DNA of 64,000 nucleotides from assembly GCF_000025625.1 (NCBI RefSeq), contig NC_013922.1, positions 1,922,001-1,986,000 of the forward strand, written 5' to 3'. Source of the stretch: Natrialba magadii ATCC 43099. GTDB lineage: Archaea; Halobacteriota; Halobacteria; Halobacteriales; Natrialbaceae. Positions 1 through 64,000 of this stretch are shown here, piece by piece (positions within the stretch are counted from its first letter, which is position 1; every line of letters starts with the position of its first letter). The translations under genes were made by a program, and so were the position numbers. Below the pieces are notes generated by a model. It saw only the letters and a list, made by a program, of their open reading frames with translations. It was not told where the DNA came from and ran no database searches.

Positions 1-103
1 TGTCAGGCCACCAATTCTAAGTTCAAAAAATCGTCTTGAGCACCGAGTTGAGCACAGCAGGGCGAATTAGTTCAACTGCCCATCAGTAGCACACAGTGGC
101 AGG

Positions 104-127
104 GGCACTGTTCAGATCAGAGTTTGA
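104..127 (+). repeat. Solitary IS-end-like sequence
   Basis: The sequence GGCACTGTTCAGATCAGAG followed by TTTGA matches the left end of the IS6-type relic that starts 77 bp downstream, and the inverse of that element's right end. No transposase is attached to it, so it looks like a terminal scar of a second, related copy or of a nested insertion. Confidence 0.5.
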
Positions 128-180
128 AAGAGTGAGACGGTGGAATTCGTGGTTCCTATGCCAAATTCGACCATCTCAGT

Positions 181-926
181 GGCACGGGACTGTCTAGATG
201 AGAGTTTGAGGAATGAGCAGATAGTGGCGAGAAGTGTCTATGCAACTCGCCAGCCTGCTCAAAGAGAGCTTAGATGTGAATTGTAATGAGTTTGGGAGAA
301 TAAGCGCACCGCGCACACCCTAACGGATGTTGGGGGGTGCCTGCGCTCAATGGAATTGTCAGTTCGGGAGGTGAGCTCAGTGTTCGAATCACTCGGTATT
401 GACCTCTCTCACGACGCAATCTTGAACTTGACGAAAAAACTATCAGTTTCCCAGAACGACCCGTCGACGGCAAAGCCGTCGCGGGTCGCGGTCGGCGAGA
501 CACAGATTGAAGTTGACGGCGAAGAAAAGTGGCTGTACGCTGCGATCAACATAGAACCGAAGCTGCTGCTCGAAATCGACGTGTACAGCCGCCGCGAAAC
601 CGATCCCGCGGCGGCGTTCTTACACCGTCTCACCGAGAAACACGATATCGACGAGATAGAGTTTCTTGTCGACGCTGGTGGCTATCTGACTGCCCCCGTT
701 CGTTACGACTTGATCGGTCACCTCAACTACAGCGACCGAAACTACATCGAAAAGTTGTTTCAGACGATCTCAATGCGAATTGGCCGCTTTCACTCCTTCT
801 GGCGGGCAGTACAGCCAACGCACACCGCTGGCACAGGCGCTTCAGACACCACTATAACCACGATCGGCCGAATCAATCGCCTGATGGGCGTACACCAGCC
901 GAGGAGGTGCTCAACTAGACAGTGCC
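181..926 (+). mobile_element. Decayed IS6-type insertion sequence
   Basis: The right end at 910-926 reads CTCAACTAGACAGTGCC, and its inverse GGCACTGTCTAGTTGAG matches the left end at 181-202 except for a small insertion (GGCACGGGACTGTCTAGATG). The two ends enclose about 746 bp filled by a frameshifted DDE transposase gene whose stop codon overlaps the right inverted repeat, as in compact IS6 elements. I see no convincing 8-bp target duplication, so the element is old or rearranged. It abuts hisI and may supply or have replaced part of the hisI promoter. Confidence 0.75.
240..918 (+). pseudogene. IS6-family transposase, frameshifted
   Basis: The reading starts at ATG 240 (MQLASLLKESLDVN) and continues in another frame from about 350 ([19 protein letters not shown]). 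It then shifts again near 815 into a third frame that carries [14 protein letters not shown] and ends at 918. The DDE core is recognisable: FLVDAGGYL supplies the second Asp and YIEKLFQT the Glu. The first catalytic Asp, normally in a VAVDE motif, reads VAVGE here. With at least two frameshifts and this Asp-to-Gly change the protein cannot be active. The central frame runs on in phase into hisI, so automatic gene callers may fuse the two. Confidence 0.85.
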
Positions 927-967
927 GCGGCAAAAGACCTATCGCCCCAACGACCAACCCATCAGAC

Positions 968-1408
968 ATGGACGACAACGGCGACGTTGCGGTCGAGTTC
1001 GGCGAGGACGGCCTCGTCCCCGCGGTCGCACAGGACGCCGAGACAGGCGAGGTCCTCATGCTCGCCTACGTCTCCCCGGAGGCCCTAAAGCGCACGCGCG
1101 AAACCGGTCGCGCACACTACTACTCGCGCAGTCGGGACGAACTCTGGGAGAAGGGCGCGACGAGCGGCCACGTTCAGGACGTCCGCGAGGTGCGCGTTGA
1201 CTGCGACGCCGACACGCTGCTCTATCTGGTCGACCAGGAGGGCGGCGCGTGTCACACCGGCCACCGCTCGTGTTTCTACCGCACCATCGACGGCGAGACG
1301 GTCGGCGAGGCCGTGTTCGATCCGGACGCAGTCTACGCGGACGGCGGAACGGTCGACGAGACGGCCCACGTCGACGAGCGTGACGAACCAACCACCGAAT
1401 CCGAGTAA
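968..1408 (+). CDS. hisI: Phosphoribosyl-AMP cyclohydrolase
   Basis: This cytosolic enzyme opens the adenine ring of phosphoribosyl-AMP in histidine biosynthesis. The 146-residue product has the family signatures: [10 protein letters not shown] at 31-40, [18 protein letters not shown] at 51-68, the metal-binding DCDAD at 78-82, and the cysteines of [11 protein letters not shown] at 95 and 102. The start at 968 was chosen because the family begins here; upstream in-frame sequence belongs to the IS relic. The acidic tail after residue 115 is typical of haloarchaea. The gene ends 8 bp before the next one and they are probably co-transcribed. The IS end lies only about 40 bp upstream, so promoter sequence may have been remodelled. 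Confidence 0.93.
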
Positions 1409-1416
1409 CCCAGCCG

Positions 1417-2619
1417 ATGAGTGAACGCGTCCACAACACCCACGACCACAACGCCGCTGACGACACCGAGACCGACCGTCGGGACGGCCACGACCAGCTC
1501 GACTCCGCACAACTCGACGACCTCGAGGCCGCCCGCGACCGATTCGAACGCGCAACCCAGCGCATCGAGGACCACGGCGGAGACGCCGTCCACGAGGCCG
1601 CAGCCGCCTACCGCGACGCCGACGAACTGCTCACCCAGTACGTCGACCGCGCGACCGGCACCGGCCGCGAGAACTTCAAGGCCTACGTCGAACTCGAGGG
1701 CAAGTTCTCCACGCTCGTCGAGAACCTCCCCGACGATCTGAAGGGGCGGTCGGCGTTCGACGACGCGCTGGATGCCATCGACAAACGCCGGCTCAGCGAG
1801 TCCGACTTCGAGCGCGCCCACGACGCACTCGAGCCCGCCGCACAGTACGCCGAACTGCTCGACGAACGCGAGGCCGCCCGCGAGGCGATCGACGACGCCC
1901 GCACCGCAGCCGCCAAGCGCCGGCGCGAGCTCGAACGCGAAATCAGCGACCACGAACGGCTGCTCGAACTCGGCACCGCCGACATCGACGCGCCGGTCGA
2001 ACGACTGCGAGAGCCGGTCGAGGCCTACAACGATGCGATCCGCGAGGCGTTCACCGAGTACCGACTCGAGACGCCCGCTCGCGAAGTGTTCGCCCTCGTC
2101 GAGCGTAGTCAGTGGTACCCGTTCGTCGGCTTCAGACAGCCACCGGCAGATCTCAAAGCGTACATCGAAGAGAGTTCCGACGGCGAGTATTCGATCCCGA
2201 AGCTACTCGAGTTCGCCGACTACTCACACTCGAAGCTCGAGCACTACGTGGAGGATGCGGACGTGCTCAAGCGCCGTGTCGCGACCCAGCAGACGTATCT
2301 GGACGGGATCGATGCCGAGGCGTTGACGATCGACTGGCCGCCCGAACCTGCGGGGGCACTCGAGCGCCGTGTTCGAGAGTACCGGCCGTTCGTCGCCCGC
2401 GTGGCTGACGAGGAGACGGTCACACAGCTTCGCGAGATTCGTCTGCGGACGTACGACGATGAGTACGACCGGCTCCAGACGGCCGCCCAGGCGGTCGAAC
2501 AGCTTACTTCCGAGGAGCGCAAGCGACTCGCAAACGGTGCGCTCGCCGACGACCTCGACTCTCTGCGCGCAGAAAAGGCGGCACTCGAGTCGGCGCTGGA
2601 TGTTGACGATCCGGTGTAG
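1417..2619 (+). CDS. Conserved haloarchaeal coiled-coil protein
   Basis: The 400-residue protein is very acidic and Glu/Arg/Ala-rich, with long heptad-like stretches at about 30-200 and 330-395, which suggests an extended coiled coil. It has no signal peptide, no membrane segment and no catalytic motif that I recognise. A more compact central part, about 215-260 (containing ERSQWYPFVGF), may be globular. It sits 8 bp after hisI in the same direction, but a role in histidine synthesis is not implied by the sequence. I recall similar proteins beside hisI in other haloarchaea, without a known function. Confidence 0.7.
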   Translation: MSERVHNTHDHNAADDTETDRRDGHDQLDSAQLDDLEAARDRFERATQRIEDHGGDAVHEAAAAYRDADELLTQYVDRATGTGRENFKAYVELEGKFSTLVENLPDDLKGRSAFDDALDAIDKRRLSESDFERAHDALEPAAQYAELLDEREAAREAIDDARTAAAKRRRELEREISDHERLLELGTADIDAPVERLREPVEAYNDAIREAFTEYRLETPAREVFALVERSQWYPFVGFRQPPADLKAYIEESSDGEYSIPKLLEFADYSHSKLEHYVEDADVLKRRVATQQTYLDGIDAEALTIDWPPEPAGALERRVREYRPFVARVADEETVTQLREIRLRTYDDEYDRLQTAAQAVEQLTSEERKRLANGALADDLDSLRAEKAALESALDVDDPV

Positions 2620-3034
2620 GGTGTGGGATCGTTCTGATTTGGGAGTGGTTTCGGTTTGGTATTGGGATCGATAGCAGCAGTAGCGAAGTGCAGGGGACAG
2701 CGGTGAATACAAAGAATGAAAGCAACACGATAATTTCGTTTGTTCACATCATGTAGTAAGCAACAAACTACTACCATGAGGGTTGAACAGTAACTGTCGA
2801 AAAGTATCTAACTCATTTCTCCACTATCTTTATCTTGCTTTTGAGACTGCCACCAACTAATAGCCCAGTTTGGAGAGACAGTATTACTGCTGCAACAAGC
2901 AGGAGCCCCATTACAAAGAAATTAACCTCTTCTTAGTATACCATAGAGGTTATTCTAATTTCTATGTCTTTAAAATACGTTCTCTCATAGTAATAATTAT
3001 ACACCCCCATATAGTATTGGAATATGGAGTTACA
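2620..3034. other. AT-rich gap, start of accessory stretch
   Basis: Base composition falls sharply after about 2690 and stays low to about 4200. I see no gene in this gap; short open frames lack haloarchaeal codon use. The last 150 bases are nearly all A/T and probably contain the promoter of the gene starting at 3035. Confidence 0.6.
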
Positions 3035-3827
3035 ATGAATAAGAGATTCAGCCAAAGTCGTCGACGGACGTTAACACAAATTGGCACAGGCGCTGCTGCA
3101 CTTGGGTTGGTTGGTTGGTAGTGTTAGTGCAGACGCTTCCAGTTCTGACTCACTGACGGAACTTGATTCCCAGGTGCTTGACGCTTACGCCGATAAAGGA
3201 GAAGATGGTCTCCATGAGGTCATGAAGGAAACAGGTTACAATTATAACGTCAGTACCTCTTCCAAAGATTTCAAGGTGGAAGATGATTCCGAAATCAGTC
3301 CAGATGTTCGATATAGTAAAGGGTCCTCAGATCTCACAGTCCACACTTTTGATGATCCTGAGGACGACGAGCGGATCCGGGTACAGGTCATTGTGAATTT
3401 AGAAGATACAACGGTATCTGCTGGATATCCTACATGGGCAGAAGACACCATTGCGGTCAGTTACAATGGTGACGATTGGACTAATGTAGGGGAGGCAAGT
3501 TTGAGGATAACACCTGATGAAGGAGGATCCATTGAACTCTTCCCTGGCTCAGTAGAAGATGGTGGACTTGCCGCCATTATTGATCTTGACTCGGTATATA
3601 CCGACGCTACACAGAATGTTCTTCTTGCCCAGTCACTCCATAACCTTAGAGGGATCCCAGGGACAATTTATGGAAGTTATGTACATTCCTGGTCACCCAA
3701 CCCAAGTAGTGTATCCGTTGATAGCGTTCAAGGAGGGGATGGTCCTGTTGAGGTTTCCTTTGATGGTAGGCTCGATAACGACTGGCAAATCACAGACGAC
3801 GAAGATACTGATGAGCTCATAGACTGA
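3035..3827 (+). pseudogene. Tat-exported protein, TTGG frameshift
   Basis: The ATG at 3035 opens a twin-arginine signal (SQSRRRTLTQIGTGAAALG) that runs into a stop at 3119 in the frame as written. The following frame continues as VGSVSADASSSDS to 3827. The break lies in three TTGG units at 3107-3118. With one unit fewer the text reads AALGLVGSVSAD, a normal signal-peptide end, giving a 262-residue secreted protein. The mature part is acidic, cysteine-free and probably beta-rich, with no family I recognise. GC is far below its surroundings, which suggests transfer. It may be a pseudogene, a phase-variable gene or carry a sequencing error. A two-helix membrane mini-protein gene follows after 50 bp. 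Confidence 0.7.
3107..3118 (+). repeat. (TTGG)3 at a frameshift
   Basis: Three exact TTGG units, preceded by TTGGG at 3102, sit inside the signal-peptide coding region. A change of one 4-base unit moves the reading frame between stop and continuation, so the tract is placed where slipped-strand gain or loss would switch export of the protein on and off. Confidence 0.85.
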
Positions 3828-3877
3828 TCACAGACAGGAATCAATACATAGATGTACATTTAGATTTTTCATTCGAT

Positions 3878-4048
3878 ATGGATCAAAGGAACTGGTTTTT
3901 GGCTTTGATTGCATACTTGTTAGCAGCCATTGTTGTAGAAATGGATCCAGGAGGTTCCTTGCTGTACGAATTGTCAATATTAATTATACAATTTATCTTG
4001 GGAATATATATTATTACTTTCCCCATCTATATTTGGCTATCCAAATAG
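3878..4048 (+). CDS. Two-helix membrane mini-protein
   Basis: An uninterrupted 56-codon frame encodes MDQRNWFLALIAYLLAAIVV, then a short polar turn (EMDPGGSLLYE), then a second very hydrophobic helix ending in WLSK. The architecture is an N-in, C-in hairpin of two transmembrane helices. The gene is AT-rich like its upstream neighbour and starts 50 bp after it, so the two probably form a unit. An exported protein beside a tiny membrane protein resembles effector/immunity or secreted-factor/anchor pairs, but no homologue is known to me and the function is open. Confidence 0.6.
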   Translation: MDQRNWFLALIAYLLAAIVVEMDPGGSLLYELSILIIQFILGIYIITFPIYIWLSK

Positions 4049-4341
4049 CAACTTTGATAGCGTATTTGAGTGCTTCTTTGCACAACCACTGCAATAATTC
4101 TCGCCAAAGCTCAAATGGTCGGAAATATTATACTGTCGGACAGAACTATTCGAAGATAGGTCGCGCTACTGTAGCCGTCACCTTGCGAAAATAGAGTTCA
4201 GGTTGAATCTCTAAGTTCGTACACACCACAGTCACCCAGTTTCGTTTGCACTCCAGTCACTCGGTTTCGTTCGTATTCACGAGACATCAGAAACGATGGC
4301 TCGTTCCCAAACGAAAACGATCGACGAACTGGGAGGACAGT
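4049..4341. other. AT-rich gap
   Basis: No coding sequence seen. An imperfect duplication of CCAGTCAC followed by CGGTTTCGTT lies at about 4230-4275. Low GC ends near 4300, which marks the right edge of the first AT-rich pocket. Confidence 0.5.
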
Positions 4342-5631
4342 TCAGTGCACGTACTCGTCGGCCATCTCCGCCGGCGTAATGACCTCCAGATCGCCGGCTT
4401 CGACGTGGGCATCGAGTTCTTCGAGCGTTTCTTCGAGGCCTTCGATCGCCTCCTCCTCCTCGAGTTGGTAGAACGCAAGCGACGTGATGCCGCCGTGGGT
4501 CGCCGTCCAGTCGAGTAGATCAGCCGCTTCGCCGGGCGCAGGGTTCGACACTGTCGAGCAGAGGTGTGGATTGCCGGCATAGCCCTGTGCCTGTGTTTGG
4601 CCGGCGAACGCGAGGTCGTAATTGTCCTGGACGAGTTCGTAGGCGGACTCGGTGTACTGCGAGCCAGGGAACGCGAAGAAGAGGCCGTCGTCGGCGTATC
4701 CCTCGTCCTCGAGCCAGTCGACCGGTTCGGTGATGTTCTCCTCCATTTCGTCCGGGCCGATATTTCTGACGTGCGTTCCGAAGTGTGAGTGGCTGCCGAT
4801 CGTCCAGCCGTCGTTGGCGAGATCCGCAATCTGGTCTTCGGTGAGTCGGTCGCCTTCGACCGCCACGTCAGAACGGACGCGATCGGTTGGCACGAACGTG
4901 GTCGCCGGGAAGCCGTACTCGGAGACGCGCGGCAGCGCTTCGGAGTGGTGGTTCTCGTAGCCGCCGTGGAACTGGAGCATCACTTTGCCAGCGTTTGGCT
5001 TCTGGACGAAGTGGAAGTCGTCGACCCACATCCGGCTGTCCTCGTCGCCATCGTCGTCACCGTCGCCGAACCAGCGGATAATCTGCAAGACCATGATCTC
5101 ACTCAGGTCCGGTTCACCGCGGACGCGTGTGAGCCCGAAGTTCTTGCGAGCCAACGGCATGTCCGACATCACCTGCTGGCTGTACTCGACGTAGTCACCA
5201 TCTTCGTCCTGTAGTTGGATCAGAACGATACCGTCGTCGTCCGCGGTCATCGCGAGGCCCGGGACAACGTCCCGAATGTCGATTGGATCATCGAGCGAGC
5301 GCCGGGCCCGAATCTGGCCGTCTTCTGGATCCGGCGCGAGAATCATCGATTGCGAACCGTCGTACGACCGTTCGCTATCGGCGTCGATTGCGCCGATGTC
5401 CTGAAATGCCTCCCATTCGTCGATGGATTCGAAGTCGTCGAAGGTGCCGACCAGCCCGGATTCGCCGCCGCCGTCACCGCCGTTGCCATCGTCGTCACCG
5501 TTCCCGGTATCGGCATCGCCACCGTTCTCGTCGGTGGGGTCTTCATCGCTCTCTTCACCGCCCATACAGCCCGCGAGTGCGAGCCCAACGGCCGTAGCTG
5601 ATGTCGTTGTGAGATACGTTCGTCGTTTCAT
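4342..5631 (-). CDS. NodB-like polysaccharide deacetylase lipoprotein
   Basis: A lipoprotein signal (MKRRTYLTTTS to the lipobox LALAGC) is followed by an acidic linker rich in Asp/Gly. Next comes a beta-sandwich-like domain at about 55-215 (FDDFESIDEWEAF to MWVDDFHF) that resembles carbohydrate-binding modules. A NodB-fold domain fills the C-terminal half. Motif 2 is visible as GSHSHFGTH, and FPGSQY fits the later motif. Motif 1, normally TFDDG with the catalytic Asp and a metal-binding Asp, reads QFHGGY, so both acids are missing. It is therefore probably a surface polysaccharide-binding or inactive relative, though a rewired active site is possible. The gene stands alone. Confidence 0.75.
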   Translation of the reverse strand: MKRRTYLTTTSATAVGLALAGCMGGEESDEDPTDENGGDADTGNGDDDGNGGDGGGESGLVGTFDDFESIDEWEAFQDIGAIDADSERSYDGSQSMILAPDPEDGQIRARRSLDDPIDIRDVVPGLAMTADDDGIVLIQLQDEDGDYVEYSQQVMSDMPLARKNFGLTRVRGEPDLSEIMVLQIIRWFGDGDDDGDEDSRMWVDDFHFVQKPNAGKVMLQFHGGYENHHSEALPRVSEYGFPATTFVPTDRVRSDVAVEGDRLTEDQIADLANDGWTIGSHSHFGTHVRNIGPDEMEENITEPVDWLEDEGYADDGLFFAFPGSQYTESAYELVQDNYDLAFAGQTQAQGYAGNPHLCSTVSNPAPGEAADLLDWTATHGGITSLAFYQLEEEEAIEGLEETLEELDAHVEAGDLEVITPAEMADEYVH

Positions 5632-6000
5632 CGGTGTACTACCGAGGCAATTCAGGAAGCCTGATTGTTATGTACGAGATAGTTCAAATCGGTCATCGCT
5701 ACCGCAAGGGTTACCGATAGTAACCTGTGTGAACGACGTGACAGCGACAGGCTGTTTTCTCGGACGCCCGCGATGGGTTTCCCAGCCGATAGATGCAGAC
5801 AGTTCTCGATCCGTGATTCACAGGCTACTCGTCAGAATTCGTGGGTGAACGTTTTCTCGCACCGATACGAGTGAGGCAGCCTCCAGCGCAAACGTCGTAC
5901 TAGCCGAACTGGTCGTCGTGCCTACTGTCGGTAGGTTCGTGTTTCAACTGCACTCGAGTGATGACTCTCTGGCTGATGGAAATAACCTATATGTGATACG
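5632..6000. other. Intergenic region with a TATA-like box
   Basis: No gene is seen between the divergent lipoprotein and acyltransferase genes. CCTATATGTG at about 5984-5993 is a plausible archaeal TATA box for the acyltransferase gene. Confidence 0.45.
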
Positions 6001-6729
6001 ATGAGAAAGCACCGGTCCATGGCCCTCGATACCATCGTGGAACGGTCCCTGTCAGTGCTTGGGTATCCGTCCATCACCCACGGGCTGCTTAATCGACACG
6101 TCGATGCGGCTGCGCTCGACGTCGCGCCCTCGGCACGTATTTCGATGGGGTGTCTCCTTCGAGGGCACGTCACGCTCGAACCGCACGTCCGGTTGAGCCG
6201 CGGCTGCATCCTGAACGGCCCGATCGACGTCGGACGACGGACGAACTTCGAACCAGACTGCGACCTCGTCGGCGACATCGAGATCGGCAACTACTGTGCA
6301 ATCGCCAGAGAGACGACGTTCCAGCAAACGAATCACGAAACGACGAAGCCCGCGATGCAGATCAGGTTGTACGACGAAGTCCTCGACAGCGAGCTCCCGC
6401 CAGCAGCAGACGGGCCGATCGAAGTCGGCAACGACGTCTGGATCGGAACGGACGCGACGATCCTCTCCGGCGTCACCATCGGTGACGGTGCGATTATCGG
6501 TGCCGGTGCCGTCGTGACAAGTGACGTCGACCCGTACGCCGTCGTCGCCGGCGTCCCAGCCAGACGAGTGAAGTGGCGATTTCCGAAAGAGACCCGGGAA
6601 CAACTGCTCGAACTCGAGTGGTGGGAGTGGGACGAGGAGACGATACGCGAGCACCGCGACTTTTTCGAGCAGACGCTTCCCGACTCGCGTGGCGTACAGG
6701 AAGCGCTATCGGTTGAGACGACGAAGTAA
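6001..6729 (+). CDS. Hexapeptide-repeat O-acyltransferase
   Basis: The protein has left-handed beta-helix hexapeptide repeats, for example IEVGNDVWIGTDATILSGVT and IGDGAIIGAGAVVTSDV. The terminal signature YAVVAGVPARRVKWRF is typical of CatB/maltose-acetyltransferase relatives. These enzymes move an acetyl group from acetyl-CoA to a sugar or small molecule; the catalytic His is probably in QQTNHET at about 114. The C-terminal helix (about 200-242) is amphipathic and acidic. Start: ATG 6001 gives 242 residues, but ATG 6019 sits about 27-30 bp after the TATA-like box and would suit a leaderless message, so the true start may be 6 codons in. It may serve surface-glycan modification, given the neighbouring glycan lipoprotein. 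Confidence 0.85.
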   Translation: MRKHRSMALDTIVERSLSVLGYPSITHGLLNRHVDAAALDVAPSARISMGCLLRGHVTLEPHVRLSRGCILNGPIDVGRRTNFEPDCDLVGDIEIGNYCAIARETTFQQTNHETTKPAMQIRLYDEVLDSELPPAADGPIEVGNDVWIGTDATILSGVTIGDGAIIGAGAVVTSDVDPYAVVAGVPARRVKWRFPKETREQLLELEWWEWDEETIREHRDFFEQTLPDSRGVQEALSVETTK

Positions 6730-7092
6730 CAGGACAGATGAAGAAATCGGCGGGCCAGATCCACCGATGAGAACGGGGGAGACCCCCGAGAGCGATAGAG
6801 GGCCAAACACAACCACTCCCACGGCAGCGTCGTCGAGCATGCGGTATACGCCGGCCATCCGAACGAGGCAGGGAACGAGACAGGGGACGAGACAGGAGAC
6901 GAGACAGGGGACGAGACAGGGAACGAGACAGGAAATTTTCACGGAGAGTCCCATAGAGGGGATGGATACAGACCATTGATGTTGTTTTTCTGGATGTCAT
7001 GATCCTGTTTTTGAGGAGGATTCTGGCTTTTAGCTCAAAACCGATTTCATGTTACCCTAATAATTTAACACCTGTCATTCAAATATAGGTTA
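6730..7092. other. Intergenic region with minisatellite
   Basis: No gene seen. It contains the 12-bp tandem array at 6871-6930 and then becomes AT-rich from about 6935, which is the left edge of the second AT-rich pocket. Confidence 0.5.
6871..6930 (+). repeat. 12-bp tandem repeat, 5 copies
   Basis: Five tandem units of the form GGGGACGAGACA vary at positions 3-4 (GGGA, GGGG, GGAG). They are bounded by an imperfect copy on the left. The array lies outside any gene that I can support. Confidence 0.9.
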
Positions 7093-7814
7093 ATGGAACG
7101 ACAGGAGTTCATTGCATGCTCAACTCCGGAAATAATTGTAGCGATCTGTGTTGATGAATCTTCAGGTCCGTCCGAAAATGAAGAAGATACATCCTCTGAC
7201 TCGGAAGAGTTGATCGAACTACAACACTCCTGGAAGTTCTGCAGTCCGACCTTCGCTCAGATGAAGAGCCGCTGGCTCTCGAGTTGACCGTAGAAAATGT
7301 GGGTGAAAACCCACTGGAATATGAAGAGCGGCGAAGTGCCTTGTTCTGGTTTGAAACAACGGATGATGAGGATTTCATCTTGTCACCACGTGACACCCTC
7401 TACGATGATGAATCGATATTCGAATATGATACAGATAGTGACCATTGGGTCCTCGATGAATATGGATCCGACATGACTTCCGATTATCAAGTCGGTTCGT
7501 TAGAGCCAGGCGACACCCATACGGAGACACTGTGGGTTGTCACGCCCTATAATGCAAACCCACCAGAAGAAACACCTGAAGAGCTACGTTTCACGGGAGA
7601 GTTCACTGTTTCCGAGACGGATGTGAATGGCCTAGAAGAAGGAGAGGACGAATCGTGGGAGTTCACTTTGGTGAGAAAAGAGGACGACCAATTCCACATC
7701 GCGGAGCGACTACTTGTCATCTATCGTGGGTTTCAACAGAGCCGTTTCTTCACATCCCGCCCCGTCCCGCCCTGTTCTGTCATGCTCAGGAACGTCCCTC
7801 ACTCCAGCGCGTAG
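7093..7814 (+). pseudogene. Remnant of an exported-protein gene
   Basis: The AT-rich sequence encodes two overlapping frames. One runs from 7093 to 7287 and contains an acidic Ser-rich linker (SSGPSENEEDTSSDSEE). The other is open from 7200 and reads LALELTVENVGENPLEY, then WVLDEYGSDM, VGSLEPGDTHTETLWVVTP and ELRFTGEFTV. This resembles the immunoglobulin-like DUF4352-type domains of haloarchaeal lipoproteins (LELTVENxG followed by LxPGxTxxxxLxVxxP). The usual signal peptide and lipobox are absent, and the frame break near 7200 suggests a 5' truncation plus frameshift. The last 40 codons or so (from about 7690) look like random read-through into GC-rich DNA. Confidence 0.5.
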
Positions 7815-9232
7815 CGCCCATTCTCGTCTCGGTCGAACAACTGACCGGTATCGACCCATCGGCCGACTGGCTGACTCCCCGCCGTCTCCCCACCGCGGCG
7901 GCCGTCCGCGACGACCGGCCCCCGCACCTCGAGCGTCCCGCTCCCTGCACCCTCGACGGCGGCACCGTCCGACCCGACAAGTCGCACTCGACAGTCCAGA
8001 ATCGGACGTCCGATACTCGCCGCCTCGGCAGCCTCATCTCTCCCGTCGCCGGCGTCAGTCCCCGCAAAACCACCGCTCGCAACGTCGCTTCCCGCGAGTA
8101 TCATCGGGCACTCGAGTACCCCGTACACACGCGAGACTGGAATCCCACGGTTCCGGTACGGATCGAGGAGCGCCGGGTCGACCGTCGCATCCGGCAGCAC
8201 ACACCGGACGGGTTCCAGTGCGGCCGTGAACGCACTGTCCGCGTCGCCCGCCAGGTCCCGGAAGACGCTCGTCCGACCCGAGAGGTGGGTCGCGTTCTCG
8301 GCTGCCATCGCGGTCAGCGCATCGCCTGGATCGAACGCCCGGTCGAGCAACAGCCGACCGCCGGCGTACAGCACGGGGAGCGCCAGTCGAACGAGTCCGT
8401 CGGGTGCCGACAGCGGAGTCGGAATCGGTGCGACGGTGTCCTGCGTGAGTCCCCACGTCAGGACCGCCGCGATGCAGTTGGACTCGAGTGTCCGCGCAGA
8501 AAACGTAACGATTGGCTGCCCGTCGTCGCCGTGGAGGGCGAGCAGCGGCCCCGATGCATCGGAGTGGGCGCGCCAGCGCTCGGCGGGTTCGGCGTCCGCG
8601 AGGTCGGGCAGCGTCACCGAGCGGTCGAACGGAATCGAGCGGACGAGGTCGCGCTGGGCCGGTTCGGCGACGACGAGCGCAGGGTCGAGCACGTCGAACG
8701 GCCGCTCGACAGTTATCGGCGTGAGCAAGTGCGAGATTGGTGCGAGTGTTGCACCGAGACGGCGACACGCGAACAGCAGTGCGAGCGAAGTCACACGATT
8801 GCGCGAGACGAGACAGACGGTGTCGCCCGCCTCGATACCGAGTCCCCCGAGACGCGCACCGAACCAGTCTGCGAGCGTCGAGAGCCCGGCGTAGGTGAGC
8901 CGATCCTCGTGGATCGTCTCGGCCGGCGCATACAGCCGTTCTTCCGAGATGTCGACGACGGCAGTCCGATCCGGGAAACGTTCCGCTCGTTTCGCGAGCG
9001 AGAGGGTCACGAGGGTATCGACGACGTTCGCGGTCGTAATACGGGAGGGGTCATTCGCAAGCCGTCGGGTGACTGTGGGTCTGCAGACCGCGACTGGGAC
9101 TGCAACTGCAACCGCGACTGGGACTGCAACTGCAACCGCGACTGGGACCGCAACTGCAACCGCGACTGGGACCGCAACTGCAACCGCGACTGGGACCGCA
9201 ACTGCAACCGCGACTGGCAACTGGAACCGCAA
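7799..9232 (-). CDS. Acyl-CoA-synthetase-like adenylate-forming protein
   Basis: The core from about residue 70 on resembles the N-terminal domain of AMP-forming acyl-CoA synthetases (FPDRTAVVD, LTYAGLSTLADWFGARL, GDTVCLVSRNR, LLFACRRLGATLAPIS). The Ser/Thr/Gly-rich nucleotide loop that follows in active enzymes is replaced by IVTFSARTLE, and the C-terminal lid domain with its catalytic Lys is missing. Activity is therefore doubtful. The start is unsettled. The open frame extends through a 24-bp minisatellite encoding VAVAVAVP octamers to an ATG at 9232. GTG 9010 is an in-frame alternative, and ATG 9054 lies one base out of frame, so an indel at the start is possible. It lies downstream of an alpha/beta hydrolase gene on the same strand. 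Confidence 0.65.
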   Translation of the reverse strand: MRFQLPVAVAVAVPVAVAVAVPVAVAVAVPVAVAVAVPVAVAVAVPVAVCRPTVTRRLANDPSRITTANVVDTLVTLSLAKRAERFPDRTAVVDISEERLYAPAETIHEDRLTYAGLSTLADWFGARLGGLGIEAGDTVCLVSRNRVTSLALLFACRRLGATLAPISHLLTPITVERPFDVLDPALVVAEPAQRDLVRSIPFDRSVTLPDLADAEPAERWRAHSDASGPLLALHGDDGQPIVTFSARTLESNCIAAVLTWGLTQDTVAPIPTPLSAPDGLVRLALPVLYAGGRLLLDRAFDPGDALTAMAAENATHLSGRTSVFRDLAGDADSAFTAALEPVRCVLPDATVDPALLDPYRNRGIPVSRVYGVLECPMILAGSDVASGGFAGTDAGDGRDEAAEAASIGRPILDCRVRLVGSDGAAVEGAGSGTLEVRGPVVADGRRGGETAGSQPVGRWVDTGQLFDRDENGRYALE

Positions 9233-9270
9233 CTGCGACCGCGACTGGCAACTGGAACCGCAACTGCGAC
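9089..9270 (-). repeat. 24-bp (x5) and 31-bp (x2) minisatellite
   Basis: Five tandem 24-bp units (+ strand CGCGACTGGGACCGCAACTG then CAAC) fill 9089-9208. Two exact 31-bp units built from the same words follow at 9209-9270. On the minus strand the 24-bp unit encodes a hydrophobic Val/Ala/Pro octamer. The 31-bp units are not a multiple of three, so expansion there shifts any frame read through them. Confidence 0.9.
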
Positions 9271-9299
9271 CGCGGTTACGGCTGGGACGACAGCGACAA

Positions 9300-10097
9300 T
9301 CAGGACTTGGACTCGGACTCAGACTCCAGAAACCCGAGCAACCGATCGTTCACATCGCGTGACCGCTCAATAAACCCGAGATGACCGACGGACTCGAGTA
9401 CCCCGAACTCACCACGAGGGAGTCCTCTCGCGAGCGCGCGACCAACGTCGGGGTCGACAAGCGAATCTTCGGTCCCGTGGAACACCCGCGTCGGCTGGGT
9501 CACCTCGACGAGCCAGTCCGTCGCGTCGAAGTCGTCGAGCGCTGCAACCTGTGCCTCCCAGCCCGCGCGGTCAGCATCGCCATCAGCTCGCCAGTCAATC
9601 ATGCCCTCGACGGCCTTCGGCTGGGACGCGACGAAGTCAGCAGAGAGCACCGACTCGAGTGACTCCCGAATCGCGTCGCGGTCGTCCGGCGGGGCGAACA
9701 GCGACTCGAGAGAAAAGGCATCGCCGATGGCTGCCGTACCGAACAGCGAGAGCGTCTCGACGCGGGTCGTAGAGCGAGCGGCCGCAAGCGCGATCGCGCC
9801 GCCGAGGCCGCAGCCGACGAGGTGAGCGCTGCGGGCGTCGCAGTCTGTGAGGACCGCTTCGAGGTCGGCGACGAAATCAGACAGGTCGTATGGACCGGAC
9901 GGCGCGTCCGAGCGGCCAGTGCCGCGAAGGTCCCAGACGATGGTCTCGAAGGGGCCGGTGAGCGCGGCGTGTTGCCAGCCCCAGAGCCAGCCGCCGAGAC
10001 CGGCGTCGGAGATGAAGACGACGGGAGCGGTGTCGGCCGCGGCGTCGCCGTCGCGGGAGTAGTGCAGTGAGACGGAACCGTTCGACGCGGTGGGCAT
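9300..10097 (-). CDS. Alpha/beta hydrolase
   Basis: The 265-residue protein has the alpha/beta-hydrolase fold: strand and oxyanion region FISDAGLGGWLWGWQ, then IVWDLRGTGRSDAPSG. The nucleophile elbow reads LVGCGLGG, with Cys in place of the usual Ser, at about 103. The acid strand is VFHGTEDSLVD and the catalytic His lies in SVGHLGFIE. A Cys nucleophile occurs in dienelactone hydrolases, so activity is possible. ATG 10097 was chosen because the product then starts MPTASNGSVSLHYSRDG, as related hydrolases do. The acyl-CoA-synthetase-like gene follows, and the pair may handle an acyl or aromatic thioester; MenH/MenE-type chemistry is a guess only. The C-terminus ends in Glu-Ser repeats. Confidence 0.8.
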   Translation of the reverse strand: MPTASNGSVSLHYSRDGDAAADTAPVVFISDAGLGGWLWGWQHAALTGPFETIVWDLRGTGRSDAPSGPYDLSDFVADLEAVLTDCDARSAHLVGCGLGGAIALAAARSTTRVETLSLFGTAAIGDAFSLESLFAPPDDRDAIRESLESVLSADFVASQPKAVEGMIDWRADGDADRAGWEAQVAALDDFDATDWLVEVTQPTRVFHGTEDSLVDPDVGRALARGLPRGEFGVLESVGHLGFIERSRDVNDRLLGFLESESESKS

Positions 10098-10171
10098 ACT
10101 AGAAGTGAGTGGGTGGAGTAAGGCGACGGTTTCGGTTCCAGATTCGAGATGACAGATTTCGAGCTGGGAAA

Positions 10172-10684
10172 CTACTCCTCGAACGACTCGAGCTTCCGAA
10201 CGAGTTTTGCGTAGAGATTGGGTGCACAGTACCAACCAGCGTCGATCATCGCGTCGATAGTCTCGCGGGCAGTCGTGACTGAAATCCGACCTCGTTTCGC
10301 ACACTGGAGCACGAGATACGCCGTGCCACGCGTCTGGATATCTTCGACCGCTGCAGCTCGACGGCCGGCGGCCTCGTCCATCACGGCAGTTGCGTCGATT
10401 GCTGCGGCACAGCCGAGCACTGCGATATCCGCGTCGCTCAGGGTCGGATTTTCTCGCAACCGATCAGTGAGTGGCGTCTCCTTGACCGGGACGACCTCGA
10501 GCGCCCCATCCTCGATACCCTGTTCGATCCGATGTGCGTCAGAATATCCCGCTTCGAGGCCGGCCGGGACGACTTCCTCGTAGACCGGTTCAGGAACGCG
10601 ACAGCGGCCACTCAGATGTGAGAGGACGTACAACTGCTCGACCTTCGCGAGATAAATGAGCGGTGTTGCGTCGAAAACCCACAT
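10172..10684 (-). CDS. PIN-domain toxin (DUF3368-like)
   Basis: The 170-residue protein begins WVFDATPLIYLAKVEQL, with the first PIN-domain Asp at residue 5. The further acidic sites are in LSDADIAVLG and AVMDEAAGRR, and an acidic helix VYEEVV lies near 38. These are the metal-binding residues of PIN ribonucleases, which in toxin form cleave RNA. The length and C-terminal helices (ISVTTARETIDAMIDAGW) fit the DUF3368 subgroup, which commonly pairs with UPF0175 antitoxins. Its ATG follows the antitoxin stop codon with no intervening base, so the two are translationally coupled. All acidic residues look intact. Confidence 0.87.
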   Translation of the reverse strand: MWVFDATPLIYLAKVEQLYVLSHLSGRCRVPEPVYEEVVPAGLEAGYSDAHRIEQGIEDGALEVVPVKETPLTDRLRENPTLSDADIAVLGCAAAIDATAVMDEAAGRRAAAVEDIQTRGTAYLVLQCAKRGRISVTTARETIDAMIDAGWYCAPNLYAKLVRKLESFEE

Positions 10685-10975
10685 CTACAACTCGTCCAGA
10701 TCCGCATCGAGATGATCGCTCGATACCCAGGAGATATCTCGCTCTTCGACGAGCGCGACAAACTCCCATTGGGACATCCCCGCGATTTCAGCGGCCTTCG
10801 AAACCGTAATCTCGCCGTCTTCGAGGCGGGCCAGTGCTTGCTCACGACGCCACTCGGCGAGTCCCTCGGCGAGCAGCTTTCGAACGGCCGTACTCCGGTC
10901 GAGGCGCTCTTCGGCGAGGTAGTCCTCGAGTTCGGCCTCGAGATCGTCCGGTACTCGAGTCGAAATCGTTCCCAC
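10685..10975 (-). CDS. UPF0175-family antitoxin
   Basis: The 96-residue protein opens with a ribbon-helix-helix-like segment (GTISTRVPDDLEAELEDYL) and continues with a helix-turn-helix-like UPF0175 core (RSTAVRKLLAEGLAEWR, then ITVSKAAEIAGMSQWEFVALV). This family neutralises PIN toxins and normally represses its own promoter. GTG 10975 was chosen: it precedes the ribbon motif, and the upstream in-frame sequence is unrelated. A perfect inverted repeat sits 3 bases before the GTG. The gene ends directly against the toxin ATG. Confidence 0.88.
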   Translation of the reverse strand: MGTISTRVPDDLEAELEDYLAEERLDRSTAVRKLLAEGLAEWRREQALARLEDGEITVSKAAEIAGMSQWEFVALVEERDISWVSSDHLDADLDEL

Positions 10976-10978
10976 GGA

Positions 10979-11002
10979 GTATACAATGTGTGCGTTGTAT
11001 AC
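10979..11002 (-). promoter_or_regulatory. Operator-like inverted repeat of the TA operon
   Basis: GTATACAA and TTGTATAC form perfect 8-bp arms around an 8-bp spacer (TGTGTGCG). The repeat ends 3 bases before the antitoxin GTG. The TATAC elements could also act as the TATA box of a near-leaderless message, so antitoxin binding here would block transcription directly. This autoregulatory role is inferred from how UPF0175/RHH antitoxins behave. Confidence 0.8.
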
Positions 11003-11154
11003 AGGTCTTTCGCCGACGGTGTGAGAGTGAGTCACCACGCAGTAGCGAGCTAACACACGGTAGCCAGACTGTCGAACCAGAACAGGCCACAGAACAGAAA
11101 CAGCGCGCAGGGAGAGAAAGAACGTGCAGGTAGTCGACCGCGCTCGCGCCGCGT

Positions 11155-13935
11155 TCAGGCGTCGAGTACCTGCCGCAACACGTCAGGTGCGTCCGCGAGT
11201 GCGTCGTCCAGGTCCTCGGTGTTCGGGCCGCCGCCCTGTGCGAAGTCCGGTGGACCGCCGCCACCGCCGCCGACGCGAGCGGCCAGTTCGCCGACCACTT
11301 CGCCAGCGTTGACGCCAACGTCGTCCGGAACGGCGACGACGAACGTCGCACCGCTTTCACCGCTGCCGAGAACCGCGATGCTGCCTTCGTCGACGATCGC
11401 ACTCGCGGTCGCACGAAGTTCGTCCATGTCGGCGTCCAGTCGGTCGACGATTGCCGTCGTCTCGCCGACGTCGTACTCTTCGCCGCTGCCGCCACCGCCC
11501 GCGCGAGCCGCCGCGAGCTCCTCTGTCAGGTCCTCGATCTGCTTCCCCCGGGCTTTCCACTCCTCGAAGAAGCGTTCCGCGGTGTCTGGAACTTCCTCGG
11601 GCGAGACGTCCAAGATCTCGGCCGCCTCGTAGAGGGCGTCCTCGTTTTCCTGGGTGGACTCGAGTGCGGCGTCGCCAGCGGCGAAGGTGATGCGCTCGAC
11701 GCCGTCCTGAACGCGCTCGGTGGTGAGGATCTTGATCGAGCCGATATCGCCGGTTCGGTTGACGTGAGTACCACCACAGGCCTGGACGTCGTCAGCAACG
11801 TGGATGAGGCGGATCTGTTCACCTGGTGGGATGCCACCCTGGTAGAGGTCGAAGCCGTGATCGGATTCGGCGTCGTGGCGGTCGGGCCACTCCTGGCTGA
11901 CCGAGGTGTTCTCCATCACGAGGTCGTTCGCGACGCGTTCGATCGTCTTGACGTCCTCGCGGGAGATGCGGTCGTAGTGGCGCAGGTCGATTCGCGAGGA
12001 GTCGACGCCCTTCTGGGCGCCGGCCTGGCGGACGTGCTCACCGAGAACCTGCCGTGCGGCGTGGATGACGATGTGGGTCGCCGTGTGATGGCGCATCAGC
12101 TGTCGGCGACGGGTCGCATCGAGCTGGCCGTTGACGAACTCGCCCTTGCCGAGTTTGTCGTCCGTGCGGTGGAGGATGACGCCGTCCTCGCGCTGGACGT
12201 CGCGGACCTCGACGGTCGCGTCGTCGGTCGAGAGCGTCCCGGTGTCTGCGGGCTGGCCACCGCCCTCGGGGTAGAACATCGTCTGGTCGAGCACGATGTC
12301 GTAGCCCGACTCGCGTTCGAAGACATCGAGGACGACCGCCTCGAACTGGGTGCGCTGTTGGTCGTCGTAGTACAGCGTCTCCGTCTCGGGGAGGTCGGCG
12401 AATCGCTCGTCAGTCTCGTCTGTAGTCTTCTCGGCCGCCTCGGGCGTGTCGTGGCGCTCGGCAACGAGACTGTAGAAGTCGTCCGGCACGTCAACGTCCG
12501 CACCGGCCTCTGCGGCGATTTCCTCCACCATGTCGGGCTGGAGCCCGTGGGAGTCGTAGAGTTCGATCAGTTCGTCGGTCGGGATCGGCTCGCCCGTTTC
12601 GGCGTGCTCCTCGGCGAGGGATTCGACGCGTCGACTGCCGCGTTCGAGCGTCTCGCGGTACTTCTCGACCTCGGTGCGGACGATGTCGCGGATCGTATCG
12701 CGGTTCTCGTACTCGAGACGGTCGGCCTGCATGTCAACGAGTTCGTCGAGCGGCGCGTCGACGCCGACGGTGTCACAGAGGCGTTTCGTTCGACGGAGAA
12801 CCATCCGTGCGAGATAGCCCGTGCCGACGTTCGAGGGGACGATGCCGTCGCCGAGCATGTACGCGAGCGTCCGGCAGTGGTCTGCGATGGCGTAGATGTC
12901 CTCGAGTGGCTCCATCAGGGACTCGAGTTCCGCGGCGTCGACGGCGAGTTCGGTCGCGATTTCGCCGCGGGCGGTTTCCATGTCTTCGGCCTCGTCGATG
13001 TCCATGTGGCCCGCAAGTTTGGCGGCGCGGTGGATGAGCGCCTCCTCGTCCTCGGTGTGCTCGATCCCCGCGTTGTCCTTTAAGAACTCGATCATGTCGG
13101 GGTAGACCGCCTCGTAGACGGTCGGCGTCCCCTGGGACACCCAGGTCCACCGTTCGAGGCCGTAGCCGGTGTCGACGATGTAGGTGTCCATCGGGGTGTA
13201 GCGGTTCCCGTCTTTCATCTCGTACTCGCCCTCGGTGTCTTGTTCCATCGACATGAAGACCAGCGTGGCGAGTTCGACGCCGCGGTAGATGACCTCGATT
13301 GCGGGACCGGCGTTGCCGCCGCCGACCCACGGATCCTCGATGTAGATGACTTCCTCGAGGTCGACGCCCATCGAGTCGAAGAACTCGTCGCAGAGTTCAA
13401 CGGTGCGGTCCTTCCAGTAGACCTCGCCCTGGTAGGCGTACTGCTCGGGGTCGTCTAAGTCCTCGCGCGCGTTGAACGCGTGATGGGCCATCATCTCGAA
13501 GGCCATCGTGTGGCGGCCGGTCTTGCCGACGTTGTCGATGTCCTGCATCCGGATGCAGGGCTGGGAGACGGTAAGCGGGTTCGCCGGCGGTGGCGTTTCA
13601 CCGCTCGTGACGAGCGGCTGGAAGTCGTAGATCGACGCCTGGGTCAGCAGGACGTCGTCGCGCCAGCGGTTGGCCGCGACCGGATACGGGTCGATCCGCT
13701 CGTGGTCGTGTGCTTCGAAGAACGAGAGGAACTGCTCTCGCATCTCCGAGAGGTTGTACGCCTCGTCGAAGCCGGGGTTCTCGATGAAGTCGTACTCCTC
13801 GCAGGGCGGTTCCCCACAGGTTTCCCGCTCGTGGTCGCGCGTCCAGAAGTGTGCGCCACAGGAGGGACACTCCTTCCGGACGAACCCCTCCGTCTCGAAA
13901 TACTCGAGACGGTACTCCTCCTCAAGTTGGCTCAT
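11155..13935 (-). CDS. alaS: Alanine--tRNA ligase, archaeal type
   Basis: This cytosolic enzyme charges tRNA-Ala and clears mis-acylated Ser/Gly-tRNA. The 926-residue product has the archaeal N-terminal zinc module ([10 protein letters not shown] with CGEPPC), the class II catalytic core ([15 protein letters not shown], and [15 protein letters not shown]). The editing domain carries zinc ligands [14 protein letters not shown] and [13 protein letters not shown]-terminal DHHA1 region ends in a glycine-rich turn ([18 protein letters not shown]). ATG 13935 ([13 protein letters not shown]) was chosen because archaeal homologues begin there; the longer frame to 13977 adds nothing recognisable. It appears to be transcribed alone. 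Confidence 0.96.
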
Positions 13936-14244
13936 TATACACGTGTTGGCCATGCAGGGCGTAAAACAGTTCCGCAACGCTCACTACGCGAGAATATACC
14001 CACTCACCCACCCAATCTCCCACTGTTTGTTCCCAGCACAGACAGTTCAATTACAGATACTGTTACATGGATATTGTCGGGCAAGAGATGAATTATCCCG
14101 CGACAGTCTGGTTCTGAAGCCACAAGGGTAGTCAACCGAAACCTGTCGAAGTGATTGATAGTCACAATATCGGTACACGCAGCAGAATCTTTATCGTCGT
14201 GATACAGACAGTACGAATAGACGACGAGTCAGCGCCAGGGTACG
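13936..14244. other. Divergent promoter region
   Basis: No gene seen between alaS and the sensor gene. AATCTTTATCG near 14187-14197 is a possible TATA region for the rightward gene. Confidence 0.4.
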
Positions 14245-16677
14245 ATGACGAACGCGACACCACGACAGCGGCCCCAGACGATCCTCTACGTCGCCGCGTC
14301 CGACGACGCGGCCCGTGATGGAGCGGCGGCACTACAGCGCGTGTCGTCGGGTCCCGAGCGGGCCGTTCGTCCCACGACCTCTGTCGATCGGGTCGAAAGC
14401 TGGGCCGCAAACGTCGACTGCGTCGTGTTCGCCGAGACGCCGACGACGCCCGACGGCGCACACCTCCTCGAGGTTGCAGACGCCTGCGGACAGACACCAC
14501 TCGTCCTGTTCACCGAGAGCGGCTACGGCGCGACGGCCGCACGCTCGACCGACGGCATCGACGGCTACGTCCGACGCGATACCGACGACGCCGTCTCACA
14601 CCTCGCGGACGAGATTACCTGGCTGTGTTACGGCTCCGGCAGCGAAACCGCTGATACGAGCACTCACTCGACTGGCGAAACCGCTGATACGAGCACTCAC
14701 TCGACTGGCGAAACCGCTGATACGAGCACTCACTCGACTGGCGAAACCGCTGATACGAGCACTCACTCGACTGGCGAAACCGATGACACCGTCGCCAACG
14801 ACGACGCACTGCTCGCCGGCACCGCCGACCTACTCACCTGCCGCGACCGCGACCGGCTACTCGAGTCCCTCGTCTCACTCACAGCCGACTGGCTCGCGGG
14901 TGAGCGATGCTGGATCTCGACGGTCAACTTCGGCGAACTGGTGCCACAGGCGACCGCGTCGGGAGTCGACGCGGATGCGATCGAGTCGATGCCAACGAAC
15001 GGGCCGATCGGAGCGACCCTTCGAGCAGGCGAGTCGTACGTCGTGTCCGACGTTACAGACGACGCAGCGATCGAACCGCCGGTTGCAGATGCCCGCTCGC
15101 TATGTAGTGTGCCGATCGACGACCTCGGGGTGCTGGTCGTCGCGAGTGAGACGCCAGAACGGTTCGAGAGCGGGAACAGCGACGCAAGCGATGCGGGGGA
15201 GCGCGCGGACACCGCCACCGCCACCGCCACCGCTACCGCCACCGACGAAACCGACACGACACCCACGACCGTCGACCGACTCGAGTCCCTCTGTGAAATC
15301 GCAACCGCAGTCCTCGAACGAAATCGGGCCGAAGCGCGTCTGGCAGCTGAACGAGACCGACTCGAGACGGCCCGCGACGAAGTCGCGAGCGAGCGGGACC
15401 GTCTCGCGGAAGAACAGACGGTTATCGGGGAGGCTGCCGAGCAACTCGCGGCTGAACGCGACCGGTTCCGGGCGGCGTTCGCCGCCGCGCCGCTGCCGGC
15501 GTTGCGGTACGAACTCGAGGCCGGGCCCGAAACCGATGGGGACGCCGAGGCCGTCATTACCGACGTCAACGCCGCCTTCGAAACCACGTTCGGCGACAAC
15601 CGCGAAGCCCTCCGCGGCCGCTCCGTCCAGGAGTACACCATTCCCTCCGGCCTGAGCGAGCGTGCAACCGCACTCACTACCGCATTGCACGCCGGCGAAC
15701 GGCGGGTACTCGAGTGCCGTCGGGAGACGGTTGTGGGTGTGCGGGAGTTCGAGGTGACGGTGGTGCCGCCGGATAGCAATAGCGAAACCAGGCAAGCTAC
15801 CGACGAAAACACGCCTGCAAGCGCCCAGACCGGGGTCCTTTACTACGTAGACCGCTCCGAACAGAGCGAGACGGAACGAGAGCTCACGGCGACTCGACGG
15901 CGACTCGATGCCATCGCGACCATGCTCGAAGACGAGGTACAGACGCCGCTCAACGTCGCTCGGGGCTACCTCGAACTCGTCGAGAAGACCGGCGATGCCG
16001 AGCACTTCGAGGTGATTGACGACGCCCACCTGCAGTTGACGGACCACGTCGAGTCGCTGTACGACCTCGCAGCGAGCGACGACGTGCTCGCCGAAACCGA
16101 GCCCGTCGCGATTCACGACGTGGCTCGACGCGCCTGGATCACCGTCGACACCGGTACGGCAGCACTCAACACCGAATCGACGCTCGTCCTCGAGGCCGAC
16201 CGAACGCGACTACGAGAGCTGTTCGAACTCGTGATACGACTCGTACTGGCAGATAGCCGCATGGTCGACCGGGCGGGCAACAGACCGACACCGGCCGCGA
16301 GAGTCACCGTCGGCGCGACGGACGACGGCTTCTACGTTGCTCGTGATGGGTCATCGGCGACGAGTGCTGGCGACGACTCAGTGAGCGAAGCGAGGGGAGA
16401 AGGAAAGGTGGACTCGAGTGTCGCCGACGAGACGGCGGCTGCGGCGAACGCGGATGCGCAGTCAGAATCGGTATCGGCACCGACACCCCAATCTGCGGAA
16501 ACGGAACCACAACTCGCCGCTTCAGCAGAGACCGATGCGGAAACTGCAGACGATTTAGAGGGTGCCCGCGAGCGCATCGAACAGATTGCCGATGCTCACG
16601 GCTGGGATGTCGGTATTGCGGCGGACAACGAGCGTTCGGCGTTTGCATTCCGTGGTATCGACTCGGTTGAGCTGTGA
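14245..16677 (+). CDS. Degenerate sensor histidine-kinase-like protein
   Basis: The 810-residue soluble protein appears to have these parts in order. A receiver-like domain fills about 10-130 (ILYVAASDDAARDGAAAL, DCVVFAETP). Four identical 11-residue repeats (ETADTSTHSTG) cover 134-177. A GAF-like domain lies at about 190-300, a coiled coil at 345-410, a PAS-like domain at 410-520, and an HK-like domain after 550. In the dimerisation helix, where kinases read SHDLRNPLN, this protein reads LEDEVQTPLNVARGYLELV, so the phospho-accepting His is absent. The ATPase half is short and lacks clear G boxes. It probably acts as a signalling scaffold or is decaying. A second low-complexity stretch of Thr/Ala lies near residue 325. 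Confidence 0.75.
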   Translation: MTNATPRQRPQTILYVAASDDAARDGAAALQRVSSGPERAVRPTTSVDRVESWAANVDCVVFAETPTTPDGAHLLEVADACGQTPLVLFTESGYGATAARSTDGIDGYVRRDTDDAVSHLADEITWLCYGSGSETADTSTHSTGETADTSTHSTGETADTSTHSTGETADTSTHSTGETDDTVANDDALLAGTADLLTCRDRDRLLESLVSLTADWLAGERCWISTVNFGELVPQATASGVDADAIESMPTNGPIGATLRAGESYVVSDVTDDAAIEPPVADARSLCSVPIDDLGVLVVASETPERFESGNSDASDAGERADTATATATATATDETDTTPTTVDRLESLCEIATAVLERNRAEARLAAERDRLETARDEVASERDRLAEEQTVIGEAAEQLAAERDRFRAAFAAAPLPALRYELEAGPETDGDAEAVITDVNAAFETTFGDNREALRGRSVQEYTIPSGLSERATALTTALHAGERRVLECRRETVVGVREFEVTVVPPDSNSETRQATDENTPASAQTGVLYYVDRSEQSETERELTATRRRLDAIATMLEDEVQTPLNVARGYLELVEKTGDAEHFEVIDDAHLQLTDHVESLYDLAASDDVLAETEPVAIHDVARRAWITVDTGTAALNTESTLVLEADRTRLRELFELVIRLVLADSRMVDRAGNRPTPAARVTVGATDDGFYVARDGSSATSAGDDSVSEARGEGKVDSSVADETAAAANADAQSESVSAPTPQSAETEPQLAASAETDAETADDLEGARERIEQIADAHGWDVGIAADNERSAFAFRGIDSVEL
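14644..14775 (+). repeat. 33-bp in-frame repeat, 4 copies
   Basis: Four identical 33-bp units encode ETADTSTHSTG between the receiver-like and GAF-like domains of the sensor gene. Perfect identity at the DNA level points to recent amplification; the linker length can change without breaking the frame. Confidence 0.95.
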
Positions 16678-16775
16678 TCGGTGACCGCAACCCGTCGACG
16701 TCTGCCGTCGACCCTCGTCCTCGCCTTTGGACGTTTCTGAGGCGATCAAAAACGAATCGAAACGAAAAGCCGTCG

Positions 16776-17801
16776 TTACTGGTTCTCAAGCGCCAGCGAC
16801 GCCAACATCGCCTCGAGTTGCAGTCGCTCGTTCGCCCCCTCCGTGATCCGGAAGTCGACCTCACCGAGGCGTTCGAGTAGCCGAACCGTTTCCTGCTCCG
16901 GAATGTCGAACTCCCAGGCCGAACGGTGGAGCTGGTCGATTACGTCGCCGCCCGCAAGGCCGCGGTCAGTGAGGAGGTCCTCGAGTGACGCCCGTGCGGC
17001 GGTGAAGTCGCCGGCGATGGCCTGCTCAACCATCTCCTCGACCTCTTCGGGCCGTGCGGTCGCGGTAATCGCGAAGACAGTTTCCTCGTCGACGGTTTCG
17101 CCCATCACGGCCGCAGCCTGCAGGGCGTTGATCGCCTTTCGCATGTCGCCGTCGGCCGCATAGACCAGCGCGTCGACGCCGTCGTCGGTGACCTCAATGT
17201 CCTGGTCGGCGGCGATCTCGCGGACCTGGGCCTCGATAGCGGTTTCGGTGAGCTGCGTAAAGCGGAACACTGCGCATCGAGACTGGATCGGATCGATGAT
17301 CTGACTCGAGTAGTTACACGAGAGGATGAAACGAGTGTTGTTCGAGAACTGCTCCATCGTACGACGCAGGGCGGACTGGGCGTCGGAAGTGAGTGCGTCG
17401 GCCTCGTCCAGGAAGATGATGCGGTGGTCGTAGCCGCCGAAGGAGGCACGCGCGAAATCCTTGATGCGGTCGCGGACGACGTCGATGCCGCGCTGGTCGG
17501 AGGCGTTGAGTTCGAGGAAGTTCTCGCGCCAGTCGTCGTCGTAGACCTCGCGGGCGATGGCCTGTGCGGCGGTCGTCTTCCCAGTACCGGCCGGCCCCGC
17601 GAACATGAGATGGGGCAGGTCGTCCTGTTCGACGTAGCGCTGGAGGCGCGGAACGATGTTCTCGTGGCCCTTGATCTCGTCCAGATACTCCGGCCGATAC
17701 TTCTCGATCCAGACCTCGGTCCGACCGGCAGTCGACTCGGCGACCTCGGTGTCGGTATCGGTCTCGGCCTCAGTCGCGCCGTCGGCGTCGGCGTCGCTCA
17801 T
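16776..17801 (-). CDS. rfcS: Replication factor C small subunit
   Basis: This is a clamp-loader ATPase that opens PCNA and loads it onto primed DNA. The 341-residue protein has an acidic haloarchaeal N-terminal tail of about 30 residues, then [20 protein letters not shown]. The motifs are Walker [29 protein letters not shown], Walker [11 protein letters not shown], the arginine-finger motif [12 protein letters not shown] and sensor 2 [13 protein letters not shown]. No intein is present, although rfc genes of some haloarchaea have them. It is divergent from the next gene on the right. Confidence 0.96.
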
Positions 17802-18001
17802 ACCGGGTCAAGGAACGGGCCGAAGATAAATCGACCGAACGATGGTGCGCGACGGGTCCCTGGCAGCGAATCAGCGGACACTGTGACCCTGATCGGTGCG
17901 CGATCCGGTCGACACGTCTGGTCACCAATCGTCCCAGAAACGAACTGGTCCAGACGTTTACCGAATGACAGGTTTTTCACCACCCACGGAAAAGAGATAG
18001 T

Positions 18002-19102
18002 ATGGGAGAAACTACCAAAGAGAGGTCGAGGCGCTCAACCGCGTTCGTCCTCCTCGTCGTCCTCCTCGTCGGCTGTGCTGCGTTCTCGGCACCCGTCGCC
18101 GCACAGTCCGAGACGCGTACCGGCGGGACCATCACGATCGGTCCCGACGAGACTGTCGGTAGTCTCAACGCCTTCGGTGGCACCGTCGTCGTCGAGGGAA
18201 CGGTCACCGGAGATGTTAGCGCCGCCGCGGGCGACGTTCGAATCGATGGTGACGTCGGCGGCGACGTCGAGGCCGGCGCCGGAAGCGTCATGATCACCGG
18301 TGACGTCGGCGGCGACGTCAACGCCGCAACTGGTGGACTGGAAATCGCCGAGGGCGCAACGATCGGTGGCAGCCTCGCCGCCGGCGCGGGGAGTGTGACT
18401 ATCGACGGAACGATCGACGGCGACGCCGAACTCGGAGCCGAAACGACGACTCTCGGCGAGGAGGCCGCCATCGCCGGCGATCTGCGCTACGGCGGCGACC
18501 TTCAGGGAAACACTGACGCCGTCGCAGGCGAAATCGAGTACGACTCCACGCTCGGCGGCGAGTGGACTCCAACGTTCGAGCCAATCAGTTCGCTGCTCGC
18601 CTCGGCGTACATCCTCGCGCTAAATCTGCTCCTGGGAGCCGCGCTGCTCGCCATCTTCCCGCGATTCTCCGATTCCGTGGCGGGCCAGGTTTCTCAGAAG
18701 CCAGTCCGTTCCGGCCTGGTTGGGCTCGGCGTGCTCATCGGCGTTCCGCTCTTGCTGATCGCACTCGCGATCACGATCGTTGGCATCCCGTTCTCGCTCG
18801 TCGGTGGCCTTCTGTTCGCGCTGATCATCTGGATCGGGATCATCTACGGTCGGTTCGCTGTCGCGGCGTGGCTCCTCTCTGCCGGCGGGGTCGATAACCG
18901 GTGGCTCGCCCTCGTCGTCGGACTGGTCGGCGGCGCGCTGCTCGCGCAGATCCCCTGGATCGGCGGACTGCTGAATTTCCTGTTCTTCCTGCTCGGGCTC
19001 GGTGCGCTCGCTCTCGCACTGGTCCAGCACCGGCGAACGAGTCGCGAGCAGCGCCACGAGCAAGAGCCACAGCCGTACTCCCACCGTTCCAATTTTCAGT
19101 AG
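18002..19102 (+). CDS. Bactofilin-like polymer-forming membrane protein
   Basis: A Sec-type signal (residues 1-34, ending APVAAQ) precedes a regular beta-helix of short repeats such as VTGDVSAAAGDV, RIDGDVGGDVEAGAGSV and MITGDVGGDVNAATGG at about 40-170, as in bactofilin-like domains. Four or five transmembrane segments follow at 200-340 (SAYILALNLLLGAALLAIFP, LLLIALAITIVGIPFSLVGG, LLNFLFFLLGLGALALALV), then a short basic/acidic tail. It probably forms an extracellular filament-like layer anchored by the membrane part. Its stop codon overlaps the tail of the IS607 tnpB on the other strand, so the insertion may have replaced its original last codons. Confidence 0.8.
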   Translation: MGETTKERSRRSTAFVLLVVLLVGCAAFSAPVAAQSETRTGGTITIGPDETVGSLNAFGGTVVVEGTVTGDVSAAAGDVRIDGDVGGDVEAGAGSVMITGDVGGDVNAATGGLEIAEGATIGGSLAAGAGSVTIDGTIDGDAELGAETTTLGEEAAIAGDLRYGGDLQGNTDAVAGEIEYDSTLGGEWTPTFEPISSLLASAYILALNLLLGAALLAIFPRFSDSVAGQVSQKPVRSGLVGLGVLIGVPLLLIALAITIVGIPFSLVGGLLFALIIWIGIIYGRFAVAAWLLSAGGVDNRWLALVVGLVGGALLAQIPWIGGLLNFLFFLLGLGALALALVQHRRTSREQRHEQEPQPYSHRSNFQ

Positions 19103-20868
19103 CTTTCAGTAGGACACCGTAAGAAACGGGTACACTGTTGGACGACTGGGCCGCGTCCATCACTCCCATCCGCATTCGACTCGGGCAAGGCGACAGCGGG
19201 TGCTATGACAGCCGACCCACCACCAGTGGTCGCCGCTGCCTGTTCAGGTTCGTAGGCGACGATGCCAGATCCGAACGTGAGTCGCGTGCCAGCGTCAGAA
19301 CTCGCTTCTGACGAGGATCGCAGTCCATCGGACTGCTCACCAGCGGAACGGCCAGCTAGCACGATTTCAGAATCCCCCGTGTAGGAGGACGTGAAACCGT
19401 GGTCTAGCTCGTCCGTCTCGCTGAAGAACACGCGAGCTACGTTCAGTGTCCCGATGTAGTCCCGGTCGCCCTCGAACCCACACCGTGCGTTGTCACACCG
19501 GAAGTGCCCGCCCCACCAGTGTTCTTCGTGGTGGTTGGGTGACTTGCAGGTGTGGCCGGTTGAGCCACACCGGGGACACGACCGACTTGTTCCCTGTGGA
19601 TAGACTCGCTCAACAGCGAGACCGGCACACTCTGCCCGATATTCGATTTTTTCGATGATGTCCCGCCGCGCCCACGACGACAATTCCCACGACAACGTGC
19701 CTTCGTCACTCGGCGGGGAGAGCGACCGCAAGTCCTCGTGGACGATGGCGTCTACGTCGTAGGCGAGTGCAAGTGCGAGAACTTGGTTTGCGACGTCGTG
19801 TGTTAGTTGATCGCGCTTGTGCTGGATCTTGCTGTTCACTCGCTCGTACTCACTGTGGATGTGGGCGAACTCGTCAGTATGCGAGCGAGCGCCACGGCGC
19901 AACGCGGCAAGGCGGTCGTTCAGGCGGGTACGTTCGCGGTGGAGTCGTCGCATCTTCTCGCGGTCTGTGAACTGGATGAACTGTGGCGTGGATCGTTGCT
20001 CGCCATCGTCTGTGGCCACCACGACAGTCATGTCTTTTCGCATCCCGGCGTCGAGCGCCAGTACGCAGTCTGTGCCGTCAGTCGTCTCCGCGTGGTCGAC
20101 TTCGACGGGGAAGGACAGTTCGTAATAGGTGTCACCGGTCTTTCGGCGAGCGGGCTGAAACTCGGGAGCCGAGAGATCGCCGTGAGCGAGGAGGTCATGA
20201 AACGCCTCGTAGCCGTCACGCTCGTACTCCGTCCACGACCAGTCACCTCGTGTCTCCGGCGACAGCGTGTCCGGTGTCTTGAGGCGAATGGTCAGCGTCT
20301 CACTGTCGGCGTCATACTGGTATTTGACGGCTTGGCCGCTCGTTGGGCCGTCGTCCGCAGAAAACGGTAGCACGCCGCTATCGTACTCTGGACAGTCCTG
20401 CAGTTCGAAATACGTGGCAGGATGCGTGCCATGACGGTCGCAGTAGCTGGTGAGTTGGTCGATGAGGATGTCCACGTATCCCGACGAGAGGTAGTCACCG
20501 TCATCCCAGAGTTGTTCTTTGATGCGACGACGGTGGATGCGTCGGATTTTGTGGTCGGGCAACACGCTTTGGATGGACTGAAAGGCGTCTCGGCGGTCGG
20601 CGTGACTCCGGAGCGTTTCCCCGACTTTCTGCAAGATGCACCGTCGAAACCGCGAGGGGAGATACAGGTCGAGTTCTTCGAACGGTTCGTGTTCATCGAA
20701 GTATTTCCACGCCTGATGCGATGCGTCGGCAATGCCGCTCAGATGGACTGGTGTCCAGTGGTCTTCGAGGACATGGTTGGCGACACGACGGGTGAGTGTT
20801 GCCAGTCGCTTGAATCGTTTGTCGTCCTCATCTGGGAGGTGAATCGGGAGCGAGAGGTGGTCACTCAT
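19096..20868 (-). CDS. tnpB: TnpB RNA-guided nuclease of IS607 element
   Basis: The 590-residue protein has the RuvC-like nuclease core split in the usual way. Asp273 lies in CVLALDAGMRKD, Glu378 in IVHEDLRSLS, and Asp470 in EGDRDYIGTLNVAR. The zinc ribbon between the last two has CPRCG and CDNARCG. All catalytic acids are present, so it can be an active guide-RNA-dependent DNA nuclease. The canonical DxN after the last Asp is altered to DYI. It is longer than common TnpB (about 400) at both ends. The last 100 residues or so (GFTSSYTGD onward) probably overlap the guide-RNA-encoding region rather than form a domain. It starts 8 bp inside the recombinase gene. Confidence 0.9.
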   Translation of the reverse strand: MSDHLSLPIHLPDEDDKRFKRLATLTRRVANHVLEDHWTPVHLSGIADASHQAWKYFDEHEPFEELDLYLPSRFRRCILQKVGETLRSHADRRDAFQSIQSVLPDHKIRRIHRRRIKEQLWDDGDYLSSGYVDILIDQLTSYCDRHGTHPATYFELQDCPEYDSGVLPFSADDGPTSGQAVKYQYDADSETLTIRLKTPDTLSPETRGDWSWTEYERDGYEAFHDLLAHGDLSAPEFQPARRKTGDTYYELSFPVEVDHAETTDGTDCVLALDAGMRKDMTVVVATDDGEQRSTPQFIQFTDREKMRRLHRERTRLNDRLAALRRGARSHTDEFAHIHSEYERVNSKIQHKRDQLTHDVANQVLALALAYDVDAIVHEDLRSLSPPSDEGTLSWELSSWARRDIIEKIEYRAECAGLAVERVYPQGTSRSCPRCGSTGHTCKSPNHHEEHWWGGHFRCDNARCGFEGDRDYIGTLNVARVFFSETDELDHGFTSSYTGDSEIVLAGRSAGEQSDGLRSSSEASSDAGTRLTFGSGIVAYEPEQAAATTGGGSAVIAPAVALPESNADGSDGRGPVVQQCTRFLRCPTESY

Positions 20869-21487
20869 CGGGTTTTACCTCTGATTCGACGGTATTGACG
20901 ACCTGTTGTTTTTTCGATGAGCGCATCCCGTAGAGTTTGCCGCTGAAGCTGGCGACGAGCTTGATAAGGTCGTCAACGAGTTCTTCCTGTGCAGATTTGT
21001 CCGTCTCGTCTTCGATGACGGTGACTGTGACACCGTAGCAGTCGAAATACCGTTTGAGATACGAGAACCCAAAACGAGTGAGTCTATCTTCGTAGGTGAC
21101 GAGAATGCGTCCGTAGTCGGCTTCCTGTAGGTCATCGAGGAGGGAGTTGAGGCCACGGCGGTCTTCGTTGAGGCCACTGCCAACGTCGGTATAGGTGTTT
21201 TCGACGCTCCAGCCGTGGTCGTGAGCGTAGTCTGTGAGTCGCTCAAGTTGGTGGTCGAGGTCGCCGTTATCTTTCTGCCCGTGACTGGAGACGCGAGCGT
21301 AGAGTACAACACGGTCTGTCGGACGAGTATCGCCAGCAAGTCGGCGAAGTTCTCGATGTGGTATTCGTCGTTCACCGCCGGGTGTTCGGGTATAGTCGAG
21401 ATCGTCGTTGCGACACCAGCGTTTGACGGTCTGGGGGTGAACACCGAGTTCGTCTGCGAACTCGCCAATCGAGTCCGACCGCGGCAT
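20861..21487 (-). CDS. tnpA: IS607-type serine recombinase
   Basis: The 208-residue transposase has an N-terminal MerR-like helix-turn-helix (IGEFADELGVHPQTVKRWCR, then TPGGERRIPHREL) and a small serine-recombinase catalytic domain. YARVSS holds the nucleophile at Ser67, and the arginines are in GSGLNEDRRGL and ILVTYEDRLTRFGF. This N-terminal DNA-binding, C-terminal catalytic order is diagnostic of IS607. The start ATG 21487 (MPRSDSIGEF) was chosen because the reading frame upstream lies in the AT-rich leader and shows no domain. It appears intact, so the element may still be mobile. Confidence 0.92.
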   Translation of the reverse strand: MPRSDSIGEFADELGVHPQTVKRWCRNDDLDYTRTPGGERRIPHRELRRLAGDTRPTDRVVLYARVSSHGQKDNGDLDHQLERLTDYAHDHGWSVENTYTDVGSGLNEDRRGLNSLLDDLQEADYGRILVTYEDRLTRFGFSYLKRYFDCYGVTVTVIEDETDKSAQEELVDDLIKLVASFSGKLYGMRSSKKQQVVNTVESEVKPDE

Positions 21488-21688
21488 TCTGATATTACTG
21501 GTTACTACTGGTAGATACTTATAGATACTGAATTCTGTAACAGTTACATTACCCCGGCCCGCAGCGCGACCAACGGCGCCGAAGCGATCCGGACGGTCGT
21601 GACGGCTTCGATCAGGACGACCCAACAACGGACTAGCGAGACACGGGATCGCACCGTCCCGTTTGGGGAGCGCGACGGTCACGGACAA

Positions 21689-21746
21689 CAAACGACGTAC
21701 GACGAACGACGTACGACGTACAACAAACAACGAACAACAGACGACG
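21689..21746 (+). repeat. ACGACGTAC/AACAAACAACG simple-sequence tract
   Basis: Short words (ACGACGTACG, ACGACGAACG, AACAAACAAC) alternate without a strict period just upstream of the samp2 gene. No gene is visible between the IS607 left end and samp2, although 21550-21690 is GC-rich and could be the 3' remnant of an interrupted gene. Confidence 0.55.
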
Positions 21747-21777
21747 TACTCAAGTTTCACCCGCCACAACACCGACT

Positions 21778-22041
21778 ATGCGCGTCACCGTCGACGTCAA
21801 GGGCGAGGAGACACACGAGATTTCGCTCACAGACCTCCGCGAAGGGAACGGTGGCGACTCGAGTGCAGACACGACTGCAGACAAAGCGGACAAACCGACG
21901 TACGCCGACCTCCTTCGAGAGATCGACCTGAGTCCACACGAGGTGAGCGTGCTGATCGACGGGCGGCCAGTGCCGGAGGATCAGCCGGTCGAGAGCGAGC
22001 AGGTGACGGTGTTGCGGTTGATTAAGGGTGGAAGTCGGTAG
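21778..22041 (+). CDS. samp2: Ubiquitin-like modifier SAMP2 homologue
   Basis: The 87-residue beta-grasp protein matches haloarchaeal SAMP2. The N-terminal hairpin is MRVTVDVKGEETHEISL, the helix region is YADLLREIDLSPHEVSVLID, then GRPVPEDQPVES and the C-terminal QVTVLRLIKGG. SAMP2 is adenylated by the E1-like UbaA at its C-terminal diglycine, then joined to protein lysines or used as a sulfur carrier for tRNA thiolation. Two features are odd. The diglycine is followed by Ser-Arg, which must be removed before activation if the protein works as usual. There is also an acidic insert of about 18 residues (GGDSSADTTADKADK) after strand 2. It lies directly downstream of the IS607 element. Confidence 0.87.
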   Translation: MRVTVDVKGEETHEISLTDLREGNGGDSSADTTADKADKPTYADLLREIDLSPHEVSVLIDGRPVPEDQPVESEQVTVLRLIKGGSR

Positions 22042-22088
22042 CCGGAGCCGGTAGCTGATAGTCAACAGCACTGCAAAACGACCGCCCC

Positions 22089-23324
22089 TCAAGCGTTGAC
22101 GTGCGTCACCTCGTAGCCGTGATCACGAATCGATCGGATGATTGCTCGTGCCTGTCCCGCGCCGCTGGTCTCGATCTGGAAGTCGAGGTGTGCCTCGCCG
22201 ACGTCGAGTTCCGGTGCCGAGCGGTCGTGGCGAACCGTCTGAATGTTGGCGTTATGGTCGGCGATCACGCCCGAAATTTCCTCCATCTTGCCGGACTGAT
22301 CGTCGATCCGCACGCGAAGCCGCAGCAGTTGTTCCCGATCGGAGAGCGCGTGGACGAGCACCGTCTGGAGCATCGTCATATCGAGGTTCCCACCACAGAG
22401 TAGGGCCATCACCGTCTCGCCCTCCACGTCGAGTTCGTCGCTGATAATCGCTGCAACCGAGGCCGCGCCAGCCCCCTCGACGACCTGCTTTGCACGCTCT
22501 AACAGGAGCAAAATCGCTCGTGCAATTTCGCCGTCGGTCACCGTTACTACGTCGTCGACGTGCTCCTCGATGAGCGAGAGCGTCAACTCCGAGACGCCGC
22601 CGGTGGCGATACCGTCCGCGATCGTGTTCACCGACTCGAGTGAGATCGGCGTTCCCTTCTGGAGGCTATCGGGAACAGTGGCCGCGTCGGTCGCCTGCAC
22701 ACCCACGACGCGCGTCTCGGGCGACCGCTCGGCGAACGCGGTTGCGATGCCAGCGATGAGGCCGCCGCCACCGATCGGGACGACGACGGTGTCCACCTCC
22801 GGCAGATCCTCGTACATCTCGAGACCAAGGGTGCCCTGGCCGGCGACGATCGCCGGGTCGTCGTAGGCGTGGACGAACTCGGCGTCGGTGCCGGAAACGA
22901 GGTCTTCCGCGAAGTCCATGGCCTCGCGGAAGTCGGTGCCGACGAGTTCGACATCCGCGCCGTATCCTCTCGTCGCGTCGACCTTCGCCTGTGGTGCGGT
23001 GCGGGGCATGACGATGGTCGAGTCGATACCGAGGTTCGTCGCGGCGAGTGCGACACCCTGGGCGTGGTTGCCCGCGCTCGCGGCGACGACGCGCTCGGTT
23101 TCGTCCTCGGTGACACACTGGGCGATTTTGTTGTACGCGCCGCGAGTTTTGAACGAGCCCGTCCACTGGAGGTGCTCCATCTTGAGGAACACCTCGCCAC
23201 CGGTCAGTTCGTCGAGCGACGTGCTCCGCTCGATGGGCGTTCGCTTGACGACCGACTCGTCGTCGAACCGGTCGCGAGCGGCCTCGATATCGGAAACGTC
23301 GACGGATCCTGAATATTGCGCCAT
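22089..23324 (-). CDS. ilvA: Threonine dehydratase
   Basis: This PLP enzyme deaminates threonine to 2-oxobutanoate for isoleucine synthesis (or threonine breakdown). The PLP site is KMEHLQWTGSFKTRGAYNKI with its Lys at about 61, followed by ASAGNHAQGVALAA, the glycine loop VVPIGGGGLIAGIA, and SDE/LLCGGNLD near the end of the catalytic domain. A single C-terminal ACT domain at about 330-411 (LRVRIDDQSGKMEEISGVIA) suggests feedback control by an amino acid. ATG 23324 starts MAQYSGSVDVSDIEAARDRF. It converges with samp2, and the two stops lie 48 bp apart. Confidence 0.93.
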   Translation of the reverse strand: MAQYSGSVDVSDIEAARDRFDDESVVKRTPIERSTSLDELTGGEVFLKMEHLQWTGSFKTRGAYNKIAQCVTEDETERVVAASAGNHAQGVALAATNLGIDSTIVMPRTAPQAKVDATRGYGADVELVGTDFREAMDFAEDLVSGTDAEFVHAYDDPAIVAGQGTLGLEMYEDLPEVDTVVVPIGGGGLIAGIATAFAERSPETRVVGVQATDAATVPDSLQKGTPISLESVNTIADGIATGGVSELTLSLIEEHVDDVVTVTDGEIARAILLLLERAKQVVEGAGAASVAAIISDELDVEGETVMALLCGGNLDMTMLQTVLVHALSDREQLLRLRVRIDDQSGKMEEISGVIADHNANIQTVRHDRSAPELDVGEAHLDFQIETSGAGQARAIIRSIRDHGYEVTHVNA

Positions 23325-23532
23325 TGTACAACGTTAAGTGTCACATCCCAGCAATCGCGAATAATAGTTCGGGTTGCACGTCAGAATTGGTGGTCCTCGG
23401 GTTGTACGCCGAACCTTGTGGTCCGGGCCGAATCCACGATCACAGCACAGTACAGCAAAGCACAGCACAGTACCGACGACCACGAATCCAGCAACCAACG
23501 CACTGTTGACGCCCGACGGCGAACACGACCAC

Positions 23533-24288
23533 ATGGTCGGTGACACCCACGTCCGCACCGCCACAGCCGCGGACGAACTCGAGATCCGTCGCATTCTCGA
23601 CGCCGCGATGCTCACGTTCGAGAACCTCGAGGAACGACTCGCAGCGGGAGACGTACTCGTTGCCGGCGACCAACAGGGTGGTTCGACTGACCCCGGCCAC
23701 ACTCCAGAATCCGAGGACTCCAGCGCGCGGGCCGACGAACGAATTCTCGGCACGCTAGTTCTGGCTCCGGTTCCACCCGAAACGGACGGGTGCAGGACTG
23801 GAGCAAAAGGGGCTAACAGGCCAGACGAGCCCACAGAACCGGTCCGCGAGAGCACACATATCGCTGCAATCGCCGTCCGGCGACGCCACCGCGGGCAGGG
23901 AATCGGACGTGCGCTCGTCGCGCACGTACTCGAGTCCGAGCCCCAGTCCCAGACCGAACCCGAGTCCCAGTCCCAGTCCCAGTCCCAGTCACAGTCTGAA
24001 TCCGAGTCTGGATCCGACCTCGAGCGACGAGTGACGGCACACTTCGACGCGGCTGTGCGGCCCTTTTACGAGTCACTCGGGTTTGCGATCGAGCCGCTCG
24101 AGGCAGCCCAGGCAGCCGAGTCGGCCGAATCAGTCGGGCACGACAACGCAACCGGAGCTGATCGGTTCCGTGGCATCGCCGTCGCCACCGACGACGAATC
24201 GGATATCGATACCGACAGCGAAACCGACACCAACACCAACACCAACACCGACAACGACAGCGAAACCGACCCGGCAACTGGTCAATAG
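23533..24288 (+). CDS. GNAT N-acetyltransferase with Gln-Ser insert
   Basis: The GNAT fold is visible as HVRTATAADELEIRRILDAA at the N-terminus, the acetyl-CoA loop IAAIAVRRRHRGQGIGRALVAHVL at about 117-139, and FYESLGF at about 180. Between the last two lies a low-complexity insert of about 30 residues made of Gln-Ser and Glu-Ser repeats, from a 6-bp DNA repeat. A second acidic insert follows the first strand pair (about 48-80), and the tail has Thr-Asn repeats. The core looks intact, so it is probably a working acetyltransferase of unknown substrate. ATG 23533 was chosen because the fold starts there; the open frame to 23374 adds only low-quality sequence. Confidence 0.8.
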   Translation: MVGDTHVRTATAADELEIRRILDAAMLTFENLEERLAAGDVLVAGDQQGGSTDPGHTPESEDSSARADERILGTLVLAPVPPETDGCRTGAKGANRPDEPTEPVRESTHIAAIAVRRRHRGQGIGRALVAHVLESEPQSQTEPESQSQSQSQSQSESESGSDLERRVTAHFDAAVRPFYESLGFAIEPLEAAQAAESAESVGHDNATGADRFRGIAVATDDESDIDTDSETDTNTNTNTDNDSETDPATGQ

Positions 24289-24390
24289 TACTCGAGTTCA
24301 TCGAGCCCAGTCAAGCGGAGCCGACGCCACCGAGTCCAGCACCTGTGAAAAACAGTTGGAACTAATACATCGGATCGCTGTCGTAACGGT

Positions 24391-24972
24391 ATGGCTCCCC
24401 GTCGACCCGGTTCGAACTCGCGTCGTCGAGAGTGGCACGCGCTCGTCGAACACTACACACCGAATGGAACTCTTGGTCGGTGGCTTCTCGGTGCACCGAC
24501 CGGGATGGTTGGACTCTGGCTGCTACCGGTCGCTCTCTTCGCAGTTCCAAGCGTTTTGATACCGGCATTACTCGGTGCATCAGTTGCGATGTTGCTGTTC
24601 GCCGTACTGATGCTCTGGCCCATCTACCTCTCGCTCATCGGGAACGTGGAGTCGACGGACGCGTACGCGAAGTCAGTAACCGGTGAGTCGAAATCGACGG
24701 GGGCCACGTCCGTCAGTGGTTCGACCACGGGACACACTTCGCCACCAACCGGAACAACGGCGGGGGGAACTCGTTCTCGCTCAACTCGAGACCCGACCCA
24801 CTCGGAGTCCAACTCGAGTGATCCCTTCGAAGAACTCAAGCGGCAGTACACAGCCGGCGAGATCAGCGAGGAGGAGTTCGAGCGACGAGTCGAGGCACAA
24901 CTCGGCGACGATACCGAGGCCAGCACAGACCGAGCGAGCGATGGCGACACCGAACTCACCGACCGTCGCTGA
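24391..24972 (+). CDS. Membrane protein with SHOCT domain
   Basis: The 193-residue protein has two transmembrane helices at about 32-80 (GMVGLWLLPVALFAVPSVLI, then LGASVAMLLFAVLMLWPIYL). A Ser/Thr/Gly-rich cytoplasmic linker follows, then a C-terminal SHOCT motif at about 145-170 (DPFEELKRQYTAGEISEEEF, then ERRVEAQL). SHOCT is a short oligomerisation module common in haloarchaeal membrane proteins. Function unknown. The N-terminus is basic (MAPRRPGSNSRRREW), consistent with an inside start. Confidence 0.8.
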   Translation: MAPRRPGSNSRRREWHALVEHYTPNGTLGRWLLGAPTGMVGLWLLPVALFAVPSVLIPALLGASVAMLLFAVLMLWPIYLSLIGNVESTDAYAKSVTGESKSTGATSVSGSTTGHTSPPTGTTAGGTRSRSTRDPTHSESNSSDPFEELKRQYTAGEISEEEFERRVEAQLGDDTEASTDRASDGDTELTDRR

Positions 24973-25076
24973 GCACTCGGCCTGACCACCTGAACCAAGC
25001 GTCCTGAGCAGTCGGCCTGGCCACCCGAGCGAACCGTTTTGAACAGTCGCCGAACACACCAAACTGGCGTCGCTGA

Positions 25077-27464
25077 TCAGGACAGCTTCGACCGGAACCG
25101 ATCCAGTCCGAACTCGAGCATGTCCGGACTCACGGTCTGGAACTCGTCGTCGTCCGGGAGGAAGGGAACGACGGAGTCCCAGCTATCGCGGGCGTATCGC
25201 TCGTCCAACAGCACACGGACGCCCGTATCCTCGGGCGAGCGGATCACCCGACCAATCGCCTGCCGGGCCTTCCGAACCGCAGGAATCGTCAGCGCATAGG
25301 TGAAGCCATCGCCGAAGGCATCGTCGTAGGCTCGGCGCACCGCTTTCGTCCGCGGACTCGAGGTGTTGACGATCGGAACACCACAGACAACCGCCGCGGA
25401 GAGGCGGTCGCCGCTGTAGTCGACGCCTTCCGTCAGCGTCCCGCGGAGACTCGTCACGAGCACCTTCCCGTCGCCCGCGAAAAATTCGCTCTTGAGTGAC
25501 TCCGTCGCCTCGTCGTCGCTCGAGGCGTCGCGAAGCACGGGTTTCGAGAGGCGGTCCTCGAGTACCCCGGCGATCCACTCGGCCTCGGCGTAGCTCGGCA
25601 TGCCGACGAGTACGTTGCCGGGAAGGCGGCCAACCTGCGTGATGGCGTCGGCGTAGTGGGTTCGCGTCGGATTCTCGTCACCGGTTCTGCCGCGGTTGTC
25701 GTACGTGAACTTCGGTGCAGCGACTGCGAAGCTCTCGCGGTTCTCCTCGGGGAAGTGGAGGCCGTAGCGGCGTTCGACGACCGGTCGATCCTCCTCGCGG
25801 GCGAGGTACTCGAGTCCCGTGACCTCGGTGAAGGCGTCCATCGGCTCCAGCGTCGCGCTCATCAGAATGCCGCCGCCGAAGGACGCGAGACGGTCACCGA
25901 TGGCGTCGCTGGGGACGCAGTTGTGCAGCGCGATGCGAGCGGTGTAGGCCCGTCGCCAGGAGTCCGGCGGCTCCGTGTCGTTCCAGGTGCGCTCGAGTTC
26001 GATCTCGCGGAAGTATTCCGTGTGTCCGCAACGGTACCACTCGCCCAACACGCGGCCGACAGCGGGTGCGGCCCGCGTTCGGTCCTCGTCTTCGGCCTCG
26101 TTTAAAATTCGTGCGGCGACAGCACCGACGGCCTCGACGCGGACCCAGTCGGCGTCGCCGTAGCCCGCCTCTCTTGCCCACTCCGAGAGTTCGTCTTCGG
26201 CCGGCTCACCGGGGTCTCGGAGTGGAATCTCTTCGTCAGGGAGGTCGGTGAGATCCGACTTCCACCCCCTGTGTTTCCGGTCGAGATGAGCAGTCACGCG
26301 GCGGTCGAGTTCGTCTCTGAGATCACGGATGAACTCGAGTGTTCGGTTGAGTTCCTCGTAGGTGACGTCGCTGTCCTGGAGTTCGGCGCGGACGAGGTCG
26401 GCGTCGGCGGTCTGGGAGCCGCCGGTTGCCTGGCGGCCCTCGCGTTCGAACTTGATAGGCTGGATAACGCGCGAGAGTTCGGTTTCGGCGTCTCGAAGCG
26501 TGGTGTCGGCGACCCCGTCGCTGACGAGGTCGCGCACGCGCGGTTCAAGCATGTGAGCCTCGTCGCAGACGACGAACGTGGAGTCGTCGAGCAGCGCGCC
26601 GGTGAACGAACCGGTCGTTCGCGGGTCGAACGCGTGGTAGTAGTTTCCGATGACGACCTCGGTGTGGGCGAGCGCAGCGCCCATGACCGAGTGTGGACAG
26701 GTGCCGTTGCGGACTGAGCGCGCGACGAGGTCCTCGGGTGTGATCATCCCCGCATCGGTGAGGTCGTAGGGGACCGCTTCGACTGCATCACCATCACTGC
26801 CCTCGTCCGGCAGGTCGTCCAGGTACTGCGCGTAGAACGGACAGAACTCGGTCTCGGCGCTCACCGCCCCGCCGTCGGAGTAGGTCGGCATCTCCGGCGG
26901 GTAGGCGGCCGTCTCGCCGGCAGTCTCGAGGAACCGCCCCATGGAACCGGAGCGGCCGCTGTCGGCGAGCCCCGTCTGCTGCTGGCGTGCGTTCGCGGTC
27001 AGCGCGGCGGCGGTCGTCTCGCCGCCCTCGCCAGTCAGGTCACGCGTTCGGTCCCGAAGGGTCTCACACCGGTCGTAGACGTTGCCGTCGTCGATGTCGC
27101 CCGCATTGGCCCGGTTGTACGGGCAGACATCGGCCTTCCCGACGAGTGTGAGCCCCGAAACTGGGTCCCAGTCGTCCGGCAGGTTCTCGTTGATCGTCTC
27201 GAGATCCGCTTCGAACTGGCGCAGTTGCTGCTTGACGCTGGTGAGGACGAAGACGCGCTCGTAGTCGGTGTCCGGGTCGCGCACGAGGTCAATGCCAGCG
27301 GTGAGTGCGATCATCGTCTTTCCCGTCCCGCAGGCTCCTTCGATGACCGTGTATCCACCGTCACGGGCCGCGTCGGCGGCGGTTTCGATGCCGTCGACCT
27401 GCTCGTCGTAGGGCTCGGCGTGACCGAAGATCGGTCGCCAGTCCGTCATTCTTCCCGTACTCAT
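25077..27464 (-). CDS. XPD/DinG-type DNA helicase with Fe-S cluster
   Basis: The 795-residue superfamily 2 helicase unwinds DNA 5' to 3' and probably acts in repair. Walker A (EGACGTGKTMIAL) is near residue 45, and the DEAH box reads VVCDEAHMLEP. Four cysteines between them (DVCPYN, DRCETL, EFCPFY, GTCPHS) match the XPD iron-sulfur domain. The C-terminal helicase domain shows LVGMPSYAEAEWIAG, VTSLRGTLTEGVDYSGDRLS and the motif VI region RQAIGRVIRSPEDTGV. ATG 27464 (MSTGRMTDWRPIFGH) was preferred to the in-frame ATG at 27494, which adds no conserved sequence. Single gene. Confidence 0.9.
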   Translation of the reverse strand: MSTGRMTDWRPIFGHAEPYDEQVDGIETAADAARDGGYTVIEGACGTGKTMIALTAGIDLVRDPDTDYERVFVLTSVKQQLRQFEADLETINENLPDDWDPVSGLTLVGKADVCPYNRANAGDIDDGNVYDRCETLRDRTRDLTGEGGETTAAALTANARQQQTGLADSGRSGSMGRFLETAGETAAYPPEMPTYSDGGAVSAETEFCPFYAQYLDDLPDEGSDGDAVEAVPYDLTDAGMITPEDLVARSVRNGTCPHSVMGAALAHTEVVIGNYYHAFDPRTTGSFTGALLDDSTFVVCDEAHMLEPRVRDLVSDGVADTTLRDAETELSRVIQPIKFEREGRQATGGSQTADADLVRAELQDSDVTYEELNRTLEFIRDLRDELDRRVTAHLDRKHRGWKSDLTDLPDEEIPLRDPGEPAEDELSEWAREAGYGDADWVRVEAVGAVAARILNEAEDEDRTRAAPAVGRVLGEWYRCGHTEYFREIELERTWNDTEPPDSWRRAYTARIALHNCVPSDAIGDRLASFGGGILMSATLEPMDAFTEVTGLEYLAREEDRPVVERRYGLHFPEENRESFAVAAPKFTYDNRGRTGDENPTRTHYADAITQVGRLPGNVLVGMPSYAEAEWIAGVLEDRLSKPVLRDASSDDEATESLKSEFFAGDGKVLVTSLRGTLTEGVDYSGDRLSAAVVCGVPIVNTSSPRTKAVRRAYDDAFGDGFTYALTIPAVRKARQAIGRVIRSPEDTGVRVLLDERYARDSWDSVVPFLPDDDEFQTVSPDMLEFGLDRFRSKLS

Positions 27465-27583
27465 GGTCGGGTGGTCAAAGCGTTGACGGACCACTCTCGG
27501 TGCGGGATCGGATATAAACCTCCGGGCGGCGAGTCGTGTCAGTTCACAATATTTTTCTATCGCGACGAGAGGCAGAGAACGTA

Positions 27584-28399
27584 ATGCCCCTCCCCGACCC
27601 TGGTGTCGATTCCCCGTTCTACCGCGATCTCGTGGTCTTCCTGCTCGCAGTCTGTTTACTCACCAGTCCGTTTCTGGTTGCAACCGTTCACATCGGCGAG
27701 CCCGCCCACGAATTCGACCGCGCGGCAGTGACGACCAACGACAGTGCGATCGAATACGCCGACGAAGACGAAGACGAAGACGAAGACGACGTTCCGTTCC
27801 TGACACCAATCAGTGAGGACATCGACTGCGCCGGCTGGGCTGGCGACCTGCGAGCCTGTGCACTCGAGGAGCAGGTACTCGACGGACAGCCAGTGCCAGC
27901 CGGAATGTGGACGGGCGAAGCGGGACACACGCCGGTTTCCACGCCGTATCTGTCGGGGTACTACCGATACATCCAACTCGACGGGCAGGTGTACGAGCCC
28001 GCGTACGAAACGAACGCATCGGAACAGCGAAACGGGATGCACAGGGTCGAACTGGCCCTCGAACCCGCGGACCCAGACGACGCGCTACAGCGAGTCTCGG
28101 TTGACGTAACCGACGAGGATCTCCATCCGACCGTCGCCGAAACCGCACGAGAGGGGGCAACGACCACTCGCGCCGCTGTTGATGTCCCGGAGACACCGAT
28201 CGAACTCGAGGACGGGACTCACTACCGGGTGTACGAGAGCCAGCAGGTCGACGAGTCGCCGTGGGACTCGAGTTCGCTCGCGTTCGCGCTGCGATACGTC
28301 GTGCCGCTGATCGGCATCGCGATGCTCGTGTCGCTATCTCGTCGGATCGAGGTGTCCTACGTCGGTGGAAAAGGAGAGAAGTCTGAGCGCGACGAATAG
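27584..28399 (+). CDS. Membrane-anchored protein of unknown function
   Basis: The 271-residue protein has an N-terminal transmembrane helix at about 12-35 (DLVVFLLAVCLLTSPFLVA) and a C-terminal one at about 235-255 (YVVPLIGIAMLVSL). An acidic external domain of about 200 residues lies between them. It contains a run of Asp-Glu repeats near 50-60 (EDEDEDEDD) and two cysteines (DCAGWAGDLRACALEE) that may form a disulfide. I do not recognise the family. ATG 27584 was chosen since the hydrophobic signal follows closely. Its stop lies 3 bp from the end of the convergent CPBP protease gene. Confidence 0.7.
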   Translation: MPLPDPGVDSPFYRDLVVFLLAVCLLTSPFLVATVHIGEPAHEFDRAAVTTNDSAIEYADEDEDEDEDDVPFLTPISEDIDCAGWAGDLRACALEEQVLDGQPVPAGMWTGEAGHTPVSTPYLSGYYRYIQLDGQVYEPAYETNASEQRNGMHRVELALEPADPDDALQRVSVDVTDEDLHPTVAETAREGATTTRAAVDVPETPIELEDGTHYRVYESQQVDESPWDSSSLAFALRYVVPLIGIAMLVSLSRRIEVSYVGGKGEKSERDE

Positions 28400-28402
28400 C
28401 GA

Positions 28403-29419
28403 CTATCGATCGCTGGTGTAGTCGTCAGAGTCTGGTTCTGTCCCAGTGCTGTGCACGGAGTTGTCGGTGTCGACGTCGCCATGTTCGGTGCCAGCATGGT
28501 CGGTGTCCGGATCCTCGACGAGTGCCCACTCGCGCGTGAGCGACGGCGTTCCGCGGACCGCGATGGCGACCGCGGCGAGTCCGAAGACCGCGATGCCGAC
28601 CGCGCCAACCGGGTTGACCACGAGTTCAGAACCACCCTGCGCGAAGACGATCAACGTCGTCCCGAAGGCGTTGAACACGCCGTGGAGGATCGACGGCGCG
28701 ATGACCGATTTGGCCTGAACGGTGACGTAGGTGTACACCGGCGACATCGCGATGCAGGCCGCGGTCATGACACCGACGCCGACGAGCGGATCCGTCGTCG
28801 GATAGTTGTACCCCTCGAGGATCACCGGCGCGTGCCAGAGCCCCCAGACGACGCCGATCACGGTCGACGCTGGCCAGAACCCGTACGGCGACAGCTCTGT
28901 CAGGAAGACGCCGCGCCAGCCAAACTCCTCACCAAACGCGAGTATGGCGTTGATCGTCGCCCCGGCGATGAGCGCGGCGACGATCGTCACGAGCAGGTTG
29001 AGCGGCCAATCCGGCAGCGACGGCCCCTCGGGCTGGTCTGCGGGATCGGCCGGTGCGAACTCCGTTCCCTCACCCGTGAACGGGTTCGCGTCGGGGACGA
29101 ACTCGACGCCGGGCAGCGCGAGCGCGATGGCGATGCCGAGCAGGACGAGCGCGATCGGGACGATTGCGGCGATCGCAAGCCAGCGCACTCGCTCCCACGG
29201 GAACCGAAGGCCAGCAGCCTCGAACGACGGCGAGCCAACCACGCAGGTAGCGATTCCGGCGAGCATTGGCGTGAACATGTACGCGGGCGCGAGCGCGACC
29301 ATGCTTACACCGAGGAGTTGCGAAACGAGCACGAACGCCCCCGAGAGCACGACGAGCGAGCCGAGAAAGACGACAAGCGGTCGGCGACCGGGAACACTGT
29401 CACGCTCGGTCACGGCCAC
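28403..29419 (-). CDS. CPBP-family intramembrane metalloprotease
   Basis: A polytopic membrane protein (about eight helices) carries the CPBP/Rce1 signature: the Glu-Glu motif GEEFGWRGVFLTE at about 168, the His of WGLWHAPVI at about 198, and the second His of SILHGVFNA at about 250. These form the zinc-type active site used for CAAX-prenyl or related membrane proteolysis. The C-terminal tail of about 45 residues is hydrophilic (DTDHAGTEHGDVDTD). The substrate is unknown; archaeal members are often orphan genes, as here. Confidence 0.88.
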   Translation of the reverse strand: MAVTERDSVPGRRPLVVFLGSLVVLSGAFVLVSQLLGVSMVALAPAYMFTPMLAGIATCVVGSPSFEAAGLRFPWERVRWLAIAAIVPIALVLLGIAIALALPGVEFVPDANPFTGEGTEFAPADPADQPEGPSLPDWPLNLLVTIVAALIAGATINAILAFGEEFGWRGVFLTELSPYGFWPASTVIGVVWGLWHAPVILEGYNYPTTDPLVGVGVMTAACIAMSPVYTYVTVQAKSVIAPSILHGVFNAFGTTLIVFAQGGSELVVNPVGAVGIAVFGLAAVAIAVRGTPSLTREWALVEDPDTDHAGTEHGDVDTDNSVHSTGTEPDSDDYTSDR

Positions 29420-29598
29420 CCCTCCTGTGCCTGTGTCGAATCGTCGGCATGCTGTAACATGGCTGAACTGTACGTCCCGTACGAATAAGTATTACACCGT
29501 CTGTCCTGGTTGGAAACAGCGTCGACAGGGACCACAACACGACCCAGGGGATCAACCTGGAACACAACACACACCCGTCACCACCCCCAACACCACCC

Positions 29599-30192
29599 AT
29601 GAGCGACACGAGCGATTCGGCCGACAACGTCGATACCGAGCAGTGGCGCGTCGAACTCGAGGAGAAGCGCGCAGAGAAAAACGAGTTCTTCGCCAGCCAC
29701 CCCCAGTCACCCGTCCCACCCGAGGAGCGCGATGCGTTCGAGGCACTCGAGTACTTCGACCCAGATCCGGACTACCGCGTCACCGCGACTGCGGAGGTCC
29801 ACGACGACCCCGAAGTTGTGCTCATGGACACGACGACGGGCCGCGAGATGCGATACCTGCGCGTGGCGACACTCGAGTTCGACCTCGAGCGCACGGACGA
29901 GGAACTCGAGGATGTCAGTACGTCGCTTGCAGCGTACCAACTCGAGAGTCCGAATCAGGAGCCGTACTTCATTCCGTTCCGGGACAAGACGACGGGCCAG
30001 CAGACCTACGAAGGCGGGCGGTACATGGAGCTGGCGGCGGATCGTGATCTCGAGACGGGTGACGAGCTGGTCGTCGATTTCAACCTGGCGTACACGCCGT
30101 TCTGTGCGTTCAGCGAGACGTACGACTGTCCGCTCCCGCCGAAGGAGAACTGGCTCGACGTGACGATTCCGGCGGGCGAGCGGTTCGAGTAG
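29599..30192 (+). CDS. DUF1684 family protein
   Basis: The 197-residue soluble acidic protein matches DUF1684. The N-terminal helix ELEEKRAEKNEFFASHPQSP is followed by a beta-rich body (YFDPDPDYRV, YFIPFRDKTTGQQTYEGGRY). The conserved end reads DFNLAYTPFCAFSETYDCPLPP followed by ENW. The family is widespread in archaea and bacteria with no established biochemical role; the Asn/Cys-containing end motif suggests ligand or metal binding. Full length, single gene. Confidence 0.85.
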   Translation: MSDTSDSADNVDTEQWRVELEEKRAEKNEFFASHPQSPVPPEERDAFEALEYFDPDPDYRVTATAEVHDDPEVVLMDTTTGREMRYLRVATLEFDLERTDEELEDVSTSLAAYQLESPNQEPYFIPFRDKTTGQQTYEGGRYMELAADRDLETGDELVVDFNLAYTPFCAFSETYDCPLPPKENWLDVTIPAGERFE

Positions 30193-30212
30193 ACGAGAAG
30201 GCGACTGGCGAT

Positions 30213-30392
30213 TTTGTGGTGGCTGACGGTTTTGTGGTGGCTGACGGTTTTGTGGTGGCTGACGGTTTTGCGGTGGCTGACGGTTTTGCGGTGGCTGACG
30301 GTTTTGCGGTGGCTGACGGTTTTGCGGTGGCTGACGGTTTTGCGGTGGCTGACGGTTTTGCGGTGGCTGACGGTTTTGCGGTGGCTGAGAGT
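30213..30392 (+). repeat. 18-bp tandem repeat, about 10 copies
   Basis: About ten head-to-tail copies of TTTTGCGGTGGCTGACGG start 21 bp after the DUF1684 stop. The first three have TGTGG instead of TGCGG. The array is open in several frames on both strands, which creates spurious repetitive open frames; I treat it as non-coding. No spacers, so it is not CRISPR. Confidence 0.93.
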
Positions 30393-30578
30393 TAGCTGGA
30401 CAACACGAGCAGGCACGTTTCCACTGGAACGGAAGCACTGTTTCCAGCGTGCTGGTGGGGTGAGACTGACCTCGAGTGGAAATAGAGGGGTTTGAGTATG
30501 ATTGGCTGTGGTTGCCGACGGTAGTGATCGCAGTCGCGTCAGGTATCGCGAGTATGGCGGTAATGACAACGACAGCAA

Positions 30579-31259
30579 TTACGGTGCGACGCCAACAGTG
30601 AGCAACGTCCCGAACTCGCGGTAGCGTTCGACCATCTCCGCGCGGGTGTCCCAGTTCTCCGTCGGGAACTCGGCTTCGGCGGGAATCGTGATCTCGCGGT
30701 CCGGAATGGTGTCTTGTTCGGCGACGTGGAGTCCGGCGTCGCGGAAGGCTTCGCGGTACTGGTCGCGGTCCCAGCGAGTCATCTCGATCGAGATCTTCTC
30801 CTGCCACGCGTGGGAGTGGACGTTCTCTTCGTAGTAGTTGACCGCACAGTAGAACGTTCCACCGGGGCGAAGCACACGGGCGATTTCGGCGAGTGTTTCG
30901 TGGGGGGCAGCAGCGTAGTAGAACGCCTCCATCGACCAGACGTGATCGATCGTGTCGTCACCGAAGGGAAGCGAGCCGAAGTCGCCGACGACGTACGAAA
31001 CCTGCGGGTCCTGCGTGTAGCCCGCGGCGTTGTGGGCCATTTCGGGTGAGCCGTCGAGCCCGTAGATTCGTCCTGCATCCTTGGTGTCCCGGAGCGCGCG
31101 GCCGGCGTAGCCGCTCCCACAGCCGAGGTCGAGGACGGTATCGCCGGCCTCCACCGGCATTCGTGCCAGCGCGTGCTTTGCCGTGTGCCAGTGGCGCTCT
31201 TCCATCCCTCGGTCACGACCGCTCGTCGCCCAGTCGTCGAACTCCTCGCGTACGCTCAT
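30579..31259 (-). CDS. Class I SAM-dependent methyltransferase
   Basis: The 226-residue protein has the Rossmann methyltransferase motifs. Motif I is TVLDLGCGSGYAGRAL at about 45, followed by IYGLDGSPEMAHNAAG, the DFGSLPFGDDTIDHVWSMEA region and LRPGGTFYCAVNYYEEN. These resemble small-molecule or lipid methyltransferases of the UbiE/Coq5 class; the substrate is not evident. ATG 31259 (MSVREEFDDWATSG) was preferred to 31286, since the extra residues are not conserved-looking. It is divergent from an iron-uptake gene and shares an intergenic region with three DtxR-type palindromes, so it may be iron-regulated. Confidence 0.87.
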   Translation of the reverse strand: MSVREEFDDWATSGRDRGMEERHWHTAKHALARMPVEAGDTVLDLGCGSGYAGRALRDTKDAGRIYGLDGSPEMAHNAAGYTQDPQVSYVVGDFGSLPFGDDTIDHVWSMEAFYYAAAPHETLAEIARVLRPGGTFYCAVNYYEENVHSHAWQEKISIEMTRWDRDQYREAFRDAGLHVAEQDTIPDREITIPAEAEFPTENWDTRAEMVERYREFGTLLTVGVAP

Positions 31260-31377
31260 ACCGGATGCGTCGGCCTCCGTGAGCAAAACCGGTTCGACTT
31301 TCGACTCGAGTAGAGCGCGAAACGACGCGCCCGATGTCGCGAGCCGATGGCAGCTGGGTGGACTGACCGACAGGTAC

Positions 31378-31393
31378 TTTAGGATGGCCTAAA
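31378..31393. promoter_or_regulatory. DtxR-type iron box 1
   Basis: TTTAGG-ATGG-CCTAAA is a perfect 6-bp dyad with a 4-bp spacer. The TTAGG/CCTAA core matches the operators of haloarchaeal DtxR-family iron regulators (Idr/SirR type). It lies 119 bp upstream of the divergent methyltransferase gene. Confidence 0.75.
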
Positions 31394-31411
31394 AAGGTGT
31401 GATCGGAGAGG

Positions 31412-31427
31412 TTTAGGCTGGCCGAAA
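31412..31427. promoter_or_regulatory. DtxR-type iron box 2
   Basis: TTTAGG-CTGG-CCGAAA has the same geometry as box 1 with one mismatch in the right arm. The two box centres are 34 bp apart. Confidence 0.6.
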
Positions 31428-31516
31428 TACCGTGGGCATCGGTTTCGGTCGGATGGATAGCGAACGCTGTCCCCTCCTCTCGTCCGTTCTATCGCAACTA
31501 ATCGGTAGGTATAAGT

Positions 31517-31536
31517 GTTTTAGGTCGGCCTAAAAC
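31517..31536. promoter_or_regulatory. DtxR-type iron box 3 at the start codon
   Basis: GTTTTAGG-TCGG-CCTAAAAC is a perfect 8-bp dyad. It ends 5 bases before the ATG of the iron-binding lipoprotein gene, so a bound repressor would cover the transcription start of this probably leaderless message. Confidence 0.85.
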
Positions 31537-31541
31537 TAAGT

Positions 31542-32705
31542 ATGCAACAGCGAAGCAGCGATCAGATGAGTCGGGTTGGTCGACGAACGTATCTTGCCGC
31601 CGCAGGCGGTGCTGTAGCCGGCCTCGCTGGACTCGCGGGCTGCCTGGGTGACGGCGGAGACAGCACGCCGATCGCAGAGGTCGACCCGATGACACAGGGT
31701 GTCAATTCGGGTACGCTATCCTGGGACGACCTCGGTGACCTCGAGGGTGAAATCAGCATCTACTCCGGCCGAACGCCAGATCAGATCTCCGGCGTCTTCG
31801 AAGCCCTCGAACAGGAGTACGACGATCTCACCGTCAGCGTCGACTGGGACGACAACGATACGCAAGTCAACCAGATCCTCGAAGAGGAGACCCACCCGGC
31901 AGACCTCATGTACTCACAGGACCCCGGTGCACTGAACGCACTTCACGAGGATGGATCCTTACAGGAACTCCCTGCGGACGTTCTCGATGCTGTCCCTAAC
32001 AGCTACCAGCACAACGACGGATACTGGACTGGCGTAACCGGGCGGACTCGTTCGATTCAGTACAACAGTGACCGACTGGACGAAACCGACTTCGATAGCT
32101 GGGACGAGCTGCCGACAGATATTACGGAGTACGCAACCGACGAACGATTCGAGGACATCATTTCGACTCGACCGAACTCCGGAACGTTCCGCGGATTCAT
32201 CCAGGCGATGGTCGAACGGAAGGGCGAAGAAGAGACCCGCGAGTGGGTTCGACAGATGGCCGACGATCAGAACACACACCTCTTCGAAGGTGGCTCCGAC
32301 CAGGCGGAGGCGATAAACAGAGGTGGCGACGACGACCCGATCATCGGCCTCGGAAACAGCTACTACGCTGCTCGTATCCTCAACGAGGATTCCGACGCAC
32401 CAATTCGGACCACGTTCACCGAAAACGACGCTGGGTGTCTATTCAGCGTCGCCGGTGTCGGTGTCCTCGACCAGGTCGGAGACGCCGAACTCGTCGCGGA
32501 GTTCGTCCGACACCTGCTCGCAGAGGAGGGCCAGGAACTCATGATGGAAGACAACGGCGAGTACCCAGTCGTCGAAGATATCGAGTACGTCGGCCCGCTT
32601 CCAGACCTCGACGAAATCAACCCGCCAGAGTTCGACCTCAGCGGCTTCGACATGGACCTGCAGGAAGCAGGCGACCTCATCGAAGACGAAGGGATGTTCT
32701 CGTAA
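31542..32705 (+). CDS. Iron ABC transporter substrate-binding lipoprotein
   Basis: The 387-residue lipoprotein has a twin-arginine signal (SRVGRRTYLAAAGGAVAGLA) and lipobox AGLAGC near residue 35. The mature part matches FbpA/ThiB-type binding proteins: GEISIYSGRTPDQISGVFEA, PADLMYSQDPGALNAL, GVTGRTRSIQYNSDRL and FRGFIQAMVERKGEEE. The YSG start and the paired tyrosines in GNSYYAARIL fit ferric-iron-binding relatives. An iron box overlaps its promoter. The permease gene lies 267 bp downstream, and no ATPase gene is near. Confidence 0.85.
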   Translation: MQQRSSDQMSRVGRRTYLAAAGGAVAGLAGLAGCLGDGGDSTPIAEVDPMTQGVNSGTLSWDDLGDLEGEISIYSGRTPDQISGVFEALEQEYDDLTVSVDWDDNDTQVNQILEEETHPADLMYSQDPGALNALHEDGSLQELPADVLDAVPNSYQHNDGYWTGVTGRTRSIQYNSDRLDETDFDSWDELPTDITEYATDERFEDIISTRPNSGTFRGFIQAMVERKGEEETREWVRQMADDQNTHLFEGGSDQAEAINRGGDDDPIIGLGNSYYAARILNEDSDAPIRTTFTENDAGCLFSVAGVGVLDQVGDAELVAEFVRHLLAEEGQELMMEDNGEYPVVEDIEYVGPLPDLDEINPPEFDLSGFDMDLQEAGDLIEDEGMFS

Positions 32706-32972
32706 CGACTGAGTTGTTCGAGTGATCTCAGGTCGACCCGGAACCCCAACCCAACTCCAACCCGAAACCGAACCGGAACCCCAACCCCAACCCGAACCAG
32801 AACACTTCCCTCATCTGTTTTTGTGGGAACATGCGTCTGCATTGCCACACGGTGGGACGCTTCGGAGGATTTAGGAGCACCTAACTCAAAGCGACCAACC
32901 AGATTCGCGCCGCCGCCGACCTGCTCGGATCAGAGACCGGAGGCGACAGACGATCGACGACACCCGACTATA
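32706..32972. other. Gap with AACCC/AACCG repeats and iron box
   Basis: A C/A-rich simple-sequence tract (AACCCCAACCC, AACCCGAACC words) covers about 32738-32805. An iron box follows at 32870-32885, then the permease start. Confidence 0.6.
32870..32885. promoter_or_regulatory. DtxR-type iron box 4
   Basis: TTTAGG-AGCA-CCTAAC has a perfect TTAGG/CCTAA core with the same 4-bp spacer. It lies 88 bp before the permease ATG, so the permease may have its own iron-controlled promoter rather than depend on read-through. Confidence 0.65.
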
Positions 32973-34595
32973 ATGAAACCACTTACGGACTATCTCGATC
33001 TCTCACAGCAGTTTCCCCTGACCCGCCAACAACTCCGAGAGACCGATCGATCCACGGCTGCATTGGTGCTCTCGAGTGCCATCGTCGCCTTCCTGGTCAT
33101 GTCCCCGATGCTCTGGTTGGTCTTTCGGGCGACTGAGGTTGACCCCGCTCGTGCCTACAGCCTCATTGTCTCCTCGCAGACCGGCTGGATTACGCTCAAC
33201 AGCATCGTTCTCATGGCAATCGTGATGCTGTGTTCGATTCTCCTCGGGGTTCCACTTGCCGTCTTGACGACCCGAACGGACCTTCCCTACCCCCGCTTCT
33301 GGACTATCGTGGCCGCACTCCCGCTCGTCATCCCCAGTTACATCGGTGCGATCGCGTTCGTGGGTATGTTCGGCTCTGGCGGTGAGATCGACTCGGTTCT
33401 CGGAACCACGATCCCCGCTATCGACGGACTCTCCGGATCGATATTCATCATCACGCTGTATACGTATCCCTACGTGTTTCTGACGACCCGAGCGGCGCTG
33501 CTGTCGATGGATAGTTCGATCGTCGACGCCGCCCGAACGCTGAATGCCGGACCGTTCGAGGCGTTCAAACGGGTCACCTTCCCCCAGATCAGACCCGGGA
33601 TCGCCGCCGGCGCACTGCTCGCCGGACTTTACGCAATTTCGGACTTCGGAACACCGGCGTTCATGGGTGCAAACGTCTTTACAAGTCGAATCTACTGGGA
33701 AACCACTGGCTTCGGTCGTGAATACGCTGCTTTGCTCGCACTACAACTGATAGCGATCGTTGCCGTCGTCCTAGTCATCGAGGCCGGAATCGGACGTGAC
33801 GAAGACGCTACCAGCAGTGGCGACGGTGAGGGGAGTACAATTCGACTCGGAAACTGGAAGTGGCCCGCAATGGGATTCGTCTCACTCCTTGGCACGCTCA
33901 CCCTCGTCATCCCCGTTGCGATCTTTACCCGCTGGCTCTTCCGCAGCGAAGGCGATCGAATCCCAGCCTACGAGTTCCAACTCGAGTTCGCGTTCAACTC
34001 GGTCTACCTCGCGCTGTTAGCCGCACTCGTCGCATGTCTGTTTGCACTGCCGGTCGCCTACTACTCCGGTCGAGTGAACTCGCTCACCTCACGGATTCTC
34101 GAACGAGCAACCTACGTTGGATTCGCCGTCCCCGGCGTCGTCATCGGACTTGCACTGGTGTTCCTCGGTAACAGGATGCTTCCGTCGCTGTACAGACAGG
34201 GCGTCTGGCTGCTGGTTTTCGCGTACGTCGTCCGCTTTCTCCCACAGGCGGTTGGGACCATTCGGTCGTCGGTGCTACAGGTCGACGAGAAAACGATCGA
34301 GGCCGCCCGGACGCTCAACGCCGGTCGACTCGAGACGTTCCGTCGCGTGACCCTGCCGCTGATCATGCCCGGTGTTGTCGCCGGCAGCGTCCTCGTCTTC
34401 TTGACGACGATGAAGGAATTGCCGGTTACGCTGATGCTCAGACCGATTGGGATGGAGACGCTCGTCAGCCTGATCTGGAACGCACAGGATTCACTTGCCT
34501 ACCGCTATGCGGCCGTTCCCGCGTTGTTGCTCATCCTTATTTCGGGGCTCTCGATGCTGATCTTGCTCCGACAGGAAGGTGGCAAGCTCAGCTAG
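32973..34595 (+). CDS. Iron ABC transporter permease, fused FbpB type
   Basis: The 540-residue membrane protein is a tandem of two six-helix permease halves, as in FbpB/AfuB ferric transporters. Each half has an EAA loop for the ATPase: AARTLNAGPFEAFKRVTFPQ at about 188-207 and AARTLNAGRLETFRRVTLPL at about 448-467. A cytoplasmic linker near 270-285 contains DEDATSSGDGEG. The start ATG 32973 (MKPLTDYLDLSQQF) follows an iron box; the longer open frame upstream is low complexity. No ATP-binding subunit gene follows within 5 kb, so the ATPase must be encoded elsewhere. Confidence 0.88.
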   Translation: MKPLTDYLDLSQQFPLTRQQLRETDRSTAALVLSSAIVAFLVMSPMLWLVFRATEVDPARAYSLIVSSQTGWITLNSIVLMAIVMLCSILLGVPLAVLTTRTDLPYPRFWTIVAALPLVIPSYIGAIAFVGMFGSGGEIDSVLGTTIPAIDGLSGSIFIITLYTYPYVFLTTRAALLSMDSSIVDAARTLNAGPFEAFKRVTFPQIRPGIAAGALLAGLYAISDFGTPAFMGANVFTSRIYWETTGFGREYAALLALQLIAIVAVVLVIEAGIGRDEDATSSGDGEGSTIRLGNWKWPAMGFVSLLGTLTLVIPVAIFTRWLFRSEGDRIPAYEFQLEFAFNSVYLALLAALVACLFALPVAYYSGRVNSLTSRILERATYVGFAVPGVVIGLALVFLGNRMLPSLYRQGVWLLVFAYVVRFLPQAVGTIRSSVLQVDEKTIEAARTLNAGRLETFRRVTLPLIMPGVVAGSVLVFLTTMKELPVTLMLRPIGMETLVSLIWNAQDSLAYRYAAVPALLLILISGLSMLILLRQEGGKLS

Positions 34596-34746
34596 CTGTT
34601 GCGCTGGCACTCATACGATCACGGGCTGGCCGACAACGAAGTGAGACAACGCGAACGCTACGATGACCGCAACAGAGACGCTGGGCCAGCAAATACCCCG
34701 GTAGATCCTCACTATTAAGTCCGTTCCAGCAGTTGTTCACTGCAGT

Positions 34747-35325
34747 ATGGATTACACGCTCGAGATCGAGGAGACACCGGACAGCGTACCAGGTGGGACA
34801 GGCATTCTCTTGCTCCACCCAAGCACCGGCGAAACGGACCGTATCGACACCGAATTCCTCAAAACCGACACCGATCACTTCCTCGTCGTCTCCACGCGAA
34901 CCACCGCCCGCGAAGTCAAGCAGAAACTCGAGTACTACGACGTCGACGAAGAGCGCGCCGAAATTTTAGACACCCTGAGCATCGAACACGGCTACTCCCG
35001 CCGCAAGAGCGACACCGTCCACTACGTCGCCGCTCCCGACGACGTCGACGGCATCATCGAGCACATCGACGGCTTCCTCGAGAATCACGACGGCAAACTG
35101 CGACTCAGTTTCGACTCGATCACCGAACTCGCCTACTACGCTGGCGACGACGAAGCCCTCGAAGCTGTCGACCGCATTCTCGAGCTACTCGAGACGTACG
35201 ACGCAGTCGGGCTCTTTCATGTCTCGGAAGATCCCCACGAGCCAGAACTTGTCGAGGCGTTCCGTGATCGCTTTGACGGCGTGATCGACCTCGACGAAGA
35301 TGGCGATGTCGACGCGGAGTTCTAG
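34747..35325 (+). CDS. Conserved haloarchaeal protein, RecA-like fold without P-loop
   Basis: The 192-residue acidic soluble protein reads GTGILLLHPSTGETDRIDTE, HFLVVSTRTTAREVKQKLEY and LRLSFDSITELAYYAGDDEA, ending with LFHVSEDPHEPELV. The succession of strands and helices resembles degenerate KaiC/RecA-like proteins of haloarchaea, with the usual Walker A replaced by GGTGILLL. This relation is an impression and function is unknown. It may serve as a regulator, as other such proteins are thought to. It is not clearly part of the iron locus, as 150 bp with no iron box separates them. Confidence 0.65.
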   Translation: MDYTLEIEETPDSVPGGTGILLLHPSTGETDRIDTEFLKTDTDHFLVVSTRTTAREVKQKLEYYDVDEERAEILDTLSIEHGYSRRKSDTVHYVAAPDDVDGIIEHIDGFLENHDGKLRLSFDSITELAYYAGDDEALEAVDRILELLETYDAVGLFHVSEDPHEPELVEAFRDRFDGVIDLDEDGDVDAEF

Positions 35326-35330
35326 CGGCT

Positions 35331-35476
35331 CCTGGACGAACAAGCCAGTCTTCCTGGACGAACAAGCCAGTCTTCCTGGACGAACAGGCCAGCCCTCATG
35401 GACGAACAGGCCAGTCTTCCTGGACGAACAGGCCAGCCCTCATGGACGAACAGGCCAGCCCTCATGGACGAACAAG
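35331..35476 (+). repeat. 22-bp tandem repeat, 6.6 copies
   Basis: Units alternate between two versions, CTGGACGAACAAGCCAGTCT and ATGGACGAACAGGCCAGCCC (each plus 2 bases), in the gap after 35325. The mixture of versions suggests unequal recombination. The period is not a multiple of three, consistent with non-coding DNA. Confidence 0.93.
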
Positions 35477-35537
35477 TAGCAGTCGGGCTGAGAATGGATG
35501 CCGTACACATCACAGCGCTAGTCGGAGAACTACCCCG

Positions 35538-36326
35538 TCACTCCGCGAGCGCGTCGAACGTCTTCTCCGCCCACCGGATCGCATACTCCGGCCCGTGATC
35601 ACGGTAGGCGCTCGTATCCAGCGCGGCGAACGGTGCCGGTAACTCGATCGCGTGTTTGATCGACGCACAGGCGAGTTCGGTCGCGTCCGCGAAGTCCGTC
35701 TCGCCGCGCGCGACCGCACGGGGGAGTCCAGCAACCCGGTCCTCGAGTCGTGTTCCCGCGTCCTGCCAGGCGTCACCGAGTTCCGCGCGGTCTGAGTGCT
35801 CGTGCCACTCGGCAAAGACCTCCCGGGTCTGGAGTCCCGTCCAGCCGTCGTACAGCGCCGCTGCGATCTGGTAGGTGCTGTTCGGGTCGAGATCGACCGC
35901 CTGATCGAGGTCCGCGTACTCGTCTTCGAAAAAGCCGATGAAGTGCTCGGGGGTGTCGAGCCCGAGTTCGACGAACGCCTCTGCGAGGAGGAAGTCGACG
36001 AACGACTCCGGCGATCCCTCGACTCTCGGCTTGACGAGGACGATCGGTGGATCGGTCTGGCGCGTCCAGACGACGCTGCCGTCACCGGGCATCCCGATCG
36101 TCAGATCGGAACTCGCGTACCGTGACAGCAACGTGGGTGCATCTTCGGGCAGCCACGCCGCTGGATAGCTCGCCGGTTCGAGCGTGTTGACTACGAGACC
36201 GAGATCCTCGGCGACCGCCGGTGGAAGTGTCTCGAAGTCACGCTCGCAGTCGAAGACGAGGGCGTCGGGCGCGTGCTCGTCTCGAACTACCTCGACCGGG
36301 CGTGAGAGGTCACGAGCCTCGAACAT
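35538..36326 (-). CDS. Conserved haloarchaeal protein of unknown function
   Basis: The 262-residue acidic soluble protein starts MFEARDLSRPVEVVRDEHAP. Segments such as DALVFDCERDFETLPPAVAE, PEHFIGFFEDEYADLDQAVD and ASIKHAIELPAPFAALDTSA look conserved, but I cannot name a fold or motif. Its ATG shares one base with the stop codon of the preceding 29-residue membrane mini-gene, so the two are translationally coupled. I recall the same pair in other haloarchaea. No signal peptide. Confidence 0.75.
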   Translation of the reverse strand: MFEARDLSRPVEVVRDEHAPDALVFDCERDFETLPPAVAEDLGLVVNTLEPASYPAAWLPEDAPTLLSRYASSDLTIGMPGDGSVVWTRQTDPPIVLVKPRVEGSPESFVDFLLAEAFVELGLDTPEHFIGFFEDEYADLDQAVDLDPNSTYQIAAALYDGWTGLQTREVFAEWHEHSDRAELGDAWQDAGTRLEDRVAGLPRAVARGETDFADATELACASIKHAIELPAPFAALDTSAYRDHGPEYAIRWAEKTFDALAE

Positions 36327-36415
36327 CAGACGAAAACGTTCTGGAAGATCAGTAGGATCGACAGCAGCGCCGATACAGCGACCGTCGTGACGACGACCTT
36401 GGTTGCAGTGCTCAT
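36326..36415 (-). CDS. 29-residue single-helix membrane peptide
   Basis: The 30-codon frame encodes MSTATKVVVTTVAVSALLSI followed by LLIFQNVFV. It is one transmembrane helix with a short polar N-terminus. Its TGA overlaps the ATG of the next gene (TGATG), which supports real translation and coupling. Too short for family assignment; possibly a membrane tether or regulator of the coupled protein. Confidence 0.7.
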   Translation of the reverse strand: MSTATKVVVTTVAVSALLSILLIFQNVFV

Positions 36416-36619
36416 GATCGGGAACTGTCGCTCACGTCGCTTAAATCCATCTGTCCCGGCCGAATACTGGGTCCGATAGAAACGCACAATCGAAAATCGA
36501 AACTCAGCGCCAGCCAGCAGCGTCGCTCAGAGCAGCGTCACTCAGTCTAGAGTAACACCTGCAACTTACACCTGATCGCACAGTGGTCGTTCGATCAGGT
36601 GTGCAGTGGCTACGAGAGC

Positions 36620-37786
36620 TTACTCTTCGCCACCCTCTCGCCAGGAATCGGGCACGTCGATCACGTACCGACCGTCTTCCTGCAGCGAAATAATGTACTC
36701 CTCGCGGTTGTAGAGCTCCATCAGATTGAGTTCGTACTGGCCCGGACGAACGATCTTGATACTCTCGAACTGCTTGTTGAGTTCCTCCCGAAGCTCCTCC
36801 ATCGACGGACTCTCCCCGCTCGGTTCGCTGACGACGCGGCCGTGTTCCGGCGGGCTATCGCCCGCGCCCGCAGGCAGTTCTTCACCGGCGGATTCCGTGG
36901 ACGACCCACCGGCAGACTCCGCGGATGGCTCACCAGCGGATTCCGTGGATGTCTCACCAGCGGATTCCGTGGATGTCTCACCAGCGGATTCCGTGGACGG
37001 GGCTGTCTCCACAGACCGGTCACCACTCGCCGGTGTCGACTGCGACGACGCACTGGTCGCCGTCCCCGTCGGTAACTCATCGCTCGGAATCACTTCGCTT
37101 CGCGCATCCGACTGGGCCGTATTCTCGCTGTCCGCCATCGTCGCCGTCGTACTCGAGTCCGACCGTTGCTGGCGCGGTGCACTCGAAGCGGACCCCCCAT
37201 CTTCGGATGGTTCGTCCGCGTCGGCGGCTGGACGAGGCGAGGCCTGTTCCCAGGCGGAAGCATCCTCGCTGGCCGACGAGCGGTCTTCCGGACGGCGAGC
37301 AGTGTCGGGCCACTCCTTGAAGGAGCCGAACTCGTCTGCGTCGGGGTCGGTGTCTGTAGCTGGCTTCGAAGTTGTACTTGAGCGTGACTTCGAGACCGAA
37401 TCCGAACCAGAATCCGAACCTGAATCCGAATCCGTACTAGTGGTATCGGTAGCTGCTGTACTCGAATCGGCCTCCGACGCTGGTGAGGTCGGCCACGCCG
37501 TCGAGGGGTCAGGTGCGTCCTCAGTATCGTCTCGAGTAACCCAGTCCCGGACCGTTTCAGCTGCGCGGCTCGTGACGCCACTCGAGTCCGTGTTCTGATC
37601 GGGGGATGAGTTGGAGTCGGGACGCTGCGTTCCAGTTCCACCAGTGGAATCCGACGCTGCATCCGTGTTCGCCGCCGATGAGGGCGTGAACTGGAACTTG
37701 TTCCCGTTGCAGTCGGGACACCCCGAGAGCATCTCCTTGGAGCCGTCGGGGAATGTCCGGCCGCAGTTCGTGCATTCGTGTGGCAT
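36620..37786 (-). CDS. oapC: Origin-associated zinc-ribbon protein OapC
   Basis: The 388-residue protein starts with a zinc ribbon (MPHECTNCGR, Cys5, Cys8, Cys23, Cys26). A very long disordered Ser/Thr/Asp/Glu-rich middle spans about 35-320, and a conserved C-terminal domain follows (SMEELREELNKQFESIKIVR, then PGQYELNLMELYNREEYIIS). In haloarchaea this gene is linked with oapB and oapA beside oriC1. Five 8-residue repeats of the STESAGET type lie at about 262-300, from a 24-bp DNA repeat. The order oapA-oapB-oapC on one strand, pointing away from the origin, is as expected. The molecular role is not established. Confidence 0.85.
   Translation of the reverse strand: MPHECTNCGRTFPDGSKEMLSGCPDCNGNKFQFTPSSAANTDAASDSTGGTGTQRPDSNSSPDQNTDSSGVTSRAAETVRDWVTRDDTEDAPDPSTAWPTSPASEADSSTAATDTTSTDSDSGSDSGSDSVSKSRSSTTSKPATDTDPDADEFGSFKEWPDTARRPEDRSSASEDASAWEQASPRPAADADEPSEDGGSASSAPRQQRSDSSTTATMADSENTAQSDARSEVIPSDELPTGTATSASSQSTPASGDRSVETAPSTESAGETSTESAGETSTESAGEPSAESAGGSSTESAGEELPAGAGDSPPEHGRVVSEPSGESPSMEELREELNKQFESIKIVRPGQYELNLMELYNREEYIISLQEDGRYVIDVPDSWREGGEE
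36880..37005 (-). repeat. 24-bp in-frame repeat in oapC
   Basis: About five units, three of them nearly identical (+ strand ACCAGCGGATTCCGTGGATG and variants), encode STESAGET-like octapeptides in the disordered middle of OapC. Confidence 0.85.
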
Positions 37787-37816
37787 TAGTCTCTCACTCT
37801 CCTCACTGTCTGTGCG

Positions 37817-38224
37817 CTAATCACGGGAAACGAGTGCGCTGATGAGTGTTTCGTCCTTGTGGAGTGTCTCGATCTGGTTTGCCGGCCCGATCACGGTCAG
37901 CTTCGCCTCGGTCTCGTCCGAACCCATGAGTCGGCCGAGTAGTGACGAGTCGCGGGTCTCCGATTTGGGATACGTCTCGATCTCGATCCCGTTGAACTCG
38001 TCCGGGCTGATCTCGGACATCGTGACCTCGATGAGGCGACTCTCTTCGTCCGGGGTAAGCCCCTCCTCGAGGATGACGATGTTTCCGTCGTGAACACCGT
38101 CTAAGATCATCCGGATCTTCTCCATCGTCGCCATGCTATCCATGCGCTCGCCGCTGATGAGGTCGATCTGGACGCCGTCGGAGTCCGGCGGATCGGAGTC
38201 GTCCGCGTTAGTTGCTGTTGGCAT
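37817..38224 (-). CDS. oapB: Origin-associated DUF2073 protein OapB
   Basis: The 135-residue protein has a short acidic tail, then VQIDLISGERMDSMATMEKI, then RMILDGVHDGNIVILEEGLT and a C-terminal LTVIGPANQIETLHKDETLI. This matches DUF2073, always found beside an Era-like GTPase (OapA) in euryarchaea. Residues around RLIEVTMSEI and DEFNGIEIETYP form the centre. It lies 6 bp after oapA and 30 bp before oapC, so the three form one operon. The close link with the origin suggests a role in replication or its coupling to translation, not yet proven. Confidence 0.88.
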   Translation of the reverse strand: MPTATNADDSDPPDSDGVQIDLISGERMDSMATMEKIRMILDGVHDGNIVILEEGLTPDEESRLIEVTMSEISPDEFNGIEIETYPKSETRDSSLLGRLMGSDETEAKLTVIGPANQIETLHKDETLISALVSRD

Positions 38225-38230
38225 GGGTGC

Positions 38231-38869
38231 TCACCCGAAGTACTCCGCGATGTTCTCGTAGACTTCGTCCATGTTCTCACCCTCCTTTGCGGACAGCGGG
38301 ATCGTCTTGTGCTGCGGGAACGCGTCCTCGATTCGCTTGACACTCGAGTCGTCCAGGTCGATCTTGTTCGCGAAGATGAGAACCGGGAGATCCCGAGACT
38401 CGATGATACCGATCAACATCGTGTTGACCTGCGTGATCGGATCCTCCGCGCTGTCGAGGACGTAGATAACGCCGTCGACGTCCTCGCGAAGCCAGTGCAT
38501 GGCCTCGGCGACCCCTTCGGTCGCCTCGCGCGAACGGCGGATGGCGTCGTCCTCCTCCATTTCGTCGGTAAACTCTTCGTAGTCGACTTTCGTCGTGACA
38601 CCAGGTGTGTCGACGATGTCGATCGTCACCGTCTTACCGTTGCGCTCGATCTCGACATTTTCTTTCCTGCGCGCGCGCCGCGTTTCGTGTGGAACGTGGC
38701 TTTCAGTCCCGATCGCATCGCCAGTCCAGTCGCGAGCGATTCGGTTCGCGAGCGTCGTCTTTCCAGCGTTCGGTGGACCATAGATACCGATTCGTTTGGG
38801 TTCCTGTTCGGAGAACAGGCGGTCCGTAACCCGAGAGATACTATCTTTGAGTTCTGTGAACAGTCCCAT
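38231..38869 (-). CDS. oapA: Origin-associated Era-like GTPase OapA
   Basis: The 212-residue GTPase has a basic/acidic N-terminal helix (MGLFTELKDSISRVTDRLFS). G1 is IYGPPNAGKTTLANRIA, G3 is IVDTPGVTTKVDYEEF, G4 is FANKIDLDD and G5 is PLSAKEGENM. The insert RRARRKENVEIERNGK after G1 is typical of OapA. ATG 38869 was chosen; the longer frame to 38926 runs into origin DNA. It is the first gene left of the oriC region and is divergent from orc1 across the 1.4-kb gap. Confidence 0.9.
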   Translation of the reverse strand: MGLFTELKDSISRVTDRLFSEQEPKRIGIYGPPNAGKTTLANRIARDWTGDAIGTESHVPHETRRARRKENVEIERNGKTVTIDIVDTPGVTTKVDYEEFTDEMEEDDAIRRSREATEGVAEAMHWLREDVDGVIYVLDSAEDPITQVNTMLIGIIESRDLPVLIFANKIDLDDSSVKRIEDAFPQHKTIPLSAKEGENMDEVYENIAEYFG

Positions 38870-39241
38870 CTGTAGGGCCCTCCAGCACCGCGGGGTGCAT
38901 CTGCGCGTACTACTGACTGAACTCACTTAAGCCTACGTCAAACGTGTTGATTTTCAGACGAAAAAGCATAGATTCCTGTCAGGTCTGGTCGCATGGTTGA
39001 GAAGAGAGTGAGTGTTGTGAGAGCGAGACGGTATGAATTAGCTTCTGGATGGACGGGTTGGCCTATATATAATCCAGAGGCAATATAGAGACGACCGCTG
39101 TGACGAGCTGAAATACCATGGGTTCGATAGAGCTAGTATTTCTCATGGGATACTAGATGTAAGTAATCGATACTAGAACACTCTAGACAAATCCTAGGTG
39201 GTCAGTTTTCGAATATGTTGGACGAATCCGACGGTGTTCGA

Positions 39242-39270
39242 ACACCCCCACCCCTTCGTTTCAACTGGAG
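39242..39270 (-). promoter_or_regulatory. Origin recognition box, left
   Basis: On the minus strand it reads CTCCAGTTGAAACGAAGGGG followed by TGGGGGTGT: the ORB core TCCAGTTGAAAC and a G-rich string. The first 20 bases and the next five are identical to the right-hand box in inverted orientation. Confidence 0.88.
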
Positions 39271-39369
39271 ACCAGTGATGGAGTGGGGTTGGAGAGCTGG
39301 TGTTGAGCAGCAGTAGCGGGTTCTGTTTCAACTCGAACGGGAGTACAGACGACAACTCGGAAGAAAACG

Positions 39370-39490
39370 AAGGATGCGAGAAGTCTAGTAATAGATCTCC
39401 ATAAGAGGGACAGATCTAGTAGCAACTAGCAATAAAACTAACTTCTCTAGTAAAAACATCAATCTGCTAGTGGTACGGTCCTTATTTCTC
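39370..39490. other. Probable duplex unwinding element
   Basis: The most AT-rich part between the two inverted ORBs, with runs such as AATAAAACTAACTT and TAGTAAAAACATC and five CTAG sites. Orc1 bound at the flanking boxes would be expected to open this stretch. This is inferred from position and composition. Confidence 0.65.
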
Positions 39491-39551
39491 ACCCATCATT
39501 ATAAATCCTCTCGTTCTAGAAGTCACCCTCCCCCACCCCTCTCTCGACTCT

Positions 39552-39589
39552 CTCCAGTTGAAACGAAGGGGTGGGGGGCACCACCCCTT
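39552..39589 (+). promoter_or_regulatory. Origin recognition box, right, with hairpin
   Basis: Plus-strand CTCCAGTTGAAACGAAGGGG followed by TGGGGGG is the mirror copy of the left box. Its G-string also forms a 9-bp inverted repeat with the following CCACCCCTT (39566-39589, 6-base loop). Confidence 0.88.
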
Positions 39590-40268
39590 TCTCACACAAG
39601 TTTCCTGACTCATTGTTGGCAAGACACAATGATGATGATTCACACCCCTTCGTATCATCCCCCACACCACGCTGCATAATCTCTCACCTCACCATCTCCT
39701 CTCACCATCTCCTCTCACCAATCTTCTCTCACCAATCTACTTTCACCAGTCCACCTTCCAACTTTCCCAAAAATTCGAACTTCTGGGATCCGAACCTCCT
39801 TGAATCCGAACCTCCTGGATTGATCGACCCGAGTAGCCCACAGAAATCACCTCCACATCCACAGTCTGAGGCAGGCACGGGTCTAGGATCGGACGGAGCT
39901 GGGACAGGCATGCCCGATTCACAGCGGATCGAATCACGCATAGCTGGTTGCTGCACGAGTTGTAGCTGTCTTCTATTTTCTTCTATACGTGTGCGCGCTA
40001 GACCAACAAGATAGACACAGTGACAAGATAGACACAGTGAATACCAGTCTATCCTTTCACTGTTGGTCCAGTAGTTCAGTGTCGCAGTTGCTCACGGATT
40101 ACTCGGTTCGGTGAACCACTCAACGTCCGTGAAGTGAAGGGAAGAATTTAATATCACCGTCTTCCTCTGTTTCGTTTGCATCAACTGGATCCGGACCGGG
40201 TCGTTAGGACTGTAGACTGGCCCCGCTGGCTCGCCTACACCGCTATATCCTCGCCCTCGGGTTCGGAT

Positions 40269-40290
40269 CTGCAGTCGAAACAAGGGGGTA
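40269..40290 (+). promoter_or_regulatory. ORB-like box before orc1
   Basis: CTGCAGTCGAAACAAGGGGG differs from the main boxes at only a few positions and keeps GAAAC plus the G-string. It ends 12 bp before the orc1 ATG, so Orc1 binding here could repress its own gene. Confidence 0.7.
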
Positions 40291-40302
40291 CGTGTACGAC
40301 GA

Positions 40303-42261
40303 ATGTCAGACGACGAAACGGAACAAACAAATTCGAACACGGGCACAGATACCGATTCACACAGCTCACAGCGGGGCGACCGTGCGAGCAGTGATCGTTC
40401 CTCTCACCAGTCCGACTTATCTTCTGACGCGAACTCGAACTCGAACTCGAACTCAGACTCTACGTCGAACCGACCAGTGAACTCGAGTGCGAATGCGGAC
40501 GGTCCCAGAAACAGTACTAGTACCAGTCCCAGTACCAGTACTAATTCCAATACTGCCGGATCTGACAACACTCACGGTTTCTCGACCGATTTCGGTGACA
40601 CCGACCTTGGTGACGACGGTGAGGACTCAAACCAGGGCCTGTTCGACGACCTCCTGAGTGGCGAACCAATCTTCGAGAACAAGGAGGTCCTTCGGCCATC
40701 GTACACACCCCACGAACTTCCCCACCGAAGCGACCAGATCAACAAGATGGCGACCATCCTGGTCGCCGCGCTTCGCGGCGAAACGCCGTCAAACATCCTC
40801 ATCTACGGGAAGACCGGGACGGGGAAGACCGCGAGCGCGAAGTTCGTCAGCAAAGAACTCGAGAGTACTTCCCAGAAGTACAGCGTCCCGTGTGACGTCG
40901 AGTACATCAACTGCGAGGTAACCGACACGCAGTATCGCGTGCTCGCCCAGCTTGCGAACAAGTTCATCGAGAAGAACAAAGCACGAATCGACGACCAGAT
41001 CGAATCCTTACAGGCGCTCCGTGAGGAGGTTGCGGCGTACGACGAGGCATCAGAACGCCAGGGGAGCACCGACACACCGTCGGCGACCCAGTCCGAATCC
41101 GAACACAACAGCAACATTTCGACTGGAAACGATCCCGATCAGATGGCATCTGAGGAGGGCAACAGTTCACATACTCCAGTGGAAAATGGGGGGTACAGTA
41201 ACAGTAGTGGCGCTTCGGAACGGCGCGAACGCTCGGAGAACGCACAACAATCGCACGGAACGCCACCGCGGCAAACAGCGAATCAGCCACCACACCCACT
41301 CGAGGAGACGGCATTCGAATCGGTCGCTGACATCGACGCGCGGATCGAGTCTCTGCGGGAGGACAAGGACTCGTTCGAAGAGGTGCCGATGACCGGGTGG
41401 CCCACGGATCGCGTCTACAGCGTCTTCTTCGATGCTGTCGACTACGACGAGCGGGTGGTCGTCATTATGCTCGACGAAATCGACAAACTCGTCGAAAAGA
41501 GCGGCGACGACACGCTCTACAATCTTTCGCGAATGAACTCCGAACTCGAGAACTCTCGCGTCTCGATCATCGGCATTTCGAACGACCTCAAGTTCACTGA
41601 CTTTCTCGACCCACGCGTGAAGTCCAGTCTGGGTGAGGAGGAGATCGTTTTCCCACCGTACGACGCCAACCAGCTCCGGGACATTCTCCAGCATCGTTCC
41701 GAAGTCGCGTTCAAAGGGGGCGCGCTGTCTACAGACGTCATCCCGTTGTGTGCGGCCTTCGCTGCACAGGAACACGGGGACGCACGCCGCGCACTCGATC
41801 TCCTTCGGACGGCGGGCGAACTCGCAGAACGTTCGCAAGCCGAAACCATCGTCGAAGAGCACGTCCGCCAGGCACAGGACAAGATCGAACTCGACCGTGT
41901 GGTCGAGGTTGTTCGGACCCTCCCAACCCAGAGCAAACTGGTCCTGTTTGCAATCATCCTCCTCGAGAAGAACGGTGTACACAGCATCAATACGGGCGAG
42001 GTGTTCAATATCTACAAGCGTCTCTGTGAGGAGATCGACGCTGATGTACTCACACAGCGCCGCGTCACGGACCTGATTAGCGAACTCGATATGCTCGGGA
42101 TCGTCAACGCCGTAGTCGTCTCCAAGGGACGGTACGGCCGAACGAAGGAGATCAGCCTCTCGGTGCCGATCGACGAGACGGAGGCCGTACTGCTCTCTGA
42201 CTCTCGGCTTTCGGATATCGACGATATTCAGCCGTTCGTGCAGGCGCGCTTCGAGAACTAA
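40303..42261 (+). CDS. orc1: Origin recognition protein Orc1/Cdc6
   Basis: This AAA+ initiator binds ORBs and loads the MCM helicase. The 652-residue protein has a disordered Ser/Asn/Thr-rich N-terminus (1-110). Walker A (YGKTGTGKTASAKF) is at about 168-181, and Walker B (VVIMLDEIDKL) has its Asp at 391. Sensor motifs include SIIGISNDLKF and DPRVKSS. GDARRALDLLRTAGELA and a C-terminal winged helix follow (SINTGEVFNIYKRL, RRVTDLISELDMLGIV). A low-complexity insert of about 95 residues (about 245-340) splits the AAA+ domain, longer than usual. It is divergent from oapA across the origin and typical of the primary oriC1-linked initiator. Confidence 0.95.
   Translation: MSDDETEQTNSNTGTDTDSHSSQRGDRASSDRSSHQSDLSSDANSNSNSNSDSTSNRPVNSSANADGPRNSTSTSPSTSTNSNTAGSDNTHGFSTDFGDTDLGDDGEDSNQGLFDDLLSGEPIFENKEVLRPSYTPHELPHRSDQINKMATILVAALRGETPSNILIYGKTGTGKTASAKFVSKELESTSQKYSVPCDVEYINCEVTDTQYRVLAQLANKFIEKNKARIDDQIESLQALREEVAAYDEASERQGSTDTPSATQSESEHNSNISTGNDPDQMASEEGNSSHTPVENGGYSNSSGASERRERSENAQQSHGTPPRQTANQPPHPLEETAFESVADIDARIESLREDKDSFEEVPMTGWPTDRVYSVFFDAVDYDERVVVIMLDEIDKLVEKSGDDTLYNLSRMNSELENSRVSIIGISNDLKFTDFLDPRVKSSLGEEEIVFPPYDANQLRDILQHRSEVAFKGGALSTDVIPLCAAFAAQEHGDARRALDLLRTAGELAERSQAETIVEEHVRQAQDKIELDRVVEVVRTLPTQSKLVLFAIILLEKNGVHSINTGEVFNIYKRLCEEIDADVLTQRRVTDLISELDMLGIVNAVVVSKGRYGRTKEISLSVPIDETEAVLLSDSRLSDIDDIQPFVQARFEN
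41174..41196 (+). promoter_or_regulatory. ORB-like sequence inside orc1
   Basis: CTCCAGTGGAAAATGGGGGG followed by TAC lies in the region encoding the low-complexity AAA+ insert. It keeps the CTCCAGT core and a six-base G-string. A weak inverted partner without a C-run lies at about 41114-41130. It could bind Orc1, but coding constraint or chance is also possible. Confidence 0.4.
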
Positions 42262-42358
42262 CACAACGTATCCATCGCAAACGCTTTTTTCGCGCTCTGG
42301 TTCCCGCGCATTCGGATTGTCCGAAGAACGCATAACTGCTGAGTCGCTCTCTCAAAGT

Positions 42359-42820
42359 ATGCAGCGACGCACGGTCCTCGCAGGACTTGGGAGCCTTTCC
42401 GGACTCCTTGCTTTGAGCGGTTGTCTCTCCGACGATCACGGCGAGATCGACGAGTTCGAACGCGGTGAGATCGAGATCACCATCGATGGGGAGTCAATCG
42501 AGTCGATGGACAAAATCCAGTCCGAATACGCTGACAACGACTCGATAGACTTCCACCTGCACGAGTTTGACGACTACTGGTACATGGAAGGCGAGGAGCG
42601 AGTGACCGTCGCGGAGGGCCTCACTCTTCTCCCGCATTTCGAGTACGAGCGCGTCGATGATTCGAACGTGGTGACGTTCGACGGAACGGTGTACGACGAA
42701 CGCGATTCAGAGACGACGATCACAGTCGAAGTCGACGGTGAGGAGGTTGACCCAACGGCCCACGAACTCGCCGATCGTGAGGCGCTCGTACTCGAGATTG
42801 AGTCCGGCGAGAGCGACTGA
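42359..42820 (+). CDS. Small Tat/lipobox lipoprotein
   Basis: The 153-residue protein starts MQRRTVLAGLGSLSGLLALS and has a lipobox LALSGC with Cys22. The mature acidic part reads EIEITIDGESIESMDKIQSE, DFHLHEFDDYWYMEGEERVT and TFDGTVYDERDSETTITVEV, suggesting a beta-rich surface domain with His/Asp residues that could bind metal. No family name recognised. ATG 42359 is preferred to 42317 since the signal peptide begins there. It lies downstream of orc1 with its own promoter space. Confidence 0.75.
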   Translation: MQRRTVLAGLGSLSGLLALSGCLSDDHGEIDEFERGEIEITIDGESIESMDKIQSEYADNDSIDFHLHEFDDYWYMEGEERVTVAEGLTLLPHFEYERVDDSNVVTFDGTVYDERDSETTITVEVDGEEVDPTAHELADREALVLEIESGESD

Positions 42821-42909
42821 CTGCGGTCTTGGTTTGAACGGTCGGCTGTGATCTGTTCCTGATCAGATGTTTCTGGCCGGATATTCCTGGCCGGATATTC
42901 CTGGCAGAA

Positions 42910-43971
42910 TTACGCCCGGAAGCGGTGTGCTGCAGCCACGACTCCAGCACCCGCGCTAGCACCGACGCCGAGTCCTGCGTTACTCATGAGCTCGAGCATT
43001 TCACCGTCGATCAGTCCCGTCGCACCGGGTGCGATCGGTCCCAGCATGCCGCCGAAGAATTCGTCGAACGCGAGGCGGATGTGGCCGAGCCACGGGATAC
43101 GGAACATCGCCTTGCCGGTCACCCAGTCGGGATGGACAATCGTCGTCGCGGCTCCGCCCTGGTACTGGTCGTAGCCGTTGTTGTTGTCACCCATCGTGAC
43201 GAACCCGTCGTGTGGGGCTGGACAGGTCCGTACCTGGTCGCAGGTTGCGCCGCCGACGATCTCCTCGTCTGCCTTCGTGTCGACCCAGTTTTCGCCCTCG
43301 TCGACCCAGAAGTGTGCCCGGTGTATCACCGGTGTCTGTCCCGGATCGCCATCCGGCATGAAGACGATGACGTCTCCGGGTTCACCGAACTTCTCGTGGT
43401 TGCCGTCCTGGCCGTTCTCGAGTGTTACCACGCCGGTCTCGCCGGCAGGGTCGTCACCGACGAAGCGGTCGTCGTCGACGACGAAGATGAGATCGCCGCG
43501 CTCCATGTTGGGTTCCATGCTGCCGCTCTCGACGGCAACGAGTGGCGGCCAGATCCCGCTGACGGCGAAGAGGAGAAGTCCGATCGCGGCAACGATCGCA
43601 ACGCTGCTTAGAACGTCTCTGACGATGACGACACCCTCGTCGTTCGAGCGCAGAAACCAGCGGATGACACCGTCGTCTTCGATGGTCACGCGGTCGGCGC
43701 GATCGCTGGGGTCGTCGCGTGGGTTCGGTCCGGCTTCCCGTCCCCGTCCCTGTTCGCGTTCGCGTTCGTGTTCCCGTTCCCGTTCGTCGTCACGGTCACG
43801 ATCGGACTCCGTCCCGGTCTCGGACCCGGACTCGTGTTCGTATTCGTGCTCGTGCTCGTGCTCGTGATCGTGATCGTGATCGTGCGCTCGCTCACCGTCG
43901 CTCTCGCGATCACGCTCACGACGCCGATCGCCAACATCGTCGTCAGTCCCACCGGGATCAGGGCCGCTCAT
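42910..43971 (-). CDS. Signal peptidase I (S26B), His-rich N-terminus
   Basis: This membrane protease cleaves Sec signal peptides on the outer face. The core shows the transmembrane anchor (SSVAIVAAIGLLLFAVSGIW), the nucleophile Ser in VESGSMEPNMERGDLIFV, the archaeal catalytic His in TPVIHRAHFWVDEGENWVD, and the Asp in TMGDNNNGYDQY. A disordered N-terminus of about 95 residues is unusual: alternating HDHDHDHEHEHEHE at about 32-45, then Asp/Arg/Glu repeats, from a 6-bp repeat. A C-terminal hydrophobic segment (GLGVGASAGAGVVAAA) adds a second anchor. I used the second Met of MMSGPDP (43971); 43974 is also possible. A paralogue lies at 56625-57491. Confidence 0.88.
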   Translation of the reverse strand: MSGPDPGGTDDDVGDRRRERDRESDGERAHDHDHDHEHEHEHEYEHESGSETGTESDRDRDDEREREHEREREQGRGREAGPNPRDDPSDRADRVTIEDDGVIRWFLRSNDEGVVIVRDVLSSVAIVAAIGLLLFAVSGIWPPLVAVESGSMEPNMERGDLIFVVDDDRFVGDDPAGETGVVTLENGQDGNHEKFGEPGDVIVFMPDGDPGQTPVIHRAHFWVDEGENWVDTKADEEIVGGATCDQVRTCPAPHDGFVTMGDNNNGYDQYQGGAATTIVHPDWVTGKAMFRIPWLGHIRLAFDEFFGGMLGPIAPGATGLIDGEMLELMSNAGLGVGASAGAGVVAAAHRFRA

Positions 43972-44100
43972 CATCCCGCTTTTTGCTGGGGGCTACAATC
44001 AACCTTCTGCTCAGTCGAACCACGTGAAGCAGTCCAGATCTGTCCCCGCGTTCGTTCTGGATTCGCTATCCTTTTGCCCCAGGTCACGAATACGATTCGT

Positions 44101-45645
44101 GTGCCACTCGAGGGGCCGGCCCGAATCGTCAGCGAACTTACGAGCCGCGGCTACAACGCTGAGCGCGAGGCAGTGACCCACATCGCTTCGGCGGACCATC
44201 CCGCGGCCGTTCTCGAGCAAGTTGTCGAGGAGATGCCTGACGACGCGCTGGTCGTTCGAACGGATCACGTCGAAGCGGTGCTAGCGGCTGACGAAGACCC
44301 CTCCGTTTCAACTGGAACTCGTCCCGCAGATCAGCACGACTCGGTGGAGCAAGTTCCAGCTGAAACAGGGGGGTCTGGACCGACCGCAGTCGCCGAGTCG
44401 GAGGCAAACGAGCGAATCGAGCGCAACAACGATCCCTCGCTTCGCTCACTCGAGATCGACGGCGACATGACCGGCAACAGTACGGGAACCGGCGAGTACG
44501 AGGACTTTGTCGCCGTCTTCCGGGACCGACTCGAGCGCCTCGGCGGAAAGCTCCGCGGGCGAGTCAATCACCGACCTGCAACGGCCATCCAGTCGATGCC
44601 GGGCGGTAGCGAGGCAGGAATGGTCGGGCTGGTCAACGACATTCGATCGACGGCGAGCGGCCACTGGCTGATCGAACTCGAGGACGCCACGGGTACGTTC
44701 CCGTGGCTGGTGATGAAAGATCGCGAGTTCGCCGATATGGTTGACCAACTGCTCTGTGATGAGGTGCTGGCGATGGAGGGGACCCTCTCGGACGATGCGG
44801 GAATCGCCTTCGTCGACTCGATGTACTTCCCGGACGTGCCGCGTACGCACGAGCCATCGACGGCAGACCGCCACGTGCAGGCAGCGCTGATCAGCGACGT
44901 CCACGTCGGCAGCCAGGAGTTCATGGCCGACGCCTGGGACGCCTTCGCGGACTGGCTGTACACGGAGCAGGCCCAGCACGTCGAGTACCTGCTAATCGCC
45001 GGCGACATGGTCGAGGGCGTGGGCATCTATCCGAACCAGGACGAGGAGCTCGACGTAGTCGACATCTACGAGCAGTACGAGGCCTTCAACGAGCGCCTCA
45101 AGCAAGTTCCCGGTGATATAGACATCGTCATGATTCCGGGCAACCACGACGCGGTTCGGCTCGCAGAGCCCCAGCCCGGCTTCGACGACCGGCTTCGCGA
45201 TATCATGTCCGCCCACGATCCACAGATCGTGAGCAACCCTTCTACCGTTACCGTCGAGGGCGTCTCTATTCTGATGTACCACGGTGTCTCGCTGGACGAG
45301 GTCATCGCCGAACTCCCCGAGGAAAAGGCGAGCTACGACGAGCCACACAAGGCGATGTACCAGCTCCTGAAAAAGCGCCACGTCGCACCGCAGTTCGGGG
45401 GCCACACTCGCCTTGCACCCGAAGAGGAGGACTTCCTCGTGATGGACGAGGTGCCGGACATCTTCCACACCGGCCACGTCCACAAACTCGGCTTCGGGAA
45501 GTACCACAATGTGCTCGCGATCAATTCTGGCTGCTGGCAGGCCCAGACGGACTTTCAGAAGAGCGTCAACATCAACCCCGATTCGGGTTACGCGCCGATT
45601 GTCGACCTCGACACGCTGGACGTAACGGTACAGAAATTCAGCTGA
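44101..45645 (+). CDS. polD1: DNA polymerase D small subunit (DP1)
   Basis: This is the 3'-5' exonuclease subunit of the euryarchaeal replicative polymerase PolD. The N-terminal region (about 1-130) is followed by an OB-like domain (EYEDFVAVFRDRLERLGGKL, GHWLIELEDATGTFPWLV). The calcineurin-like phosphoesterase domain has all metal sites: ISDVHVGSQEF, IAGDMVEGVGI, IPGNHDAVR, YHGVSLDE and HTGHVHKLG. GTG 44101 was chosen; the open frame continues upstream but overlaps the signal peptidase gene, and the conserved N-terminus (PLEGPARIVSELTSRGYNAE) begins here. An ORB-like inverted pair lies within codons 66-92. Confidence 0.93.
   Translation: MPLEGPARIVSELTSRGYNAEREAVTHIASADHPAAVLEQVVEEMPDDALVVRTDHVEAVLAADEDPSVSTGTRPADQHDSVEQVPAETGGSGPTAVAESEANERIERNNDPSLRSLEIDGDMTGNSTGTGEYEDFVAVFRDRLERLGGKLRGRVNHRPATAIQSMPGGSEAGMVGLVNDIRSTASGHWLIELEDATGTFPWLVMKDREFADMVDQLLCDEVLAMEGTLSDDAGIAFVDSMYFPDVPRTHEPSTADRHVQAALISDVHVGSQEFMADAWDAFADWLYTEQAQHVEYLLIAGDMVEGVGIYPNQDEELDVVDIYEQYEAFNERLKQVPGDIDIVMIPGNHDAVRLAEPQPGFDDRLRDIMSAHDPQIVSNPSTVTVEGVSILMYHGVSLDEVIAELPEEKASYDEPHKAMYQLLKKRHVAPQFGGHTRLAPEEEDFLVMDEVPDIFHTGHVHKLGFGKYHNVLAINSGCWQAQTDFQKSVNINPDSGYAPIVDLDTLDVTVQKFS
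44297..44374. promoter_or_regulatory. Inverted ORB-like pair inside the DP1 gene
   Basis: The left arm (44297-44318) reads on the minus strand GTTCCAGTTGAAACGGAGGG plus GT. The right arm (44353-44374) reads GTTCCAGCTGAAACAGGGGG plus GT. The arms match at 19 of 22 positions, are inverted with G-strings pointing outward, and are 34 bp apart. This is the geometry of the main origin pair on a smaller scale. The encoded stretch is a variable linker of DP1, so coding need does not explain it. Confidence 0.65.
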
Positions 45646-45698
45646 CAGTCCTTTCGGCGCGATCGCGTCTACGACGGCACGGAATCCGTCAGCACCGG

Positions 45699-46145
45699 CT
45701 ACGATGGCTCCAGTCGAAACCGCACCGTCCGCGAGCCGTCGAAGCGTGGTCCGCGCCCCTCTCTCGTGAACCCAAGCTCGTCGGCCGCCGATTCGATCGA
45801 CTCGTTTTCTGGGGGTGCAAGTACCTCTACCGCCATCGATTCGCGCTCGGCGAACCGAACCGGCTCCGCCAGCAACTGCCGACAGGCCTCACCCGTTCCG
45901 TCGAGTTGTGTCACGTGCACCGTATTCTCGCGCGCATCGAAGCTAATGAAGCCGAGCAGGTCCTCCGGATCCGAGCCACCGTACTGCGAGCCCGAACTCG
46001 AGACGTCGGCGTTCGGATCGTGGCTCCCGTCCTCCGCGACGCGGACGGTGCGATCGTGGACGAGGTTTCGCATCACGTCGGTCGGCGAGTCAGCGATCGC
46101 CGCCAGCGCGTCTGCATCGGCCTCGAGTGCGTCCCGTACGTTCAT
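45699..46145 (-). CDS. GNAT-like acetyltransferase domain protein
   Basis: The 148-residue protein begins MNVRDALEADADALAAIADS, the typical first strand and helix of GNAT proteins. It continues with VRVAEDGSHDP, LLGFISFDARENTVHVTQLD and a C-terminal SIESAADELGFTREGRGPRF. The acetyl-CoA loop (Q/RxxGxG/A) is not clear; GTGEACRQLLAEPVRFAE takes its place. Function may therefore be acyl-CoA-independent or the domain degenerate. ATG 46145 was chosen; upstream in-frame sequence does not resemble the family. Confidence 0.7.
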   Translation of the reverse strand: MNVRDALEADADALAAIADSPTDVMRNLVHDRTVRVAEDGSHDPNADVSSSGSQYGGSDPEDLLGFISFDARENTVHVTQLDGTGEACRQLLAEPVRFAERESMAVEVLAPPENESIESAADELGFTREGRGPRFDGSRTVRFRLEPS

Positions 46146-46423
46146 CGGTGTGTGGTAAAGACACGCACAAATATAAATCCGTCCGCGATTCGACTCCGAC
46201 TCGCTCGCGTCCCGGGCGGCTGATCCGCTTGTGACAACCGTCTCAGCAGTGCGAACAGTGGCTGGTATCGTTGATGGTCGAAAATGTGCATTTGCCGCCA
46301 ACAGGGGACAGAACACCGGAAAAATACGTGGAAGGGAACACAGTTATCTGCTCGCTCTGGTAACGAACCCAGTATGAGCCACGCCACCGGTATTCGCTCG
46401 ACTGACCGCCACGAGGTGTCCCT
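46146..46423. other. Divergent promoter region
   Basis: No gene is seen between the GNAT-like gene and lysC. GAAAAATACG at about 46318-46327 is a possible promoter element for lysC. Confidence 0.35.
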
Positions 46424-47602
46424 ATGCGTGTTGTAGCCAAGTTCGGGGGGACGAGCCTCGGCAGCGGCGACCGTATTAATCGGGCCGCAAACTCGATCGC
46501 GGCCGCCGTCGAAGACGGCCACGAAATCGCTGTCGTCGCGAGCGCGATGGGGTCGACCACTGACGAACTGCTCGACGAGATTTCTTTCGAGACGGACGAA
46601 GCCGACCGCGCCCAGATCGTGAGCATGGGCGAACGGACTTCCGTCCGAATGCTCAAGGCCGCGCTCTCGGCCCGCGACATCGACGCCAAATTCTTAGAAC
46701 CTGGTAGCGAAGGCTGGCCGGTCATCACCGACGAGTACGGCGAAGTCGATGTCGAAGAAACCAACGAGCGCGCCAGAACGGTCGCCGCGGAGATGGACGA
46801 AACTGTCCCAGTCCTCACTGGCTTCCTCGCCGAAGGGCCGGATGGTTCGATCACGACGCTCGGCCGCGGCGGCAGCGACACGACCGCCGTGATGATGGGC
46901 AAGTACATGGACGCCGACGAGGTCGTCATCGTCACCGACGTCGAAGGCGTCATGACCGGCGACCCGCGGGTCGTCGAAGGGGCACGAAACGTCGGCGAGA
47001 TCTCCGTCGACGAACTGCGAAACCTCTCGTTCCGCGGTGCTGAAGTCGTCGCTCCCTCCGCACTCTCCTACAAGGACGAGACGCTCAATGTCCGCGTCGT
47101 CCACTACCAGCACGGCGACCTCCTCTCGGGCGGCACGAGCATCGAAGGCGAGTTCGAGAACCTCGTCGACCTCCGCGAGCGCCCCCTCGCCTGCCTCACC
47201 GTCGCCGGTCGCGCGATCCGCAACGAACCCGGCATCTTCCACCACCTCTCGGCCGCACTGAGCGAGAGTGACGTCAACATCGACGCCGTCGCCAGCGGCA
47301 TGGACTCGGTCACGTTCTACATCGACGAGGACGAAGCCGAACGCGCCGAGAACATCCTCCACCGCGAGGTCATCGCCCGCGACGAACTCTCGAGTGTCAC
47401 CGTCGACTCGCCGGTGGCAGTCATCCGCGTGACGGGCGGCGAACTCCCCAATCAGCCCGGTGTCATCAGCGAGATCGTCAACCCGCTCGCCGAGGAGCGC
47501 ATCCACCTCCAAGACGTCATCACGAGTGCGACCAGCGTTGCGCTGTTCGTCGACTGGAACGACCGCGAGAAGACACTCGAGTTGACGCAGGATCTGTTCT
47601 GA
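46424..47602 (+). CDS. lysC: Aspartate kinase
   Basis: This enzyme phosphorylates aspartate as the first step towards threonine, methionine and lysine/diaminopimelate. The 392-residue product has the kinase start MRVVAKFGGTSLGSGDRINR, FLAEGPDGSITTLGRGGSDT, the nucleotide region IVTDVEGVMTGDPRVVEGAR, and two C-terminal ACT domains (about 255-392; LTVAGRAIRNEPGIFHHLSA, IRVTGGELPNQPGVISEIVN) for feedback control. ATG 46424 matches the family start exactly. Full length, apparently monocistronic. Confidence 0.95.
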   Translation: MRVVAKFGGTSLGSGDRINRAANSIAAAVEDGHEIAVVASAMGSTTDELLDEISFETDEADRAQIVSMGERTSVRMLKAALSARDIDAKFLEPGSEGWPVITDEYGEVDVEETNERARTVAAEMDETVPVLTGFLAEGPDGSITTLGRGGSDTTAVMMGKYMDADEVVIVTDVEGVMTGDPRVVEGARNVGEISVDELRNLSFRGAEVVAPSALSYKDETLNVRVVHYQHGDLLSGGTSIEGEFENLVDLRERPLACLTVAGRAIRNEPGIFHHLSAALSESDVNIDAVASGMDSVTFYIDEDEAERAENILHREVIARDELSSVTVDSPVAVIRVTGGELPNQPGVISEIVNPLAEERIHLQDVITSATSVALFVDWNDREKTLELTQDLF

Positions 47603-47773
47603 GGAATCGACCGGTTTTGTTCTGGCGTTTCGAACGAGTATTTGGTACTTTCACGGGCGAGTGGTGCTGCGTACTCGAGTTGGGACGTGCGTTGCTCCGG
47701 TTGGGGTCGTTTTGATGCCCCCGTCGTCCAGTCTGGTCCCGCTTATTTACCTGTTAGTCCGCCTCAGTGGCCG

Positions 47774-47941
47774 CTACTGAGTTGTGCTACTGAGTTGCTG
47801 TAGCGAGTCTTCAGGCCCTACGAGGAGGCCAACGATCGAGAGCGCAAGTCCTGCGTACACCAGCAACCCAGCCGAGGGACCGAAAAAGGTTGCTGCCAGT
47901 ACGAGATTCATTCCAATGAGTACGAACTTCAAACCTAACAT
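47774..47941 (-). CDS. 55-residue two-helix membrane protein
   Basis: The frame encodes MLGLKFVLIGMNLVLAATFF, a GPSAG turn, a second helix (LLVYAGLALSIVGLLVGPED) and a polar tail. Two short transmembrane helices with a Gly/Pro turn are evident. It lies alone between lysC and tnaA on the opposite strand. No family recognised, but hydrophobicity and haloarchaeal codon use support it as a real gene. Confidence 0.6.
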   Translation of the reverse strand: MLGLKFVLIGMNLVLAATFFGPSAGLLVYAGLALSIVGLLVGPEDSLQQLSSTTQ

Positions 47942-48128
47942 ACAACACCTATTGGCCCAATTGACAATAATTTATCTCTTCGTTGTCGTACTCTTCGTGC
48001 CCGCTCTCTGTAGCACGCTCACGATTCCGTTCATCAATGTCCCTGTCTGGCCGTAAACGCACTCCTCGAGACGAAAGCGAACACGAGGTTCCAGCTAGAC
48101 TGAACACGCGTGGCGTTCTCGAGTTGCT

Positions 48129-49481
48129 ATGGTCGCATACAAATCGAAGATGGTCGAGCGAATCCGGCTCCCCTCTCGAGAACAGCGCGAGCGAAATCTC
48201 GAGGCCGCCGGCTACAATCTCTTCAATCTCTCCTCGGAGGAGGTCTTCGTCGATCTGCTCACGGACAGCGGCACCGGCGCGATGAGCGACGCCCAGTGGG
48301 CCGCCCTGATCCGCGGCGACGAGTCCTACGCTGGCTCCCGCAGTTTCGAGGAACTCGAGGAGGCAGTCGCAGACGTGATGGGATTCTCGAACGTCGTCCC
48401 AACCCACCAGGGCCGCGGCGCTGAGAACGTCCTCTACGGGGCGCTCCTCTCGGCTGGCGACGTCGTACCGAACAACACACACTTCGACACGACGCGCGCG
48501 CACATCTCGAATCAGGACGCCGATCCGGTCGACTGCCCGATCGACGTCGCGCACGACCCGGATGCCGAGGAGCCGTTCAAGGGGAACTTCTCGCTCGAGC
48601 GGGCCCGTGCCGTGGTCGAGGAGCACGGGGCCGAGCGCATCCCGGTCGTCGTCCAGACGATCACGAACAACTCGGCGGCGGGTCAGGCGGTCAGCGTCGA
48701 GAACACCCGCAAGGTCCGTGAGTTCGCCGACGAAATCGACGCTACGTTCGTCATCGATGCCTGCCGATTCGCCGAGAACGCCTACTTCGTCAGCCAGCGC
48801 GAGGAGGAGTTCGCCGACGCCTCGATCGCCGACATCGCCCGCGAACAGCTCGGTTACGCCGACGCGCTCGTGATGAGCGGCAAGAAGGACGGGCTGGTCA
48901 ACGCCGGCGGCTTCGTCGCCACCGACGACGACGCGCTGTTCGAGCAGTGCAAGCAGCGCGCGATCCTCTACGAGGGGTTCCCGACCTACGGCGGGATGGC
49001 CGGCCGCGACGTGGCCGCGATGGCAGTCGGCCTCCGCGAGGCTGTCGAGGACGCCTATCTCGAGGACCGAATCGAACAGGTCCGCGAGTTCGGTGCACAG
49101 CTTGCCGCCGTGGGGGTACCGGTCTACACGCCGACCAGTGGCCACGCGGTGTACGTCGATGCGGGCGAACTCTTCCCACATCTCGACGCCGAGGAGTTCC
49201 CCGGCCAGGTGCTCGCCTGCGAACTCTACCGTGAGGGCGGCGTTCGCGGCGTCGAACTCGGCAGTTTCGCGTTCCCAGACACCGACCGGCCGGAACTCGT
49301 TCGGCTCGCGGTCCCGCGTCGCACGTATCACCGCGAGCACTTCGATCACGTCGTCGAGACTGCCGAGGCCGTCCTCGAGAAGCGCGAGACAGTTTCCGGA
49401 CTTCAGCTCGCGAGCGATCCAGTGATGCCTGAAATTAGACACTTTACGGCAGAACTCGAACCGGTCCCGTCCTCACAGTAA
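48129..49481 (+). CDS. tnaA: Tryptophanase / beta-eliminating lyase
   Basis: This PLP enzyme of the tryptophanase/tyrosine phenol-lyase family splits tryptophan to indole, pyruvate and ammonia (or an analogous aromatic amino acid). The 450-residue protein shows NLFNLSSEEVFVDLLTDSGT, GDESYAGSRSFEELE, PTHQGRGAEN, the TITNNSAAGQAVS loop, and the PLP Lys in MSGKKDGLVNAGGF (second Lys, residue 253). FPTYGGMAGRDVAAMAVGL and a C-terminal RLAVPRRTYHREHFDHV follow. Telling Trp from Tyr specificity needs alignment. GC is high like its surroundings; single gene. Confidence 0.92.
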   Translation: MVAYKSKMVERIRLPSREQRERNLEAAGYNLFNLSSEEVFVDLLTDSGTGAMSDAQWAALIRGDESYAGSRSFEELEEAVADVMGFSNVVPTHQGRGAENVLYGALLSAGDVVPNNTHFDTTRAHISNQDADPVDCPIDVAHDPDAEEPFKGNFSLERARAVVEEHGAERIPVVVQTITNNSAAGQAVSVENTRKVREFADEIDATFVIDACRFAENAYFVSQREEEFADASIADIAREQLGYADALVMSGKKDGLVNAGGFVATDDDALFEQCKQRAILYEGFPTYGGMAGRDVAAMAVGLREAVEDAYLEDRIEQVREFGAQLAAVGVPVYTPTSGHAVYVDAGELFPHLDAEEFPGQVLACELYREGGVRGVELGSFAFPDTDRPELVRLAVPRRTYHREHFDHVVETAEAVLEKRETVSGLQLASDPVMPEIRHFTAELEPVPSSQ

Positions 49482-49598
49482 CCGACTCGGTCTCGGTGCG
49501 TTTCGGTTTCCCGTTTCGCAGTAACTGGTCGACTACCTATAGAGAACTCAATACTTCTCGCAAAAGTTACTTATAACTGTCCGTGATTGTCCCTGGTG

Positions 49599-51533
49599 AT
49601 GTCTGGAGATGACATACCACACGATGGGGAGTCGAGCGAACACGGACTTACACGCCGTGAGGCACTCGGAACGTACGCCGCTGCCGGAATCGGCGCGGCG
49701 ATGGTGCCGGGAGCAGCCACCGCAACTGCGGCGACAGACGCCGACGGCCCCGTCTTCGAGGACGGTCGCGCCCAGCCCGTCTTCGACGAGGACGACGTCC
49801 TCCGCGAGGAGTTCTGGGTCGAAACGGAGACCGATACGACCAACACCGGCGACCTGGACCGGATTCACGTCGAAATTGCCAGGCCCGAATCGACTGTAGA
49901 CAGCGACGTCGCGCTGCCGGTGATTATGGAACCCAGTCCGTACTTCGGTGGGCTGGATATGAGCACGGCTGACCTCTACGACGTCGACGTTTCGCTGTAC
50001 GAACCAGATAAACCGGGTCGCGATACGCAACCGCGGAGCAACACGGCGACCGAGCAGACGATCGACACCGACGATCTGACGGCGTTCAGCGGCAGTGCAA
50101 CCGATTGGATCGGGCCGAGCACCTACGAGGAGTACTTCGTTCCCAGAGGATTCGTCTTCGCGTACGCCTCCTCGCGCGGCACGCACAAGTCGACCGGTGC
50201 GAACACCTGTGGCGACGAACACGAGGTGAACGGCATCAAAGCCGTCGTCGACTGGCTGAACGGCCGCGCGACGGCCTACGACTCCCGCTCCGGCGGCGAC
50301 CCAGTCGAGGCCGAGTGGACGACCGGAAAGACCGGCATGATCGGCGCGTCGTACAACGGCACGCTCCCGAACGGCGTCGCAGCGACCGGCGTCGACGGTC
50401 TCGAGGCCATCGTCCCCGAAGTCGCAATCTCGAGCTGGTATGACTACTTCAGAGCGAACGGCCACGTCGTCGCACCCGGCGGCTGGCAGGGCGAGGATGC
50501 CTACCAGCTCGCCGCCTGGGTCACGACCCGGGAGGATCGGGAGGTCGCCGAACCGATCCTCGAGCAGATCGAAGCCGACCAGGGCCGCGAGACTGGCAAC
50601 TACAACGAGTTCTGGGACGCCCGCAACTACGTCCACGATGCCGACAACGTCGAGGCCGCCGTCCTCATTACCCACGGGCTCAACGACGACAACGTCAAAA
50701 CCAAGCAGTTCGCCCAGTGGTACGACGCACTGCGAGACGCCGACGTCTCGCGCAAAATCTGGCTCCACCAGGGCGGGCACTCGAGTCCACTTAGCCACCG
50801 GCCGGAGGAGTGGCTCGACGAGTTGAACCTGTGGTGGACGCGCTGGCTCTTCGGCGTCGAGAACGACGTGATGGATGGGCCGACGGCGACGGTCCAGCGG
50901 GAGGACGACTCCTGGACCACGTACGACGAGTGGCCGGTTCCGGGGACGAGCGAGGCCGAACTCAACTTCACGCCGGGCGGCCGGACGTCGGGTGGGCTCA
51001 CACTCGAGCACACGCGTGGTCGACCGGTCACCGAGACGGTCGTCGACCCGGCGGAACCGGAAACGCCGGCGGATGACCTGATCGCGGCCGAGGAGTCAGA
51101 ACACAGGTTGCTGTATACGACGGCGCAACTCGAGGAGGACGTACATCTGAGCGGCACGGTCGAACTCGACGTGCGACTCTCGTTTGACTCGGAATCGGCG
51201 AACGTGACGGGTGTACTGGTCGACGTTGGGCCGGACGGGGAGACTGAAATCATCAACCGGGGGTGGATGAACCCCCAGAACCGAAAGTCGGACTCGGAGA
51301 CGTTCGCTATCCATCCCGGCACGCCATACCGGCTTTCGTTCGACCTCCAGCCGGACGACCACGTCTTCGCGCCGGACCACCGGATCGGTATCGCCGTCCT
51401 CTCGACGGACTACGACTTCACGCAGCGGCCACCGGAGGAGAAAGAACTCACGCTCGACGTGAAACAGAGCGCTGCCCGACTGCCGGTCGTCGGCGGTGCG
51501 GATGCGCTGAGTGACGCGCTTTCGGACGACTGA
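49599..51533 (+). CDS. Xaa-Pro dipeptidyl-peptidase-type S15 hydrolase
   Basis: This is a Tat-exported serine hydrolase of the CocE/X-Pro peptidase class. The signal reads GLTRREALGTYAAAGIGAAM. The alpha/beta-hydrolase core has the nucleophile Ser in GKTGMIGASYNG (about 250), the acid in THGLNDDNVK and the His in WLHQGGHSSP. A C-terminal jelly-roll of the X-Pro_C type follows (about 480-640; LHLSGTVELDVRLSF-like, LVDVGPDGETEIINRGWM, DDHVFAPDHRIGIAVLSTDY). It probably trims proline-containing peptides outside the cell. ATG 49599 (MSGDDIPHDGESS) is preferred to the GTG-like start at 49587. Confidence 0.9.
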   Translation: MSGDDIPHDGESSEHGLTRREALGTYAAAGIGAAMVPGAATATAATDADGPVFEDGRAQPVFDEDDVLREEFWVETETDTTNTGDLDRIHVEIARPESTVDSDVALPVIMEPSPYFGGLDMSTADLYDVDVSLYEPDKPGRDTQPRSNTATEQTIDTDDLTAFSGSATDWIGPSTYEEYFVPRGFVFAYASSRGTHKSTGANTCGDEHEVNGIKAVVDWLNGRATAYDSRSGGDPVEAEWTTGKTGMIGASYNGTLPNGVAATGVDGLEAIVPEVAISSWYDYFRANGHVVAPGGWQGEDAYQLAAWVTTREDREVAEPILEQIEADQGRETGNYNEFWDARNYVHDADNVEAAVLITHGLNDDNVKTKQFAQWYDALRDADVSRKIWLHQGGHSSPLSHRPEEWLDELNLWWTRWLFGVENDVMDGPTATVQREDDSWTTYDEWPVPGTSEAELNFTPGGRTSGGLTLEHTRGRPVTETVVDPAEPETPADDLIAAEESEHRLLYTTAQLEEDVHLSGTVELDVRLSFDSESANVTGVLVDVGPDGETEIINRGWMNPQNRKSDSETFAIHPGTPYRLSFDLQPDDHVFAPDHRIGIAVLSTDYDFTQRPPEEKELTLDVKQSAARLPVVGGADALSDALSDD

Positions 51534-51584
51534 CGAAGCCGATAGTCACCAGCCCGACGGTTCGGTTTTCGGCTCACGGTTCCC

Positions 51585-51650
51585 GGTTCCTTGGTCCTTG
51601 GTCCTTGGTCCTTGATCCTCGATTCTTCGATTCCTCGATTTTTCAGTGCT
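51585..51650 (+). repeat. CCTTGGT / CCTCGATT simple repeats
   Basis: Three or more CCTTGGT heptamers pass into GATCCTCGATT and GATTCCTCGATT words in the gap after the S15 peptidase gene. Non-coding. Confidence 0.75.
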
Positions 51651-51659
51651 CCCGTTCGC

Positions 51660-52034
51660 TTACCAACTCGAGAGCAGTCCCCGCGCTCGATCACGGATAC
51701 CCGGCTCCGGTTCGGGCTCCGGCTGGGAACGACTCCGCAGTCCGCGCTTTGCAGCGCTCCGGACTGCCTGGCTTGCCGCTGCGGACTCGGCGGCGTCGAG
51801 TGCCCAGTCGGGAACCTGTGACTCGATCTCCGAGCGCTTCTCCGCTTTGAGCTGACTGTACTTTCTGAGTGCGATGCCGACGCCGATGAAGAGCCCGGCG
51901 TCCATCAACTCCTGTCTGAACCGATTCTTGTCGTCTCGCACTGCAATCGCTTTGACCAGCGAGAGGACGCCGATTGCGAGGTAGAGTTTCGACGTCTTCG
52001 AGGGGTCGCCGCTGAGTATCCGTTGTAGGGCCAT
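51660..52034 (-). CDS. Conserved haloarchaeal small membrane-associated protein
   Basis: The 124-residue protein starts MALQRILSGDPSKTSKLYLA and has one or two weak hydrophobic stretches (IGVLSLVKAIAV, AGLFIGVGIALRKYSQLKAE). A basic/acidic tail ends with Glu-Pro repeats (PEPEPEPG). It may associate with the membrane. I do not know the family or role. Codon use and composition fit the host. Confidence 0.65.
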   Translation of the reverse strand: MALQRILSGDPSKTSKLYLAIGVLSLVKAIAVRDDKNRFRQELMDAGLFIGVGIALRKYSQLKAEKRSEIESQVPDWALDAAESAAASQAVRSAAKRGLRSRSQPEPEPEPGIRDRARGLLSSW

Positions 52035-52097
52035 GCGCGGCGACGTACCACGCTCGCCGTCTTAAAACTGCACCGAGTTCTCACTGCCTTCTCTGGC

Positions 52098-53258
52098 TCA
52101 ATCTCCGATTTCGTCGTCCCAGGTCTCGAGCCAGGTCGCGAACTCTCCCTCAAGGTCGTCGTAGGTGAGCGTTACTGTCTCGTCTGGCTCTACCGCGTTC
52201 TCGAGGAACGTCGCATCGAGGTCGACGTACTCGTCACTGACGGCGGGGAACTGCGCGTTTCGCGTCGCGAGCTCCGCCTGTGCCGTCTGGGACAACAGGA
52301 GGTCGACGAACTCGTAAGCGAGTTCCGTCCGCGTCGCGTCCGCGAAGATCGCTGCCCCCTCAGTACTCCGATATCCCGCGTTGTCAAGCGGTGCGACCTG
52401 GTGGCGCTGCATGTCTCGATCAGTCGCGGCCGCAACCACCTGATCCGTCGAGTACGAGACCACCATCGGGCGCTCACCTTCGAGATAGGCATCCCGGTAG
52501 GCGTCCGTCCAGCGTTCCTCGATGCGAACGCCGTTCGCCTGCAACTCCTCCCAGAAGGAGAGCATGCCAGAGCCGGACCCGTACTCCGCGACCGTCCATA
52601 GGAAAAACGCCTGCCCCGGATTTGACACACGCGGATCCTGCGCGAGCAACGTGTCCGCGTACGCCGAATCAAGGAGGTCGTCGAACGTCTCGGGTGGGGA
52701 CTCGAGTACCGTCTCGTCGTAGACGAGCGAGAGGTAGCTGGTGCCCACGGGGAGTACGCGGTCGCGCGGGTCGTCGAAGGCGAGGTCGGACTGGATTCGG
52801 TCGGCGTGCTCGAGACGGTCGCGCTCGAGCGATTCGAACAGTCGCGTGTCGCCGTGGGCGTCGAGGACGGAGTCGACGAGTGCGAGTTCGCTCGCGGTGA
52901 GGCCGAGGATGACGTCGGTGTCGATGTCGGCGTCGAGACGGGCGCGCTGGATGTAGTGTTCGATGCCGGATTCGGGGACGGTCCACTCGATCTCCTCCTC
53001 GAACTCTTCTTCGACGGTTTCTCGGAACCAGTCACCGGCGGGGCTGGGGGCTTGATCGGGATCGGGATTGGGATCGGAGTCGGTATCAGGGTCGGAGTCT
53101 GAGCCGGTCGCGAAGGAAGTGTAGGTCGCGACTCGCAGCGGCCCCGTTTCGGCGGCGTGTTCTTCGTTCTCGCCGTTACGGGTCAGACAGCCAGCGAGTG
53201 CGGTGACCGAGCCGCCGCCGACGCCGTGGACGAACGTCCGTCGGTCCATTAGTCGCAT
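52098..53258 (-). CDS. thiB: Thiamine ABC transporter binding lipoprotein
   Basis: A Tat/lipobox signal (MDRRTFVHGVGGGSVTALAGC) is followed by an acidic Asp/Pro repeat linker (DSDPDTDSDPNPDPD). The ThiB/TbpA-type periplasmic-binding domain then reads LRVATYTSFATG, ADIDTDVILGLTASELALVD, VLPVGTSYLSLVYDETVLES and RWTDAYRDAYLEGERPMVVS, followed by YSTDQV. The YTSF start and the SYSTD motif fit thiamine rather than iron. Partner permease and ATPase genes are not adjacent, and I see no thi-box upstream. ATG 53258 fits a leaderless message; ATG 53249 is three codons later. Confidence 0.82.
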   Translation of the reverse strand: MRLMDRRTFVHGVGGGSVTALAGCLTRNGENEEHAAETGPLRVATYTSFATGSDSDPDTDSDPNPDPDQAPSPAGDWFRETVEEEFEEEIEWTVPESGIEHYIQRARLDADIDTDVILGLTASELALVDSVLDAHGDTRLFESLERDRLEHADRIQSDLAFDDPRDRVLPVGTSYLSLVYDETVLESPPETFDDLLDSAYADTLLAQDPRVSNPGQAFFLWTVAEYGSGSGMLSFWEELQANGVRIEERWTDAYRDAYLEGERPMVVSYSTDQVVAAATDRDMQRHQVAPLDNAGYRSTEGAAIFADATRTELAYEFVDLLLSQTAQAELATRNAQFPAVSDEYVDLDATFLENAVEPDETVTLTYDDLEGEFATWLETWDDEIGD

Positions 53259-53449
53259 ATTATGCCGCGCGGGCTTAAGGTCCCTGCCCGCTCACAGCGT
53301 TCGTCCAGCAGTAGTCCAGCGCTCGCCCACCGGTAGTCGTCGCTTTCTGTGTCCAGCGGTCCGGTAGTGTGGGTCTGCTCCCCCGAAACAGTCCGCAACG
53401 GTCTGTTTCGACCACCGACACTTTTCTCGCTGCTCGTCGTTGGTTGCGT

Positions 53450-54259
53450 ATGAGTCGTGGCCGAACTGCTATCAACGCGCTCATCGGTGCCGTCGTCGCC
53501 GTTGTCCTCTCGTTTATCCCCTTCTCGACGATCATCGGGGGCGCAGTCGCCGGCTTTCTCGAGGGGCCGGAAACGAGAGACGGTGTCCTCGCCGGGGCGC
53601 TCGCCGGTGCGATCATGTTCGTGCCGGTCGTCGGCATTGCCCTCTTCTTCCTCGGATTTATGGGATTTGGCTTCGGCGTCGCTGCCGTCCCGTTCGAGGG
53701 CTTTGTCGTCGTGCTTGCCTTCTTCGGACTGCTCTCGACGGTCGTCTTGCTCTACACCGTTGGCCTCTCGCTACTCGGCGGTGTCCTCGGATCGTACCTC
53801 GCCCGCGAGTTCCCGTCGGCGCGACACCGAACCAACCAGACGCTCGGGACGGAGCCGCCCCGGCGTGAGGGGCCACGCGGTCGCCGCGTGCGCTCGCCAC
53901 GGGCTTCGCGCGCCACCGGACCCACGGACTCGTCCGCGACACACCCCGCCCGCGCTGACCGCTCGCGGTCGCCTCCCAACGGGCCACCTTCGTCTGATCG
54001 ATTGGACCGTTCTACTCGTCCCGACCGCTACGGATCTACAGCCACCGACCACCGCGCTCGCTCAGATACGAATCGCGACCAGGACGAAACTCGCGAACGC
54101 GGTCGAGCCACCGACACTGAGTCACCCGCTGATACTGACACAGGGGACCGCCCCGACCGAGAGGCGGCACGCTGGCATGGGGATGACGACGATGCCACGG
54201 ACGCCGACAACGCTGCAGGAGACGATCAGGTAATTGACGACAACCGAGACCGGGACTGA
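53450..54259 (+). CDS. DUF5518-type membrane protein with long polar tail
   Basis: The 269-residue protein has four hydrophobic segments in the first 120 residues (INALIGAVVAVVLSFIPFST, GVLAGALAGAIMFVPVVGIA, FEGFVVVLAFFGLLSTVVLL, GLSLLGGVLGSYLAREFP) with the GG/AG-rich pattern of DUF5518. A disordered Arg/Asp/Thr-rich tail of about 150 residues follows. The tail changes from basic (TEPPRREGPRGRRVRS) to acidic at the end. Function unknown. ATG 53450 was chosen as the first Met before the membrane domain. A shorter relative lies at 62005-62427. Confidence 0.75.
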   Translation: MSRGRTAINALIGAVVAVVLSFIPFSTIIGGAVAGFLEGPETRDGVLAGALAGAIMFVPVVGIALFFLGFMGFGFGVAAVPFEGFVVVLAFFGLLSTVVLLYTVGLSLLGGVLGSYLAREFPSARHRTNQTLGTEPPRREGPRGRRVRSPRASRATGPTDSSATHPARADRSRSPPNGPPSSDRLDRSTRPDRYGSTATDHRARSDTNRDQDETRERGRATDTESPADTDTGDRPDREAARWHGDDDDATDADNAAGDDQVIDDNRDRD

Positions 54260-54301
54260 TTCGGTTCTGGTTCCGGTTCTGGTTCTTCCCGTCTATCGTC
54301 C

Positions 54302-55633
54302 TCACTCGTACCGAAGCGCGTCGATCGGATCCGTTCGGGCCGCCCGCCAGGCGGGATAGAGCCCCGAGAGAACGCCGACGAGGATTCCCACGGCGACAGC
54401 GAGCGCGACGTACTCGTAGGGATAGACGAGCGGAATATCGATGTACCACGCCCCGGCGTACCCAACGGCGAGTCCGAGTACCGTGCCGAGGATGGCACCG
54501 ATGATTCCCAGCACCACCGCTTCCGTCAGGAACAGGCCCAACACGTCCCGGTTCTGCGCACCAACGGCCTTCATAATCCCGATCTCACGGGTCCGCTCGG
54601 TGACGCTGACCAGCATAATGTTCGCGATGCCGATCGAACCAACGACGAGCGAGATAGCCGCGATGCCGACGATGAAGTTTTGCAGCAGGTCGAGTATGTC
54701 CTGTAGCTGCTGGAGCAACTCGGTGCTCGTCTGCATGGTGATCTCGAGGTCGTCGCCGAGCAACTCACTCGCGTCGGAGTCGTCGCTCTCGAGTACGGCG
54801 AGTGCGCTGTCGCGAGCCTGGTCGATATCCCCCTCGTCGGCAGACGGTGCCTCGACGACGATTGCGAGGAATCTGGCGTCCTCGGCGGTTGCTGCATCGC
54901 CGTCATCGCCGTCGGCTGGATCCGCCTCGTCCGCTTCGTCTTCAGCTGCTTCGTCACCACCAAACCCGGCACCGATCCCGTCTACCTCCTCCGTGTAGTA
55001 GGGGTCCGTCGGCACGTACACCCGTGGCGACGGCTCGAACCCTTCGAACGGACTCAGTCCCTCAGAACTGTCCGTGATCCCGACGACAGTCACCGACGTC
55101 TGCTCGCCGCCCTGCCTGACGATGGTCAACTCGTCGCCGACGGAGACGTTCTCCTCGAACTGGCCGGCCACTGCCGGGTTGATCACTGCCTCACGTTCGC
55201 CCATCTCGAACTGCCGACCCTCGTCGATCGTCGCCGGTCTGATGTACGGTGGTCCCGCGGCGATCAGCGCATCGCTCTGTGGCGTTAGCTCACCGTCGTA
55301 GGCGAGCGCCTGCGTCGAAATCGGCATATAGCCGTAGGCCGCGTCGACGTCCTCGAGTTCGTCCACCTGTTCGAGATCGTCCTGCGTGAACACCGGTTGC
55401 GCACCGGCGAGTGGGCCACCTTCCGTGTCTGGATCGGCGGCCCACCCGTAGAGATTCCGCTGATCGTCCGGGCTGATGTCGCCGAGCAGGCCGGCCTGCA
55501 GGCTCGCACCCAGCGTAACGAACGCGATCACCGCCGCGATACCGATGATAATCCCAAGGGTCGTCAGCGCCGAGCGCAACCGATGGCTCCCGATCGAGCG
55601 CCAGGCGAGTCGACCGAACTCGAGTGGCCGCAT
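54302..55633 (-). CDS. MacB/FtsX-type ABC transporter permease
   Basis: The 443-residue protein has the MacB_PCD-FtsX layout. TM1 near the N-terminus (LGIIIGIAAVIAFVTLGASL) precedes a large external domain of about 220 residues with acidic low-complexity inserts (DEADEADPADGDDGDAA). The FtsX core has three helices (NFIVGIAAISLVVGSIGIAN, GLFLTEAVVLGIIGAILGTV, EYVALAVAVGILVGVLSGLY) and the motif REIGIMKAVGAQNRDVLGLF. Such transporters export peptides or lipoproteins or transmit signals. The start overlaps the ATPase stop by one base (TGATG), so the two genes form an operon. Confidence 0.9.
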   Translation of the reverse strand: MRPLEFGRLAWRSIGSHRLRSALTTLGIIIGIAAVIAFVTLGASLQAGLLGDISPDDQRNLYGWAADPDTEGGPLAGAQPVFTQDDLEQVDELEDVDAAYGYMPISTQALAYDGELTPQSDALIAAGPPYIRPATIDEGRQFEMGEREAVINPAVAGQFEENVSVGDELTIVRQGGEQTSVTVVGITDSSEGLSPFEGFEPSPRVYVPTDPYYTEEVDGIGAGFGGDEAAEDEADEADPADGDDGDAATAEDARFLAIVVEAPSADEGDIDQARDSALAVLESDDSDASELLGDDLEITMQTSTELLQQLQDILDLLQNFIVGIAAISLVVGSIGIANIMLVSVTERTREIGIMKAVGAQNRDVLGLFLTEAVVLGIIGAILGTVLGLAVGYAGAWYIDIPLVYPYEYVALAVAVGILVGVLSGLYPAWRAARTDPIDALRYE

Positions 55634-56499
55634 CAGCTGTCTGCTCCGGTTGGTGAGTCTGGTCCCGAGTCTGATCCTGACTCTGTGTCTGAGCCTGCTC
55701 CTCCTGCCCCCGGGCTTGAGCCTGACTCTGGCCCTGACCCCGCCTCCCCGGTCTCTTCGATGCGCTCGTCAGAGCCGTATGCCGGGCCTGGTTCCGAACG
55801 CGGCTCACTCCCGTCGAGCTCCTCGATCCGTTCAATCTGCCCGTCCAGCAGATGGACGATCCGCTCTGCACGTGATGCCACGTGGCGTTCGTGAGTCACG
55901 ACGAGCATGGTGGTACCGGCGTCGTGGAACTCGTCGAAGAGGTCGAGCACGTCGGCCTCAGTCTCGGTGTCTAAGTTCCCCGAGGGCTCGTCTGCCAGGA
56001 CAATCGTTGGATCGTTCACCAGCGCACGAGCGAGGGCGACGCGCTGGCGCTGGCCGCCAGAGAGTTCGTTCGGCATGTGATCCGTTCGGTCGCCGAGTCC
56101 GACGCGCTCGAGTAACTCGCGTGCGCGGTCGGTTCGTTCACCTCGACTGATCCCCTGAAAGAGCTGTGGCAGGGCGACGTTCTCGAGTGCCGTAAGCCGC
56201 GGCATCAGGTTGAACGTCTGGAAGACGAAGCCGACGGTCGTTCCCCGGAGGGTGGTCCGCTCGCGGTCGTCGAGTGCGCCCACGTCCTGCCCGCCGACGA
56301 CGACGGTGCCGTCGGTGGGGGTGTCGAGACAGCCGACGAGATTCATCAGCGTCGACTTGCCGGAGCCGCTGGGTCCCATAATCGCGGTGTAAGAGCCCTC
56401 CGGAATCTCGAGGGTGACGCCGTCGAGCGCGTGGACGGGCTCGGCCAACTGGTAGGTTTTACGGACGTTCTCGAGGCTGACTGCAGTCCCCGTCGCCAT
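55633..56499 (-). CDS. MacB/LolD-type ABC transporter ATPase
   Basis: The 288-residue ATPase has Walker A MGPSGSGKSTLMNLVG, Q-loop VFQTFNLMPRLTALEN, signature NELSGGQRQRVALARAL, Walker B IVLADEPSGNLD and the H-loop VVTHERHVA. These are characteristic of the LolD/MacB group that works with FtsX-type permeases. The C-terminal 60 residues or so are a Gly/Ser/Glu/Pro-rich tail (SGPESGSSPGAGGAGSDTES), unusual for this family. ATG 56499 (MATGTAVSLENVRKTYQL) was chosen because the ABC domain starts at once; the upstream open frame is unrelated. Confidence 0.93.
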   Translation of the reverse strand: MATGTAVSLENVRKTYQLAEPVHALDGVTLEIPEGSYTAIMGPSGSGKSTLMNLVGCLDTPTDGTVVVGGQDVGALDDRERTTLRGTTVGFVFQTFNLMPRLTALENVALPQLFQGISRGERTDRARELLERVGLGDRTDHMPNELSGGQRQRVALARALVNDPTIVLADEPSGNLDTETEADVLDLFDEFHDAGTTMLVVTHERHVASRAERIVHLLDGQIERIEELDGSEPRSEPGPAYGSDERIEETGEAGSGPESGSSPGAGGAGSDTESGSDSGPDSPTGADS

Positions 56500-56624
56500 G
56501 GGTGTTTGACCACGGTGGGTGTGAAAAAGGTTCGCTGCGGTTGCAGCGCCACAGATCGCGCGTTTCAGCCGATGGTGTTGAAAATACAAAACGTTGACTT
56601 GCCGTGGTCTCGGACAGTACCTCA

Positions 56625-57491
56625 ATGAGCGACCGTCCTCGCTCTGATTCCCCCTCCGATTCGGCGGCCGACTCGAGTACGCGCTCGTGTCCAGACTCGG
56701 TTCCACGTTCGAGTGCAGACTCAGGTCCACCTTCGAGTTCGGCTTCGGATGCGCCCCCAGCCGATACCGCTGCCCCCTCGAGTGCTCCTGCCGCCAGCCC
56801 CAGTGACGGATTCGGTCGCTGGCTGCTCCGCTCGGACGATACCCGCGCCGTCGCGTGCAGAGACGCCGCGAGTGTCGTTGCCGTCGTCGGACTGGTCGGC
56901 CTGTTGCTCGTCGCGTTCAGCGGCGTCTGGCCGCCCCTGGCCGCAGTCGAGAGCGGGAGCATGGAACCGAACGTAGACACCGGTGACCTCGTCTTTGTCA
57001 CCGACAGTGACCGGTTCGTCGGCAGCGAGGCCGTCGGCGAGACCGGCGTCGTCACCCGGGACGCCGCACTGAGCGGTGATGGTACTCACCTTCGGTTCGG
57101 CGAACCCGGTGACGTCATCGTTTTCGCGCCCGACGGCGACGAAAGCGAGACGCCAGTCATCCACCGCGCACACTTCTGGGTCGAGGAAGGCGAAAACTGG
57201 GTCGAGACGAAGGCGGACGACGACGCACTCGGCGATAGAACGTGTGCGGCGCTGCACTCGTGTCCGGCACCCCACGACGGCTTCGTCACGAAGGGCGATG
57301 CGAACAGCCTGTACGACCAGGTTGAGGGCCAGTACGCAGACACAACCGTCGTCAAATCCGAGTGGGTCACCAGCAAGTCCGTCGTCCGCCTCCCGTGGCT
57401 CGGCCAGGTTCGCGTCGCACTCGAGTCCCTGTTCGCAGTCACGACCTCGCCGCCGCTGGCTGGCTCCCAGCTCGTGGCGTCGTTCGGGTAG
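56625..57491 (+). CDS. Signal peptidase I paralogue (S26B)
   Basis: The 288-residue protein has a Ser/Asp/Pro-rich disordered N-terminus (1-65), a transmembrane anchor (VVAVVGLVGLLLVAFSGVWP), the nucleophile in VESGSMEPNVDTGDLVFV, the His in TPVIHRAHFWVEEGENWVE, and FVTKGDANSLYDQ in place of the usual GDNN. It is clearly paralogous to the enzyme encoded at 42910-43971, including a Cys pair (RTCAALHSCPAPHDGF). It lacks the C-terminal extension and the His-rich head of that copy. It is divergent from the MacB-type operon and may serve a special set of substrates. Confidence 0.87.
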   Translation: MSDRPRSDSPSDSAADSSTRSCPDSVPRSSADSGPPSSSASDAPPADTAAPSSAPAASPSDGFGRWLLRSDDTRAVACRDAASVVAVVGLVGLLLVAFSGVWPPLAAVESGSMEPNVDTGDLVFVTDSDRFVGSEAVGETGVVTRDAALSGDGTHLRFGEPGDVIVFAPDGDESETPVIHRAHFWVEEGENWVETKADDDALGDRTCAALHSCPAPHDGFVTKGDANSLYDQVEGQYADTTVVKSEWVTSKSVVRLPWLGQVRVALESLFAVTTSPPLAGSQLVASFG

Positions 57492-57557
57492 TGCCCGTGC
57501 TACGGACTACTTGCGGGTTGTCTCCTCGTCCTCGTCCGCGCTTCTCGTACGAGCACT

Positions 57558-57653
57558 GTGACCAGCGCGACAGCGGACGACGCGACCAGCGCGACAGCGG
57601 ACGACGCGACCAGTGCGACAGCGGACGACGCGACCAGTGCGACACGAAGCATG
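57558..57653 (+). repeat. 24-bp tandem repeat, about 4 copies
   Basis: Four units of GCGACCAGCGCGACAGCGGA plus CGAC, two of them with GTGC for GCGC, lie in the 240-bp gap before rpiA. A half unit recurs at 57662. Probably non-coding, though the period is a multiple of three. Confidence 0.9.
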
Positions 57654-57727
57654 ACACGAAAACGCGACCAGCGCGACACGAGATGTACAACGTTTTTCTC
57701 CTCGCCGCTCGCCTGACGAACCAGACC

Positions 57728-58435
57728 ATGAAGACCGAGGGCGGGAGCGACACGGCGAAGCAACACGCAGGCGAGCGGGCGGCCGACGCCGTCGAGGACG
57801 GCACCGTTGTCGGCCTTGGAACCGGCTCGACGGCCGCCTACGCAATCGAAGCCATCGGACAGGCCGTCGCCGACGGCCTCGACGTTCGGGCCATCCCCAC
57901 GTCGTTCCAGTCGCGCCAGTTGGCACTCGAGTACGACATTCCACTGACGACACTCGACGCCGTCGACGGCGTGGATCTCGCGATCGACGGCGCGGATCAG
58001 GTGGTTGACGATCCCGAGTCGGCCGCACACGGCGCACTCATCAAGGGTGGCGGGGGCGCACATGCCCGCGAGAAACTCGTCGATGCGGCCGCGGACCGGT
58101 TCCTCGTCGTCGCCGATCCGTCGAAGCTCACGACCGACCTCGACCGGTCGGTTCCACTCGAAGTGCTCCCCGACGCTCACACCGTCGTCACCGAGCGCGT
58201 TCGGGCACTGGACGGCGAGCCAACGCTTCGCGACGCCGAGCACAAGGACGGTCCAGTCGTCACCGACAACGGAAATCTACTCCTCGACTGTGAGTTTGGC
58301 ACAATTGCAGATCCAGACGCGCTCGCGACCACACTCGCTTCGATTCCGGGCGTCGTCGAACACGGCCTGTTCGTCGGACTGGCTGACGTTACCTACATCG
58401 GAACGGCCGATGGTGTGGACGTTCGGACGTACTGA
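57728..58435 (+). CDS. rpiA: Ribose-5-phosphate isomerase A
   Basis: This enzyme interconverts ribose-5-phosphate and ribulose-5-phosphate for nucleotide synthesis. The 235-residue protein has VVGLGTGSTAAYAIEAIG, the catalytic-site motif DLAIDGADQVVDDPESAAHG, IKGGGGAHAREKLVDAAADR, VADPSKL and the C-terminal DNGNLLLDCEF, plus LASIPGVVEHGLFVGLADV. ATG 57728 (MKTEGGSDTAKQHAGE) fits the family start; the frame is open further up through the tandem repeat, and an ATG at 57683 is less likely. Confidence 0.95.
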   Translation: MKTEGGSDTAKQHAGERAADAVEDGTVVGLGTGSTAAYAIEAIGQAVADGLDVRAIPTSFQSRQLALEYDIPLTTLDAVDGVDLAIDGADQVVDDPESAAHGALIKGGGGAHAREKLVDAAADRFLVVADPSKLTTDLDRSVPLEVLPDAHTVVTERVRALDGEPTLRDAEHKDGPVVTDNGNLLLDCEFGTIADPDALATTLASIPGVVEHGLFVGLADVTYIGTADGVDVRTY

Positions 58436-58453
58436 TTTCAGGTCTTTTGCTGC

Positions 58454-58879
58454 TCAGATGGTGTCTTCGCCCTCCTGCTTCTCAGTAGACGCTGGTGCAT
58501 CCGCCCGCCCAGCAGCCAGCGCAGCCACCAGATAAACCACGCCCAGCGCACGCGTGAGCGGCCCCAGCCACGGCTTCACCTCGATGTCGTCCGGATTCTC
58601 GTAGGCGACTCTGAGGCCGAACTCGAGTGCGGACCGCGGTACGAGCGCCATCGCGAGACCGAGGCCGGCAAGCAGCGGTCGGGCGACGGCGGGTGGACCG
58701 CGACGACGGGTGCCAGCCCAGATGAAGACGAGGGCCTCGAGACGGGCCATTGGAATTGTCCAGCGTCTGAGTCGACCCTCACCCGGGTTTTCGAAGGCGA
58801 TTCCCTCTGCAGCGCGGATAATTCGTCGCGGCGCAGCGAACTCGAGAATGCCGATCCCGGTCAGGAGGTGGCGGAGCAT
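58454..58879 (-). CDS. Conserved haloarchaeal membrane protein
   Basis: The 141-residue protein contains FAAPRRIIRAAEGIAFENPG and WTIPMARLEALVFIWAGTRR near its N-terminus. A repeat-like second half follows (PLLAGLGLAMALVPRSALEF, GLRVAYENPDDIEVKPWLGP) with hydrophobic stretches and LTRALGVVYLVAALAAG. The duplicated AFENP / AYENP pattern suggests an internal repeat around two membrane segments. Function unknown. It converges with rpiA. Confidence 0.72.
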   Translation of the reverse strand: MLRHLLTGIGILEFAAPRRIIRAAEGIAFENPGEGRLRRWTIPMARLEALVFIWAGTRRRGPPAVARPLLAGLGLAMALVPRSALEFGLRVAYENPDDIEVKPWLGPLTRALGVVYLVAALAAGRADAPASTEKQEGEDTI

Positions 58880-59140
58880 AGGCGGTGATTTGACGGGGAG
58901 CGCCAAAAGCGTGTGTCTGGTGTGATATACTGAGGGACCGGCAGTTATGGAGGTGGTCGGAGTGGTGGCGAGTGTGATGATGGTAGCGGGAACAGAAGTG
59001 AGCAGGTAGCACAGGCGGAACAAGTAGAATCGGTGATGGGTGGGAACGAATAGAACTCGAGACTCGAGTCCCCCACCCGCGCACCGAGAATGGACACCTT
59101 TTCAATACCGACTCCCTCACCTTCGGATGGAGACGATTCG

Positions 59141-60208
59141 ATGCCCGAAACATCCGACAGGAAAGACGACCACATCCGCATCATCGAGGAGGAAGACGTC
59201 GAGACGGCAGGCACCGGTTTTGCCGACATCGACCTCGTCCACGAGGCACTGCCGGAGATTCACCGCGACGAAATCGACACCACGATCGAACTGTTCGGGC
59301 ACGAGTTAGCGGCCCCGATCGTTATCGAGAGCATGACCGGCGGCCACCCAAACACGACCAAAATCAACCGCGCACTCGCCGAAGCCGCCCAGGAGATGAA
59401 CATCGCCATGGGCGTCGGCAGCCAGCGTGCCGGCATCGAACTCGACGACGAGGACCTACTCGAGTCCTACACCGTCGTCCGCGACGTCGCACCCGACGCG
59501 TTCCTCTACGGTAACGTCGGCGCGGCACAGCTACTCGAGTACGATGTCGAGGACGTCGAGGCGGCCGTCGAGATGATCGACGCCGACGCGATGGCGATCC
59601 ACCTCAACTTCTTACAGGAGGCCGTCCAGCCGGAAGGCGACATCGACGCCCGCGGCTGTCTCGCCGAAATCGGCCACGTCGCGAGCGATCTCTCGGTGCC
59701 GGTCGTCGTCAAGGAAACGGGCAACGGCATCTCGCGCGAGACCGCGAGCCGCCTCACCGACGCCGGCGTCGACGCCATCGACGTCGCCGGCCAGGGCGGC
59801 ACCACGTGGTCCGGCATCGAATCCTATCGCGCCGCCGCCGTCGGCGCGTCCCGCCAGGAGAAGATCGGGCAACTGTTCCGCGCCTGGGGCGTCCCGACTG
59901 CCGTGAGTACACTCGAGTCCGCCGCGGTGCACGATTGCGTGATCGCGAGCGGTGGCGTCCGCTCGGGGCTCGACATCGCGAAGGCGATCGCCCTCGGCGC
60001 TCGTGCAGGTGGCCTCGCGAAGCCGTTCCTCGGCCCGGCGGGCCAGGGCACCGACGCAGTCGTCGACCTGATCGAGCAACTCGAACTCGAGTTGCGGACG
60101 GCAATGTTCGTCACGGGATCGGCCTCCGTCGCTGACTTGCAGGAGGCAGAGTACGTCGTTGGCGGCCGAACGAAGCAGTATCTCGACGAGCGCCGTCGAG
60201 ACCGATAA
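59141..60208 (+). CDS. fni: Isopentenyl-diphosphate isomerase, type 2
   Basis: This FMN- and NADPH-dependent enzyme converts isopentenyl- to dimethylallyl-diphosphate for archaeal lipids, carotenoids and quinones. The 355-residue protein starts [20 protein letters not shown] and shows [77 protein letters not shown], and the flavin-phosphate site [21 protein letters not shown] frame open to 59090 adds 17 residues not seen in relatives, so 59141 is preferred. Confidence 0.94.
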
Positions 60209-60349
60209 GCGTCGACCACGCTGCACTCGAGTAGTGTTTTTCGCTGTCACTCTTGATTTGAGAGCGACCGCTCAGCAGGGAGATGCTCTCCGTGACCGAT
60301 AGCAATCGCTCACCAGTGTAGCGTACGAAAGAATTGTGGTAACGCTACC

Positions 60350-60517
60350 TTACAGGTCGCGCGGCTGGACCGTCTTTCGGTCGTTTGCCTCTGCGCGGCG
60401 GGCAGCGTCTTCGAGGAGTTCGTCGACTTCCTCGTCGAGTGCGTCGTAGAAGTCCGAGGCGACGTTCTTGTCATCGAGCGCTTCCTTCACAGCAGCTTTG
60501 ACGATAAGGTCTGCCAT
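60350..60517 (-). CDS. Histone-fold mini-protein (DUF1931-like)
   Basis: The frame encodes 55 residues: MADLIVKAAVKEALDDKNVA, then SDFYDALDEEVDELLEDAAR and RAEANDRKTVQPRDL. The end motif NDRKTVQPRDL is the histone-fold signature (helix 2, loop and start of helix 3), and the whole sequence matches the short haloarchaeal DUF1931 proteins. It may bind DNA or another histone-fold partner; it is far more acidic than true histones. AT-rich promoter sequence with CCATATAAATAC lies upstream at about 60541-60552. Confidence 0.85.
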   Translation of the reverse strand: MADLIVKAAVKEALDDKNVASDFYDALDEEVDELLEDAARRAEANDRKTVQPRDL

Positions 60518-60775
60518 ACGATGTAGCGATTTCCCTTTCCACCATATAAATACTTTGGTTATTTACGGAAATACCGGGTCGTCAGCGGTTGCGACGCCCA
60601 TTTCGGGGGGCCGATCCACCGGAAAGTATATGACTTATGAGTCACGCATCCGTCGTTTTGCCCCATCGAGCGCGCCGATTGGGCTCGCGCGCGCCGCTGG
60701 GTCCTCTCGCGCGCGGTTTCGACACCTCCCTTGTCGGTCCGACGGATTCGAGTATCGCGGCCCCCCATCAGACGT

Positions 60776-61528
60776 ATGCGCGAACTCCTTGATGCCGTCG
60801 CTGACGGCACCCTCTCTCCCGAACAGGCTGAGGCCGAGCTCAATGGCTACGTCACCGGTGAGGCCGGCCGCTTCGACGCGGCCAGACAGTCACGACGAGG
60901 TATCCCCGAGGCAATCCTCGCCGAGGGCAAGTCCGACGCACAGGTCGTCGCGCTCGCAGAGACTGCACTCGAGACGACCGATCGAGCGCTGCTCACGCGC
61001 GTCAATGACGACCAGATCGACGCGCTCCGAACGGCACTGGCCGAGTCTGTGCCCGATGCGACGATCGAGCGCCGCGGGACGACCGTCCGCGTGCTTGGGC
61101 CCGACTTCGATCAGCCGGAACTCGAGGCGACCGTCGGTATCGTGACGGCGGGCACGGTCGACAAGCCGGTCGCCGACGAGGCCGAAATCGTCTGCGCCGA
61201 TGCGGGCGCAACGATCGACCGGGTGGACGACGTTGGCGTCGCGGCCCTCTCACGAACGCTCGACCAGGTCGAGCGCTTTCGCGATGCGGACGTCTTAATC
61301 GTTGCTGCAGGACGGGAGGGAGCGCTGCCGACCGTCATCGCCGGCCTCGTCGATACGCCGGTCATTGCAGTTCCCGTCTCGAGTGGCTACGGCCACGGCG
61401 GCGACGGTGAGGCGGCCCTGGCGGGCCTGCTCCAGTCCTGTACGGTACTATCGGTCGTCAACATCGACGCTGGCTTCGTGGCCGGCGCACAGGCTATCTT
61501 GATTGCGCGCGCAATCCATGGGTCCTAG
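60776..61528 (+). CDS. larB: Nickel-pincer cofactor biosynthesis protein LarB
   Basis: This is a PurE-like enzyme that carboxylates nicotinic acid adenine dinucleotide in making the nickel-pincer nucleotide of lactate racemase. The 250-residue protein reads MRELLDAVADGTLSPEQAEA, DAARQSRRGIPEAILAEGKS, VGIVTAGTVDKPVADEAEIV, DVLIVAAGREGALPTVIAGL and PVIAVPVSSGYGHGGDGEAA, followed by ALAGLLQSC. The GREGALP and SSGYG motifs are PurE-fold signatures. larA, larC and larE are not nearby. ATG 60776 starts the family sequence. Confidence 0.92.
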   Translation: MRELLDAVADGTLSPEQAEAELNGYVTGEAGRFDAARQSRRGIPEAILAEGKSDAQVVALAETALETTDRALLTRVNDDQIDALRTALAESVPDATIERRGTTVRVLGPDFDQPELEATVGIVTAGTVDKPVADEAEIVCADAGATIDRVDDVGVAALSRTLDQVERFRDADVLIVAAGREGALPTVIAGLVDTPVIAVPVSSGYGHGGDGEAALAGLLQSCTVLSVVNIDAGFVAGAQAILIARAIHGS

Positions 61529-61629
61529 AACTAATATCATTGTTGGTACCAAAAGATAATCTCATTAGTGACAAACTGCATAACTCGTTCTAGGAAGGAT
61601 TTTTATTTCTTCCACGAATAGTACTGGGT

Positions 61630-61647
61630 ACCGGCGAACTCGCCGGT
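61630..61647 (+). promoter_or_regulatory. Perfect 8-bp inverted repeat before a zinc mini-gene
   Basis: ACCGGCGA-AC-TCGCCGGT ends 6 bp before ATG 61654. A T-rich box (GATTTTTATTTC at 61598-61609) lies 20 bp upstream of the dyad and is a probable TATA region, so the dyad sits at the transcription start or in a very short leader. It could be an operator or a 5' hairpin. Confidence 0.65.
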
Positions 61648-61653
61648 GTAACC

Positions 61654-61803
61654 ATGCCCAAGTGTGACCACTGCGACGCGCACGTTTCCGAACGGTTCGC
61701 GCGTGTCTTCGCCGACGCACACGGCGAAATCCGCGCGTGTATTAGCTGCTCGGCCAATGCGGGAATCGCTGAAGCCTCACGTGAGCGTGCCCGTCAATTG
61801 TAA
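61654..61803 (+). CDS. Zinc-finger mini-protein (CxxC...CxxC)
   Basis: The 49-residue protein MPKCDHCDAHVSERFARVFA continues DAHGEIRACISCSANAGIAE and a charged tail. Cys4, Cys7, Cys29 and Cys32 form a treble-clef-like zinc site. Such one-domain zinc proteins are common in haloarchaea and often regulate transcription or biofilm and stress traits, but this one is not assigned. It has a strong-looking T-rich promoter and a perfect dyad in front. Confidence 0.82.
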   Translation: MPKCDHCDAHVSERFARVFADAHGEIRACISCSANAGIAEASRERARQL

Positions 61804-62004
61804 CGCAAATTGACCCGGCCCCGCTACGAACTGCACATCCAAATTGGCAGCTCCATACTCGGACGAGGTCCTTTTTGTTGCGTATTCTCACCTTCCGTTT
61901 GGGTATCTGTCCAGCGTCTGCCCAGCGTTCTCGGCCCCTTCGTTGATCCTCGCTACTCGAGTCACAGGAATGTTTATTTGCAGACTGGACGAACCGTCTC
62001 GCAA

Positions 62005-62427
62005 ATGAGGCAGACAGTCGACCCCGACTTCGAGTTCGACCGCGGACCCGTGCTCTGGGGAGCGATTGCAGTCGTGATCCTGGGGTTCGCCGTGAACTTT
62101 CTCCTGAATCGACCGCTGTGGCTCGTTCTGGTCGCGCTGGTCGGCGGTGGCGTTGCGGCCGCCCGGAGTGACTTCTACGAGGTCCCGGCCAACAACGGCG
62201 CTGTCGCAGCAGTCCTCGGAACGCTCGTATTGATTCCGTTTCTGGCGTTCGCACGCGTCTCCTGGTTGTTCGGTATCGAGGGCAGCGGGGATACGCTATT
62301 TCTTTCGGCTGTTCTCGGTCTTGCCTGGGTCGCCATCGTCCTCATCGTGCTCGCGCCGCTCGGATACGTTGGCGGGATGCTGGTCGATATAATCCGTCGC
62401 CGGGTCGGTGGACCGATCGGTTACTGA
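62005..62427 (+). CDS. DUF5518-like four-helix membrane protein
   Basis: The 140-residue protein has four membrane segments (GAIAVVILGFAVNFLLNRPL, WLVLVALVGGGVAAARS, AAVLGTLVLIPFLAFARVSW, LFLSAVLGLAWVAIVLIVLA) and a short cytoplasmic end (DIIRRRVGGPIGY). The GGGVAA centre between helices 2 and 3 resembles DUF5518 proteins such as the product of 53450-54259. ATG 62005 is the first Met before the charged N-terminus RQTVDPDFEFDRGP. Function unknown. Confidence 0.75.
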   Translation: MRQTVDPDFEFDRGPVLWGAIAVVILGFAVNFLLNRPLWLVLVALVGGGVAAARSDFYEVPANNGAVAAVLGTLVLIPFLAFARVSWLFGIEGSGDTLFLSAVLGLAWVAIVLIVLAPLGYVGGMLVDIIRRRVGGPIGY

Positions 62428-62607
62428 TCACGACGTAGTTCGTGCCCTTCCAGCCACTGCTTTCGTGTCCTTCCAGTCACCGCTTCCAACTTTGGGTCGG
62501 GTCCCCAACTCCACCCCCACTCTTGCTCTCCTGTCTCCGCTTATCCCCGCGCTCCCCGCTCACTACGATAGCATCCTTTTTCGGCTCCGTTTCCCTACAC
62601 TTGTCCG

Positions 62608-63000
62608 ATGTCGGAGCCAGACGTCACAGGCGACTCGGCCGGTGGGGGAAAGCCGGAGAGCAATGGGACCGGCACCAGCACCGGGACCAGCACCAGCACC
62701 AGCACCGGGACCAGCACCAGCACCGGCACCGACCCCGACACCGAAGCCGCCGCCAACCGCCACGTCGTCTACGTACTCGAGTGCGCCGACGGCTCGCTTT
62801 ACACCGGCTACACGACCGACCTCGAAAGACGGGTCGCCGAACACAACGCGGGTGAGGGTGCGAAGTACACCCGCGGGCGAACGCCAGTCGAGGTCTGCTA
62901 TCACGAGCGCTACGAGACGCGTTCGGCCGCCATGTCTCGTGAGTACGAGATCAAGCAGTTGACCCGCACACAGAAGGAGCGACTCGTTGGCCTCGAGTGA
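62608..63000 (+). CDS. GIY-YIG nuclease-domain protein (UPF0213)
   Basis: A 50-residue low-complexity head of Thr/Ser/Gly (from a 6-bp repeat, GCACCAGCACC words at 62670-62745) precedes a compact GIY-YIG domain. The GIY equivalent is [20 protein letters not shown], the Arg lies in [20 protein letters not shown], and the Glu lies in [11 protein letters not shown]. The spacing fits the single-domain UhbY/UPF0213 group, thought to act on nucleic acid. All active-site residues seem present. The head is not part of the family and probably reflects repeat expansion at the start of the gene. Confidence 0.87.
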
Positions 63001-63326
63001 TACGGTCTGCTGTAACGGCTACCGGCCTGACCGCAGGATGGCTCGCGGTGGGGCCGGAAATGAGTTACAGTAGTCCGTATGAGGCCCCGATTGTGGTGCA
63101 CTTCGAGTCCGGGAGTCGGTCGCCACAGGTGAGTTCGGAAAACAGCCATGAGACGACCCGATCTCTTTGGAAACCCACCGGTGAGCGTTCGTTGCCCGCG
63201 GCTACTGCCCACCGTCGAACGGCGTCCGGACTGCTCCGCAATCGACGCAATCGTGGTCTTCAGATAGTATTTCTTGGAACCTCTTCGAAAAATAGATAGT
63301 GTCGGTTGCTGTCCGTACGGACGATA
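63001..63326. other. Intergenic region, no gene seen
   Basis: No coding sequence found. The last 80 bases are AT-rich (ATAGTATTTCTTGG, AAAAATAGATAG at about 63262-63299) and probably contain the promoter of the following gene. Confidence 0.45.
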
Positions 63327-64000
63327 ATGGACATTGACGGTCTCAAACAGCCGGAGTATACTGGCGAGAATCGCTGCCTGCCGTGTACGCTGGTCAACCT
63401 GGCGATTGCTGCGGTTGCTGGCTGGCTCGTCGCTCGGAAACACAGGGCCGCTGGCGTCCTCGCGCTTGCTGTCTCGGCTGCGATAATCTACGTTCGTGGC
63501 TATCTCGTCCCCGGAACACCGACGTTGACCAAACGGTATCTGCCGGCCGACGTATTACGCCTGTTTGGCAAGGAGCAGGACCCCGAGATCGCTGGCGGTT
63601 TCCAGGGCGTCGATGCCGGTACGGTCTCGAGCGGAGCCGACATCGACTTGCTGACCGACGAGCAGATCGGTATCGACACCACTGATGCTCACGCTGGTGT
63701 TGACACGACCGACCCAGACGACGCGACCGACTACTTCGATGCGCTGGTTGATCCGCCCGGACCCGACGCAACGGTGCAGTCTGAACCGCCCGCTCACTAT
63801 GTCGACGGCGATGGCGACGGTGACGGTGACGGTGACGGCGACGGTGACGGCGACGGCGACGGTGGTTCCGATTTCGGAGCCATCGACCTCGAGGCGTACT
63901 TCCTCGAGCACGAGGTCCTTGAGCCCTGCGAGGACATCGATGGTCTCTGTCTCACCGCAGCATTCGACCGAGTCTGGTTCAACGAGATCGACGCTGTTGA
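63327..64000 (+). CDS. Membrane protein with Asp-Gly repeat, cut by window end
   Basis: The frame opens MDIDGLKQPEYTGENRCLPC and has two adjacent hydrophobic segments (TLVNLAIAAVAGWLVARKH, AAGVLALAVSAAIIYVRGYL). It continues GTPTLTKRYLPADVLRLFGK, an acidic linker, an Asp-Gly repeat of about ten units from a GACGGT/C hexamer (63804-63863), and AIDLEAYFLEHEVLEPCEDI and CLTAAF before the window ends. The C-terminus is missing from view. Cys residues in RCLPC and later PCEDIDGLC could bind metal. I do not recognise the family with confidence. Confidence 0.75.
   Translation, partial: MDIDGLKQPEYTGENRCLPCTLVNLAIAAVAGWLVARKHRAAGVLALAVSAAIIYVRGYLVPGTPTLTKRYLPADVLRLFGKEQDPEIAGGFQGVDAGTVSSGADIDLLTDEQIGIDTTDAHAGVDTTDPDDATDYFDALVDPPGPDATVQSEPPAHYVDGDGDGDGDGDGDGDGDGDGGSDFGAIDLEAYFLEHEVLEPCEDIDGLCLTAAFDRVWFNEIDAV

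Follow-up and report, generated by a model that had tools for sequence, protein, structure and literature searches.

SAMP2 of Natrialba magadii is encoded with residues after the diglycine, and such tails in Halobacteria occur together with the desampylase

In the closest described systems, JAMM-type proteases act on ubiquitin-like proteins (Ubls) of archaea. HvJAMM1 frees SAMP2 from its conjugates (PMC4048286), and it cuts SAMP1-MoaE after the glycine, which activates it in vivo (PMC4443979). In Caldiarchaeum subterraneum, CsJAMM cleaves the SAMP precursors (PMC6043591). That JAB proteins would free ThiS/MoaD from fusions was already a prediction in 2006 (PMC1779556), and the neighbour genes described by Makarova and Koonin in 2010 were GNAT in Halobacteria and peroxiredoxin in Thermococcales (PMC2948915). 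As far as its text was available, the open-access literature yielded no report of haloarchaeal SAMP2 tails or of SAMP2-peroxiredoxin or SAMP2-GNAT fusions.

The window, which is the whole stretch of 64,000 nucleotides of N. magadii DNA that was analysed, contains a samp2 gene (Table 1). The initial annotation had the protein ending in IKGG-Ser-Arg, and this was confirmed by translation: the product has 87 aa with the C-terminus LRLIKGGSR followed by the stop (GGT GGA AGT CGG TAG, 22027-22041). It matched NCBIfam NF041919 (SAMP2) with an E-value of 7.8e-34 (116 bits against a cut-off of 70) and Pfam PF21965 with 1.7e-30 (105.7 bits against a cut-off of 27), and the Haloferax SAMP2 structures 2l32 and 4hrs were matched with E-values of about 1e-20. 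That Haloferax SAMP2 ends in the diglycine also held true, as GG are the last residues of chain 4hrs_A and the Haloferax loci stop at GG. A SAMP2 in the strict sense stops at GG, like that of Haloferax. Because the encoded end here is GGSR, the N. magadii protein was filed as a SAMP2-family precursor.

Table 1. Coordinates of samp2, its neighbours and the related machinery in N. magadii. Positions are those of the window unless preceded by C1.
Feature	Position	Strand	Basis
samp2, 87-aa SAMP2 precursor	21778..22041	+	NF041919, PF21965
Acidic insert in a loop (residues 20-40, approximately), probably disordered	21835..21897	+	alignment; low pLDDT at 25-27 and 31-35
Diglycine codons GGT GGA; mature C-terminus proposed to lie here, with cleavage following the second Gly	22027..22032	+	sequence
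Two-codon tail Ser-Arg, AGT CGG	22033..22038	+	sequence; identical in L002-L004
Stop codon TAG of samp2	22039-22041	+	sequence
Upstream gene, probably truncated	18002-19102		alignment with three relatives
IS607-family element (transposase and TnpB-like protein)	19096-21772	-	
IS607-family transposase, immediately upstream of samp2	20861..21772	-	NF033518, 233 bits vs cut-off 110
ilvA (threonine ammonia-lyase), convergent, ends 48 bp downstream of samp2	22089..23324	-	TIGR01127, 461.5 bits
Desampylase (HvJAMM1-type JAMM/MPN+ metalloprotease)	C1:1561056-1561400	-	NF041370, 150.4 bits vs cut-off 130
UbaA (E1)	C1:1430816-1431538	-	NF047750 equivalog, 491.5 bits vs 450
L084/L087, E1-JAB frame	C1:343859-344980	+	ThiF (E1) and JAB matches
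L142, SAMP1-type Ubl	C1:2747978-2748238	-	NF041918, 96 bits vs 60

A comparison of the C-terminus with relatives, which had been set as a check beforehand, showed that the GGSR end is common to four Natrialba species. The end AGT CGG TAG is identical codon for codon in Natrialba sp. SSL1, N. hulunbeirensis and N. chahannaoensis (L002, L003 and L004), and SAMP2 of N. taiwanensis, N. asiatica and N. aegyptia stops at GG. Because the assemblies of three other species carry the same codons, sequencing error and private mutation are both rejected as the source of GGSR, and with the former also a true stop directly after the diglycine. The idea of a redundant, decaying copy beside a second full-length SAMP2 was also rejected, since one single SAMP2 place was found in the source genome (4.44 Mb in four contigs). 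Pairwise comparison of the four GGSR species gave dN/dS values of 0.09-0.24, and these values well below 1 indicate that samp2 is maintained. In an alignment of 28 SAMP2 sequences, both the core and GG were invariant.

The extra acidic insert described in the initial annotation is real. It is, however, a common loop of the family, as similar loops were found in tail-less SAMP2 relatives in the same 28-sequence alignment, and a link between the tail and the insert was ruled out for this reason. In the AlphaFold2 model of N. magadii SAMP2, strands and a helix of the beta-grasp type form a confident core, with a pLDDT of about 90 except in the insert and at the C-terminal end; the final three residues and some stretches of the insert were modelled with low confidence. 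The predicted fold is of the beta-grasp type, which is also what homology to 2l32 and 4hrs indicates. Directly upstream of samp2 lies an IS607-family element, and an alignment with three relatives suggests that this element separated the upstream gene from its C-terminal part and left the remnant just before samp2.

The desampylase gene of N. magadii is located far from samp2, and its product has an intact HxHx7SxxD motif (HTHPNGPARPSETD), which we take to be the JAMM active-site motif. The genome encodes two further JAB-domain proteins: L083, a Prok-JAB, JAMM2-like protein, and L084/L087, a frame of 772 residues that matches ThiF (E1) as well as JAB. Besides SAMP2, three SAMP1-type proteins were found; two of them end at GG, and the third, L142, ends in PPVAGG plus a 19-residue tail rich in Gly, Ala and Ser, which makes two of the four Ubls found in this genome tailed. 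According to the available text of the N. magadii genome paper, the genome has four SAMPs, two UbaA and one E1-JAMM protein, and tails are not mentioned in that text (PMC3403918).

Among 81 SAMP2 loci (that of N. magadii and those of 80 relatives), 23 were tailed after GG and 58 stopped at GG. SAMP2 was present in 383 of the 391 sampled genomes of the class, with a single match per genome except in two. Two DNA patterns detected tails in at least 65 of the 391 genomes (45 and 20, respectively), representing 24 genera and five families; this number is a lower bound, because the patterns require the conserved core GANGG..CCNGTNCCNGA..GNNTNRTNNNNGGNGG and miss tails beginning with Cys, Tyr or Trp. 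The named relatives (L002-L081) overlap with the class genomes, and the two sets of counts were kept separate and never summed. Contrary to the rarity implied by the initial annotation, tails occur in no less than a sixth of the sampled class members. There were 66 tail places, one genome having two, and 50 of these tails had 12 residues or fewer. The tail sequences vary among genera (SR, SA, EQ, RA, RWD, SSPR and others). The first tail residue was hydrophobic or Pro in one of 35 genus-unique tails compared to an expected 30%, a difference confounded by the pattern of stop-codon mutation and by a search blind to Trp, Tyr and Cys.

Some further features of the sampled loci were observed. A second diglycine closes three SAMP2 tails (TGG in L111, RGG in L120 and SPSAGG in L137). 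The two SAMP2 places L136 and L141 lie near opposite ends of one contig in one genome; their matched 3' cores are identical, and a small change after GG results in different tails; the two places probably result from overlapping contig ends and an error in the assembly. No SAMP2 match was obtained in eight of the 391 genomes (G014, G186, G299, G309, G313, G315, G316 and G345), and all of these except G315 match the desampylase model.

In 14 genomes, SAMP2 was fused in frame to more than 100 residues beyond GG. The partner was a peroxiredoxin-like (AhpC/TSA) domain in 12 genomes of four genera and a GNAT acetyltransferase in two genomes of one genus, as determined by Pfam scans in five proteins (L091, L114, L123, L146 and the partner in L115) and by reading and a seven-sequence alignment in the others. 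In many unfused relatives, the families of the fusion partners are the usual neighbours downstream of samp2, with the gene order samp2, peroxiredoxin, GNAT. Genus g37, equated with Halorussus on the basis of matching tails, had tails in all eight sampled genomes and fusions in seven, and GG was kept in all of them. The predicted model of one fusion consisted of two confident domains and a disordered linker beginning just before GG. An internal GTG start at the conserved Val before the fused peroxiredoxin was checked: the codon is mostly GTC, and the linkers of 12 of the 19 fused loci contain no ATG, GTG or TTG; the other seven do contain one, and separate synthesis of the partner is conceivable in these.

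The HvJAMM1-type desampylase was taken as present when NF041370 matched with an E-value of 1e-5 or better, which was the case in 296 of the 391 class genomes (289 above the cut-off of the model). Of the 383 genomes with SAMP2, 65 had both a tail and the desampylase, none had a tail without it, 224 had the desampylase with a tail-less SAMP2, and 94 had neither. The number 224 is an upper bound, as the patterns miss some tails; with up to 224 such genomes, the tail is dispensable in desampylase-positive species. To cover divergent genes that might have escaped the tail pattern, the SAMP2 of the desampylase-less genomes was also read directly by coordinates in 63 of the 94 (62 + 1 genomes), and all 63 stopped exactly at GG. 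The occurrence of tails only in protease-carrying species suggests, at the level of genome comparison, that SAMP2 is synthesised in a longer precursor form and then trimmed.

We consider it likely that SAMP2 is a pro-protein matured by the desampylase cutting after GG. The gene would be translated as a SAMP2 pro-protein, a desampylase of the HvJAMM1 type would cut after the second Gly and remove Ser-Arg, and the exposed Gly carboxylate would then be adenylated by UbaA, leading to sulfur transfer to tRNA and to conjugation. Since the enzyme is barely selective for what is joined to the SAMP2 glycine, residues after GG, from one or two up to a whole fused protein, would be tolerated where the desampylase is kept, and species having lost it would have to stop exactly at GG. 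For N. magadii itself, we infer that SAMP2 is cleaved and that this cleavage is required. Of the two readings offered in the initial annotation, the JAMM-trimmed precursor gained support from the counts (65 of 65 tailed genomes with desampylase, 63 of 63 desampylase-less genomes at GG), while impairment by a stop-codon mutation is disfavoured. In a wider form, to which we give slightly less than an even chance, pro-SAMP2 maturation would be a housekeeping task of the desampylase, the 3' end of samp2 would be free, wherever this enzyme is retained, to drift and to capture the next gene, giving polyproteins split after GG in several haloarchaea, and loss of the desampylase would lock the end that stops at GG.

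The short tail might instead be harmless and removed by general carboxypeptidases, or it might be trimmed by another JAMM paralogue, and the HvJAMM1-type enzyme would then not be specifically needed. The trimming enzyme could indeed be another one, because L083 and the E1-JAB frame L084 are JAMM-like as well, and most tails (42 of the 66 places) consist of only 1-4 residues. However, the association is with NF041370 itself, which is present in 65 of 65 tailed compared to 224 of 318 untailed genomes, and in the 14 fusions a carboxypeptidase could not detach the partner domain with GG left in place. We therefore regard this explanation as unlikely.

The co-occurrence could also be phylogenetic, if lineages that happen to retain the desampylase acquired tails on a few occasions; there would be no functional link, and the tail might stay on. 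Both traits do cluster by lineage, and the statistics weakened when relatedness was considered: the genome-level Fisher P of 2e-9, which is inflated by relatedness, became 1e-4 when stratified by family and 0.003 or 0.0005 by genus within family, depending on the counting of mixed genera, and within single families P was 0.04-0.4, or 1 where uninformative. These values were computed for one trait pair, SAMP2 tail against NF041370. Nevertheless, the tailed genera number 24 in five families, none of the 18 wholly desampylase-less genera is tailed, and the tails differ in sequence between genera, which implies many origins; a purely phylogenetic association thus appears quite improbable. Finally, samp2 could be impaired, with adenylation blocked by the stop-codon mutation and the function lost or taken over, and an untrimmed tail should indeed block UbaA-type enzymes, which act on the C-terminal Gly carboxylate, but for a single-copy gene with a low dN/dS, an invariant GG, an intact core and the same GGSR end in four species this is scarcely credible. 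The same blocking argument has been made for Ubl fusions (PMC4443979).

The available parts of the literature treat the haloarchaeal desampylase as a deconjugase and not as the maturation enzyme of natural haloarchaeal SAMPs. If the tails are trimmed by the desampylase, this apparently dispensable enzyme would, in a predictable way, be essential to tailed species. Moreover, ubiquitin-like maturation and Ubl-partner polyproteins would have evolved repeatedly in a well-sampled archaeal class, and the gains and losses of the protease in nature would provide a control for that evolution.

In eukaryotes, pro-ubiquitin, SUMO and the ubiquitin-ribosomal protein fusions carry short tails or partners after the diglycine, and the processing of these precursors is mainly the work of cysteine-protease DUBs or SENPs. 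The SAMP2-peroxiredoxin and SAMP2-acetyltransferase polyproteins, if split after GG, would be an archaeal parallel to the ubiquitin-ribosomal protein fusions. In the thioquinolobactin system of Pseudomonas, two residues after the GG of QbsE are removed by the JAMM protease QbsD, although the open-access literature yielded no paper describing this step; unlike SAMP2, QbsE is a sulfur carrier of a bacterial siderophore pathway, and the system is encoded in one gene cluster. The SAMP2 (HVO_0202), UbaA and HvJAMM1 of Haloferax volcanii represent the same family, E1 and desampylase as in N. magadii, and the cut made by HvJAMM1 follows the SAMP glycine. In Haloferax, SAMP2 stops at GG, in contrast to the GGSR of N. 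magadii, and for this reason the desampylase is known there for deconjugation and not for maturation. In the Ubl-MoaE (MoaD-MoaE) fusions of Crenarchaeota and bacteria, such as the substrate of DRJAMM in Deinococcus, a Ubl and its partner likewise require a JAMM cut for activity (PMC4443979, PMC8832034), but the Ubl family and the partners are different, the haloarchaeal partners being peroxiredoxin-like or GNAT domains on SAMP2. In Caldiarchaeum subterraneum, which belongs to a different phylum, archaeal Ubls with residues after GG are likewise cut by a dedicated JAMM protease (SAMP by CsJAMM and the CsUb precursor by CsRpn11), and the SAMP gene Csub_C0702 is numbered next to CsJAMM Csub_C0703 (PMC6043591). 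In N. magadii, by contrast, the protease gene lies far from samp2, and the haloarchaeal tail is optional between species.

Follow-up and report, generated by a model that had tools for sequence, protein, structure and literature searches.

Why does the gene encoding DP1, the DNA polymerase D small subunit, carry, inside its coding sequence, two inverted copies of the ORB found at the replication origin oriC1? Such a pair lies in a 64,000-nucleotide stretch of the Natrialba magadii ATCC 43099 genome (the window), in which oriC1 adjoins orc1 and OapABC. The initial annotation of this DNA described two ORB-like 22-mers, identical at 19 of 22 positions, with a 34-bp inner gap and G-strings facing outward, within DP1 codons 66–92. 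Here we ask whether the pair is real, what kind of constraint maintains it, whether it belongs to the origin or to DP1, and what it may do there.

An inverted ORB pair within the DP1 gene

All of the measurements made in the initial annotation hold (Table 1). The DP1 start codon, inferred from relatives, is the GTG at 44101, and the pair falls in the linker that joins the N-terminal domain of the protein to its phosphoesterase-like domain. Haloarchaeal ORBs of the oriC1 type are recognized by a TTCCAGNNGAAAC core followed by a G-string, and both DP1 arms carry these with zero mismatches. By pattern and by matrix the arms also match the ORBs of oriC1 in the same genome, although the DP1 arms end in GGGGTCT and the oriC1 ORBs in GGGGTGG. 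The annotation further held that the DP1 pair copies the pair at oriC1. That is accurate for orientation (the two pairs are 4.7 kb apart) but not for spacing, which is a fixed 57 bp at DP1 and about 300 bp, and variable, at oriC1.

Table 1. Features of the window discussed in the text, in window coordinates; bit scores are from a matrix built on relatives' oriC1 ORBs
Feature	Coordinates	Strand	Remarks
oriC1 left ORB	39250..39271	-	TCTCCAGTTGAAACGAAGGGGT
AT-rich stretch between oriC1 ORBs, candidate unwinding element	39410..39469		68% AT in 60 bp
oriC1 right ORB	39551..39572	+	Sequence identical to left ORB, TCTCCAGTTGAAACGAAGGGGT; 301 bp start to start
Single ORB just upstream of orc1	40268..40289	+	Motif start conserved ~33 bp before the start codon
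orc1/cdc6 of oriC1 (652 aa)	40303..42261	+	Pfam Cdc6 winged-helix (Cdc6_C) and AAA+ domains
ORB-like site inside orc1	41173..41194	+	Within a variable insertion; 2 mismatches in this genome, many relatives with a full ORB
sec11, signal-peptidase-like gene	42910..43974	-	Divergent from DP1; weak Pfam Peptidase_S26
DP1, DNA polymerase D small subunit	44101..45645	+	Pfam DNA_pol_E_B and Metallophos; alignment of relatives
DP1 pair, left ORB arm	44297..44318	-	GTTCCAGTTGAAACGGAGGGGT read on - strand; G-string outward; 26.8 bits
DP1 pair, spacer between arms	44319..44352		34 bp, 38% AT; conserved in length but not in sequence or peptide
DP1 pair, right ORB arm	44353..44374	+	GTTCCAGCTGAAACAGGGGGGT; G-string outward; 17.7 bits

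Background frequency of the pair

The background in the N. magadii genome was estimated from a pattern search of all 4.44 Mb together with 400-kb control samples. Five sites in the genome match the ORB pattern exactly: two make up the oriC1 pair, two the DP1 pair, and the fifth stands alone 31 kb beyond oriC1. With a scoring matrix trained solely on the oriC1 ORBs of relatives (maximum 42.6 bits), no site of at least 8 bits was found in 400 kb of control DNA. We also searched 125 genomes of the family with a strict pattern for tight inverted pairs (53–79 bp start to start). The pattern matched in 67 of them, at one place each except in G107, where there were two, DP1 being on two contigs. When coordinates were compared with those of a DP1 search, these places proved to be at DP1 in all 67 genomes, and the reversed control of the same pattern gave zero matches in the 125. 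In 64 long loci from relatives the best inverted pair within the 600 bp before the DP1 C-domain scored 28–34 of 34, a range somewhat inflated by picking the best-scoring pair in each linker; the guards against this are the independent family-wide pattern search and the control windows, among which one of 1,088 reached 28.

A genome scan for equally good inverted pairs had been set beforehand as a refuting test, and it returned no comparable tight pair outside DP1. The pattern scan of the genome, the family-wide pattern, the matrix scores and the control windows all reject a chance match.

Conservation of sequence and geometry across haloarchaea

Alignment of DP1 genes from close relatives, another check proposed at the outset, found the pair there and found the DNA itself, and not merely the protein, to be conserved. 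The comparison was made over 80 named haloarchaeal DP1 loci, 79 with a readable linker, from Natrialba, Natrinema, Haloterrigena, Natronococcus, Halobellus, Halogeometricum, Haladaptatus, Haloarcula, Halobaculum and other genera. An ORB pair is present in 77 of the 79 readable loci, and in 69 the arms are exactly 57 bp apart, start to start; distances of 54, 69 and 72 bp also occur. The distance from the pair to the C-domain varies from 205 to 418 bp, that from the DP1 start to the pair varies widely too (197–371 bp among the values listed), and neither the sequence nor the peptide of the spacer is conserved across loci. The DP1 pair is a rigid cassette inside a linker of otherwise changing length.

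The other families of the order that were sampled differ in its fate: some retain the pair, some have it eroded with the 57-bp spacing unchanged, some have a single arm, and some have lost it. Six genomes of one genus, g33 (loci L128, L129, L131, L133, L134 and L135), keep the right arm alone as a perfect match, the left arm being gone, and the pair is lost in L139, L142 and L143. Since several clades are without one or both arms, the function of the pair is not indispensable in the class. No such pair was found in 12 DP1 loci from outside the haloarchaea, genomes whose ORBs may differ.

Codon usage in the arms separates selection on DNA from selection on protein. DP1 has a GC3 of 0.87, and the arms nonetheless hold rare codons that are fixed for their amino acids: GTT (55/55), ACT (73/73), GGA (73/73), CCA (71/72) and GAA (77/77) over all loci. 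Sampling a single locus from each genus or clade (36 loci), which lowers phylogenetic dependence without removing it, left the picture unchanged, with GTT at 27/27, ACT at 33/33, GGA at 34/34, CCA at 31/32 and GAA at 36/36. Against backgrounds of 0.03–0.26 (one locus per genus) the binomial p values run from 1e-21 to 1e-51. Rare codons fixed against so high a GC3 indicate that it is the DNA, not the peptide, that is selected. If the arms formed an RNA stem, those from the same species should match more closely than those taken from different species. Of 19 positions, 15.71 match within species and 15.57 when arms are shuffled between species (p=0.09), so the arms do not covary in the manner of a stem. 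They are constrained as ORBs.

The pair stays with DP1, not with oriC1 or orc1

DP1 lies ~3.5–6.5 kb from oriC1 in most genomes, and oriC1, orc1, sec11 and DP1 are usually neighbours. Rearranged genomes part them. The distance from orc1 to DP1 is 193 kb in G117, 42 kb in G111, 33 kb in G046, 30 kb in G102 and G105, and ~20 kb in G112 and G114, and the DP1 pair is intact in every one of these genomes. In genus g24 the oriC1-type ORB pair (313–317 bp spacing) is itself remote from DP1, by 1.54 Mb in G117 and by 170–190 kb in G111, G112 and G114. Neither OapA/B nor orc1 was found within 100 kb of the G117 pair, so that ORB sequence and spacing are all that name it as oriC1. sec11, by comparison, still adjoins DP1 in the rearranged genomes, the two genes being neighbours in every case examined. 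Because the pair is kept with DP1 even where orc1 or the oriC1-type pair is distant, the element belongs to DP1 (with the divergent sec11) and not to the origin. The DP1 pair is INDEPENDENCE from oriC1, being tied to the position of neither oriC1 nor orc1. In most of the g24 genomes (G110, G111, G112, G113, G114 and G117) orc1, DP1 and the oriC1-type pair are all apart from one another, which makes this genus a natural test bed for origin-initiator linkage.

Other ORBs near oriC1 and in orc1

Across loci L044-L123, L195, L197, L198 and L200 a single ORB also stands just upstream of orc1, at 33 bp in almost all Natrialbaceae and at 24–39 bp in most others, and it persists at about −33 where orc1 is far from an oriC1-type pair. 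This ORB is a likely candidate for an Orc1 autoregulatory site. As 72% of Haloferax transcripts are leaderless (PMC4983044), an ORB at about −33 of orc1 would cover the core promoter. Within Natrialbaceae orc1 genes, a variable insertion between the AAA+ motifs carries one ORB in most loci, nearly always on the strand of the gene, and orc1 loci without the insertion are without an internal ORB.

ORB-like sites in the N. magadii genome are concentrated near oriC1: of 17 with at most 3 mismatches, 14 lie within ~200 kb (C1:1.79-2.07 Mb), and 12 sites of at least 8 bits lie within about 200 kb of oriC1 against none in the 400-kb control. Among the sites outside the window is a single ORB at C1:1992768 (window coordinate 70768), ~31 kb beyond oriC1, whose 21-bp core is identical to that of the oriC1 ORBs and which is present in a sister species too (G005:C60:299100). 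Another ORB-like site, at C1:2013894, falls in a gene for a Hef-like helicase/nuclease, within its linker.

A proposed role in the control of DP1 by Orc1

We propose that the DP1 pair is a putative non-origin double site for Orc1 whose most likely role is the control of DP1 expression, a reading that we give an even chance of being correct. Two molecules of Orc1, the oriC1 initiator, would bind the inverted sites cooperatively in a 57-bp register, 200–370 bp into the gene, and the bound pair would act as a roadblock that hinders or gates DP1 transcription. Polymerase D synthesis would thereby track free or ATP-bound Orc1. Joined to autoregulation through the ORB ~33 bp upstream of orc1, the gating of DP1 would amount to an Orc1 feedback circuit comprising orc1 and DP1. 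Three steps of this scheme we infer: that Orc1 binds the pair, that it does so cooperatively, and that binding acts on DP1 transcription.

A coupling of Orc1 level to PolD expression was among the roles floated in the initial annotation. We favour it as a likely role because the element stays in DP1 over large evolutionary distances even when oriC1-type pairs or orc1 are far away, and because a fixed ORB also precedes the start of orc1 itself. Genetic data from Haloarcula hispanica are of interest here. Its oriC1 initiator gene, cdc6A, is extremely hard to delete though oriC1 is dispensable, from which the authors infer that Cdc6A is vital for something other than initiation at oriC1, suggesting a part in transcriptional regulation (PMC3936714). 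In Sulfolobus, Orc1-2 is a transcription regulator (PMC9738581). Several observations weigh against the gating of DP1. The site is intragenic rather than at a promoter, which is unusual for an archaeal regulator; the pair is evidently dispensable in some lineages, since six genomes of g33 keep one arm and in others it is degenerate or absent; and sec11, the constant neighbour of DP1, could be the target instead.

More broadly, and with somewhat less than even confidence, we suggest that haloarchaeal Orc1 may be a replication-feedback regulator, using the ORB at about −33 to repress its own gene and the double site in DP1 to gate the polymerase, in a circuit that would predate the main haloarchaeal families. 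Such a circuit could account for the vital role away from oriC1 that the genetics indicates for Cdc6A.

Alternative explanations

Titration is the main rival to DP1 control. The pair would then be a datA-like sink, binding Orc1 without acting on DP1, lowering free initiator once the region has been replicated and so limiting the firing of oriC1. The ORB-rich oriC2D does titrate Cdc6E in H. hispanica (PMC3936714), the DP1 pair usually replicates soon after oriC1 (~4–6 kb away), and good ORB-like sites do cluster within ~200 kb of oriC1. However, oriC2D has 11 sites and DP1 two, which is not the dense cluster of initiator sites expected of a titration site; exact spacing and a location in coding sequence are not required of a sink; and the pair is kept 1.5 Mb from an oriC1-type pair, where nearness gives no early duplication. 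Orc1 titration, also suggested in the initial annotation, we think unlikely, two sites being few.

We consider it improbable that the pair is a dormant or secondary origin, or a precise MCM-loading site at which two facing Orc1 molecules a fixed distance apart load helicases. Inverted ORBs are a mark of archaeal origins, the outward G-strings are arranged as at oriC1, and the fixed 57-bp geometry would suit the assembly of a defined complex. However, AT content is 38% between the arms and 48% in the best 60 bp nearby, compared with 53% and a peak of 68% at oriC1, and no AT-rich unwinding element was found between the arms or in their vicinity. Archaeal origins also lie directly beside orc1/cdc6, whereas the pair is kept with orc1 20–193 kb away. 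GC skew around DP1 and around the oriC1-type pair, in G117 and in the N. magadii genome, gave no usable signal. In H. hispanica the marker-frequency peak is abolished once oriC1 alone is deleted, with no new origin taking over, and a double deletion of oriC1 and oriC2 cannot be made (PMC3936714). The DP1 pair is present in Haloarcula and relatives of it (L112, L115, L121 and L123; the DP1 of H. hispanica itself is not among the loci read), yet the oriC1 deletion leaves no residual origin. The lack of an unwinding element and the outcome in the H. hispanica deletion strain together disfavour the secondary-origin role first entertained for this DNA.

That the DP1 pair forms part of an extended oriC1 complex, with Orc1 there contacting Orc1 at oriC1 by handcuffing or looping, is very unlikely: it would fit the ~3.5–6.5 kb between oriC1 and DP1 in most genomes, but the pair is unchanged where the oriC1-type pair is 170 kb-1.5 Mb away or orc1 20–193 kb away. 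The chances are slimmer again that a protein other than Orc1 binds the pair. The GGGGTCT ends of the arms and a spacing rule unlike that of oriC1 would suit another binder, against which the core is identical to that of the oriC1 ORBs, which are Orc1/Cdc6 sites, and in haloarchaea a pairing of ORBs with their own Cdc6 has been reported (PMC3528665). Finally, a constraint on the peptide (PSVSTG...PVETGGS) or on an mRNA hairpin, with the ORB match incidental, is scarcely tenable and already contradicted, for although frame and peptides are common to nearly all loci and inverted arms could pair in RNA, the conserved stretch has no free synonymous variation, compensatory changes between the arms are absent, and the arms vary independently within ORB degeneracy.

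Significance and comparison with known systems

Published surveys of haloarchaeal ORBs took the intergenic regions flanking orc/cdc6 genes (PMC3528665, PMC4595724) and would therefore miss a site inside DP1; in the literature searched, we found no description of ORBs in DP1/PolD or in coding regions. The letter-by-letter retention of the pair in much of the class suggests that the start of replication and the making of the polymerase are linked by a form of control not described before. The pair supplies an exact, mutable sequence with which to ask why oriC1 is dispensable where its initiator is nearly indispensable, and it bears on how archaea match initiation to polymerase supply. The site can be destroyed with the DP1 protein unchanged, so that the test would be a clean one.

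Of the known systems, haloarchaeal oriC1, associated with orc1/cdc6A, shares with the DP1 pair its ORB core, G-string and inverted outward arrangement. At oriC1, however, the spacing is variable at about 200–340 bp, whereas the DP1 arms are fixed at 57 bp, are without an AT-rich element, lie within a gene and are not tied to orc1. The Cdc6E-titrating ORB cluster oriC2D of H. hispanica and the bacterial datA/DnaA-box sinks are, like the DP1 pair, initiator sites outside the origin proper. In contrast to oriC2D, with 11 sites in 722 bp, the DP1 pair has two sites, is intragenic and exactly spaced, recurs in many genera and relates to the initiator of oriC1, not that of oriC2. DnaA as a transcription regulator, with DnaA boxes in the dnaA promoter, offers a likeness in having initiator sites near its own gene and at a replication gene; the DP1 site differs in belonging to the archaeal Orc1/ORB system and in being intragenic, and its regulation is proposed from sequence. 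The damage-response regulator Orc1-2 of Sulfolobus is likewise a protein of the Orc1/Cdc6 family that acts on transcription, but it is a non-initiator paralogue with its own regulon, whereas the site in DP1 is that of the oriC1 initiator. Beside these systems the DP1 pair appears to be a non-origin initiator site that is unusual in being intragenic, fixed in its spacing and conserved in many genera.
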